This document shows positions 1-32,394 of a DNA stretch of 32,394 nucleotides, piece after piece (positions within the stretch are counted from its first letter, which is position 1; each line of letters begins with the position of its first letter). The notes beneath the pieces were generated by a model. It was given only the letters and a program-made list of their open reading frames with translations. It had not been told where the DNA came from and made no database searches. The position numbers and the translations under genes were made by a program. The stretch is from Actinomycetota bacterium (lineage in GTDB: Bacteria > Actinomycetota > Actinomycetes > Nanopelagicales > Nanopelagicaceae): positions 1-32,394 of the forward strand of contig WLKK01000007.1 in NCBI GenBank assembly GCA_009701305.1, written 5' to 3'.

Positions 1-2
1 AT

Positions 3-290
3 ACCGCTCTTCTAGGTGCCAGACGCTCACTAATGATGCCTGGCATTTATGCAACCTTGGGTGATGAGATTGATGCATTGCGCCGTGTTGCTGGTGACAA
101 GATTGTTGGCTTCATCAAAGAAGAGATTGATCCATTTGTACAAGAGATGCTCACGAGTTGGAACTTCCCAAGATTTGAAGCCAAGCGTGCAAGATCACTC
201 GGCTTTACCTGTGAAGATTCCTTTGATGAATTAATCAAAACCCATATTGCAGATGAACTTGGTGGACAGATTCCAGGGTTAACCAAATGA
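3..290 (+). CDS. C-terminal part of an NAD-dependent sugar-acid dehydrogenase/epimerase (D-erythronate dehydrogenase-like), 5' end outside window
   Basis: The reading frame is open from base 3 to the stop at 288-290, so about 95 C-terminal residues are visible and the gene starts to the left of the window. The frame continues upstream of the first internal ATG at 33 (ALLGARRSLMMPGIYATLGD), so that ATG is not the true start. The segment resembles the substrate-binding end of extended SDR enzymes of the D-erythronate dehydrogenase (DenD) type: a MPG-x-Y-x-T-x-GD-x-I-x-ALRRVAGDK stretch, then A-RARSLGF and a closing D-x-LI-x-x-H-x-ADELGG. The NAD-binding Rossmann part and catalytic Tyr/Lys lie outside. 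It overlaps the next gene by 4 bases (ATGA), which implies translational coupling, perhaps in sugar-acid catabolism. The exact substrate is inference; any NAD-dependent epimerase family member is possible. Confidence 0.6.
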   Translation, partial: TALLGARRSLMMPGIYATLGDEIDALRRVAGDKIVGFIKEEIDPFVQEMLTSWNFPRFEAKRARSLGFTCEDSFDELIKTHIADELGGQIPGLTK

Positions 291-1027
291 GTAAATTCGC
301 TGTAGTCACCGGAGCAAACCGTGGCATCGGATCAACCACCAGTGCAGCCCTAATCAAAGATGGTTGGACCGTCGCCCTCCTCGGACGAGATATCACCTCC
401 CTCGAAGCAACCGCCAAAGATCTCGGCCCTTCGGCCACCCCTATCCCCTGCGATGTAAGTGATCCACAATCCGTAGCAAAAGCTTTTCAACAGGTAAAAG
501 CAAAATTCAACCGCCTTGACCTTCTTTTCAACAACGCCGGTATCGCATCCCCTGGAGCATTACTAGAAGAAATCACCCCTGATGATTGGCAACGTGTCAT
601 CAACATAAATGTCGGTGGAGTTTTCTATTGCACCCAACAAGCGTTTGCAATTATGAAAGATCAAAATCCCCAGGGTGGACGAATCATCAATAACGGTTCA
701 ATCTCAGCCCAAGTCCCCCGTCCAAACTCAGCGCCTTACACCGCATCAAAACATGCAGTCACTGGCTTAACTAGATCAACTTCACTGGACGGACGTAAAT
801 ACAACATCGCCTGCGGTCAGATTGATATTGGAAATGCTGAAACCAAGATGGCTTCTGCCCATGGATCTGGTGTTGTTCAAGCAAATGGAGATGTAATTTC
901 TGAACCCATGTTGAATCCACAAATCGTCGCCGATGCCGTAGTTAACATGGCTAATTTGCCGTTAGAGGCCAATGTGCAATTCATGACAGTGATGGCAACT
1001 AAGATGCCTTACATTGGTCGAGGTTAG
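287..1027 (+). CDS. Short-chain dehydrogenase/reductase (classical SDR)
   Basis: A 246-residue cytosolic NAD(P)-dependent oxidoreductase of normal classical-SDR length. Visible motifs: cofactor-binding TGANRGIG (residues 8-15), the D-V pair near residue 56-57, NNAG (82-85), catalytic Ser138 in NNGSIS, and Tyr151-x-x-x-Lys155 in YTASK, so the catalytic set is complete. Arg34 after the second strand (LLGRD) fits a preference for NADP, but this is weak. The ATG overlaps the stop of the upstream dehydrogenase by 4 bases, so the two are one transcription unit and probably act in the same pathway. The substrate cannot be read from sequence. The gene converges on the nuclease gene of the defence island across about 65 bp. 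Confidence 0.9.
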   Translation: MSKFAVVTGANRGIGSTTSAALIKDGWTVALLGRDITSLEATAKDLGPSATPIPCDVSDPQSVAKAFQQVKAKFNRLDLLFNNAGIASPGALLEEITPDDWQRVININVGGVFYCTQQAFAIMKDQNPQGGRIINNGSISAQVPRPNSAPYTASKHAVTGLTRSTSLDGRKYNIACGQIDIGNAETKMASAHGSGVVQANGDVISEPMLNPQIVADAVVNMANLPLEANVQFMTVMATKMPYIGRG

Positions 1028-1092
1028 TCGATGCTCAAGATATCCGTTAATTCCTGAATAGAGGAGGCAGATTTGTGAGATAGGAACCTTAA

Positions 1093-2157
1093 TTAACTAG
1101 GCGCCTTCTTGCAAACCACTGTATTCCAACTTCCCACTACGTTTAAGCTGTCAGTCAAGTGCAAATTGTCCATAACTTGAACTATGTCACCTATACCAAA
1201 ACCAGGTTTGACACTAAGGCCAGAAATCCAAATGCTGCCTTTAAATTTTTTAGGAATTGATCTTTGAATTAGCAATTGCAACGAAACTTTTGATGAGTCC
1301 GCGTTTGAATGGACTTGCAAAATCTCGCCTTCAAGGAAAACTGGATCGGATGTAACCAGCAAATTCGAATTCTGAAAATCATTACAAATATCTTTAAAGT
1401 TGCAGAATCGGCAATTTTCGAGTGATACTTTTGCGGGGGCACTTTGCTTGATCAAGAATCCTTCCGCACTCGAGATTGCATCCTTTATTTTTCTCATCGT
1501 CATTTGATCTATTGGAATTTCTTTTTCCTTCAAAGTAAAATCTCTAATTAACAACCTTGTCACTTCGAGATTGCTTAGTTCGTTCACCAACATTAAGTAA
1601 ATATGCATTTGCATAGAGAATGTCTCAGGATCTGTCACATTTCCTGTCTTGTAATCAACAATTTCTAGCCCAAAAGACGTTTCTTTCACAAGATCAGGTA
1701 TTCCCTTCAACTTGAGTTCTTCGCTTTCAAGGAATTTCTCCACCCATGGGAAAGGTTGCTGGGAAGAACCTATCCGTTCGGATGGTTCATCCATTATTTT
1801 CCACACTTCGCCTGAATTCAGTGCCCTTTCGACTAAATATTGAGTTGAAGATTTAACCGCAAAATATTTGGGCCACCGAATCGGCCGAGGCACGACCGTG
1901 TTGGGCCATTCGGATTGAACTCTTTCAAACTCCTCTTGTTCAACTGTATTCCAAATCTTGTTGAACAGAAATTCTCTATTCTCTTCTTTCAATTTTTTGA
2001 ATCCACCCTTATGTGCGGAAGCCAATACTTTGTGAGCAATTTTCCCAAGAGAAGATGGCAAATTCCCCTGATGTCGTTTCTTATCTGGATCAGCACTCCA
2101 TATGAATCGTTGAGGGCAACTTTGAAATACTTCCAGTTCGGACGGGGAGAATTTCAT
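1093..2157 (-). CDS. Cas4/RecB-like PD-(D/E)XK nuclease with probable Fe-S cluster
   Basis: A 354-residue protein. The nuclease core shows His42 (GKIAHKVL), Asp155 (GIPDLV), Asp168 and Lys170 (VDYKTG) and a Q-x-x-x-Y motif (Gln183-Tyr187), the arrangement of the RecB/AddB/Cas4 branch. Cys14 (SCPQRF) near the N-terminus and Cys249, Cys252 and Cys258 after the core (CRFCNFKDIC) make the four-cysteine pattern that holds a 4Fe-4S cluster in AddB and Cas4. About 90 residues follow and look beta-rich, perhaps an OB-like DNA-binding unit. It starts 15 bp after the stop of the helicase gene, so it is the last gene of a three-gene operon; no clear Shine-Dalgarno site is visible, so it may be translated by coupling. 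Inferred role: DNA cutting or processing for the helicase-based defence system, as a DruF/DruG-like partner. No Cas1/Cas2 or CRISPR is in the window. Confidence 0.8.
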   Translation of the reverse strand: MKFSPSELEVFQSCPQRFIWSADPDKKRHQGNLPSSLGKIAHKVLASAHKGGFKKLKEENREFLFNKIWNTVEQEEFERVQSEWPNTVVPRPIRWPKYFAVKSSTQYLVERALNSGEVWKIMDEPSERIGSSQQPFPWVEKFLESEELKLKGIPDLVKETSFGLEIVDYKTGNVTDPETFSMQMHIYLMLVNELSNLEVTRLLIRDFTLKEKEIPIDQMTMRKIKDAISSAEGFLIKQSAPAKVSLENCRFCNFKDICNDFQNSNLLVTSDPVFLEGEILQVHSNADSSKVSLQLLIQRSIPKKFKGSIWISGLSVKPGFGIGDIVQVMDNLHLTDSLNVVGSWNTVVCKKAPS

Positions 2158-2172
2158 AGATTTCGACAGTGA

Positions 2173-5100
2173 CTAGATATTCAACAAATTCGAAATGACG
2201 GAATAAGGGTTTCGGACTAACTGAAAAAAATCGCTCAAATCCGGATTCGGAATCCCAAACTTAAATTTGACTTCCGCTAAGAATCCCTGACTAATCTGTC
2301 CCCCAACACTGTCTCGCTGTGGCCAAAGTGGGTGGCCTATTAGAACTGCCTTTTGGTTGGTGCGGTTTATAAGTACTGGATATTGATTCTTGATAATCTC
2401 CATTTCAATTGGGAGACCCATTCCTGATTGCACTAGTGCCTCAGCACCGACAATGGACTTTTGAATCCAAGTTGAATGATCAAGTTGGCGGCCTAGTACT
2501 AGTGAGGTCATGTCCAGTGCAAGTCTCCAGTCTAATAACTGGTGACTGGATCTGTTTGTATAAGTTCTAAGGCAATCTGGGCAAGACGTGTCACAGCCAG
2601 AATGATTACTTGCTAGCCATCTGTCTCTCATTTCAGAGTCAATGACCGATAAAACCTTCTTGAAGTTTTTTGGTTTCGCAATCTCGATTGAGAATCCTGC
2701 ACCGTTTGCATGTGAATCAGCTAGGTATATTTGACCAGTTCGAGTCTCTGGATTGCTACCCAGTTTCTTTTTGAACCCAACCACAAATTCTTCTGCATCA
2801 ATTCCTAAAGTAATTTTACATGCATTTCGAAAAGCTTCAGCAAATGAAAGATACGCAGCCGTAGCACCAGGTACGAATGGATGATTCGTGGATCCAAGGT
2901 AGATTTCACCGTCTAAATGCGCAAATTCAACATCAGTAGTTTTTATGTCTATAAGTAGAGCATCTGTAGTTCTAATTTCACCGATAGCAATTTCTCTTTC
3001 AACGGAATCAGCAGGAATCTCTTGTCGTAAGAATGGAGGAAGGGTTTCAGGAACAACGACGGTTCCATCTTTGGCTTTAACACATTTGAAGTATTTTCCA
3101 CGATTGTCATTTATAGTCACTAGCCTTGCTTGTTCATATGTAGTGAGAGTTGCAGTGCCGAAGTTGTCTGTATTTGATGGGGATACGTCAGCCCCTAGAA
3201 CTAATCTTGGAGAAGATGCAGGGCTCGAGATATCACTCTCATCGTCGTAGTCTCTCGCCTTAAAAGTTGTTCGAAAACCAAGAGGTTCATACATTTCAAA
3301 TTCCGTCATAGGGTCAAGGCAAATTGGGCAAGGATGCTCATTTTGTGAGTTCAAGTAAACTGCTTCGCAAGACTCACAATGCTTCACCATAATTGGCTGT
3401 CCAAGTGGATCAATAGACACTGAGTTTGTAGCTGATAATCGATACGCTGCGAAACCGGCTACTGTATGAATTTGGTGGTCACGCGTAATTTCAGCGCCTG
3501 GAGCAAACATGCCAACAGCAGCATCAAGAGATCTGTCTGCCACTGAGCTCCGGTCTGAATCCAGTGAATTTTTTGGTTTTTGACCATAAAGAGATCTAAC
3601 TCGCGTAGGGAAGCCAAACATAGGTAATACTCCAAATTGAGCAAGAGCCTCGCTAAGTTCCATATCGGGACGATCTGCATCCAAGATGACAGAATCTATA
3701 TCTGCAATTAATTTAGAGGGTAAATTTGCACACCAGACATCGACGCTATTTTCAAATTCTGTCTGAATCAAAAGTGCCGAAACTACTTCCGACCAATTTT
3801 CGTCAAGGAGTAATCGACATATCGGAACCTTATATTTACTTGTCCAATCAGAAACAATTCCAAAACTTCCATGCAAACTTTCGGAAGTATGTTTTGGTTG
3901 TTTCAATTTAGAAAGTTGAAGAAATGAACGTCTCAACATCTCTCCACAAACGACTCTTCGTACGACACTCTCTCTTCCCATCTGCAAGAAAGGTTCTGGG
4001 GGTGTATCAGATGTCATTCGTTCTGGATGATTAAAATAGTACTCGTCGTGACTTCTATCCCTACATAAAGTGAGAGCGTAAGAAAGTGGTTGACCTAAAC
4101 GCCCTGCCCGGCCAACGCGTTGTTGATAGTTAAATCTTTGTGGTGGGACGTTCGCCATCATCGTGGCACGAAGTGATCCAATATCTACTCCGACTTCCAT
4201 TGTTGTGGTCACGCTTAGAACATCGATACCATGCGTTAACTCTGATTCCCTTGGCGAAGGCTTAAAAGCATCACCTCGGAACTGACGCTGGCGACTTCTT
4301 TGCAAAGCAAGCGGTTTGGTTTGTCCTGTCAACTCTTCAATTCTAAGACGTAGAGGTTTCTGCTTTGATAACCAGGCGAAATAATCATCTTCAAGAACAG
4401 ACTTTGCCTCAACCTCTTCAAGTAAAAACTGATGACAACTCCCTCTAACACAAATTCCGGCGGAATGATGGAGATGCAAGAAAGAGCATCGCTTGCATCT
4501 CCAGACAAATTCACTTGCCGCAATGGCATTTAACGGCAAATCATCCTTGCTTAAAATGGAAATATTCCAATCGCGTAAAACGCCAACTCCGTGCAAGGTA
4601 TCTGAAACCCAGACTTCCAGTTCACTTGCATCGATAGTTATTTCACCATTTAAATCAGAAACGGCCTTCAAATACTTCTTTAATGAGCCTGGAATTTTGG
4701 CGGAAACTCTTTCGGAACGAGATCCCTCGTAGCGACCGGCTAGACCTAGAATTCTTATTGAGGAATCGAGAATCTCCTGGAGTGCGCGCTTGTCAATTCC
4801 ATGAATCGACTCAAATTCGTGGCAGAAAGACAGAAAACCAACACCAACTGATTCCATGTCCCGTTCTGCTCTTCCATAGATGACTTCGCTTGCAATCTCA
4901 AGCTTAAGTGCGCGATCAAATGTACTTCTCATAATTCGACATTGTTCTTCGGAAACTTGTACCCATTCATCGTTTATAGGCTCATACGCCCGGTACCATG
5001 CAGTACCACCAATATTCTGAAATGAAGCTTTTGGACCCGCCGGAGAAACGCCTAGACCAACCAACTCTTTGGTAATGGAATTCACTAATCCCAACCAAGA

Positions 5101-7512
5101 TTTTCCTTCGAAACTATCTTTACTTTTAAGCTTTATAAGCTCCGCATCATCCTCTGCGTCCGTAGCGCCCTTAGATTTCTGGAACTCAAGTTTTGCTATC
5201 CTTCTTTGAGCTTCTAGGACAGTATCACCAGGTCCAGATTCAATTTCGATTGTCGCCACTTGTCGCAGAAGGTCTCGATGGTGATTCAAAGCTACGCCAG
5301 CAGCGGTACGTGCCGCATCATCTCTGGAATCAGTAAAAATGATGGTCTTGTAACTCAAAGGCTTCTTATCTACAGCCAATGAAAGTGATCTTGAGAGTTG
5401 GGATGCGAATACTTGAGTCGCTATTGCTTGACCAGTTGTGTGGGCTCGGATCGGAGTTCTTACAGCTGAGTCGTTCCAAAACTCATCCATCACATTGCTT
5501 TTCCCGCTACTTCCGCAAGCGGGACAAGTTTTTGGCAATGATGGAAACGTTTCTTTTGATGACATTGACACGTTTGCGACCAGTGTTATACCCGAAGTTG
5601 GGACTGGATTTGCAGGAAGTTGCATGAGTCCTAGTTGTGGATTAAATCCCACTTTCTCAAATCTAAATTCTATATTCTGCTTAGAACCACCCACCTCTTT
5701 AGTATGTGTCCAAGGGGCTACAGTCGAATCCATGTTTGGCCAATACCACCTGTATTGATTTGAATTTCTTCGAAAAACCGGTTCTTTGTTTCCTGAATCC
5801 GGAACGTTTCGGGATAGAGACCCAAGGAATGCATTGAATTGGTTTGGGTTTGGATCCGCGTGAACTACAAATCCACCGAGACTGATATCGCCGCAATCAA
5901 AACAATAAAGCAATTCGAGGACTCGACATCCACAAGAATCACAACTCACCGCAGGCAGATCGAATAATTTCCCGATTCGTCTTTCATCAAAGACGTATTC
6001 CGGATCTATACCCGAGCATGATCTATTGGAACAAGCCCATAACCCTCGGGGGGTTCGCATAAAAAGATGTGAGCGAATCGGGATCAAATTGGTACCAACC
6101 CCGCTAGAAAGTTTTTGAAGTGCTTTATCGAGTTTAAGATTAGAATCTATACCCTCACCAAACATGTACTTAGATACTTGCGATAACGACGTTGCAACTA
6201 CCTTTCCAGATTCATCAGAACAAGCTTGTGCAATAATTTGGGAAATCTCTTCTGAACTTAAATTCTCAACATCAATAGTTGAATCTTCTTTCATTTTGAG
6301 TGGCTCTAAATTTCTTGTCATTCCTCTTGTTATTAGAAATGAATCAGGTTTGGCCCCAAAAAATGATGCTGAAAAATCCTTTCCCCCATCGAGATCTGAC
6401 ATTGAAGCGCTTGTTGCGATAAATCGAATTTGTGGTGATTGCGGTGATATACCAATTCTTTGTAACAAGTTACGAATCACTAGCGCGACTTCTGATCCTT
6501 GAGTCCCTCTGTAGAGGTGCAATTCATCTATTACTAAGTGGAAAATGTTATTTGGATCGGCATTTATCCAATCTTTTGTCTGTTTAAATACGGTCTCTTC
6601 CTGCTCCCGCATGAGCATCGCGTTAAGCATCGAATAGTTCGTGACAAGAATATCTGGAGCAGAATGCATCATGTCCCAACGAGTGAGCATCTCTGATCCC
6701 ATCGGATCCGATAGTTGATCTATTGCATCATCACTTGAGTTTGCACTCCTAAACTCCTGGACTTCTCGCGACATATCTTTAAGTTCATTTGCAACTCTTA
6801 CGATTTTTTCTGCCCCACTCCTGAATGGCATCTCTCCACTTCCCATAGTGATACTTGTGTATCTTCCAAACCAAAACTGAAGTGAGTTAGTTTTTTCAGT
6901 AATTATTCGAATTGCTCTTCTAAGGCGAGTGATCTGATCTTCAACGAGGGCGTTCGTTGGATAAATAATCAATGTTCGAATTGCAGCGGGTCTCGTTTCA
7001 GACTCTCGAAGTGGTGACCATTTGGGATTGGAGTCACCCCACCAACGTTTAGCGGCAGGCTGTTCGCGCCAAGTTTTAGCTTCTAAAGCCAGGCGTAAGA
7101 GGATGGGAAGAAGAAAGGACTCGGTTTTTCCTGAACCTGTACCAGAAGTGACGACAATATTCTTTTCTTTTGAATTTGAAGAAAAAAGTACCCTCAAGGC
7201 CTGAGCTTGATGATCCCTGATATAGATTTCTCCGTCGCTCGCTGCAAATTTTCCAAATAGAGCACGTCCAACTAAATCTACTGTATCCCTTTCTAGGCCT
7301 AGCTCGTCTCCCAACTTGCGTAAGGAATGATTTGCGTCATACGGCATCACTGGCTCCAGAAAAATTTCTGTTGCAATCCGGCTATTTGCTAGAAGTAGCT
7401 TTCTCCTTTCTTGCATAAGTTTCGGAAACTTTAACCAGTACTGAGTATCAAAATACTTGAGATAGGCATCTATCAACTGGTCTTTCAAAATTGTTGGAGT
7501 GAGATTATTCAA
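2173..7512 (-). CDS. Large DExH-box helicase with DUF1998-type C-terminus (DruE-like defence helicase)
   Basis: 1779 residues. Walker A SGTGSGKT is at residues 123-130, after a Q-motif-like RDHQAQA near 99-105. The Walker B box is DELH (VIDELHLYRG, about 327-336). The second RecA lobe has TTTMEVGVDIGSLRA and QQRVGRAGRLG (about 1128-1140). Zinc clusters of CxxC type lie near 494-540, 664, 1007-1026 and 1378-1400. The end carries the DUF1998/MZB pattern C-DTS-CPDCLRTY...H..LDW (about 1640-1665). It starts with TTG at 7510-7512, eight bases after AGGAAG, and overlaps the end of the upstream gene by 8 bp. One polypeptide holds both helicase and DUF1998 parts, as in Druantia DruE, whereas DISARM splits them into DrmA and DrmB. 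Inferred role: the ATP-driven motor of an anti-phage complex. The DruE assignment is by architecture only. Confidence 0.85.
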   Translation of the reverse strand: MNNLTPTILKDQLIDAYLKYFDTQYWLKFPKLMQERRKLLLANSRIATEIFLEPVMPYDANHSLRKLGDELGLERDTVDLVGRALFGKFAASDGEIYIRDHQAQALRVLFSSNSKEKNIVVTSGTGSGKTESFLLPILLRLALEAKTWREQPAAKRWWGDSNPKWSPLRESETRPAAIRTLIIYPTNALVEDQITRLRRAIRIITEKTNSLQFWFGRYTSITMGSGEMPFRSGAEKIVRVANELKDMSREVQEFRSANSSDDAIDQLSDPMGSEMLTRWDMMHSAPDILVTNYSMLNAMLMREQEETVFKQTKDWINADPNNIFHLVIDELHLYRGTQGSEVALVIRNLLQRIGISPQSPQIRFIATSASMSDLDGGKDFSASFFGAKPDSFLITRGMTRNLEPLKMKEDSTIDVENLSSEEISQIIAQACSDESGKVVATSLSQVSKYMFGEGIDSNLKLDKALQKLSSGVGTNLIPIRSHLFMRTPRGLWACSNRSCSGIDPEYVFDERRIGKLFDLPAVSCDSCGCRVLELLYCFDCGDISLGGFVVHADPNPNQFNAFLGSLSRNVPDSGNKEPVFRRNSNQYRWYWPNMDSTVAPWTHTKEVGGSKQNIEFRFEKVGFNPQLGLMQLPANPVPTSGITLVANVSMSSKETFPSLPKTCPACGSSGKSNVMDEFWNDSAVRTPIRAHTTGQAIATQVFASQLSRSLSLAVDKKPLSYKTIIFTDSRDDAARTAAGVALNHHRDLLRQVATIEIESGPGDTVLEAQRRIAKLEFQKSKGATDAEDDAELIKLKSKDSFEGKSWLGLVNSITKELVGLGVSPAGPKASFQNIGGTAWYRAYEPINDEWVQVSEEQCRIMRSTFDRALKLEIASEVIYGRAERDMESVGVGFLSFCHEFESIHGIDKRALQEILDSSIRILGLAGRYEGSRSERVSAKIPGSLKKYLKAVSDLNGEITIDASELEVWVSDTLHGVGVLRDWNISILSKDDLPLNAIAASEFVWRCKRCSFLHLHHSAGICVRGSCHQFLLEEVEAKSVLEDDYFAWLSKQKPLRLRIEELTGQTKPLALQRSRQRQFRGDAFKPSPRESELTHGIDVLSVTTTMEVGVDIGSLRATMMANVPPQRFNYQQRVGRAGRLGQPLSYALTLCRDRSHDEYYFNHPERMTSDTPPEPFLQMGRESVVRRVVCGEMLRRSFLQLSKLKQPKHTSESLHGSFGIVSDWTSKYKVPICRLLLDENWSEVVSALLIQTEFENSVDVWCANLPSKLIADIDSVILDADRPDMELSEALAQFGVLPMFGFPTRVRSLYGQKPKNSLDSDRSSVADRSLDAAVGMFAPGAEITRDHQIHTVAGFAAYRLSATNSVSIDPLGQPIMVKHCESCEAVYLNSQNEHPCPICLDPMTEFEMYEPLGFRTTFKARDYDDESDISSPASSPRLVLGADVSPSNTDNFGTATLTTYEQARLVTINDNRGKYFKCVKAKDGTVVVPETLPPFLRQEIPADSVEREIAIGEIRTTDALLIDIKTTDVEFAHLDGEIYLGSTNHPFVPGATAAYLSFAEAFRNACKITLGIDAEEFVVGFKKKLGSNPETRTGQIYLADSHANGAGFSIEIAKPKNFKKVLSVIDSEMRDRWLASNHSGCDTSCPDCLRTYTNRSSHQLLDWRLALDMTSLVLGRQLDHSTWIQKSIVGAEALVQSGMGLPIEMEIIKNQYPVLINRTNQKAVLIGHPLWPQRDSVGGQISQGFLAEVKFKFGIPNPDLSDFFQLVRNPYSVISNLLNI

Positions 7513-10500
7513 TTCTTGCTCTTCCTAATTTTGCTGCGAGAAGTCTTGCGGTCTGCGAGTTAATATTATTGTAGATAAGCAATTTTCCAGTTGAATCTCG
7601 CTCTGGCAGTTTGCCTGATGCTAAAACAGCAGATCGGCCATACAGTCCTGGCAGAGTTGCACCTAGCGGGACAATCAATTTTTTATTTGCATAATCGAAA
7701 GCAAGTAGCGCTATACCTAATTCTGCTGCCTGGAAATGTTTAGCCAATTCTGCTGAAACAAAACTCACGGAATTATTTCTCAAGTCTTGCGCAGTTCTAG
7801 TTACATATCGATTACGATATTCTCCTTGGATTCTGTACCCGCCAACCTCGTCGATGTTTGAGGTTTCAACCCAAGAATTTGATGCTGGTTCAAACTGCGA
7901 TATGGATTCAAACCCAGGAACTGCTCTTTTAGGAAGAGATTCTACCAACTCAGCAATTGGAGGAAGAATGCTTAGCATTTCCAAGACAGGTTCTCGCAGA
8001 TAAGGAATATTCATTTTATTCGAAATTACTGCGATATCAGATTGTTTCGCCCCGATGATTCGTGGAAGTGTGAAGCTTTCGATCTCTTCAAAACTAATTA
8101 TCTTACCTTCGGTGAGAGAATTTCGTATTGATTCCAGTAGAGACTTGGAACAAAAACCTGTAATGACTATGTGATCACCGCAAGATGCAAAACTAGTGGG
8201 AGCAACTTCCCAACTTCTAATTTGAAAAAATTCATCTAATCGACAGTCAATGAGAGCAAGTTGATCGAGTTCAAGCGCGAATTGATATTTAAACAGCGCG
8301 CCAGGGTCTATGGCGCTCGCAAGCATTTCCAATGCCAAGCCCGACCCTCCACCGACATGCATTAACCCATCCAACACTTCCACGTGCCTTGTTCTTCTAT
8401 TTTCGACAGGTGGCATGTTCGAAAGCGAGACCCTTGGTGTCTGCACAACAACTGCTTCTGCTGAAGTTGCAACCTTCTTTGCTACATTTTCTTTTTTTAA
8501 CTTATTTCTTTCAGCAACCCAAGGATTTGCTGCAAATTTTTTGTGTAGGCCACAATATTTACAAGTGCCTTGAATGTTTCCTGAGTCACTCTTCTCAAAT
8601 CCTTGGCGAGATCTTGATGGAACCGTAGGAGGTATTACAAAATTATGGCGAGCGGTTCCGAAGCAACTTGCAGCTGTCACGCTTTGTAAAGCAATTTGCT
8701 CAAATTTGCGGTTTGTCATATTCCCACTTGGTTGGTTAACCCACCAAATTTTTTCATTGGGCGGGATTTCTTCTGCATAAATTTTTACATTTGAGGCTTT
8801 CTTAGTGATAGATCCATCCACAAAACTAGAAATTGATTCTTGCAGAGGAACTGTTTGCACTACACCTAATACAGTATCTGTAAAGTCATGCACTAATCTT
8901 TCAGAGGATTTCCAACTTGCCTCATCTATGGAATCTGAAGATCGCAATCTAAGTGTCTTTTCTGTTACGGGCTTGTTCTCAGAATCCATGAAAAGTTTAA
9001 CTGCGTAATTGTTATTGATGAGGGTCGATGCATCAATTTTCCATACTCCCGTAGCTTCATAAAATTCACGTGCTAGAACGACGGTTTCAGAATCATCCTC
9101 TATGCAGATTTGCATGGAGATTTTTTCTGCGCCTAAGACTGATCCACGGATTTCGAAGTCAATATCTGAATGCCATTTTGGTGGTCTTCCTGGCAATTGA
9201 AAACCCCCGGAGAAATTCAAAGTTCCACCGAAAATCGGCTTCAGGCCTTCCAGAGAGCCATCAGGAGAGAGTGACGAATTCTCGGGTGGCATGACAAGTT
9301 CCACGTTTATCGCCATTACCCATCCATCTGGAATTCCTGCAATGTCTTTAGCGCCTAGTACTGCCCATCCAGGCCGTGCGCACTTGCTCAATACTTCTGA
9401 AACTTTGGAAACAAAATTTCCATTATTTTGGATAGCCAAAAGAGTTCTGATGCCAATTTCCGTTCTTTCAACTTCTTGGTATCTACGAGATAATTCATCA
9501 TGTCTAAAAACAACTAGACGTTTCGGGTAACGTTCAATGTTAAATTCTCGACCAATGTCGACGGTCAGCATTCCCTCAAGTAGATCTCGCGACCCAACTG
9601 GAGGAAATGAAGTGTCTGGTCGCCACCAGCCTGATTGGTCCATGAGGACTTGAATTTTCGCGTCGGCCTCACCATCACGTCTCTTTATGCCAATTACGTG
9701 GCTTTCTTTACTAGAAATCGGCGCGCTAAATGAAAAATTGAAGTGCATCGCAGAACTTGGGAATGAAGTCTCAAAGGCTTCAAGCCGCACCTGAAAATCT
9801 TGCTTAGAAATTTGGTCGTCCTCAAGGTGCCCGCCAGATACAGCCCCATCCCACAATTCAAGTTCCCTACAAGCGATACTAGCGATGCGCGTTTTTGCGT
9901 CGTCTTTCTCCCATAGTTTTTGTAACGGTTTGCTTGGATTTCGATAGGAACTAAAGTATGAATCTTCTCTTTTCATCCATGCATCAATAATATTTTGCAT
10001 ATCGCGTTCTACTAAACTTGTAAATGGAGAAAAATTATTTTCTCTAAATAATTTTGGGAGTTTTTTGCGATCAACAGAGCGTACTAATGCTTGCGAAAGC
10101 GCAAAGCCCACATATTTGAAAGCAGAGATTGAGTAAGCCGTTCCAATTCCACGCTTACTACTTAAAAATTTGTCAAGCCAAAGATTTAGTGCGGACCAAA
10201 AAATAGTTGCAACTTTACGATAACTTTCTTCAACTATTTTTTTGTCAGGAAGTCCTAAATTTCCTTGAAGTCTCGGATAGTAAGCATTCGTCGAATACCC
10301 GCCTTCTCCCCCCATGTCGGAGGCAGATATCGTAAAAGCAAGGAGGAGTGGAATGTGTGGGTAACTTGGAACTGGATTTGATTTCTCCACCGCTTCATTG
10401 CAGTTGCGGTACCAAGTTCCCAATGAGTTTTTCATCTTGTCAAATAAAATTGGCAAATCTGAATGGTGAATTTGTGAATTAACACATTCGAAAATCGTCT

Positions 10501-10732
10501 CTTCTAAAGTCGCGGGATCAATTCCCAACTCATTGGAAACCTGCAACTGAACTTCTTCAGTAATCTCCAAATAAACGGGGCGATTCGCCATTTCTACAGT
10601 AAATAGCGCTCTACAAAGTGCCTCATTAAGCAAATCATAGGTCACTAGTTGTTCTGCAATCCCTGAGTCCGCCGGGATTTCCAAGGTCATGACATCAGGG
10701 TAATGGGTATAACTGACATTCAAAATAGTCAA
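7505..10732 (-). CDS. Large protein of unknown fold, defence-operon partner of the DUF1998 helicase
   Basis: 1075 residues with no family I can name. What is visible: a mixed alpha/beta N-terminal half rich in Trp and Tyr, a beta-rich middle (about 330-620), a CKYCGLHKK cysteine pair near residue 727 that may bind zinc, and a GGGSGLA glycine turn near 800. No Walker box, nuclease or methylase motif is evident, and no membrane segment. Its 3' end overlaps the helicase start by 8 bp, so the pair is translationally coupled and always co-expressed; a core role in the same complex is a reasonable inference (compare the DruF/DruG proteins of Druantia II, whose sequences I cannot align here). Start choice is uncertain: TTG at 10732 is the longest, TTG at 10723 has GGGA eight bases upstream, and the first ATG is codon 15. 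Confidence 0.8.
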   Translation of the reverse strand: MTILNVSYTHYPDVMTLEIPADSGIAEQLVTYDLLNEALCRALFTVEMANRPVYLEITEEVQLQVSNELGIDPATLEETIFECVNSQIHHSDLPILFDKMKNSLGTWYRNCNEAVEKSNPVPSYPHIPLLLAFTISASDMGGEGGYSTNAYYPRLQGNLGLPDKKIVEESYRKVATIFWSALNLWLDKFLSSKRGIGTAYSISAFKYVGFALSQALVRSVDRKKLPKLFRENNFSPFTSLVERDMQNIIDAWMKREDSYFSSYRNPSKPLQKLWEKDDAKTRIASIACRELELWDGAVSGGHLEDDQISKQDFQVRLEAFETSFPSSAMHFNFSFSAPISSKESHVIGIKRRDGEADAKIQVLMDQSGWWRPDTSFPPVGSRDLLEGMLTVDIGREFNIERYPKRLVVFRHDELSRRYQEVERTEIGIRTLLAIQNNGNFVSKVSEVLSKCARPGWAVLGAKDIAGIPDGWVMAINVELVMPPENSSLSPDGSLEGLKPIFGGTLNFSGGFQLPGRPPKWHSDIDFEIRGSVLGAEKISMQICIEDDSETVVLAREFYEATGVWKIDASTLINNNYAVKLFMDSENKPVTEKTLRLRSSDSIDEASWKSSERLVHDFTDTVLGVVQTVPLQESISSFVDGSITKKASNVKIYAEEIPPNEKIWWVNQPSGNMTNRKFEQIALQSVTAASCFGTARHNFVIPPTVPSRSRQGFEKSDSGNIQGTCKYCGLHKKFAANPWVAERNKLKKENVAKKVATSAEAVVVQTPRVSLSNMPPVENRRTRHVEVLDGLMHVGGGSGLALEMLASAIDPGALFKYQFALELDQLALIDCRLDEFFQIRSWEVAPTSFASCGDHIVITGFCSKSLLESIRNSLTEGKIISFEEIESFTLPRIIGAKQSDIAVISNKMNIPYLREPVLEMLSILPPIAELVESLPKRAVPGFESISQFEPASNSWVETSNIDEVGGYRIQGEYRNRYVTRTAQDLRNNSVSFVSAELAKHFQAAELGIALLAFDYANKKLIVPLGATLPGLYGRSAVLASGKLPERDSTGKLLIYNNINSQTARLLAAKLGRARIE

Positions 10733-10770
10733 TCCCTAACTTTGTCAGTGGGATCAGATAAGCTCCTGCT
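10733..10770. promoter_or_regulatory. 38-bp divergent intergenic region between the defence operon and the methyltransferase gene
   Basis: Only 38 bp separate the start of the 1075-aa gene (minus) and the methyltransferase ATG (plus). Promoter elements for both directions must overlap each other or reach into coding sequence. On the minus strand CTGACA and TATTTT with a 15-bp gap form a weak candidate; on the plus strand TTGTCA is followed by GATAAG. Neither is convincing. The compact divergence suggests the methyltransferase can affect expression of the operon. Confidence 0.35.
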
Positions 10771-12159
10771 ATGAGCTTTAGATTTGTTGACCTTTTTGCT
10801 GGAATTGGTGGATTTCATGGCGCACTCGGCGCCCTGGGGGGGGAATGTGTTTACGCCTCTGAAATTGATAAAGCAGCAGCAAGAATCTATTTGAGAAATT
10901 GGGGAATTGAACCTGAAGGGGACATAACCCTCGCGGCCAACGACACCACGATGAATGTGCCAGATCATGACGTTTTGGTTGGCGGGTTTCCATGCCAACC
11001 TTTTAGTAAGTCAGGAAAGCAAAAGGGCATGGAAGAGGCTCGAGGAACTTTGTTTTGGAATATTGCGAAAATTATTGAAATTAGAAAACCAAAAATAGTC
11101 ATACTTGAAAATGTTAGAAATATAGCGGGTCCAAGGCATGCTCACGAATGGGAAGTCATTATTCAGACCTTGCGTGAATTAGGTTACCGAGTTAGTTCAA
11201 AGCCTTTTGTGGTTTCCCCACATCGAATTCATCCTTCATTCGGCGGACGACCACAAGTTCGTGAGCGGGTTTTTATAGCAGCAACAAGATTAAACAGGAC
11301 CACAGGGAAACTTCACGAAGAACCACAGCTTCCCTCAAGGGAACAATTTGAAGCAAATTGGGATTCAAAGAAGTGGAAACTTGCTAAAGACTTACCCTTA
11401 GATCCAATGACTGCAAAAGAAAAGGCTAGCCTGAAACTTTCAGAAGCAGAAATTGAATGGCTTGATGCATGGAATGAATTTTTACAAATATATCGCGGAA
11501 ATAATGCTGGCAAAAACCCACCAGGCTTCCCGATTTGGGTCGATGATTGGATTCACACAAAGAATCTGAAAATTCCCCGTGGGACTCCTAAATGGAAAGA
11601 AAATTTCTTGCGTAAAAATTCGGAACTATATTCTGCAAATAAAAAAGTTCTAGATGCTTGGCTCAAGAAATATAACAACCTTTCTCACTTTCCTCCGAGT
11701 AGGAGAAAATTTGAATGGCAAGCTCAGGATGCTAAGACTATTGCAGACACTATTTTACATTTCCGCCCTTCAGGGATTAGAGCGAAGAAAGCTACGTACG
11801 TTCCGGCCCTAGTGGCAATCACTCAAACATCGATTATTGGAAAGCACAAGAGGAGAATTTCAGTCAGAGAGGCAGCAAGGTTGCAGGGCTTCCCCGATTG
11901 GTTTGATTTCTTGGACCAAAGAGAAGCAATGTCGTACAAACAACTTGGAAATGCCGTAAACATTGGAGCTGTCTATAACGTAATTAAGTCTTTAGTTATT
12001 AGAGATATTGATCTGCTTTCAAAGTATCCAGAATTAACAAAAGCAATTCTAGGCGCCCCAAACTCACCTGATAACCAGTTGATGGAGTTCAAATCTCATT
12101 CGTATAAAGAAAGAACTAATTCCACCACAATTTTCCAACCTAGACTTGTCGATCTATAG
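10771..12159 (+). CDS. DNA cytosine-5 methyltransferase (Dcm family; DruM-like or type II R-M methylase)
   Basis: 462 residues with all main C5-methyltransferase motifs in canonical order: I FVDLFAGIGGF (5-15, AdoMet binding), IV GGFPCQPFSKSG with catalytic Cys75, VI ENVRN (113-117), VIII QVRERVF (162-168), IX SVREAARLQGFPDWF (from about 364) and X YKQLGNAVN (about 389-397). The stretch of about 190 residues between VIII and IX is the target recognition domain; the target base sequence cannot be read from it. The enzyme appears intact. It lies back to back with the helicase operon and faces a probable restriction endonuclease (7 bp between stops). It could be the self-marking methylase of a Druantia II-like system, the partner of that endonuclease, or both. 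Confidence 0.93.
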   Translation: MSFRFVDLFAGIGGFHGALGALGGECVYASEIDKAAARIYLRNWGIEPEGDITLAANDTTMNVPDHDVLVGGFPCQPFSKSGKQKGMEEARGTLFWNIAKIIEIRKPKIVILENVRNIAGPRHAHEWEVIIQTLRELGYRVSSKPFVVSPHRIHPSFGGRPQVRERVFIAATRLNRTTGKLHEEPQLPSREQFEANWDSKKWKLAKDLPLDPMTAKEKASLKLSEAEIEWLDAWNEFLQIYRGNNAGKNPPGFPIWVDDWIHTKNLKIPRGTPKWKENFLRKNSELYSANKKVLDAWLKKYNNLSHFPPSRRKFEWQAQDAKTIADTILHFRPSGIRAKKATYVPALVAITQTSIIGKHKRRISVREAARLQGFPDWFDFLDQREAMSYKQLGNAVNIGAVYNVIKSLVIRDIDLLSKYPELTKAILGAPNSPDNQLMEFKSHSYKERTNSTTIFQPRLVDL

Positions 12160-12166
12160 GCTTAAC

Positions 12167-12943
12167 TCAAACTCCAAGATTGATTAAAAGTTTGCTTAGG
12201 GTTTCTTCATCAATATTGCCACTCTCAAATTGCTGTTTCAGGTATTGGATCGTGGCAGCATTCTTTTTCATATCAGCCATGATAGGTCCAAGGTTCGGAT
12301 AAGTCCCTGAGGTTAGGATTGACGTGACGACATCCAATTGCCAGACTTGATTAGCGGAACCAGGATTTCCCGGTGCCTGAAAAGGAATTACACAACCCGG
12401 ATTATCTAGTGCAAATTGTTTTGTTATGGTTGCCTTTATTGTGATGGCCTCATCATTCTGCTCGATGCGGCTGCCGTACCCGATCGCTACTAGTGGATCG
12501 AAATACGTGATCCCCGGTAAGTAGGGGGCAATAAAAACAGTTGCGGTTTCATATGAATGAGAATTATTTTTAGCACTACTGCCAGATGACATCTTATTCT
12601 TGAGTCTAATCTCGCCCGATGGTTTAGCTTGTGCGGAACTCTTCAGCGACCAAAGCCCTTGCAAGTTATTTCCATATTGAAGTAAATCGAAACCTTTTTC
12701 AGAGTGACCTCCCGGTACCGTTTGAATTCCCGCTACACAACAAGCGATGGCCATGATCCACTCATATGCTCCACCAAAACCCATTCGAGCGCCAGGGTCC
12801 GAAGGGTTCAGTTGAGTTAGCACTCCTCTCATGGCGGTTTCCACTTCGCTGCCCAATTCTGGTTTTTGCTCGAAGCCCGACTTAAGAATTGAAAAAGGAT
12901 GATTTGAGTTAAGTACTAGCCCTTTTTCTAAAACCTTTTCCAT
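12167..12943 (-). CDS. Probable PD-(D/E)XK restriction endonuclease
   Basis: 258 residues, a usual size for a type II restriction enzyme. A candidate active site is Glu61 (AYEWIM), Asp86 (KGFDLLQ) and Ser99-Leu-Lys101 (WSLKSS), a D-x(12)-S-x-K spacing acceptable for PD-(D/E)XK enzymes although the usual Asp/Glu before Lys is Ser here. The N-terminal part (GARMGFGGAYEWIMA...GHSEKGFD) resembles the entry to a nuclease core where substrate-binding Glu precedes the catalytic Asp. No helicase or methylase motif is seen. The gene is convergent with the cytosine methyltransferase, a classic type II pairing. Family identity is not recognised, so the call rests on size, this weak motif and context. 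It could instead be an accessory effector of the helicase system. Confidence 0.55.
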   Translation of the reverse strand: MEKVLEKGLVLNSNHPFSILKSGFEQKPELGSEVETAMRGVLTQLNPSDPGARMGFGGAYEWIMAIACCVAGIQTVPGGHSEKGFDLLQYGNNLQGLWSLKSSAQAKPSGEIRLKNKMSSGSSAKNNSHSYETATVFIAPYLPGITYFDPLVAIGYGSRIEQNDEAITIKATITKQFALDNPGCVIPFQAPGNPGSANQVWQLDVVTSILTSGTYPNLGPIMADMKKNAATIQYLKQQFESGNIDEETLSKLLINLGV

Positions 12944-13263
12944 AAAGTAAGTATGAGCAAATTAGGGCGTTTTTGCAGCTGAGGCAGACCCTTTAAATAT
13001 AGTAAAAGTTAATTTAAGGCTAGTTACACGTAGGAAATCTGAATTCCTTTATCTATTAGTCCAAAATTAGATCCTTCTAAACTATGGATTTTCTAGTCTT
13101 TGACCAAAGGATTTATGGACAGAAATCGAAAATTGGCCTCAAATCATGAAAAATCGTCTATCTTGTCTGCATGTAATACCCGCGGCCCGACGAGCTTCTA
13201 AAAATAGAAATTTTAGATATGCCCCCACCCGCACGATCACTTCGTGCTGTTTGGGGGATTTTT
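12944..13263. other. AT-rich intergenic stretch, no gene seen
   Basis: About 320 bp between the divergent endonuclease and DUF2075 genes. I find no RNA gene, hairpin terminator or clear operator. TATATT near 12997 on the minus strand could be the -10 box of the endonuclease gene, but there is no matching -35. An in-frame GTG/ATG extension of the DUF2075 gene reaches back to 13219 and lacks a ribosome binding site. Confidence 0.4.
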
Positions 13264-15120
13264 ATGCGAGCTTTACTTCGCAAGACCGCAACCAACCTAA
13301 AGCAGCTTGGGAGTGATGGGTCATTGGTCGCTCAGTTATCAAATCAGATGTTCCATGTCGTCGGGAATAGTCCATCACCTGCAGAAAGTCGTTCCTGGGA
13401 ATCGAGCTTGCCTGTATTGGCTCAGGACCTAATAGATTGCGGGCTCGGCGATGTAGACGTTCTTTTGGAATATCAACTTCCTTATACAAGTAAGAGAATC
13501 GACGCAATAGTTTGCGGTAGCGACCCAAAAACTGGGAAACCTTCTCTAATTGTTGTCGAACTAAAGCAATGGTCATCTTTCGAACTGGTTGCGGGAACCA
13601 CTGATTTAGTTTCCATCGGTGCTTATGGTAACCAACCACTACTTCACCCTGCAGAACAGGTAAAACGTTATTGTGAACACTTAGAAGATTTCAATAGATT
13701 CATAGAAAATAGCGACGCAAAACTCATGGGGGTCGCTTATTTGCATAACTGGCTTGCAGTTAGGAATGCAGCTATTGATAAAATTCCAACATCGGTTCAT
13801 GGTCAAGTTTTCCTTGGAAGTGAAAAATCCAAGTGGCATGATTTCCTCAAGGCAAACCTCTCTGCGAATAATTCAACTCTCGTTGCAGATGGTCTATTAA
13901 GTGGGAAGCTTGCACCAACAAAGCAACTTATGGATCTCGCTGCCGATGAAATTCGTAGTCAAAATCAATTTGTTCTGTTAGATGAACAAAAAGTTGCTTT
14001 CTCTCTCGTGATGAAGGCAGTCCGCGAATCCAACGAGGCTAATACCAAGACAGCAATTATTGTCACCGGTGGTCCAGGCACTGGGAAAAGTGTTATTGCC
14101 CTCGCTTTGCTCGGTGAATTATCAAGAGAAGGCAAGACCACGTTGCATGCAACGGGATCGAAAGCTTTTCGAAATTCTTTGCGGAAAATCGCAGGAAATA
14201 GAGCTCCGCAGGTTCAAAAAATGTTTTCCTATTTCAATTCCTTTATGACTGTTGCGCCCAACAGTCTTGAGGTGCTTATCTGCGATGAGGCGCATCGAAT
14301 ACGTGAAACTAGCGCTAATAGATATACAAAAGCTGATAATCGCACTGGTACGCCACAGGTGAACGAACTTCTTCGTACTGCACGTGTTCCTGTATTTTTC
14401 CTAGATTCACACCAGGTGGTGAGAAAAGGGGAGCTAGGAACACCCGAATATATTGAGAAGTCCGCTTCTGACTTAGGGATTAAAACTTATCGCGTTGATT
14501 TAGATGGACAATTTCGTTGTGGGGGTTCGAGACTTTATGAAAATTGGATTCTTGGCCTCTTGGATCTTAATGAACAAGCACCAAGTATTTGGGAAGAAGA
14601 TCTCAATTTCAAAGTCTCTGTCGTTGATAGCCCGGAAGAGATGGAGTCTGTTTTAAGCGAAAAATTAAAAGAGGGATACAAAGCCAGAATTACAGCAGGA
14701 TTCTGCTGGACTTGGAACGACCCGACCAAAAATGGAACATTGCCCTTGGATGTAAAAATCGGAACATGGCAAAAGCCTTGGAATGTAAAAGGTGACCGTG
14801 GAGTCGGCGGATATATGTCTGGTGAACTATGGGCTATTGATCCAAAAGGTTTTGATCAAATTGGTTGTGTGTATACCGCTCAAGGTTTTGAATATGACTG
14901 GAACGGTGTGATTTTTGGCCCTGACTTAGTTTGGCGAAACGGCCAATGGCTAGGAGTGATAGCAGGATCAAAAGACCCAGCAATGCGTGGGGTTTCGCAA
15001 GAAGCCTTTGATCAATTAGTTCGCAATACTTATAAAGTTCTTTTGACGAGGGGATTATCTGGAACTTTGGTTTATTCCGTAGATCCAGAGACTCAGAAAC
15101 ATTTAAAGCAATTAATTTAG
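13264..15120 (+). CDS. PD-(D/E)XK nuclease fused to a DUF2075 (Schlafen-type) P-loop ATPase/helicase domain
   Basis: The open frame starts at 13219 (633 codons), but the ATG at 13264 is preceded by GGGGGAT with good spacing, so I choose it (618 residues). Positions below count from 13219. The N-terminal third has a nuclease-like KRIDAIV (Asp95) followed by VVELKQW (Glu114-Lys116), a D...E-x-K active site. The ATPase part shows Walker A TGGPGTGKS (about 283-291), Walker B ICDEAHR (about 354-360), a FRCGGS motif and the closing NTYKVLLTRGLSGTLVY typical of DUF2075. Membership in the defence island and the nuclease-ATPase fusion suggest an autonomous DNA- or RNA-targeting defence effector. No partner gene in the same direction and close spacing is seen, except possibly the small protein 142 bp downstream. 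Confidence 0.85.
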   Translation: MRALLRKTATNLKQLGSDGSLVAQLSNQMFHVVGNSPSPAESRSWESSLPVLAQDLIDCGLGDVDVLLEYQLPYTSKRIDAIVCGSDPKTGKPSLIVVELKQWSSFELVAGTTDLVSIGAYGNQPLLHPAEQVKRYCEHLEDFNRFIENSDAKLMGVAYLHNWLAVRNAAIDKIPTSVHGQVFLGSEKSKWHDFLKANLSANNSTLVADGLLSGKLAPTKQLMDLAADEIRSQNQFVLLDEQKVAFSLVMKAVRESNEANTKTAIIVTGGPGTGKSVIALALLGELSREGKTTLHATGSKAFRNSLRKIAGNRAPQVQKMFSYFNSFMTVAPNSLEVLICDEAHRIRETSANRYTKADNRTGTPQVNELLRTARVPVFFLDSHQVVRKGELGTPEYIEKSASDLGIKTYRVDLDGQFRCGGSRLYENWILGLLDLNEQAPSIWEEDLNFKVSVVDSPEEMESVLSEKLKEGYKARITAGFCWTWNDPTKNGTLPLDVKIGTWQKPWNVKGDRGVGGYMSGELWAIDPKGFDQIGCVYTAQGFEYDWNGVIFGPDLVWRNGQWLGVIAGSKDPAMRGVSQEAFDQLVRNTYKVLLTRGLSGTLVYSVDPETQKHLKQLI

Positions 15121-15262
15121 TTTAGTAACGCCTTATGTCAGGTGTGTGGTGACTATGTGCTGACACGTCCAGGGAAAGAGGCGGATATGTTCACTGAAAT
15201 TCAAAACATAACTCGCGGGTACATGATTGATAACAATGTTACCTAAGTAGTACCCTTCCTTT

Positions 15263-15703
15263 ATGGGCTGGGGAACTTTCATTGCAGGCCGCGTTCTCGG
15301 GCCAAGAACCAAACGTTCAGGTTCAATTGGTGAAGGTCTGACCCACGCCGCGAAATTTTTGGAGAATAGAACTTATAACGTGGAGGCAGAAGTTCTAGAT
15401 CGAATTCGAGAACTAAAGTCATTGGGCGAAGAAATAAATATTGACCAAATCCGAAGAGAAGTTTACCAAATTCAAGACTACCGCAGAAAACGCGGCCGGA
15501 GTCTGGAAATCGAAATTGTAAGAGAAGCTCAGAAATATGAAATCGCTGGCGAAAAATTTGACGTCAATCAAATCGAACGAGATTTATTTAATAGTAGGAG
15601 AGTTTTTCCTTGGAAAACTTTCTTCACCTGGCTATTTCTTCCAGAGATACCACTTTATAAATTAATCAGAGGCTCCCAGAGTAAAAATAGAGAGAACCAG
15701 TAG
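15263..15703 (+). CDS. Small charged protein of unknown function with an internal duplication and C-terminal hydrophobic segment
   Basis: 146 residues, not recognised. Two similar segments follow each other: one around residues 46-75 (IRELKSLGEEINIDQIRREVYQ) and one around 84-112 (VREAQKYEIAGEKFDVNQIERD). Both share the pattern R-E...G-E-x-[IF]-[ND]-[IV]-[DN]-QI-x-R-[ED]-[VL], so it is a tandem helical repeat. A hydrophobic aromatic stretch (WKTFFTWLFLPEIPLYKLI, about 114-132) could anchor the C-terminus to the membrane. No Shine-Dalgarno site is visible before ATG 15263, so translation may be leaderless or use another start. It follows the DUF2075 gene by 142 bp and may belong to the island, but nothing proves a link. 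Confidence 0.6.
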   Translation: MGWGTFIAGRVLGPRTKRSGSIGEGLTHAAKFLENRTYNVEAEVLDRIRELKSLGEEINIDQIRREVYQIQDYRRKRGRSLEIEIVREAQKYEIAGEKFDVNQIERDLFNSRRVFPWKTFFTWLFLPEIPLYKLIRGSQSKNRENQ

Positions 15704-15731
15704 GCTTCCCAGTGACTACTTCCGTTAACTC

Positions 15732-16964
15732 TTAATTACTTGATAACCAAAGTTCAAGAGGTTTACGAAATGTCATCAATTCTGGAAATGTCGGCTTAGG
15801 TTCGTGCAGAACAAAGGAAGGTAGCCGTTCAAGTAGTTGGCGTAGTGCAATTTTCGCCTCGAGACGAGCAAGTGGCGCTCCAAGGCAAAAATGGATGCCG
15901 TGTCCAAAACTTACGTTTCCAGGATCAGCTCTGGTGATATCAAAGGTGTCCGGATTTTGGAATTTCTTTGGATCGCGATTTGCAGCGCCGATCATGAAGT
16001 GGACGCTGTCGCCTTTCTTAATCTGTTTTCCTAGAATCTCAAGATCCACTGATGCGATCCGGCCCGTTTTTTGGACTGAAGTATCAAAGCGAAGCGTCTC
16101 CTCTACTGCAGCCGGGATGAGGTCAAAGTTTGAACGGAGTAAAAGTTCTTGCTCTGGATTGTTTAACAAAGCGAGAACCATATTCCCGATCAGGCCCTCG
16201 GTCGTTTCGAAGCCGGCGAAGAAAAGTTGGATCGTGAGACCAACGATTTCTATATCAGTTAGTCCATCGCCACTTTCATCTTTAGGGGCATTTACAATTT
16301 TACTTAACAATCCATCATTGGGATTACGACGAAGTTCGACAAATAGTTCTAACAAATATTCCTGGGCTTCGCGGGCAACAGTTTCTCCGTGTTCGGCCTG
16401 TTCTGTCGTAAGTCGAGCTGAAGCAGTGAAATCAGCGAAACCATCAGCCCATCGTTTGAGGTCCCACCTTTTCTCGAGTGGGATCCCAAGGAGTTCACAA
16501 ATTACGATTGCAGGAAGTTGGAAGGAGAAGTCATCTACGAGATTGAATACATCCTTAGACATGGCAGCATCCAGCAAGTCGCTCACGATCTTCTCGATGT
16601 TCGGTTCAAAAGCAGTGACGCTTCGCGGTGTGAAAGATTTATTAACTAGGCGCCGGAGCCGAGTATGTGCAGGTGCATCCTGGAAGACAATCCAGTTGCT
16701 GACATTAGTAATTGCGTGCGACAAATTTTCGAGTTGATCTGGTGAAAGATGCGAAGAGGCTTTTGCTATGCGTTCGCTTTGATTGAAGAAATCATCTCCC
16801 CCAAGCCCTTTTTCGACTTCATTAAATGTTGTCACAATCCATGCTTGGGCGATCTCGCTCCAAAATACGGGTGACTCTTCATGAAGCTTTCGATAAATCG
16901 GGTAAGGATTGACGAAATAATCACCAACGAGGAATTGCGAAATGCCTGTCTGATTTATCGCCAT
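15732..16964 (-). CDS. Cytochrome P450 (bacterial class I type)
   Basis: 410 residues, the usual size for a soluble bacterial P450. The I-helix oxygen-binding motif is AGFETT (250-255), the K-helix ExxR is Glu289-Arg292, and the heme-ligand loop is FGHGIHFCLG (353-362) with axial Cys360. H100 in DAPAHTRLRR is the conserved heme-propionate contact, and the meander region is present. AGGGAAGG lies just before the ATG at 16964, supporting that start. It would hydroxylate a small hydrophobic compound using electrons from ferredoxin, but neither a ferredoxin nor a reductase gene is adjacent, so redox partners must be encoded elsewhere. Substrate unknown. It converges on the small gene upstream. 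Confidence 0.95.
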   Translation of the reverse strand: MAINQTGISQFLVGDYFVNPYPIYRKLHEESPVFWSEIAQAWIVTTFNEVEKGLGGDDFFNQSERIAKASSHLSPDQLENLSHAITNVSNWIVFQDAPAHTRLRRLVNKSFTPRSVTAFEPNIEKIVSDLLDAAMSKDVFNLVDDFSFQLPAIVICELLGIPLEKRWDLKRWADGFADFTASARLTTEQAEHGETVAREAQEYLLELFVELRRNPNDGLLSKIVNAPKDESGDGLTDIEIVGLTIQLFFAGFETTEGLIGNMVLALLNNPEQELLLRSNFDLIPAAVEETLRFDTSVQKTGRIASVDLEILGKQIKKGDSVHFMIGAANRDPKKFQNPDTFDITRADPGNVSFGHGIHFCLGAPLARLEAKIALRQLLERLPSFVLHEPKPTFPELMTFRKPLELWLSSN

Positions 16965-17120
16965 GAAAACCTTCCCTAAGTGCGAAGTCAGAATACTCGC
17001 TAGTGCGGTGTATAAGACCTTACTTCAGATAACTTTTAATCACAGCTTTTAGTTTTGCACATTTCGTTAGCAGCTAAAAATATCAAACTGAGTATCGAGT
17101 TAGTTTTCCCCTGCCCGTTT

Positions 17121-17200
17121 CCTTCTCGAAACAAGTTGAGCACGCTCGCCAGCGTTCACTCACTTGTTTTCCCTGCTAATTGCAGGGGAAATCGAGAAGG
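17121..17200 (+). promoter_or_regulatory. Long-range hairpin in the leader that would bury the Shine-Dalgarno site of the 31-codon gene (copy A)
   Basis: CCTTCTCGA (17121-17129) is complementary to TCGAGAAGG (17192-17200). With G-U pairs the stem can extend over the GGGAG of the ribosome site at 17199-17203. Inside it lie a second stem (AAACAAGT with ACTTGTTT) and a local hairpin (CCCTGC with GCAGGG). An upstream CCCCTGC at about 17108-17114 can compete for the same GCAGGGG, giving two mutually exclusive folds. Confidence 0.6.
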
Positions 17201-17209
17201 GAGGATGTT

Positions 17210-17305
17210 ATGGATTATGGAAACTGGATCGCCCTATTGGCGATTTTCGCTAATTTAATAATTTCGATTATTAAAACGCGAAAGGCTCACCCAGAAGATG
17301 AGTGA
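17210..17305 (+). CDS. 31-residue hydrophobic peptide, candidate type I toxin (copy A)
   Basis: ATG 17210 to TGA 17303-17305. The peptide begins MDYGNW, has one hydrophobic segment (residues 6-21, WIALLAIFANLIISII), then a basic patch KTRK (22-25) and an acidic end HPEDE. GGGAGGA ends four bases before the ATG, giving a GGAGG-to-ATG gap of 5, the best ribosome site in the window. An in-frame duplicate at 25265 differs at one residue (T23 here, R23 there). Single-span peptides of about 30 residues with charged tails are the usual toxin class of type I toxin-antitoxin loci (Fst, TisB, BsrG), which kill or arrest by damaging the inner membrane. That function is inferred. Other options are a small membrane regulator, or chance coding inside a structured RNA. 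Confidence 0.6.
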   Translation: MDYGNWIALLAIFANLIISIIKTRKAHPEDE

Positions 17306-17373
17306 GCCCAGATTCACAAAATCCCTCTAACGGAGGGTAGGTGGTTTCGGGAAGAAATTCCCGGACCATCTGA
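17275..17373 (-). ncRNA. Candidate antisense RNA to the 31-codon gene (copy A)
   Basis: On the minus strand TTACAT (17407-17402) and TATACG (17385-17380), 16 bp apart, form a modest promoter that recurs in copy B. RNA starting near 17373 would contain two hairpins (CCCGG...TTCCCG pairing near 17347-17372 and CCCTC...GAGGG near 17323-17337) and end at the hairpin GGCTCAC (17308-17302) / GTGAGCC (17290-17284) followed by a T-rich tail. It would overlap the last codons and stop of the small gene. Purely predicted. Confidence 0.4.
17284..17308 (-). terminator. Hairpin terminator on the minus strand, overlapping the 3' end of the 31-codon gene (copy A)
   Basis: A 7-bp GC-rich stem with an 11-nt loop; on the minus strand it is followed by TTTCGCGTTTTAAT, while the plus-strand side has no T-run. 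It therefore reads as a minus-strand terminator placed inside a coding region on the other strand. The same arrangement is in copies B and C. Confidence 0.5.
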
Positions 17374-17478
17374 GGAAAGCGTATAGCAAGTTGATTTTGA
17401 AATGTAAGAAAATCTCACAAAATTGCAAACTACTTTGGGTAACTTTTTTCTTAGAGGCTGTTGTCTCTGATTGTTAAA

Positions 17479-17533
17479 ATCGAACCCACTACACTTCCCT
17501 TAGGTCAAAAGGGTGCTCTATCCAATGAGTTAC
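17479..17533 (-). pseudogene. tRNA remnant (copy A), missing the acceptor 3' side
   Basis: On the minus strand the D-arm (CTCATTGGATAGAG) and the anticodon stem-loop CCCTT-TTGACCT-AAGGG are identical to the fuller copy at 24980-25054. The T-arm is broken and the acceptor 3' strand is lost, so it cannot make a tRNA. Confidence 0.55.
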
Positions 17534-17592
17534 AAAGTTGAAGGCCCTGATAGAAATGGCGGGGTCTTTAACACTTAATCATCGGGTCGGGG

Positions 17593-17615
17593 GTTCGAGT
17601 CCCTCACAACCCACT
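17593..17615 (+). repeat. 23-bp direct repeat of a tRNA 3' end, left copy (attL/attR-like)
   Basis: GTTCGAGTCCC...ACCCACT, the T-loop and acceptor 3' strand of a tRNA, matches 18545-18567 base for base over 23 bp. Here the T-stem is intact (GGGGG with CCCTC) but no 5' half of a tRNA precedes it. With the right copy it brackets the DUF5360/SMR gene pair. Confidence 0.75.
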
Positions 17616-17696
17616 CAGCACGCATAGCAAGTTACTTTGGTAATTACTTCGGGATGTATGTCAGCAGAATCTTAAAACGAAATACCGCCCAAGTAT

Positions 17697-18080
17697 TTAC
17701 TTAATTCTTTTTAGCTTTATCAACACAAATAACCCTGATAAAAATAAGAAAAGATTTGGGATCCACCAGCCAAGATTAAAAAAGCCTTGAATGCTCCAAA
17801 ATACAATCGCCATACCACCTGCCACCATAGTTAAGGTCGCTGAAACAATTAGCAATGTCCAGTTTCCCTTTCCTTTAATGCCAAGAAATCCAGTAATGGA
17901 AGCTGCGATATCTAGCGGAAAGAATGACCAATTCCATGCCTTTACATTCAAGTCATCGTAATTTTGAAAAACCCAGTCATGAGGAATTAGTCCAAATACG
18001 ATTAATCCCCAATAAATAATAAACCCAAAATCTATAGAAATAAGTAAGTTCTTTGTGCCTTTCCCAACAACGTGTTCCAT
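17697..18080 (-). CDS. DUF5360 (YvaD-like) four-helix membrane protein
   Basis: 127 residues with about four hydrophobic segments: 12-31, 50-66, 75-95 and 105-123. The DFGFIIYWGL opening and the N-W-S-FFPLD-x-A-SITG-x-x-G motif fit the DUF5360/YvaD family as I remember it. The function is unknown, but in Bacillus yvaD sits beside the SMR transporter gene yvaE, and the same neighbour occurs here. The start overlaps the SMR stop by one base (TAATG), so the two are translationally coupled and may form a transport unit. Confidence 0.75.
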   Translation of the reverse strand: MEHVVGKGTKNLLISIDFGFIIYWGLIVFGLIPHDWVFQNYDDLNVKAWNWSFFPLDIAASITGFLGIKGKGNWTLLIVSATLTMVAGGMAIVFWSIQGFFNLGWWIPNLFLFLSGLFVLIKLKRIK

Positions 18081-18403
18081 TAGTGAGCTGCTCCACCTAA
18101 ATTCATAATTACAACACCAACAATGATGATAACCATTCCAACAATGTTCATTCTAGAAAGTTGTTGGTTAAAAAATATAACGCCTCCAACAGCTGCTCCA
18201 ATAATTCCTACACCAGACCAGATTGCATATGTAATGCCAACATCTAACTTCTTAAGTGACATTGCCATCAGAGTAAATGCGGTTGCATAGCCAAATAAGA
18301 CGCCGATTGAAGGTAATAACTTACTAAGTCCATCGCTTGCCTTCAAACAAAGCGTGCCTACAATTTCGGCAGCAATTGCAATTGATAATAAAACCCAAGC
18401 CAT
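18080..18403 (-). CDS. SMR-family multidrug/guanidinium-type efflux transporter (YvaE/EmrE-like)
   Basis: 107 residues and four transmembrane helices, the standard SMR size. The proton- and substrate-binding Glu13 is present (SIAIAAEIVGT), followed by CLKASDG. GITYAIWSGVGIIGAA is the signature of the third helix, containing Y-A-x-W-x-G. The helix 4 stretch MNIVGMVIIIVGVVIMNL is intact. SMR proteins work as antiparallel dimers in the inner membrane, exchanging protons for cationic compounds or guanidinium. It is first of a two-gene unit. Only an AT-rich TAATATATT lies about 5-13 bases before ATG, with no Shine-Dalgarno site, which fits a leaderless transcript. The pair is flanked by 23-bp tRNA-end repeats, suggesting it was acquired. 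Confidence 0.92.
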   Translation of the reverse strand: MAWVLLSIAIAAEIVGTLCLKASDGLSKLLPSIGVLFGYATAFTLMAMSLKKLDVGITYAIWSGVGIIGAAVGGVIFFNQQLSRMNIVGMVIIIVGVVIMNLGGAAH

Positions 18404-18491
18404 AGAAATATATTAGCAAAAAAGGGCATCCGCCCATATCTGACCTAAATCTGTTCAATATCTAGCAAATGTCAGACCCATTGACTAATAT

Positions 18492-18565
18492 GGGTTGTGG
18501 ATCAAGATCAATTGAATCCATATGTGGCCCATGAAGGATATGTAGTTCGAGTCCCTCACAACCCA
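18492..18565 (+). pseudogene. tRNA-like relic with intact acceptor stem
   Basis: GGGTTGTG (18492-18499) pairs perfectly over 8 bp with CACAACCC (18557-18564), with a discriminator A at 18565 and overall length 74. The T-loop TTCGAGT is intact, but the T-stem has several mismatches, no normal D-arm is visible and the anticodon region cannot be folded with a 7-base loop. I read it as a decayed or recombined tRNA. Confidence 0.5.
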
Positions 18566-18567
18566 CT
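18545..18567 (+). repeat. 23-bp direct repeat of a tRNA 3' end, right copy
   Basis: Identical to 17593-17615. It forms the 3' part of the tRNA-like relic at 18492-18565. The 929 bp between the two copies contain only the DUF5360/SMR pair and spacer; no integrase gene is present. Confidence 0.75.
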
Positions 18568-18677
18568 TATGTAAGTAAATCCGAGTAACTAAGAAGATGA
18601 TTGCTGTGCCACATGATTGGGCAGTAGATACGAAGTTGTTACAAGCAATGGTTTAGTCATAGATAGCAAAGGGCTAA

Positions 18678-20312
18678 TCAAGACTTAGAGATCGTCACTT
18701 GATCGTGATCGCCTGACTTGGTCAAAGTAATTGAAACTCCATTTGTTACCAGTGTTTCGCCCTCATAAATAATACGATTCGCATCGAACTGAGGTGCATA
18801 TCCGCTTGAGAACGATCCGTGATAAACGGTTGGATTGCTAATGAAGTCTGCAAATCCGCCAGTTTCAACTCGATTACTATCCTTGGCAGTATCTACTTTA
18901 TATACAAGTAATCCATAGAAACCAAATGGTAATCCGGCCCAATCTGTTTGTCCGCTACTCCACTTATCTCGACGGCGTGATTCGATCACAAGTACCTCAT
19001 GCGAAGAAAGTCTTACCATGATTGCCTTAGTGCCAATCTCATCACGCTCTAATGGACTCAATTTGATATTGGCCCTTTCAAGTTTGCCGACTGAAACGCA
19101 ATAGAACTGATCAGGGATCTGCCAATCTAGAATCAATAGATCCCAAGCATCAAGCACTAGCGATGACCCCGCTTGATTAGTCATTAAGTTGAATGGAGAT
19201 CCATCTGATGGTGCGTGTCCAGCCAAACCATGAGGGTGCATATTTTCATGAATGAACCAAGACCAAATCGGCATTTTATTCTGATAGAGCCAAGCCCCAG
19301 TTGCATTAATTTGAACTCCTATATAGCCCTTATTTGTTTGAATTCCACCAAAGGCAGTCATGGCATCCCAAATATTCACAATTTTCTTTGGATAAACGAA
19401 GAAGACTACTTTTAAGTTTGTGTAATCAAAAGAATCTTGAGCACTAGCCATTAGATCTTCTGCGAGTTGAGAGGGAGATCGAAGAGTGCCTACTTTGGCA
19501 CCAGGTAATGGATTTTGCTGAACTGGGCCAGGGTGAATCCACACATACTCACTTGAATCCTTTGAAGCACGTATCCAATTTTTAGAGGTTTGGATTTCAT
19601 AAGTCATTTTGCTGTTACTAAATTGCTTTACCCATTCATTAATCTTCTTTATTTCTGGATCGATGATTTCACTAGGCGATCCAGTTCCAGGCACGTCCGA
19701 AAAATCAATCGGGATGATTGCGACTTTAATATTTCCAGCAATCGGAATACTTGGTGGATAGGCTGCTGATGTGACTGGGTAGGCAATTGCCTGTATTCCA
19801 GGGCTCTTAGTCGCACGCATGTCAGGCGCCCTGCAAGTTTCTAAACCTTCTGGTGACGAAGCTAATCCGGGAGCCGAAGGAATCAAACTCAACTGAAAAA
19901 ACTTAAACCTATTATTTGCAACATATCTGCACTCAAGAATTCCCGAGTTATTTGTTATTTGCTGGCCAACACTAGAACAAGAGTCTCCATCTTTAAACAT
20001 CGGAGTCGGAGTTAATGTTGGAGTTGGCAAAGGTTCTACCGGTGGCTTTGCACAACCAGTAGTTACTGTTGCAGAACAAACTATTGGAGTTGGATTCGGT
20101 GGCAATTTCACAACTGCAACGCCTTTATTCCAAACCAACTTCTTTTCTGACTTAATGCAGGTATAGGTCTTATTTTGATAAGTAACCTTTTGCTTATTGA
20201 CTTTGCATATGGATCCAGGAGTTACCTTTTGCGCTGAAACGGCAGTTATTGGAATCAAAGTAATTGCCAGGGCAACTAGAAATCCTTTGGCGACACTCCC
20301 CCTGATGTGCAT
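18678..20312 (-). CDS. Secreted M6-like zinc metalloprotease
   Basis: The frame is open from a GTG at 20348 (556 codons), but the ATG at 20312 gives a clean signal peptide (MHIRGSVAKGFLVALAITL..., cleavage near VSA-Q), so I prefer it. The mature N-terminus has a small two-cysteine module (ICKVNKQKVTYQNKTYTC...KLVWNKG), then a Pro/Thr-rich linker. The peptidase part has HENMHPHGLAGH near residues 354-365 (zinc-binding HExxH plus downstream His), FNLMTN and LDAWDLLILDWQ, which is the order seen in M6 (immune inhibitor A-like) proteins. It probably degrades extracellular protein. The extra His in HPHGLAGH, rather than the usual GLPD/H, makes the third zinc ligand uncertain. Neither start has a good ribosome site. 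Confidence 0.7.
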   Translation of the reverse strand: MHIRGSVAKGFLVALAITLIPITAVSAQKVTPGSICKVNKQKVTYQNKTYTCIKSEKKLVWNKGVAVVKLPPNPTPIVCSATVTTGCAKPPVEPLPTPTLTPTPMFKDGDSCSSVGQQITNNSGILECRYVANNRFKFFQLSLIPSAPGLASSPEGLETCRAPDMRATKSPGIQAIAYPVTSAAYPPSIPIAGNIKVAIIPIDFSDVPGTGSPSEIIDPEIKKINEWVKQFSNSKMTYEIQTSKNWIRASKDSSEYVWIHPGPVQQNPLPGAKVGTLRSPSQLAEDLMASAQDSFDYTNLKVVFFVYPKKIVNIWDAMTAFGGIQTNKGYIGVQINATGAWLYQNKMPIWSWFIHENMHPHGLAGHAPSDGSPFNLMTNQAGSSLVLDAWDLLILDWQIPDQFYCVSVGKLERANIKLSPLERDEIGTKAIMVRLSSHEVLVIESRRRDKWSSGQTDWAGLPFGFYGLLVYKVDTAKDSNRVETGGFADFISNPTVYHGSFSSGYAPQFDANRIIYEGETLVTNGVSITLTKSGDHDQVTISKS

Positions 20313-20459
20313 TCTCAAAGGGTAACGGGGAGACCAGGTCTTGACCACAAGATTGTCGATCTTCAGGGTGCGGCTTTGAAGGTTATCGAGATGCCATGAG
20401 TGGATTTATCTTTTAGTATTTGAGGCAACACTCTTGAATCGAATTAAGGATTATCTTCG

Positions 20460-21644
20460 GTGAAAATTATTGATCTCGGCGCTGATTTAGAAAGCATTGT
20501 TGCGCAGGAGTTTAAATCCTTGCATTCAGGTGGTGGGCGAAGTTCAATTCAGGGTGGCCAAAGTGCTGCAGATAGCGCGCTTGCTCAGTTGAATATTGCA
20601 GGTTATGCAAAGGATCGATCAGAAGTATGGCCCCGTGAGGCACGAGGGGCTTCAGTGCTATCTCCTTACATTCGTCATAACTTGTTGCCTTTGCAAAGAG
20701 TCTGGGATCACGTGGCTAAGGCGCCGTTTTCAGATCGTGAAAAATATCGTGATGAATTGTTATGGCAAGAGTATGCGCGCCATCTATATGCTCGAATCGG
20801 CACACGACTATTTAGCAATCTGCGTTTTGAACAAATCTGGGATAAGCCAGGTAACGGTTGGCCGGAAGGTATGGCCTGTGTTGATTTTGCTACAAATGAA
20901 CTAGTCGAAGATGGCTGGTTAGTTAATCAAACCCGGATGTGGTTGGCCTCGCACTGGACGGTACGTAATGAGTTTGGTTGGTTGCATGGTCAAGAAGAGA
21001 TGTATCGCCACTTACTTGATGGCTCGCGGGCGGCAAATCTTTTAGGTTGGCAATGGACTGTTGGAACCGGTACCGGCAAGCCCTATGGCTTTGCGCGTTG
21101 GCAAGTACAAAAGCGTGCGCCAGAACTTTGTGGTGGGTGTGCACTGAAAAGTAAGTGCCCGATTCAGGAATTTCCGGATGAGGTTTCCTTAGATGCGGCT
21201 CCTCATGAAGCGCTACTTTTGGCTGACCCAGATCTTGCGGCAACTACTGGGCCAATTATAGTTAAAGAAAATAAAACACCTGCGATGGTTTTGTTAACGG
21301 TGGATTCATTAGGAGATGCAGACCCAGCGTTGGTGGCGAATCCAAAATTACCGGTGGCTTTTGTCTTTAATGAAAATGCACTGGCAAAACTGCAGCTATC
21401 TTCAAAGCGGATTTATTTTTATCTGGAAACTTTGCAGGATTTAGCGACCCGGCGAAACTTAACGGTTTATCTCGGTGATCCCTATGAGTTTGCGCGGCAG
21501 AATTCTGTAGCGATTACTTATGCGCCAGTTCCGAGTTTTGCTAAATTCAAAGATTTAGCGCAGATTCATCCATTCCCTTGGTTGAAATCACCACATCCGC
21601 TTTCGGTTCGATCCTTTAGCGCTTGGCGAGGGAAATTAAAATAA
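20460..21644 (+). CDS. Photolyase/cryptochrome-related flavoprotein with reversed domain order
   Basis: 394 residues, GTG start nine bases after AAGGA. Residues about 60-220 match the photolyase FAD-binding domain: SPYIRHNLL, ELLWQEYARHLY, GWPEG...VDFATNEL, NQTRMWLASHW and LLDGSRAANLLGWQWTVGTG. Next comes a cysteine knot CGGCALKSKCP; with one Cys at about 139 there are four Cys in total, which might hold a cluster. The last roughly 120 residues (MVLLTVDSLGDADPALVAN, VAFVFNE, RIYFYLETLQDLATRRNL, VYLGDP) look like the alpha/beta antenna domain that normally comes first in photolyases. If real, the order is FAD domain then antenna domain, a permuted enzyme. It could repair UV lesions or sense light. 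The FAD part is firm; the permutation is inferred by eye. Confidence 0.8.
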   Translation: MKIIDLGADLESIVAQEFKSLHSGGGRSSIQGGQSAADSALAQLNIAGYAKDRSEVWPREARGASVLSPYIRHNLLPLQRVWDHVAKAPFSDREKYRDELLWQEYARHLYARIGTRLFSNLRFEQIWDKPGNGWPEGMACVDFATNELVEDGWLVNQTRMWLASHWTVRNEFGWLHGQEEMYRHLLDGSRAANLLGWQWTVGTGTGKPYGFARWQVQKRAPELCGGCALKSKCPIQEFPDEVSLDAAPHEALLLADPDLAATTGPIIVKENKTPAMVLLTVDSLGDADPALVANPKLPVAFVFNENALAKLQLSSKRIYFYLETLQDLATRRNLTVYLGDPYEFARQNSVAITYAPVPSFAKFKDLAQIHPFPWLKSPHPLSVRSFSAWRGKLK

Positions 21645-21768
21645 TTTATAACTCGTGGAGCTATTTACTCTTAAGCACTGTTACTTGGCTAAGTGAATGG
21701 CTGACAAGTATTACAAAATATATCTATATGTGCTCATAAAGAAAAGATTTTGTATGCATGATTAGACA

Positions 21769-23016
21769 TCAACAACTACCAATGTTTTTGAACTGCCTAA
21801 TTTCAAAAGCAGGCACAGAAGTTTTACCACCAATTGTTGTGTAAGTGACACCGCCTGTAACTGTCACCTTTGCGATAAATGCGGATTTTTCACTGAGTTT
21901 AAGTAGGCTTTTTGATGAACCGGTAAAAATTGCGTTTATTCCATTCGAGAAGTACGACTGCTCCTGAACCGGCGAGGCATAGCCACGAAACTTAGATCCG
22001 CCTGTGTTCGCATCAAACTGAGCGACACAAGCGTAAACGATGTAATTTTTATTTTTTTGAGTTTTTGGCATTCGTGTTAATGTATTCCAAGCTACATCGT
22101 CCGGGACGAGAAAGTTTATCTTTTTATACCCTGATGGACACGTTGCGCCAGCTGCAACCGTTTTCGATGTGTTTCCTTTTGCGCAATATTCTCCCATCGA
22201 ATTAGCTTTTGCAATCGCCTCGTTCTTCTTGGAAGCTAAGGGGAAAGCGGTTTTTTCTGACAAGGCTAATTTTCCGGTTTTAGACTCAAAGCTAACGGTG
22301 GTTACAAAATTATATGGAGCAACAGTCCCTGCTAAAGAATAGGCACATAGTTGAATTCCATCTTTTTGCAAACCATTTTCTAAGCCGTATTGAGTTGCTG
22401 TCGCAACTTCTTTGCCCGCTGAGTCCACTATCGAAAAGAGGACGGTAGATATTTCCGAGTACGGATCCATTACATTAAATTGAAACTCGGTGTCGGTACA
22501 CTCTTGAGGAAAAGGAATCAACTCAAATTTTGTAACTATCGAAATATATCCGCTTGAAGTTGTTGGGCGCTTTGGGAAGCTAGAGGCTGGGATTGTTATC
22601 GAGACAACCGCGTCTTTTTGTTTTGAGCCGAATTCACGCAAGACTTTTACAGTCCCCTTAAAATCCCGAGTTAAATCTATTCCAACAAAGTCTGAACCTC
22701 GAATATAGTCCCAGAACTCAATTGTTCCGTTCACCCCAGAAGAATATCCAGAATCGTTCACTAATTCTTTTCCATTTGCATCGAGTAAATTGAACTCAGC
22801 GTAATCCCCTGAACCGATCATGTTTCCATTAATTCCTTTGAGAGTGAAGCTCCACTTTTTATCGATAAGTGTTTGAGCAAAATCGGGATAGTCAATTGCC
22901 CAATTACCCCCGGTTGCAGTTCCGCTAGCAAAAGCAGACTTAACTTGCAAAGCATTCAAAGGTACCGCGACTATTGAAAAAATTAAGACAAAAAGGGCTA
23001 TAGAATTTTTTCGCAT
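21769..23016 (-). CDS. Secreted protein of unknown function with a two-cysteine CPSGYKK motif
   Basis: 415 residues. A signal peptide (RKNSIALFVLIFSIVAVPL..., cleavage near AFA-S) is clear. Most of the mature protein is beta-rich, with repeated Ig-like spacing (SFTLKG...GSGDYAEFNL, and later PYNFVTTVSFES), but I recognise no family. Around residues 280-305 is CAKGNTSKTVAAGATCPSGYKK, a relaxed form of the motif that ends the proteins at 23639-24871 and 25855-27651. Here it is internal, followed by about 110 residues with a YVACV...YASP-like stretch. The gene is divergent from the DoxX-like gene across about 155 bp that must hold both promoters. Likely periplasmic or surface-associated. Confidence 0.65.
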   Translation of the reverse strand: MRKNSIALFVLIFSIVAVPLNALQVKSAFASGTATGGNWAIDYPDFAQTLIDKKWSFTLKGINGNMIGSGDYAEFNLLDANGKELVNDSGYSSGVNGTIEFWDYIRGSDFVGIDLTRDFKGTVKVLREFGSKQKDAVVSITIPASSFPKRPTTSSGYISIVTKFELIPFPQECTDTEFQFNVMDPYSEISTVLFSIVDSAGKEVATATQYGLENGLQKDGIQLCAYSLAGTVAPYNFVTTVSFESKTGKLALSEKTAFPLASKKNEAIAKANSMGEYCAKGNTSKTVAAGATCPSGYKKINFLVPDDVAWNTLTRMPKTQKNKNYIVYACVAQFDANTGGSKFRGYASPVQEQSYFSNGINAIFTGSSKSLLKLSEKSAFIAKVTVTGGVTYTTIGGKTSVPAFEIRQFKNIGSC

Positions 23017-23173
23017 TTAGTACCTCTCTTCACCCTATGAGCGCATCTTAATTTAATCAGAGCTGGTTTTCTCCAAATAAGGTGAGATTCTCTTATAAGC
23101 CCAAATCGGATTAGCTCTGACGCGAAGGTGCCTCTTGATACAGAGTTTTTGGTGTGTGTGAGATGCTTTTCCC

Positions 23174-23632
23174 ATGAGTACATCCACTCCAGCACAGGAC
23201 AAAGTAGGCCGAGGCATGTTGATCATGCTGCTGATTACTGGGGCTGGTCACTTCATTGTTCCGGGGCCGGTTGATCAACTTGTTCCCGCATTTTTGCCAG
23301 GTGAGCCCAGGCTTTGGACCTATTTAAGTGGTGTGGCCGAGGTTGTTATCGCGTTAATGCTTCTTGCTCCCCTTGGTAAAAGGATTGCTGGAAAATCAAT
23401 TCGATTGTGGGGTGCATACAGTGCCTTTGCGCTCTTCATCGCAGTCTTTCCGGCCAATATCAATATGGCGATCCAGTGGAGTTCACGGGATATGCCAGAA
23501 CCACTACTTGCGTATGTGCGGCTGCCTTTGCAATTTGGACTTTTCTATTGGGCATGGGCACTGGCTAAAGATATAAAGATTAAGAGCGATGCTGTAATGC
23601 GCGGGCATAAAAACATGGTTCAAGAACAGTAA
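23174..23632 (+). CDS. DoxX-like small membrane protein
   Basis: 152 residues with four hydrophobic segments, about 15-32, 48-65, 78-95 and 116-133. GHFIVPGPVDQLVPAFLP, YLSGVAEVVIALMLL, FPANINMAIQW and RLPLQFGLFYWAW are characteristic of the DoxX/DoxD-like family, whose members sit in the inner membrane and are linked to redox or thiol stress in some actinobacteria. The true activity here is unknown. The next gene starts 6 bp after the stop, so the two may be co-transcribed although they look functionally unrelated. No strong ribosome site precedes the ATG. Confidence 0.8.
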   Translation: MSTSTPAQDKVGRGMLIMLLITGAGHFIVPGPVDQLVPAFLPGEPRLWTYLSGVAEVVIALMLLAPLGKRIAGKSIRLWGAYSAFALFIAVFPANINMAIQWSSRDMPEPLLAYVRLPLQFGLFYWAWALAKDIKIKSDAVMRGHKNMVQEQ

Positions 23633-23638
23633 TCGAAA

Positions 23639-24871
23639 ATGAAATTAAGAGTAGTTGCGCTCCTACTACTTATTTCACTCCTGAGTGGATCTTTACTTGC
23701 CCCAGTTAGTGCAGCCGATTCTTTCCCGATGCCACCACAACCTAAATGGTGGGCTCAGAGTGGTTTGACTGATGTGCGGTACGGAATTTGGTTGCCGTGT
23801 AACGCCGAATGGGGAATCAGTAACGATTGCGTTCAAGGAATTAATCTCTACAAATTAGATGGCAGTGCAGCTGGTCCACTCACCTATCAACCACTCAAAG
23901 GTTTCGAGCCAAGCAAGGCGGTTCAAGAATGGGTGATAACCCAAACACCTGGTGGTGAGGCAATCGAAAATTCTGCTCGCGTAAAAGATTTGATGGATTC
24001 GATTGGTCATTGGAAACTACCAGATGGAATAACTAATACTGATGGCACTAACTTAATTAACTCCTACATCCACTTGATGCTGAATAGTTTGCAAATCAAC
24101 ACAACTGGTTACGATCAAGATAAAAGTTCGCTCCCCGAAGGTTATTACTTTGAATTTCAAATCAAGAGCAGCAAGTTTTCCAAAAGCGTCAAATGGGTGT
24201 TGTCTAATGTGCGCGATCCACAAATTAGTATCTCTGGTGATCTGATCACAGTAAAAGGAGTCCCCGAAAATAGTCCCTCCGCAAAGTTCGGAGATCAAGT
24301 CTGTGAATCAAATCTTCTTCGGGCAAAAACAACCCAACGCAATATTGCCATCAATCTGATTTATAGTGATGCAGGCAATAAGACCACAGATACTCGTCCC
24401 GATGATGTAATTCTGGGTACTAATGGTTGGTGGTGCCTTAGTGATTTCCGCTTTGATCGTGAGAGCCAGCAAATCATTGTCAAAGTTGGTAACGCTCACT
24501 TCGATGAATTTGGCAACGAAATCCAAGGTTGGATGGAGTTGAAAGTAAAAGGCAAGCGCGCCCGCGAATGGTGGGGCATCGACCCTGCGATCGCTGCAGG
24601 CTATGCAAAAGTTCAGATTTCCTATCAAGATGGAAGCTCAAAGATTGCAACTGTAACTTCGGTTTATGATCCCAAAAATGATTGGATCAATCTACGCGCA
24701 TATGGATTTACTTACTCCTCACCGCAATTAGCGATCAGCTTTAAAATGCCCAAGCAGACCCCCAAAATAGTTGAACCAAAGAAGACGACTATTACATGTA
24801 TGAAAGGTAAATCTTCCAAGAAGGTCAGTGGCATAAAGCCTAAATGCCCTAGTGGATACAAGAAGAAGTAA
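23639..24871 (+). CDS. Secreted protein of unknown function with a C-terminal CMKGK...CPSGYKKK tag
   Basis: 410 residues with a signal peptide (MKLRVVALLLLISLLSGSLL..., cleavage near VSA-A). The body carries WWAQSGLTDVRYGIWLPCN and repeated Trp/Tyr-rich beta strands (WVLSNVRDPQISISGDLITV; KVQISYQDGSS...ATVTSVYDPKNDWINLRA). It shares the same logic as the 598-residue protein at 25855-27651: both end in a K-x-[ST]-ITC-[MI]-KGK...PKCP-[SA]-G-[YF]-K segment after a strand containing EKNGWL/PKNDWI. The two are therefore probably paralogues of one secreted family. No catalytic motif is evident. It follows the DoxX-like gene by 6 bp. Confidence 0.7.
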   Translation: MKLRVVALLLLISLLSGSLLAPVSAADSFPMPPQPKWWAQSGLTDVRYGIWLPCNAEWGISNDCVQGINLYKLDGSAAGPLTYQPLKGFEPSKAVQEWVITQTPGGEAIENSARVKDLMDSIGHWKLPDGITNTDGTNLINSYIHLMLNSLQINTTGYDQDKSSLPEGYYFEFQIKSSKFSKSVKWVLSNVRDPQISISGDLITVKGVPENSPSAKFGDQVCESNLLRAKTTQRNIAINLIYSDAGNKTTDTRPDDVILGTNGWWCLSDFRFDRESQQIIVKVGNAHFDEFGNEIQGWMELKVKGKRAREWWGIDPAIAAGYAKVQISYQDGSSKIATVTSVYDPKNDWINLRAYGFTYSSPQLAISFKMPKQTPKIVEPKKTTITCMKGKSSKKVSGIKPKCPSGYKKK

Positions 24872-24938
24872 GTACCATTTCTGAAATCTTCTTGACTCTT
24901 AGTTAAGAGTTAAAAATTACGAAGAGTAATAAAAGCAG

Positions 24939-24970
24939 AGTGGCCTCACGCGACGAACCGTGAGGCCACT
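24939..24970 (-). terminator. Hairpin terminator downstream of the tRNA-like gene
   Basis: AGTGGCCTCACG (24939-24950) pairs with CGTGAGGCCACT (24959-24970), a 12-bp stem with an 8-nt loop. On the minus strand it is followed by CTGCTTTTATTA, and it lies 9 bp past the end of the tRNA-like gene, so it most likely terminates that minus-strand transcript. It could also limit read-through from the gene ending at 24871. Confidence 0.75.
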
Positions 24971-24979
24971 TAGTGTGCG

Positions 24980-25054
24980 TACCACTGGCGGGAATCGAAC
25001 CCGTTACACTTCCCTTAGGTCAAAAGGGTGCTCTATCCAATGAGCTACAGAAAT
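24980..25054 (-). tRNA. tRNA-like gene, divergent; anticodon loop reads GAC (Val) if functional
   Basis: 75 nt on the minus strand. The D-arm GCTC-ATTGGATA-GAGC, the anticodon stem CCCTT/AAGGG with 7-base loop TTGACCT and the T-loop TTCGATT with a 4-bp stem are all present. Faults: the acceptor stem has one mismatch and two G-U pairs, the outer T-stem pair is A-C, the variable loop is 7 nt, and position 37 is C, where a purine is the rule. CCA is not encoded (CGC follows the discriminator A). It has its own flanking terminators. It may be a diverged functional tRNA or an early pseudogene. Two more decayed copies exist at 17479-17533 and 25535-25592. Confidence 0.45.
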
Positions 25055-25084
25055 AAAGACCCCGTCAGAGATGACGGGGTCTTT
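25055..25084. terminator. Bidirectional hairpin terminator between the tRNA-like gene and copy B
   Basis: AAAGACCCCGTCA (25055-25067) and TGACGGGGTCTTT (25072-25084) form a perfect 13-bp stem with a GAGA loop and A/T-rich ends, so it can act in both directions. Decayed versions lie at 17541-17569 and 25596-25625, always beside a tRNA fragment, so tRNA plus terminator were copied as a unit. Confidence 0.8.
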
Positions 25085-25175
25085 AACATTTAATTAACAG
25101 TTGTTAATTTTACACAGTTCGTTAGTAGCAAAAAATATCAAACTGAGCATCGAGTTAGTTTTCCCCTGCCCGTTT

Positions 25176-25255
25176 CCTTCTCGAAACAAGTTGAGCTCGC
25201 TCGCCAGCGTTCACTCACTTGTTTTCCCTGCTAATTGCAGGGGATATCGAGAAGG
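25176..25255 (+). promoter_or_regulatory. Leader hairpin burying the Shine-Dalgarno site of the 31-codon gene (copy B)
   Basis: CCTTCTCGA (25176-25184) pairs with TCGAGAAGG (25247-25255); G-U pairs can extend it to 25173 and 25258, covering GGGAG of the ribosome site at 25254-25260. Inner stem AAACAAGT (25184-25191) / ACTTGTTT (25217-25224) and local hairpin CCCTGC (25226-25231) / GCAGGG (25237-25242) are nested inside. CCCCTGC at 25163-25169 is an alternative partner for 25237-25243. Confidence 0.6.
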
Positions 25256-25264
25256 GAGGATGTT

Positions 25265-25360
25265 ATGGATTATGGAAACTGGATCGCCCTATTGGCGATT
25301 TTCGCTAATTTAATAATTTCGATTATTAAAAGGCGAAAGGCTCACCCAGAAGATGAGTGA
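25265..25360 (+). CDS. 31-residue hydrophobic peptide, candidate type I toxin (copy B)
   Basis: ATG 25265 to TGA 25358-25360, with GGGAGGA at 25254-25260 directly upstream. The peptide matches copy A except Arg23 for Thr23, so the basic patch is KRRK (22-25) after the hydrophobic segment (6-21). The only nucleotide difference from copy A in the 96-base gene is AGG versus ACG. A UUCG-capped hairpin TTTAATAAT/ATTATTAAA is built into codons 16-22. The inner membrane is the likely site. Function is inferred from size, hydropathy, buried ribosome site and antisense arrangement, not from homology. This copy may be the better preserved one, since the flanking tRNA and terminator are also intact here. 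Confidence 0.62.
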   Translation: MDYGNWIALLAIFANLIISIIKRRKAHPEDE

Positions 25361-25429
25361 GCCACTAGCACCATAAATCCCTCTAACGGAGGGTAGGTGG
25401 TTTCGGGAAGAAATTCCCGGACCATCTGG
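25329..25429 (-). ncRNA. Candidate antisense RNA to the 31-codon gene (copy B)
   Basis: Minus-strand TTACAT (25463-25458) and TATATG (25441-25436), 16 bp apart, would start RNA near 25429. It folds into a long hairpin (TGGT..CGGGAA with TTCCCG..ACCA, 25398-25426), a CCCTC/GAGGG hairpin (about 25378-25392) and the terminator hairpin at 25339-25363. About 30 nt would be complementary to the end of the small gene. Boundaries are estimates. Confidence 0.4.
25339..25363 (-). terminator. Minus-strand hairpin terminator overlapping the 3' end of the 31-codon gene (copy B)
   Basis: GGCTCAC (25339-25345) pairs with GTGAGCC (25357-25363). On the minus strand the hairpin is followed by TTTCGCCTTTTAAT. 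The plus strand lacks a T-run here. The stop codon of the small gene lies in the stem. Confidence 0.5.
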
Positions 25430-25534
25430 CGAAAGCATATAGCTAATTGACTTTGAAATGTAAGAAAATTTCCCGAAATTGCAAACTACTTTGGGTTACT
25501 TTTTTTCTTACAGTTGGTTGTCTCTTATTGTTAA

Positions 25535-25592
25535 GATCGAACCGCTACACTTATATTACGTCAGAGGGTCGCTCTATCCAGTAAGTTACAAA
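25535..25592 (-). pseudogene. tRNA remnant (copy B)
   Basis: On the minus strand a recognisable D-arm (TTACTGGATAGAGC) and TTCGATCTT T-loop remain, but the anticodon stem has lost pairing; the loop region reads CTCTGACGTAA, again containing GAC. More decayed than the copy at 17479-17533 in the anticodon arm. Confidence 0.5.
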
Positions 25593-25595
25593 GTT

Positions 25596-25625
25596 AAAGG
25601 CCCTGTCAGAAATGACGGGGTCTTT
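25596..25625 (+). terminator. Hairpin terminator at the end of copy B
   Basis: AAAGGCCCTGTCA (25596-25608) pairs with TGACGGGGTCTTT (25613-25625) using two G-U pairs, loop GAAA, followed by a strong T tract (TCTTTTTCTTT). Related to the perfect hairpin at 25055-25084. Confidence 0.7.
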
Positions 25626-25633
25626 TTCTTTGT

Positions 25634-25720
25634 GGAAACTGGATCGCCCTTTTGGCGATTTTCGCTAATTTGATAATTTCGATTGTTAAAAGGCGAAAGG
25701 CTCACCCAGAAGATGAGTGA
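25634..25720 (+). pseudogene. 5'-truncated relic of the 31-codon gene (copy C)
   Basis: From codon 4 (GNW) to the TGA at 25718-25720 the frame is intact and encodes the same peptide with I21V. Two other changes from copy B (CTA to CTT, TTA to TTG) are synonymous. The leader, ribosome site and ATG are gone; a terminator sits directly upstream and no in-frame start follows it closely. The downstream hairpins and possible antisense promoter (TATACG) remain, up to about 25862, where homology stops at the end of the next gene. Confidence 0.65.
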
Positions 25721-25854
25721 GCCCAGATTCACAAAATCCCTCTAACGAAGGGTAGGTGGTTTCGGGAAGAAATTCCCGGACCATCTGGCGAAAGCGTATA
25801 GCTAATTGAGTTTGAAATGTTAGAAAATCTAGCGAAATTGCAAACTACTTTGGG

Positions 25855-27651
25855 TTACTTACTCCGAAAACCGGCAGGGCATTTAGGGTTGGTTCCAGTT
25901 ACTTTCCTTACTGTTTTACCCTTTATGCAAGTGATTGAAAGCTTTTTAGCAATAACTTGTGGGGATGGTGTTGCTGCAGCCGATGGTGTGGCTGACGGAG
26001 TTGGTGTTGGTGCGGGTGTCGCTATCACCTTATCTTGTTTTAATGAAACTTTTAAAGTCGGTGATGAAAATTGGAAATTGTTAGCAGTCAAATACAACCA
26101 ACCATTTTTTTCATTTACAACAGTTGTTGCAATCTGAGGTGTGCCGTCGTTGCTTACTATCGAAATTGAAGCTTTGATCGGAGCATTTGAAAATCCGTAA
26201 ATGCAACGTGCTACTTCGGAGCGCATGACAAGGTCATAGGTGCCCTTGAAAACATCTGCTCCATTTGGAAGATAGTGAGGAGCGGCAACTTGATAATTTA
26301 GATCTCCTGCATCTTTATCGTATACAGGTGGACCCGGTGAATATGCAGTTGCATTAGTTGTAACAATTCCGTTTAATGCCGTTAGATCAGTAAAACATTT
26401 ATTCGCACCTTGTAGCTCACGCTGAGTTAGTGAACGAAATGACCAGAACTGAGGTACAACCGTCGCAGTGTTGTCGACATAAGGTAGCCAGAGATTTAGT
26501 TCATCCATTGCTGATGAAGAATAAGGACTTGGAGCTGTAGTCCAGGCACGCACGCTGTAATCTGTTGATCGAGAAATTGTGTTCGACCAGCCTTCACCAC
26601 CATTTATAACTAATCCAGTACTTCGATCGAAATATTTTCCCGAACTTGGATCATAATTATTCTGCAATTTAGTTGGCATATCGGCCCACATAAAGTGCTT
26701 ATAAACCGTTGGAACACCTATTGGATTGGCTGTAACTGTTAAGAGGGTATTTGTTCCAGATTTTTCAATGGAGATTTCTGGATTAGTCATTCGCCCATGC
26801 ATCCAGCCTGCCGGTGTAATTGAAAGACGCACTTTCAAAGCAAATCTGAAATCTTTTGGGTAGGCCTGCTTTTGCGCGCAGAGGCTTTCACCTACTGAGC
26901 CATCAGCGCAACCAATTCCAGAACTTCCGCTTTCATTCCAGATATAACCTGAGCCTTCATTATTCAATTTATTCCAGCCGGTATTACATAATTTATTTTC
27001 GCTCAAACACCATGGAAATGAATACTGTTTAGGCTGCAATTGCACAGGAACAATTCTGGAATGAACTGAAGTTAATTTTGCGGAGCCGCCTTTAGAAATA
27101 TTTCCAGACATTATGAAAGATACAAAGTAGGTACTTCCAGCTGCTCCTTCGGCTCCAGGGATGTTAAATAAACTTGCACCTCCCCCAGATGGGAGATTGG
27201 CACTAGGACTGCCTTCAAATTTATTTTGCGCAGTATCTGGGAAATACCGCATGAAAGAACCGGGGTACACCTTCCCACTTGTATCAATTGCACTTACTGC
27301 CTCAATGCAATTTGTTTCAATGGCCGAATTACAAACTGGAATCTGGGCATAGTAAATAAAATTCTGAGCCGCTGAGCACTTTGGATCATAGAGTGAGGAA
27401 CATGTGGGATCTTCTTGGGCCTTGGGTCCAATTTTTGCTTGATCTAAAAGAGCAGAATAATCACGGTCTTCTGATGATCTCTCACCGAAATAACCATTTT
27501 GGCTACCAAGCCCTGTTGTGTTATCTGGAACTACCCAACCTTGATTGACATCAATAATATTTTCAGCACTCTGCGAGGGTGATGCAAAAACTGCTCCCAC
27601 CATAAATAGGGAGCAAAAGAGCGCAATAGTAGAACGAAAACTAAATCGCAT
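25855..27651 (-). CDS. Large secreted protein of unknown function with Pro/Thr linker and C-terminal CIKGK...CPAGF tag
   Basis: 598 residues. A signal peptide (RFSFRSTIALFCSLFMVGAV..., cleavage near VFA-S or QSA-E) starts it. The body has several Cys pairs (CSSLYDPKC, CNSAIETNC, CLSENKLC, CADGSVGESLC), suggesting disulfides in an exported protein, and ends in the strand NEKNGWLYLTANNFQFSSPTL also found in the 410-residue protein. A PTPTPSATPS-type linker (about 548-570) separates it from the final SITCIKGK...TGTNPKCPAGF tag. No enzyme motif is recognised. The TAA stop at 25855-25857 lies in the last bases of copy C, so the repeat abuts, and may have reshaped, the 3' end of this gene. It is divergent from the giant repeat gene. 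Confidence 0.75.
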   Translation of the reverse strand: MRFSFRSTIALFCSLFMVGAVFASPSQSAENIIDVNQGWVVPDNTTGLGSQNGYFGERSSEDRDYSALLDQAKIGPKAQEDPTCSSLYDPKCSAAQNFIYYAQIPVCNSAIETNCIEAVSAIDTSGKVYPGSFMRYFPDTAQNKFEGSPSANLPSGGGASLFNIPGAEGAAGSTYFVSFIMSGNISKGGSAKLTSVHSRIVPVQLQPKQYSFPWCLSENKLCNTGWNKLNNEGSGYIWNESGSSGIGCADGSVGESLCAQKQAYPKDFRFALKVRLSITPAGWMHGRMTNPEISIEKSGTNTLLTVTANPIGVPTVYKHFMWADMPTKLQNNYDPSSGKYFDRSTGLVINGGEGWSNTISRSTDYSVRAWTTAPSPYSSSAMDELNLWLPYVDNTATVVPQFWSFRSLTQRELQGANKCFTDLTALNGIVTTNATAYSPGPPVYDKDAGDLNYQVAAPHYLPNGADVFKGTYDLVMRSEVARCIYGFSNAPIKASISIVSNDGTPQIATTVVNEKNGWLYLTANNFQFSSPTLKVSLKQDKVIATPAPTPTPSATPSAAATPSPQVIAKKLSITCIKGKTVRKVTGTNPKCPAGFRSK

Positions 27652-27769
27652 AACCCTGCCTCCGGGGAGACATTCTATACGAAAGAGAACAAAAGCAATT
27701 GCCCATAGCGAATGCCAATTACATGGACCTTTGGTTCAATCGCCAGCTTGTCAATCGTAAGGGCTTTAA

Positions 27770-27791
27770 CTCGTAGGGATATCCCTATGAG
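27770..27791. promoter_or_regulatory. Palindromic operator candidate between two divergent secreted-protein genes
   Basis: TAGGGATATCCCTA is a perfect 14-bp palindrome, extended to 22 bp (27770-27791) with a single mismatched pair. It sits about 96 bp upstream of the giant repeat gene and 119 bp upstream of the 598-residue gene, as a shared binding site for a dimeric regulator would. A second feature, TCTGGG (27832-27837) and CCCAGA (27861-27866), forms a leader hairpin closer to the giant gene. Confidence 0.45.
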
Positions 27792-27886
27792 GGACTCTGT
27801 GACCATGAAATGCTGTTATAAACTCTATTGTCTGGGGCAGCGAATGCTGGGCACCATAATCCCAGACTAGGTATGGAAAGTTAATC

Positions 27887-30800
27887 TTGGTTCATACTCT
27901 AAAAAAGATTTCTCTCATACTATTTTTTTCATTAATACTTGGCAATTTTGCCGTTGCTCCAGCCCAAGCGGATTTTCCAGCTTCAACAGGTTACGATCCC
28001 CAAGGAATTACAATTGACTCATTAGGAAATATTTATACATCAAACTATAGATGGAACGGTGGACTTTACACTGTCACAAAAATTACCCCAGATGGTGTCT
28101 CTTCAATTTTTGGAACAACAGGTACTCAGCCCATAGGAATCACGGTTGACTCAGCGAATAATATCTATACAGCAAACTATGGATCAAACAATGTCACAAA
28201 AATTACACCAGATGGCGCCTCAACAATTTTTGGAACAACAGGTACTCAGCCCTTTGGAATAACCGTTGACTCGGCCGGAAATATCTATACGGCAAACAGT
28301 GGATCCAACGATGTCACGAAGATTACGCCAGCAGGTGTCTCATCAATACTTGGCACAACAGGTGCAGGTAGTTATCCCGCTGGAATTACTATTGACTCAT
28401 TAGGAAATATTTATACAGCAAACCAAGGTAACTACAGAGTCACAAAAATTACACCAGATGGTGTCTCATCAACTTTTGCTTATACAGGTCAAGGACCCCA
28501 AGGAATAACCATTGACTCGTCGGGAAATATTTATACAGCAAACACTCAATCCGACAGTGTCACAAAAATTACGCCAGAGGGTGTCGCAACAACTTTTGCC
28601 CAGACAGGAAGATTGCCCATACGAATCACGGTTGACTCAGCGAATAATATCTATACCGCAAACTATGGATCCGACAATGTCACAAAAATTACACCAGGTG
28701 GAGTCTCATCAATTCTTGGCTCAACAGGTAGTTACCCCAATGGAATCGCTGTTGACTCAGCGGGATATGTCTACACCGCAAACTCTGGGTCGTACACTGT
28801 CACAAAGCTTGACCCAATATCCGCGAGAAATCCGCTCTCCTTCTCTTTATCTTCAGCGTCGCAAAGTGTGACTCAAAATTCAGCAATTAGTACAGTAACT
28901 ACTGTTTCAACTGGTGGTGAGATTTTGTCCTATGCGATATCACCAGCAGCCCCTACTGGCTTAACCTTTAATACCGCAACTGGCCAGTTGAGTGGCACAC
29001 CAACTCAAATCCAAAGCGCAACTAATTATACGATCACAGCCACAAATACCGCTGGTTCAGCTACGCGCACATTTACACTCACTGTAAGTAAGGCAACTCA
29101 ATCCACCTTAACCTTTGCATTAAGTAGTGCAAGTAAAATCCAACCCTACTCACAGGCTATTACGATGACTCCATCTGGAGGCTCTGGAACAGGGGCGATC
29201 ACCTACGCAATTGCAGCAGGGGGAAGTGCGGCCAATTGCGCACTGGCTAATTCAACGCAGACAAATACCGTCACTGCATCATCAGGTGGCACCTGCCTAA
29301 TTCAAGCAACCAAGGCAACTGACAGTAATTACCTAGTTGCCACTAGTGCCACTCAGACATTTACCTTCACATACGCTACGGCTTCAACAGGTAGTCTGCC
29401 TTATGGAATAACCATTGACTCAGCGGGAAATATCTATACCGCAAACAGTGGATCCAACAATGTCACAAAAATTACACCAGGTGGAGTCTCATCAATTCTT
29501 GGCACAACAGGTAAAGGGCCCTATTCAATAACTGTTGACTCAGCGGGAAATATCTATACCGCAAACGAAAACTCCAACAATGTCACAAAAATTACACCAA
29601 ATGGTGAATCATCAACTCTTGGCACAACAGGTAGCTATCCCAGCGCAATAACCATTGACTCAGCGGGAAATATCTATACATCAAACTGGGGATCCAACAA
29701 TGTCACAAAAATTACACCAGGTGGTAGCTCATCAACTCTTGGCACAACAGGTAGTAGGCCCTGGTCAATAACAATTGATTCAGCGGGAAATATCTATACC
29801 GGAAACGAAGGATCCAACAATGTCACAAAAATTACACCAGCTGGTGTCTCATCAACTCTTGGCACAACAGGTAGTAATCCCCGAGGAATAACCATTGACT
29901 CAGCGGGAAATATCTATACCGCAAACGTTGAATCTGACAATGTCACAAAAATTACACCAGCTGGTGTTTCAACAATTCTTGGCACAACAGATCCCGAGCC
30001 CCGAGGAATCACCACTGACTCCGCGGGAAATATCTATACCGGAAACTTCGGAGGCCCCACTGTCACAAAGATTACACCAGGTGGTGTCTCATCAACTTTT
30101 GGCTCTTCTCCGGGTAATCCCACCGCAATAACCATTGACTCAGCGGGAAATATCTATACCGCAAACTACTTCAATAATACTGTCACAAAGATTCTTTCAG
30201 CAGTCCCAGTCTTCTCTTTGTCTTCAGCGTCGCAAAGTGTGACTCAAAATTCAGCAATTAGTACGGTAACTACTATTTCAACTGGTGGCCCGATTGCATC
30301 CTATGCAATCTCACCAGCAGCCCCTACGGGCTTAACCTTTAATACCGCAACTGGCCAGTTGAGTGGTACGCCAACTCAAACTCAAAGCGCAACTAATTAT
30401 ACGATCACAGCCACAAGTACTGCTGGTTCAGCTACGCGAACCTTCGCACTCACTGTAACCTCAAAAATTACACCAACCTTTACTTGGTCTGGTCTTTCTA
30501 AGAGTTACGGTGACTCCCCCTTCACACTTACCGCTCCAACCGCCTCAACCGCAGGTACTTTTACCTACTCTTCTGCAAGTACAGGTGTGATCGCATTAAA
30601 TAATGTTAATACCGATAGTGCAACTGTTGTTGGATCTGGAACATCGGTGATTACCGCAACCTTTACACCTACTAATACCGCTACTTACAACACCGCTACT
30701 ACTACCATGACAGTTACAGTAAGTAAGGCAACTCAATCCGCCTTAACCTTTGCATTAAGTAGTGCAAGTAAAAATCAACCTTACTCACAGGCTATTACCA

Positions 30801-32394
30801 TGACTCCGTCTGGAGGCTCTGGAACAGGGGCGATCACCTACGCAATTGCAGCGGGGGGAAGTGCAGCCTATTGCGCACTTGATAATTCAACGCAGACAAA
30901 TACCGTCACTGCATCATCAAGTGGTACCTGCCTAATTCAAGCAACCAAGGCAACTGACAGTAATTACCTAGTTGCAACTAGTGCCACTCAAACATTTACC
31001 TTCAACGCGCCAATCACCCTCACATACGCTGCTGGGGTGTTAGGAACCGGAACTACTCCTACTTTATCTGGAACCTACTTTGCCGGGGATACAGTTACTG
31101 TCGCAGCCGGTTCAACATTGAGTCGCGCTGGTTTTACATTTAATGGTTGGCGCAACTCCAGCGAAACTTCAGTTGCAACTAGTAGCACCTTAACCCTTTC
31201 GACAAGTGAGACATTAACTGCTCAGTGGCGACAAACATCCCTTTTTGGATTAAGTGATAGTGAGATTACTGAGCTGCAAAGTTGGAACGCCTCAACTAGT
31301 ACTAATTCAGGTACGGTGTCGGACTCAAGTAGCTCATTTACCGTAACAGTTCCAGGCAACTCCCTGCCCACAGGGACCACAGTAAAATTGTGGAAAATTG
31401 CAAACTCTAACCTTGCAAGAAGCAAGGTTGGATCTGACAAAGATTACATTTTAGATTTGGTTGTTTCCTGGCTTAAATCAGATGGCACGGTACCGACCGC
31501 GACTTCACCGGTGACATTTTCTATTTCTAATAGCACGATAAAAAAAGGGGCGATCGCATATCAAATTATTGGTGATTCGGTTACGCAGATTGGAACTGCA
31601 ACAGCTGATGGTCAAATAAACTTATCGGTGACTGAGGATCCAGTTATTACAGTTGCAAATCCAGCTTTACTCTCAGCTACCGAGGTCGCTGCTGCCGCCG
31701 CCGCTGCTGCTGCCTACCAAGCGCAAATCCAAGCAGCAGCAATAGCCGAAGCTCAAGCAGCAGCACAAGCCGCTGCTAAGTTAACAGCAGCAAAAGAAGC
31801 ATTGGCTAAAGCGGCATTAGCTAAAGAAGAAGCAGCTAAAGAAGCAGCGCAAGCCGTAGTAGCTAAAGATCTAGCTCAAATTGCTGCATTAACGGAGGAA
31901 GTAAAGAGATTAAATCAGGAAATCGCATCTTCCAAATCAAAACTGGCAGAACAAACGGCTATTGCTGAAAAAAACAAAACGCTTGGATCAGACATCGAGA
32001 AATTGCAACAATCTTCAAAAGCTAATGATGAAAAATTTACTGAAGCAAACACTAAGTTGAGTGAGGCAAGCAAGAAAATTACAGATTTGCTTTCAAAAGT
32101 TACCTCTACAGAAGCCGAAAAACAAGAATTGATAACCGCAAAGTCTAAAGAGGCAAAAGTTGCTAATGTAGCCAAAATAGCTGATGTGACCGCAACGGTA
32201 GAGGATTCTAAAGGTGTGAAAGTTATCGCTATCGCTGCTGTTGACTCATCAGGTAAAGATATTAAAGATGGAGATGGAAAGGTTGTTTTGCTTGCGCCAA
32301 TAGTGGGCAATGATGGAAAAGCGGTCAGAACTGCAGATGGGCAAGTAGCCCGTGCTTCTCTTGCTATAACTTCAAGCGGTGAAGTTTTAATAGC
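27887..32394 (+). CDS. Giant secreted repeat protein: two seven-repeat NHL-like beta-propellers, Ig-like modules, InlB-type repeat and coiled coil (3' end outside window)
   Basis: The frame is open from TTG 27887 to the window end, at least 1502 residues. TTG gives a clear signal peptide (VHTLKKISLILFFSLILGNF, cleavage near AQA-D) and GGAAAG lies six bases upstream. Domain order: propeller 1, seven repeats of GIT[IV]DS-x-GNIYTAN...VTKITP-x-G (about 29-310); putative Ig/cadherin-like unit (He_PIG type, about 317-400); a second Ig-like SKATQSTLTFALSSASK unit (402-497); propeller 2, again seven repeats (498-770); copies of both Ig-like units plus an extra one (772-1040); an InlB/Flg_new-type GFTFNGW repeat (1042-1117); an Ala/Lys/Glu-rich coiled coil (about 1265-1438); then a beta domain. 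Likely a surface adhesin or cell-wall-linked protein; the anchoring signal is outside the window. Residue numbers are approximate. Confidence 0.9.
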   Translation, partial: MVHTLKKISLILFFSLILGNFAVAPAQADFPASTGYDPQGITIDSLGNIYTSNYRWNGGLYTVTKITPDGVSSIFGTTGTQPIGITVDSANNIYTANYGSNNVTKITPDGASTIFGTTGTQPFGITVDSAGNIYTANSGSNDVTKITPAGVSSILGTTGAGSYPAGITIDSLGNIYTANQGNYRVTKITPDGVSSTFAYTGQGPQGITIDSSGNIYTANTQSDSVTKITPEGVATTFAQTGRLPIRITVDSANNIYTANYGSDNVTKITPGGVSSILGSTGSYPNGIAVDSAGYVYTANSGSYTVTKLDPISARNPLSFSLSSASQSVTQNSAISTVTTVSTGGEILSYAISPAAPTGLTFNTATGQLSGTPTQIQSATNYTITATNTAGSATRTFTLTVSKATQSTLTFALSSASKIQPYSQAITMTPSGGSGTGAITYAIAAGGSAANCALANSTQTNTVTASSGGTCLIQATKATDSNYLVATSATQTFTFTYATASTGSLPYGITIDSAGNIYTANSGSNNVTKITPGGVSSILGTTGKGPYSITVDSAGNIYTANENSNNVTKITPNGESSTLGTTGSYPSAITIDSAGNIYTSNWGSNNVTKITPGGSSSTLGTTGSRPWSITIDSAGNIYTGNEGSNNVTKITPAGVSSTLGTTGSNPRGITIDSAGNIYTANVESDNVTKITPAGVSTILGTTDPEPRGITTDSAGNIYTGNFGGPTVTKITPGGVSSTFGSSPGNPTAITIDSAGNIYTANYFNNTVTKILSAVPVFSLSSASQSVTQNSAISTVTTISTGGPIASYAISPAAPTGLTFNTATGQLSGTPTQTQSATNYTITATSTAGSATRTFALTVTSKITPTFTWSGLSKSYGDSPFTLTAPTASTAGTFTYSSASTGVIALNNVNTDSATVVGSGTSVITATFTPTNTATYNTATTTMTVTVSKATQSALTFALSSASKNQPYSQAITMTPSGGSGTGAITYAIAAGGSAAYCALDNSTQTNTVTASSSGTCLIQATKATDSNYLVATSATQTFTFNAPITLTYAAGVLGTGTTPTLSGTYFAGDTVTVAAGSTLSRAGFTFNGWRNSSETSVATSSTLTLSTSETLTAQWRQTSLFGLSDSEITELQSWNASTSTNSGTVSDSSSSFTVTVPGNSLPTGTTVKLWKIANSNLARSKVGSDKDYILDLVVSWLKSDGTVPTATSPVTFSISNSTIKKGAIAYQIIGDSVTQIGTATADGQINLSVTEDPVITVANPALLSATEVAAAAAAAAAYQAQIQAAAIAEAQAAAQAAAKLTAAKEALAKAALAKEEAAKEAAQAVVAKDLAQIAALTEEVKRLNQEIASSKSKLAEQTAIAEKNKTLGSDIEKLQQSSKANDEKFTEANTKLSEASKKITDLLSKVTSTEAEKQELITAKSKEAKVANVAKIADVTATVEDSKGVKVIAIAAVDSSGKDIKDGDGKVVLLAPIVGNDGKAVRTADGQVARASLAITSSGEVLI
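27971..28815 (+). repeat. Coding tandem repeat block 1 (seven units of about 120 bp)
   Basis: Seven diverged units encoding propeller 1. Units vary slightly in length (inserts in units 1 and 3). The core GACTCA..GGAAATAT(T/C)TATAC and GTCACAAA(A/G)ATTAC recur in each. Confidence 0.85.
28835..29374 (+). repeat. Ig-like coding module, first copy of a near-identical pair
   Basis: The segment coding FSLSSASQSVTQNSAI...TFTLTV recurs at 30211-30462, and the SKATQS...TQTFTF segment recurs at 30721-31005, with long runs of identical bases. The second copies are separated by an inserted roughly 260-bp Ig-like unit, so the whole propeller-Ig-Ig block was duplicated and then modified. Confidence 0.85.
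29398..30190 (+). repeat. Coding tandem repeat block 2 (seven units, exact 120-bp period)
   Basis: Seven units in strict 120-bp phase (40 codons each). They are much more alike than those of block 1, so this block was homogenised or expanded more recently. The AATATCTATAC core starts near 29430, 29550, 29670, 29790, 29910, 30030 and 30150. Confidence 0.9.

Follow-up and report, generated by a model that had tools for sequence, protein, structure and literature searches.

Fst/RNAII, TxpA/RatA and BsrG/SR4, Gram-positive type I toxin–antitoxin systems that are among the closest known to the locus described here, share with it a one-span peptide (approximately 30–60 residues) with a charged tail, a structured mRNA and, often, presence in several copies. 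Our module differs from them in that its peptide has no sequence-family match and that an antisense RNA is at most a candidate. To our knowledge, a DnaA-box promoter and a three-way-junction leader complementary to 16S rRNA are not features of the Fst, TxpA or BsrG systems. A second comparison is with hok/mok-Sok and tisB/istR-1, whose mRNAs are produced in a translation-locked form, as that of the module would also be. An upstream open reading frame (ORF) overlapping the peptide start in some module classes resembles mok coupling, and the promoter follows a stress-type logic like that of tisB, which is LexA-controlled. The differences are that the putative lock is a local three-way junction, that a sok-like antisense RNA is at most a candidate and that the module has a DnaA-like box where tisB has a LexA box. 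SidA-like division inhibitors are also similar: these are inner-membrane peptides of about 29 residues under replication or damage control. This likeness is one of description only, and the module differs in having a structured leader.

A 2025 paper (PMC12390103) names Proteobacteria, Firmicutes and Tenericutes as the only sources of type I systems, apart from the cyanobacterial case that it adds itself, the experimentally tested MsoT1/MsoA1 locus of Microcystis. Like MsoT1/MsoA1, the module is a candidate type I locus beyond the classical phyla, here known from sequence alone. In an open-access literature library, we found no type I locus from Actinobacteria, no toxin promoter with a DnaA box and no 16S-complementary toxin leader; if it is of type I, this structured, lineage-wide candidate would extend the phylum range of such systems. 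The host bacteria, which have tiny genomes, are probably among the most abundant bacteria in fresh water.

Copies and distribution of the module

The stretch of DNA analysed (the window) is 32,394 nucleotides of contig WLKK01000007.1 (assembly GCA_009701305.1, family Nanopelagicaceae). It contains three module copies and an associated tRNA gene:

17036–17446, plus strand: module copy 1, full length, approximately 405 bp; boundaries from blastn and MAFFT, common to copies at unrelated loci
25099–25502, plus strand: module copy 2, full length (box 25108–25116, leader 25165–25264, ORF 25265–25360, 3' module 25374–25502)
25630–25861, plus strand: module copy 3, 5'-truncated, lacking promoter, leader and start
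24979–25054, minus strand: tRNA-Val (GAC), scored as intact

The first-pass annotation had described an element at 17053–17408 that carries a 31-codon gene, in two intact copies and a third, truncated one. The element is real, but the module is wider, at about 17036–17446. Both intact genes were recovered, at 17210 and 25265, each starting with ATG and ending with TGA, as was the truncated copy, which begins at 25630. The gene at 17210 is MDYGNWIALLAIFANLIISIIKTRKAHPEDE, and the 25265 copy differs by one substitution. The near-ideal ribosome site reported earlier is GGGAGG, 5 nt upstream of both ATGs. No further copy was found when the window's own genome was searched; truncated copies related to copy 3 are present in genomes G002 and G004.

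Copies 1 and 2 are 95% identical over a 275 bp core, compared to 72–86% in the tRNA blocks and 82.5% in the right flank, consistent with the earlier suggestion of selection on the core. Degraded tRNA-Val copies at 17478–17539 and 25534–25593 co-travel with the duplicated block. The flanking tRNA pieces are indeed more diverged, but not all three are debris as had been proposed, since 24979–25054 scores as an intact tRNA-Val (GAC). In the region 17478–17614, the degraded tRNA-Val piece and a hairpin resembling a terminator precede another tRNA-like 3' end (GGTTCGAGTCCCTCACAACCCAC, plus strand), a layout suggesting that recombination at tRNA sites has recurred.

When 199 related genomes were searched at the DNA level, seven proved to carry the module, among them that of the window; all seven belong to the same family. 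With covariance models, matches within the order were obtained in 14 of 296 genomes for R1 (3' module), 15 of 296 for R2 (leader) and 27 of 296 for R3 (leader); among genomes drawn evenly from the class (395) and phylum (396), the models matched only those of the same family. Within the genomes sampled, most of which are metagenome-assembled, the module is thus order-restricted and patchy. Because full-length relatives (77–92% identity) are found at unrelated loci of other genomes, and because distant relatives keep the architecture at about 16–30% peptide identity, the observation is not a product of chance.

Copies occupy several unrelated loci and in some genomes are tandem, 1.1–1.3 kb apart. 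Genome G090 provides an empty site: the two convergent genes on either side of the module in G344 abut there, with approximately 430 bp missing exactly between them. Other module loci are conserved by descent. Neither terminal inverted repeats nor a clear target duplication (at best TTA) was found at the module ends. A phage, plasmid or viral-contig origin was rejected, as there was no match to any of these. At loci L083, L091 and L110 (G254, G095, G030), one module copy has genes reading as lexA, nrdR and nrdJ within a few kb.

The peptide gene

17199–17204, plus strand: Shine-Dalgarno sequence GGGAGG
17210–17305, plus strand: 31-codon gene for a single-span membrane peptide

The module encodes a peptide under purifying selection. 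The dN/dS check named in the first-pass annotation gave values of 0.17 for class A, 0.40 for class B, 0.24 for the G007 type, 0.55 for the G254 and P types and 0.97 for class C (three sequences only, with few differences), so that no group reaches 1. Between classes A and C, 78 first, 7 second and 183 third codon positions differ. An intact ORF of 27–39 codons follows each of the 35 leaders examined. RNA structure without the peptide, which had been named as evidence against a coding toxin, is indeed seen for the 3' module in G065, G095 and G002, but never for the leader.

The 27–39-residue products have a single span, as first described, with a hydropathy maximum of 1.2–2.4 over 17 residues. 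Across the main peptide classes, the first 27 residues can be aligned gap-free, and the classes share, within an IANL-like core of the span, a polar residue (N, D or R); the peptide on G095 contig 35 is more divergent. No match in Pfam, NCBIfam, PHROGs, PADLOC or PDB identifies the peptide. The Fst/Ldr, TxpA, BsrG, Hok and Hol-Tox profiles of Pfam, NCBIfam, PHROGs and PADLOC gave nothing at or near cut-off, and the resemblance to Fst, TxpA and BsrG noted earlier therefore does not extend to homology detectable by profile searches. Weak matches to Pfam WCOR413 and Vpu and to PHROG 9177 (best E 0.002) and 20219 were read as chance hydrophobicity.

Putative promoter region and structured leader

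17036–17044, plus strand: upstream DnaA-box-like 9-mer TTAATCACA, 17 bp before the main box
17053–17061, plus strand: main DnaA-box-like site TTTTGCACA, 48 bp upstream of the -10 hexamer
17101–17106, plus strand: putative -10 hexamer TAGTTT (TANNNT), just before the leader
17110–17209, plus strand: three-way-junction leader (from covariation)
17118–17129, plus strand: 5' strand of the closing stem, pairing with 17192–17202 and covering part of the ribosome site
17139–17157, plus strand: apex segment antisense to 16S rRNA, with one bulged T in copy 1

A 9-mer ending in CACA (TNCACA box) lies 47–48 bp upstream of the -10 hexamer in 33 of 34 copies, a spacing that is not wholly class-blind, as the -10 anchor was the TANNNT hexamer nearest the leader, picked per class. 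The intervening sequence is unconserved. A second box 17 bp upstream is also present in G101a and G029. Two genomes of the family have perfect TTATCCACA boxes on the flanks of dnaA, and the pattern TTWTNCACA occurs only four times in the window, both strands counted. The near-constant spacing, the boxes beside dnaA and the scarcity of the pattern make control of the promoter by DnaA likely.

The leader forms a covarying three-way junction that occupies part of the Shine-Dalgarno sequence, a result that bears out the earlier description of a structured leader. Two-sided changes are seen at 15 pairs, with 41 such cells compared to 8.6 in shuffled alignments; none of 500 shuffles scored as high. 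The alignment was fitted to the model, in which 95.7% of its cells are paired, and slid controls, run as a counter-check, reached only 42–49%. Seven of the eight folds predict an unpaired fraction of 0.14–0.30 for the Shine-Dalgarno window; in the closed G030 type it is 0.73, so that this window is predicted to be largely open, a point against a lock in that class. We infer that the leader acts as a translation lock. In most G254- and P-class copies, an upstream ORF of 2–5 codons overlaps the peptide start and could couple its translation to that of the peptide. Rfam 15 gave no gathering-score match for the module; its matches on the loci, tRNA and msiK, all lie elsewhere. Two further pairings were considered and dropped: a kissing interaction of leader loop CGCCAG with CTGGCG in the 3'UTR or TTGGCG in the ORF, which is present in some classes and absent in G254, and closure of the 5' and 3' ends (GCCC/GGGT), which is broken in G029 and G101.

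In nearly all classes the leader apex is CGCCGCCAGCG, with or without a one-base insertion. Its reverse complement is found in 16S rRNA at nt ~25–43 (helices 3 and 4), the reference being real 16S genes from two genomes of the same family, as the window's own assembly contains none. Complementarity extends over 14–19 nt in most copies, 17–20 ungapped nt in many and 19–20 nt in G370; leaders shuffled with dinucleotide content kept (200 each) gave a mean match of 8.3 and a maximum of 13. In the window, the copies have the insertion, and their duplex with 16S rRNA would contain one bulge, at a predicted -35.5 kcal/mol. Some apex changes in G022, G030 and G095 contig 35 preserve pairing through G-U, and G209b and G207 (a left-hand insertion plus a GTCT extension) have gained complementarity on the other side. 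The G007 leader shows no complementarity beyond 9–10 nt to 16S or 23S rRNA. Since all classes are homologous, the complementarity represents one ancestral event rather than many independent ones, and it has apparently been kept by selection. Neither this loop nor the DnaA-box-like site was part of the first-pass annotation. In mature ribosomes the 16S region in question is paired and buried, and nascent or decaying rRNA alone would therefore seem able to pair with the apex. A simple scheme with rRNA as the opener of the lock was rejected as unsupported, because the Shine-Dalgarno sequence is not freed when the apex is held open in constrained in silico folding.

The 3' module and readings of the locus

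17284–17308, plus strand: hairpin across the ORF end, GGCTCAC/GTGAGCC
17318–17446, plus strand: 3' module, near-invariant, retained in all truncated copies found
17340–17370, plus strand: 3' hairpin GGTGGTTTCGGGAAGAAATTCCCGGACCATC
17427–17443, plus strand: 3'-terminal near-palindrome AAACTACTTTGGGTAAC

The ORF-end hairpin holds the same position in other peptide classes, with different sequences. The terminal near-palindrome reads GTTACTCNGAGTAGT or GTTACTGAGAGTAAC in distant classes and within the window is confined to the three module copies. Covariation in the A-type 3' module is weak (four pairs). Every truncation seen retains the 3' end, and several truncated copies keep the 3' module, often right behind the stop codon of a gene. 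In G065 (L093 2230–2410) it directly follows a gene, with neither leader nor peptide, and the ORF-end-type hairpin is changed yet paired (GTCTACCTACTGG...CCAGTAGGTAGAC). The G007 class ends with a plain plus-strand intrinsic terminator. A scan for an antisense RNA yielded one sigma70-like site compared to 0.8 expected; promoter and terminator signals are at chance level, and no antitoxin was found. The 3' GTNAC half-sites are spaced at 10 bp and are similar to MtrA sites (PMC6265350); all six genomes tested have MtrA. This is a weak lead only, since the motif is also an inverted repeat. The 3' module may terminate transcription, serve as an operator, encode an antisense RNA or form a mobility end. 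Separately, at G007 locus L084, perfect or near-perfect 15-bp palindromes (GTTACTCCGAGTAAC / GTTACTCCGAGTGAC) occur outside the module at 8399–8413 and 13156–13170.

The reading that we prefer, with a probability of roughly one half, is an independently transcribed, translation-locked, toxin-like (or division-inhibitor-like) membrane-peptide module under DnaA-type control. Transcription would start from a promoter with a -10 hexamer but no conserved -35, with DnaA presumably binding to the DnaA-box-like site that lies some 60 bp before it. The nascent leader would fold as the three-way junction, and the mRNA would be made in a poorly translated form because the closing stem occupies part of the Shine-Dalgarno sequence. 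Opening or trimming of the leader, possibly by pairing of the apex with nascent or decaying 16S rRNA, would then alter stability or translation and allow the 27–39-residue single-span peptide to be made. The 3' module would supply the 3' end of the mRNA and may hold an antisense RNA or operator. The peptide would enter the membrane and slow growth as type I toxins or small division inhibitors do, an effect suggested by its size and hydropathy, its multicopy, patchy distribution and the repeated loss of the leader and start. Its toxicity is thus proposed by analogy; many harmless regulators are likewise small single-span peptides. An extension in which 16S rRNA is the trans-acting RNA partner of the toxin-like peptide is tentative and of low probability: apex pairing would let ribosome synthesis or decay set output and the DnaA-responsive promoter would tie it to replication, so that a single locus would sense both ribosome and replication state. 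Even with the toxin label set aside, the conserved 16S-complementary loop and the DnaA-box-like site at constant spacing provide a way to test whether a membrane peptide is connected to ribosome state and replication.

The type I interpretation of the first-pass annotation holds in part: the peptide, the putative translation lock and the multicopy occurrence fit, while the minus-strand promoter signal is at chance and no catalogued family matches. A classical cis-antisense locus, in which the minus strand of the 3' module encodes an antitoxin RNA of about 70 nt pairing with the mRNA 3' end, appears unlikely. Candidate parts can be named on that strand (a TANNNT -10 near 17379–17386, a hairpin and the terminator-like CCCTCCGTTAGAGGG-ATTTTG at 17337–17323), and the 3' module is near-invariant far past the ORF and is kept where leader and start are lost, as orphan antitoxins would be; 3'UTR AUCCCUCUAACG is complementary to the start region. 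However, the G254 class does not conserve the candidate -10 at the corresponding position, the 3' part of truncated copies is no better conserved than the ORF remnant, and the chance-level scans and the G007 terminator also count against this reading. We are equally doubtful that the peptide is no toxin at all and is instead a small cell-cycle-linked membrane regulator (e.g. a SidA-type division inhibitor) made via DnaA upon replication disturbance. The fixed spacing of the DnaA-box-like site, the MtrA-like half-sites and the copy near lexA-, nrdR- and nrdJ-like genes would suit such a regulator, although the MtrA likeness is weak, and sporadic presence, tandem duplicates, truncations and the empty site suit an accessory module better than a housekeeping one.

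Far less probable than either is a mobile repeat (MITE-like or retro-element-like) that carries the ORF as incidental cargo, with the palindrome and 5' truncations as traces of mobilisation. Such a repeat could account for the several unrelated loci, the empty site, the retention of 3' ends and a terminal palindrome nearly confined to the element; the strong coding and leader covariation signals, the descent of several loci in place and the lack of terminal inverted repeats or a target duplication clearer than TTA argue against it.

Elsewhere in the window, 1093–12159 contains a Druantia-like defence cluster, all strong PADLOC matches: DruE (1779 aa), DruF (1075 aa), the cytosine methylase DruM (462 aa) and a DruK/Cas4-like nuclease. 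The ORF at 13219–15120 matches PDC-S41, Nhi and AbiO more weakly.

Follow-up and report, generated by a model that had tools for sequence, protein, structure and literature searches.

Photolyase-family proteins in which the FAD-binding domain comes first and a photolyase domain last were first reported in 2022 (mBio) from marine Synechococcus and Cyanobium, as the pair Phr4 and Phr5 and as Phr6 (PMC9426592). Loss of phr4/phr5 lowers survival under UV-C, the two genes confer UV-C protection on E. coli, and (6-4) activity was predicted for Phr4/5/6 from their Fe-S cysteines and from a phenotype under UV-C rather than UV-B; their nearest relative, Phr7, has a single-stranded DNA substrate (PMC9426592). 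As cited in later papers, Xu et al. 2021 present SPL/Phr7 proteins as short photolyases that repair cyclobutane pyrimidine dimers (CPDs) in single strands, and passages of PMC9649867 describe SPLs as CPD-repairing enzymes without an N-terminal domain that have been proposed, with an Fe-S cluster, as the ancestor of the family. The word "actinobacteria" is absent from the main text of PMC9426592; among the papers listed by our literature searches, it was the only relevant one on permuted photolyases, and none dealt with an actinobacterial form.

Here we describe such a gene in a 32,394-nucleotide stretch of DNA (the window) from a lake actinobacterium of the Nanopelagicaceae (contig WLKK01000007.1, assembly GCA_009701305.1). 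Like Phr4/Phr5 and Phr6, its product has the FAD domain first and the photolyase domain last, in the following arrangement.

20460..21644, + strand: reversed-order photolyase, whole ORF of 394 amino acids with a GTG start, supported by full-length relatives
20547..21116, + strand: FAD-binding (catalytic) domain, residues ~30-219, from PF03441, profile alignment and PDB sequence matches
21252..21641, + strand: antenna-type alpha/beta domain at the C-terminus, residues 265-394, from hhalign to ordinary N-domains and from models

Residues 99-207 match Pfam FAD_binding_7 (PF03441; E 3.6e-10; 40 bits, family cut-off 27), and the photolyases 1tez and 1owl match residues 28-206 in a phmmer search of the PDB (E ~2e-13). 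When a profile of 46 reversed-order sequences was aligned with a profile of at most 35 ordinary photolyases, residues 2-208 paired with residues 201-411 of the ordinary enzyme (probability 99.7) and residues 267-350 with its residues 33-121 (probability 95.2), the two alignments running in swapped order. The C-terminal domain by itself scored 68.3 against ordinary N-domains (hhalign, probability 97.1), a score that none of 60 column-shuffled controls reached (maximum 23.6), and the C-terminal domains of distant Deinococcus forms behaved in the same way (67.1, shuffle maximum 24.8). Pfam gave no direct match of PF00875 (DNA_photolyase) to the C-terminal part of the window protein even at E <= 1; the second ORF of a split gene in Deinococcus sp. 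QL22 does match PF00875 (E 2.3e-4), at 21.6 bits and hence below the 26.6 cut-off, and its residues 1-136 match ordinary N-domains with probability 96.7. PF04244 has no match in the window protein, which begins with its FAD domain, unlike the FeS-BCP (PhrB-type) proteins. The reversed-order layout is thereby confirmed far beyond chance, and the original prediction of an FAD domain first and an antenna-like domain last is borne out by the swapped alignments, with modest agreement from structural models.

AlphaFold2 gave a partial model of the full-length protein (mean pLDDT 63.7, pTM 0.71), and since residues 117-252 were poorly modelled (pLDDT < 50), the geometry of an Fe-S site is not visible in it. 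In VIA-align, photolyases and cryptochromes made up 49 of the 50 rows listed for this model, at Z values of only 4.1-4.9, with either residues 265-394 superposed on photolyase residues 5-168 or residues 1-226 on the photolyase's C-terminal half (4cdn, 201-460). Modelled separately, the C-terminal domain reached a pLDDT of 76.6 and took a Rossmann-like fold whose best matches were photolyase N-domains (Z 8.2, 8.1, 8.1 and 7.8, with other folds just below at 6.3-7.0). Foldseek likewise returned a photolyase as the best hit to the antenna model, at E 6.2e-3 and with none at E <= 0.001, and universal-stress and other Rossmann-like folds followed close behind. The predicted structures are thus consistent with an antenna domain and lend it modest support, and it is the sequence profiles that carry the claim.

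A scan for promoters and terminators around the photolyase gene gave nothing above shuffled controls. Elsewhere on the contig, the genes at 1093-12159 make up a defence island similar to Druantia type II.

1093-2157: DruK-like PD-(D/E)XK nuclease
2173-7512: DruE2
7505-10732: DruF2
10771-12159: DruM2-like cytosine methylase

A Schlafen group 3 helicase protein (13219-15120; PADLOC match to candidate PDC-S41, E 8.9e-20) adjoins these Druantia-like genes.

A search of genome contigs recovered 19 loci with a reversed-order gene, whose hosts include Nanopelagicaceae, Aquiluna/Microbacteriaceae and Actinomycetospora. Seventeen of them were aligned, with L038 and L046 omitted because contig ends truncate them, and these share 51-95% identity with the window protein. 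The gene is patchy among 60 relatives, because only five (G000, G001 with two copies, G012, G013 and G028) carry it at full length, 2/5 in its own genus. Across 396 sampled actinobacterial genomes, full-length copies occur in 26, the source genome included, at E <= 1.4e-131 and spread over 11 family groups, and the next match after these carriers covers the FAD domain only (E 7.1e-21). More distant single-ORF forms lie on plasmids of Deinococcus wulumuqiensis, AJ005 and psychrotolerans, and the split form of Deinococcus sp. QL22 (L085:4812-6103), an FAD ORF followed by an antenna ORF with a 4-base overlap, resembles the phr4/phr5 arrangement of Synechococcus. Two scans of viral contigs found no relatives, and in phage records there were FAD-domain matches only, 0/10 of which cover 80% of the query. 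At a contig end in genome G031, a C-terminal fragment with one internal TAG (L007) is a possible pseudogene of the reversed-order family.

Since the two halves are separate ORFs in Synechococcus (PMC9426592) and in Deinococcus sp. QL22, one could suspect that the reversed order in this one genome stems from an assembly error, from a frameshift or from two genes fused by chance. We regard this explanation as extremely improbable: the same single ORF recurs in the 26 genomes, it is present in many independent assemblies, isolates included, and the actinobacterial copies form one clade with 100/100 support in an unrooted FAD-domain tree. The independent full-length copies rule it out.

Four cysteines of the window protein are putative Fe-S ligands.

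20877..20879, + strand: C140, first putative ligand, inside the FAD domain; C in 46/46 sequences
21129..21158, + strand: C224-x2-C227-x5-C233, three further putative ligands at the domain junction; each in 46/46

The C-x2-C-x5-C motif between the domains and the fourth cysteine in the FAD domain had both been predicted at the outset, and they correspond to C224/C227/C233 and C140, respectively. Their conservation in homologues, on which that prediction hinged, proved complete: all four are invariant in 46 non-redundant actinobacterial sequences (a count that leaves out the partial L046 and the fragment L007) and are kept in 3/3 reversed-order sequences from Deinococcus. The spacing, 84/3/6, is close to the 85/3/6 of Phr4/5/6 (C169, C254, C257 and C263), which we compared by their published description and which differ in being cyanobacterial, often encoded by two ORFs and predicted to be (6-4) enzymes. 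In the FeS-BCP/PhrB (6-4) photolyases, which share a four-Cys Fe-S site, the conserved first Fe-S cysteine falls in the alignment column of C140; these proteins differ in having PF04244 at the N-terminus, the ordinary domain order and a His-His pair, and the copy in the same genome as the window protein has its cysteines at 331/419/422/435, a spacing of 88/3/13. The alphaproteobacterial SPLs that we examined lack the cysteine cluster, unlike the window protein. SPL/Phr7 proteins do resemble it in beginning with the FAD domain, which in the window protein starts near residue 30 with no alpha/beta domain before it.

E283, W286, N349, M353 and W392 of the ordinary photolyase, numbered as in the A. 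nidulans enzyme from an alignment with its PDB sequence, are residues that we take to be its CPD contacts. Their counterparts in the window protein are as follows.

20754..20756, + strand: E99, counterpart of E283; E in 46/46
20763..20765, + strand: W102, counterpart of W286; W in 46/46
20925..20927, + strand: N156, counterpart of N349 (CPD type); N in 46/46
20937..20939, + strand: M160, counterpart of M353; M in 42/46
21054..21056, + strand: W199, counterpart of W392; W in 46/46

The window protein thus shares the E/W/N/M/W active site of Class I/III CPD photolyases, with both domains homologous, and differs from them in that they carry the antenna N-terminally and have no Fe-S cysteines. These active-site residues are also compatible with the CPD repair described for SPLs. 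Three FAD-site positions are changed throughout the actinobacterial clade, with Q103 at R287, S189 at D382 and A64 at T240, each in 46/46 sequences, and these changes weigh against a CPD-type reading. Ordinary CPD photolyases show a stronger profile similarity (190 over 197 columns) than the PhrB type (74 over 126).

These residues bear on the proposal, made for Phr4/5/6, that the reversed-domain proteins are (6-4) photolyases akin to FeS-BCP in their Fe-S cluster. The four cysteines, the first aligned with that of PhrB-type proteins, and the response of phr4/phr5 to UV-C and not UV-B (PMC9426592) speak for it. Against it stand N156 and M160 where PhrB-type proteins have His-His and Leu, as the protein in the same genome illustrates (His-His at the N349 position against N156/Q157/M160 in the window protein), the weaker profile similarity to that type, and the PF04244 protein already present in 23 of the 26 carriers, and we consider (6-4) activity unlikely. 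The CPD-type residues make CPD repair more probable than (6-4) repair and, together with a (6-4) niche that is usually occupied, favour CPD-type photorepair, so that the evidence here speaks against the (6-4) assignment of PMC9426592. By its sequence, the window protein is most likely a CPD-type, light-driven repair enzyme in which an Fe-S cluster has a structural role.

The source genome (1.48 Mb in 110 contigs, 88% complete) also encodes an ordinary photolyase of 449 amino acids (contig C1) and the PhrB-type (PF04244) protein (contig C67). This combination is usual among the carriers: PF00875 is found in 26/26 carriers and 133/370 non-carriers, and PF04244 in 23/26 and 25/370, respectively. 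Among PF00875-bearing genomes alone, PF04244 is still far more frequent in carriers (23/26) than in non-carriers (24/133; Fisher p 7.7e-12, with kinship ignored). The reversed-order enzyme is an addition to the two usual photolyases and not a replacement for them. A conserved operon with PhrB-type genes was considered and rejected, since such a gene is adjacent in only 2 of 25 other carriers (G153 and G218). TIGR03550 (CofG), sought as a marker of an 8-HDF antenna, had no match in the source genome, which at its level of completeness is weak evidence only.

The presence of an ordinary photolyase in all 26 carriers is a counterpoint to the CPD reading, as that enzyme already occupies the CPD niche, and it would also fit a cryptochrome-like light receptor with no role in repair. 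Such a function could be in keeping with the altered FAD-site positions Q103 and S189 and, according to PMC8591293, with an uncharacterised Rhodoluna gene, cpf2, that is co-expressed with phrB; cpf2 might be an actinobacterial reversed form. Because the CPD-contact residues are conserved and the cyanobacterial genes shield E. coli against UV-C (PMC9426592), we think a receptor rather improbable.

The analysis establishes the architecture of the protein, its homology, its distribution and the conservation of its cysteines and active-site residues. We propose with moderate confidence that the window protein is a photolyase-family flavoprotein with reversed domains and a structural Fe-S cluster that performs light-driven CPD-type repair, probably in a separate niche; its cofactors, light dependence, lesion and niche are what we infer in the following scheme. 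The N-terminal FAD domain would bind both the damaged base pair and the flavin that acts in catalysis, C140, C224, C227 and C233 would hold the Fe-S cluster at the junction of the FAD domain with the next segment, and the alpha/beta antenna domain would sit C-terminally instead of N-terminally. Blue or near-UV light would be absorbed by FADH- or relayed by an antenna pigment, and would drive an electron transfer to the pyrimidine dimer that splits the dimer. Since the carriers already possess an ordinary CPD photolyase and in most cases a (6-4) photolyase of the PhrB type, the enzyme probably serves a niche that the others do not. One example would be DNA that is single-stranded or hard to reach, as has been reported for SPL/Phr7, its nearest relatives.

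The unrooted FAD-domain tree that gave the actinobacterial clade included PhrB-type rows, and in it the Deinococcus forms failed to group together and attached to a very long PhrB branch. In a second unrooted tree without these rows, which also leaves out 14 ordinary rows and two Persicobacter ordinary-order rows, the actinobacterial, Deinococcus and Persicobacter sequences and the SPLs lie together on one side of the ordinary photolyases (100/100), the Deinococcus forms are one group (96/85), and a single clade of actinobacterial and Deinococcus forms was not rejected (p-AU 0.458). Given the long branches, we are unsure of the deep joins in these trees.

The C-terminal Z-domain of SPLs matches the antenna domain only weakly and in a profile-dependent manner. 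It scored 29.7 against the Deinococcus antenna profile (shuffle maximum 19.2, 0/100 as high) and 29.5 against a combined profile (18.9, 0/100), but 16.7 against a profile of all reversed forms (5/100 shuffles as high) and 20.3 against ordinary N-domains (1/100). The C-terminal domain of the Persicobacter proteins exceeded its shuffle maxima with the combined (31.1 against 18.8), all-reversed (23.7 against 21.5) and ordinary (23.9 against 21.3) profiles, and its score of 14.9 with the Deinococcus profile was not significant (12/100). These scores are only suggestive of a Z-domain that may be a decayed antenna.

In Persicobacter (Bacteroidota; L104:2357-5024 and L105:2234-5753), an FAD-first gene directly precedes an ordinary-order photolyase-family gene, which in L105 is followed by a PhrB-type-like ORF. 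Alphaproteobacterial SPL genes from Peteryoungia and Ruegeria (L086, L101) adjoin genes of the AarF/ABC1/UbiB kinase family.

The reversed layout itself is already known, and what is new here are the actinobacterial and Deinococcus branches and the evidence against a (6-4) function. Being frequent among actinobacteria and occurring in Deinococcus too, the layout extends beyond marine picocyanobacteria and becomes a widespread enzyme type, and its single-ORF members, which include those of Aquiluna sp. IMCC13023 and of two Actinomycetospora strains, should lend themselves better to study. It also bears on the proposal of antenna-less SPLs as ancestors of all photolyases and cryptochromes, as some FAD-first proteins do have an antenna, placed at the other end. 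We tentatively raise the possibility that the reversed forms of actinobacteria, Deinococcus and cyanobacteria and the SPLs are one old branch with a C-terminal antenna, of which the Z-domain would be a decayed remnant. If this is true, SPLs would descend from a permuted two-domain enzyme or be its cousins, and would not be primitive photolyases that, as has been proposed, never had an antenna.

Follow-up and report, generated by a model that had tools for sequence, protein, structure and literature searches.

The leader under study lies in copy B of a repeated element, at about 25085-25500 of the window, by which we mean the whole 32,394-nucleotide stretch of actinobacterial DNA that was analysed. 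An earlier note had read this leader as an RNA with alternative folds that hide or expose a ribosome-binding site, in the manner of type I toxin loci. The locus raises two questions, namely whether the ribosome-binding site is folded shut, and what kind of gene would need such a lock. Taken together, folding and comparison point to a family of small, highly structured mRNAs in freshwater actinobacteria, in which the ribosome-binding site is predicted to be folded shut and the open reading frame encodes a membrane-type peptide of 27-39 residues.

A repeated element and its distribution

The element occurs three times in the window.

About 25085-25500, plus strand: copy B, with the leader under study (repeat comparison)
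17049-17444, plus strand: copy A, full length, 93% identical, open reading frame at 17210-17305
25630-25859, plus strand: copy C, truncated at its 5' end, without leader, Shine-Dalgarno site or start codon (repeat comparison)
25484-25499, minus strand: 3' border motif GTAACCCAAAGTAGTT (motif search in genome G000)

In G000, GTAACCCAAAGTAGTT has exact matches only where copies B and C end, and matches with one mismatch where copy A ends and at one other site. A role as a genome-wide regulatory site was considered and rejected, as the three best matches are element ends and the others are weaker single sites. Truncated copies (25630-25859 and loci L048, L044, L047, L052, L005, and L045) differ in their 5' breakpoints and have the 3' end and the border motif AACTACTTTRRGTTAC in common. 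At copy C the stop codon of the convergent gene (25855-25857) is the TAA of the border motif, and by eye the 3' ends of L045 and L046 apparently show the same overlap. A tRNA-Val (gac) gene precedes copy B on the minus strand (24979-25054), and decayed tRNA-Val and terminator remnants follow copies A and B (17480-17570 and 25542-25625; compare 25001-25084), as if the element had been duplicated beside that tRNA gene. Behind the element, positions 27999-30199 hold a large array of protein-coding-like 120-bp repeats and longer duplicated blocks (92%).

Relatives were collected with a DNA pattern, a peptide search, and two leader models (R1 and R2), and were grouped by peptide and leader into alpha (which includes the window), beta, gamma, delta, and epsilon. 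Of 296 genomes from the window's order, 27 were found by model R2 to carry the element, all of them in the window's family and spread over 4 of 17 genera. The only matches outside the family were marginal and unconvincing on reading: L080 (E 0.009) in a class sample of 395 genomes searched with R1, and L097 (E 0.003) in a phylum sample of 396 genomes searched with R2. Phages, plasmids, and viral contigs gave no match to the element, its tail pattern, or its leader pattern. A search of Rfam, with the gathering score as cut-off and with E values of up to 10, matched only the tRNA; IMES-4 was rejected with a score far under its threshold, and integron attC core motifs, sought by eye, did not fit.

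A leader that buries the Shine-Dalgarno site

The predicted leader consists of three helices around the Shine-Dalgarno site.

25174-25184, plus strand: 5' strand of stem P1 (the anti-Shine-Dalgarno strand), containing CCTTCTCGA at 25176-25184 (alignments and folding)
25185-25223, plus strand: hairpin P2, with the conserved apical part CGCCAGCG (alignments and folding)
25224-25244, plus strand: local hairpin P3, CCCTGC (25226-25231) with GCAGGG (25237-25242) (two-sided compensatory changes)
25247-25257, plus strand: 3' strand of P1, containing TCGAGAAGG at 25247-25255 and overlapping the first four bases of the Shine-Dalgarno site (alignments and folding)
25254-25259, plus strand: Shine-Dalgarno site GGGAGG, 5 nt before the ATG at 25265; GGAGG is kept in alpha and gamma

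The segments on which the earlier note had built its model (CCCCTGC at 25163-25169, CCTTCTCGA, CCCTGC, GCAGGG, TCGAGAAGG, the Shine-Dalgarno site, and the ATG) are all in place, and every pairing segment is kept in copy A (17108-17212), as it had said. The stem that it proposed between CCTTCTCGA and TCGAGAAGG is P1, which has a probability of 0.97-0.98 in copies A and B and in every 3' truncation folded, from 108 to 331 nt. The suggested extension into the Shine-Dalgarno site is also borne out, with G25254-A25257 paired; in most truncations G25259 is mostly unpaired and G25258 partly so. P1 closes a three-way junction with P2 and P3, and the minimum free energy fold of 25108-25360 pairs the named segments and does not leave the site open. 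Opening its six bases costs 5.1-10.3 kcal/mol, varying with the 3' end of the RNA, against only 1.1-4.7 kcal/mol in 12 other genes of the window. When 20 leaders were folded singly, all placed most or part of the Shine-Dalgarno region in a stem with upstream leader. A three-way junction was the usual form, and some weaker beta and epsilon folds differed in detail.

The stability of the leader exceeds what its composition gives. The 253-nt region 25108-25360 has a z of -3.48, with 0 of 200 shuffles as stable, and the leader reaches -45.1 kcal/mol compared to -28.4 +/- 3.3 in shuffled upstream sequence. Closure of the Shine-Dalgarno site alone is weak evidence, since the site is G-rich and closure is equally tight or tighter in 56 of 300 shuffled leaders. 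We regard covariation in homologues as the decisive evidence for the predicted stem. Alignment A5 (38 matches giving 35 distinct leader rows, two of them, L097 and the 18-bit opposite-strand match L068, probably spurious) has 95.2% of cells paired, compared to 44-51% after sliding and 84.2% after shuffling. Two-sided changes are found in 25 of its 35 pairs, including 8 of the 11 pairs of the Shine-Dalgarno stem.

A4 and A5 are model-fitted alignments that lean towards the structure, and 12 full-length beta RNAs were therefore aligned by sequence alone with MAFFT. Their RNAalifold consensus recovers the Shine-Dalgarno stem, P2, P3, and the hairpins of the open reading frame, and the stem again has two-sided changes (columns 14/91, 15/90, and 16/89). 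In the alpha-only alignment this stem is nearly invariant, so that support there comes mainly from P3 and the reading-frame hairpins. P3 is the local hairpin of the earlier note, and it keeps its pairing through two-sided changes. The central proposal, that the leader hides the Shine-Dalgarno site, is thus supported by a predicted fold that is kept with compensatory changes and would keep translation off.

Such a lock could also serve a small membrane protein whose leader is an RNA thermometer or a switch that responds to a factor, with neither toxin nor antisense antitoxin. The stem around the Shine-Dalgarno site and its large opening energy agree with this, the apical loop of P2, CGCCAGCG, is strongly conserved and could bind such a factor, and lake organisms meet temperature changes. 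However, P1 is so stable that it fits an environmental thermometer poorly, the tail and the open reading frame are structured as well as the leader, and the element is multi-copy, patchily distributed, and partly decayed. We consider this explanation unlikely.

The open reading frame and its peptide

The open reading frame and the hairpins that overlap it are as follows.

25265-25360, plus strand: open reading frame MDYGNWIALLAIFANLIISIIKRRKAHPEDE, 31 codons, for a cationic peptide predicted to span the membrane once (subgroup pN/pS 0.20, hydropathy, homologues)
25283-25299, plus strand: hairpin within the reading frame, AUCGCC...GGCGAU (compensatory changes across alpha)
25339-25363, plus strand: hairpin spanning the stop codon, GGCUCAC...GUGAGCC; unrelated hairpins stand in its place in subgroups and families (alignments and folding)

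The ratio pN/pS is below 1 in all six groups compared (0.20, 0.39, 0.92, 0.60, 0.58, and 0.26), where the third value comes from three sequences only and says little. These ratios indicate that the open reading frame is under purifying selection. In the peptides, which have 27-39 residues, basic residues come after a hydrophobic stretch whose 17-residue mean hydropathy is 1.2-2.5. Hydropathy and selection together predict the short hydrophobic membrane peptide that is looked for in a type I toxin. No match was obtained at the curated cut-offs of Pfam (window peptide and six homologues) or NCBIfam (window peptide only), and PHROGs and PADLOC gave no significant family for the peptides.

These data also bear on the idea that the element is a structured non-coding or mobile RNA in which the short reading frame is secondary or incidental. 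Within alpha, the leader (93% mean column identity) and the tail are indeed more conserved than the open reading frame, and the truncated copies with their common 3' end and border motif would suit a mobile element. Against this, the Shine-Dalgarno site, its spacing, and the ATG are kept, pN/pS is below 1 in every group, all 13 beta reading frames have 39 codons, and the order of hydrophobic stretch and basic residues recurs across families. An incidental reading frame is accordingly given little credence.

Predicted partners of the 5' end

The tail downstream of the stop codon is structured, and part of it is predicted to pair with the 5' end.

25165-25171, plus strand: 5'-end segment CCUGCCC, predicted partner of GGGUAGG (probability 0.54-1.00 in tail-containing constructs)
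25391-25397, plus strand: tail segment GGGUAGG, predicted partner of the 5' end (folding and duplex energies)
25379-25393, plus strand: tail hairpin T1, CCCUC-UAACG-GAGGG, whose GGG competes with the 5'-3' pairing (alignment and pattern scan)
25395-25427, plus strand: tail hairpin T2, AGGUGG..CGGGAA-GAAA-UUCCCG..CCAUCU, in which one sense-strand G-U pair does not vary (alpha alignment)

The pairing CCUGCCC:GGGUAGG has a probability of 0.96-1.00 in constructs ending at 25403 and 25425, and 0.54-0.80 in longer ones. It is invariant within alpha, where native duplexes reach -13.8 to -16.7 kcal/mol. In gamma, CGUCCC or GUCCC pairs with GGGAC(G) at the same place, and native duplexes clearly beat mismatched ones. 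The beta consensus holds a weak, four-pair GCCU:AGGC interaction directly beside the tail hairpin, no such pairing is predicted in epsilon, and the duplexes of these two families are not family-specific. The alpha averages of this duplex comparison contained one empty entry and were left out. Pairing of the two ends is therefore well supported by prediction in alpha and gamma, confined to a four-pair consensus in beta, and missing from the epsilon predictions. A second contact may be present in copy B, where the P2 loop UCGCCAG (CGCCAG at about 25200-25208) is complementary over 7 bases to CUGGCGA in the tail (25426-25432). This complementarity is broken in copy A; in epsilon, GCCGCCAG and CUGGCGGC are by eye complementary between P2 loop and tail. 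It could be a kissing contact.

The earlier note had assigned the 5' end another partner, in a switch where CCCCTGC and CCCTGC take turns in pairing with GCAGGGG, and the Shine-Dalgarno site opens or closes accordingly. The complementarity exists in copies A and B, but the mutually exclusive folds are already largely refuted and very improbable. The CCCCTGC pairing has a probability of 0.000 at every length tested and would cross the Shine-Dalgarno stem, and forcing it costs about 14 kcal/mol for the leader (-31.0 vs -45.1) and 15 for the full RNA. In alpha it lacks two-sided changes and fails in some homologues where P3 changes, and it is P3 that covaries. On present modelling, the tail segment and its adjacent hairpin are the better supported partners of the 5' end.

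Candidate sense and antisense promoters

Three candidate control sites flank the transcribed part.

25108-25116, plus strand: DnaA-box-like site TTTTACACA (NTWTNCACA at a near-fixed upstream offset)
25156-25161, plus strand: candidate -10 element TAGTTT (TANNTT conservation; no -35 consensus)
25434-25439, minus strand: candidate antisense -10 element TATGCT (TANNNT in 13 of 13 listed alpha members)

All 28 alpha, beta, and epsilon members scored have NTWTNCACA upstream of the leader at a distance that is constant to within 1 nt, and 18 of them fit TTWTNCACA by our count. The window has NTWTNCACA 9 times in 64,788 strand positions. In the complete genome G131, TTATYCACAG occurs three times, twice flanking dnaA on either side. 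The upstream site is probably a DnaA box, because the same box variants cluster around dnaA in the genomes of two relatives. Directly before the leader, TANNTT is present by eye in every listed alpha, beta, and epsilon member except one, which would place the 5' end of the transcript near 25163-25168.

On the minus strand, TANNNT behind T2 was seen by eye in all 13 listed alpha members, and T1 is terminator-like on that strand. The conserved -10 makes an antisense RNA starting just behind T2 a candidate, although the pattern scan found no strong sigma-70 consensus there. Both -10 candidates rest on conservation, as neither was reported by the scan.

A probable type I toxin-antitoxin-like module

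The combination of a ribosome-binding site folded shut and a membrane-type peptide makes the family look like a type I toxin. On balance, we think that the element probably provides the toxin in a module akin to type I toxin-antitoxin systems. In overall anatomy it matches type I toxin mRNAs that are translationally silent, as the earlier note had anticipated. Transcription would start at the leader's 5' end from a promoter with a -10 element, where the DnaA-box-like site, lying some 55-60 bases before the start, would take the place of a -35 consensus. The full-length RNA is predicted to be closed: P1 buries the Shine-Dalgarno site, P2 and P3 complete the junction, hairpins form in the reading frame, and the tail segment next to T2 pairs with the 5' end. 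Translation would therefore be very low until the RNA is cut or refolded. The likeliest activating step would be a cleavage that takes away the 5' strand of P1, since the site stays buried in calculations when the tail alone is removed. The product would be a short single-span cationic membrane peptide, and the candidate antitoxin an antisense RNA running from just behind T2 back over the tail. Toxicity, the antisense RNA, the activating step, and DnaA control are elements of the module that we infer.

This type I reading is favoured by leader covariation, the stability of P1, and 5'-3' pairing with different sequences per family. The selection and hydropathy of the reading frame, the upstream box (28/28), and the antisense -10 element (13/13) point the same way at the sequence level. 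Counted against it are a Shine-Dalgarno site that in the models stays hidden after tail removal, unlike in aapA3, the unevenness of the predicted 5'-3' pairing between families, the lack of a strong sigma-70 consensus for the antisense promoter, the model-fitted A4 and A5, and the lack of similarity to a known toxin family in Pfam, NCBIfam, PHROGs, and PADLOC. A bolder version, which we hold as a tentative and rather doubtful possibility, is that these elements form a new type I toxin-antitoxin superfamily, restricted to one lineage within Actinobacteria, with a promoter that DnaA controls through the near-fixed upstream box, coupling toxin expression to replication initiation.

Comparison with known systems

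The aapA/IsoA family of Epsilonproteobacteria consists of short cationic membrane peptides with several loci per genome, and the element shares both features, the peptide by prediction. A Shine-Dalgarno site hidden in the full-length mRNA and an interaction of the 5' and 3' ends, both predicted here, are further likenesses. In contrast, the leader itself mainly hides the site here, the phylum is another, and the antisense RNA is only a candidate; 3' trimming opens the site in aapA/IsoA, whereas here it is calculated to stay buried without the tail. No sequence similarity to aapA/IsoA was found.

The element also resembles tisB/istR and dinQ/agr of E. coli, where the full-length mRNA is untranslated, a shorter form is active, and a small single-span membrane peptide is made; here the structure and the peptide are predicted, and a shorter active form is putative. 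Those two systems are LexA controlled, unlike the element with its DnaA-box-like site. For dinQ, the +44 transcript is reported to be the only active one. In the aapA3 mRNA, a 5'-3' interaction hides the Shine-Dalgarno site and keeps the mRNA inert (PMC6733600). The mRNA of hok/Sok is likewise inert by folding, with its 5' end paired to its 3' end (see also PMC6733600). The element differs from hok/Sok in that no overlapping second frame was seen, the peptide is shorter, and the strand hiding the Shine-Dalgarno site lies upstream.

The family is probably new, judged by the lack of a match in Rfam, Pfam, NCBIfam, PHROGs, and PADLOC, and is type I-like in how its RNA probably works; membership is not claimed. 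A 2021 review describes membrane-associated type I toxins only in Proteobacteria and Firmicutes (PMC8309996), and a search of a limited literature collection found no paper on type I toxin-antitoxin systems in Nanopelagicales. With a covarying family of toxin-like mRNAs in freshwater actinobacteria of small genome size, this kind of gene would reach another phylum, and a testable link between DnaA and toxin expression would come with it. It would also show that a lock on the Shine-Dalgarno site can be built into the leader and is not made by the tail only.
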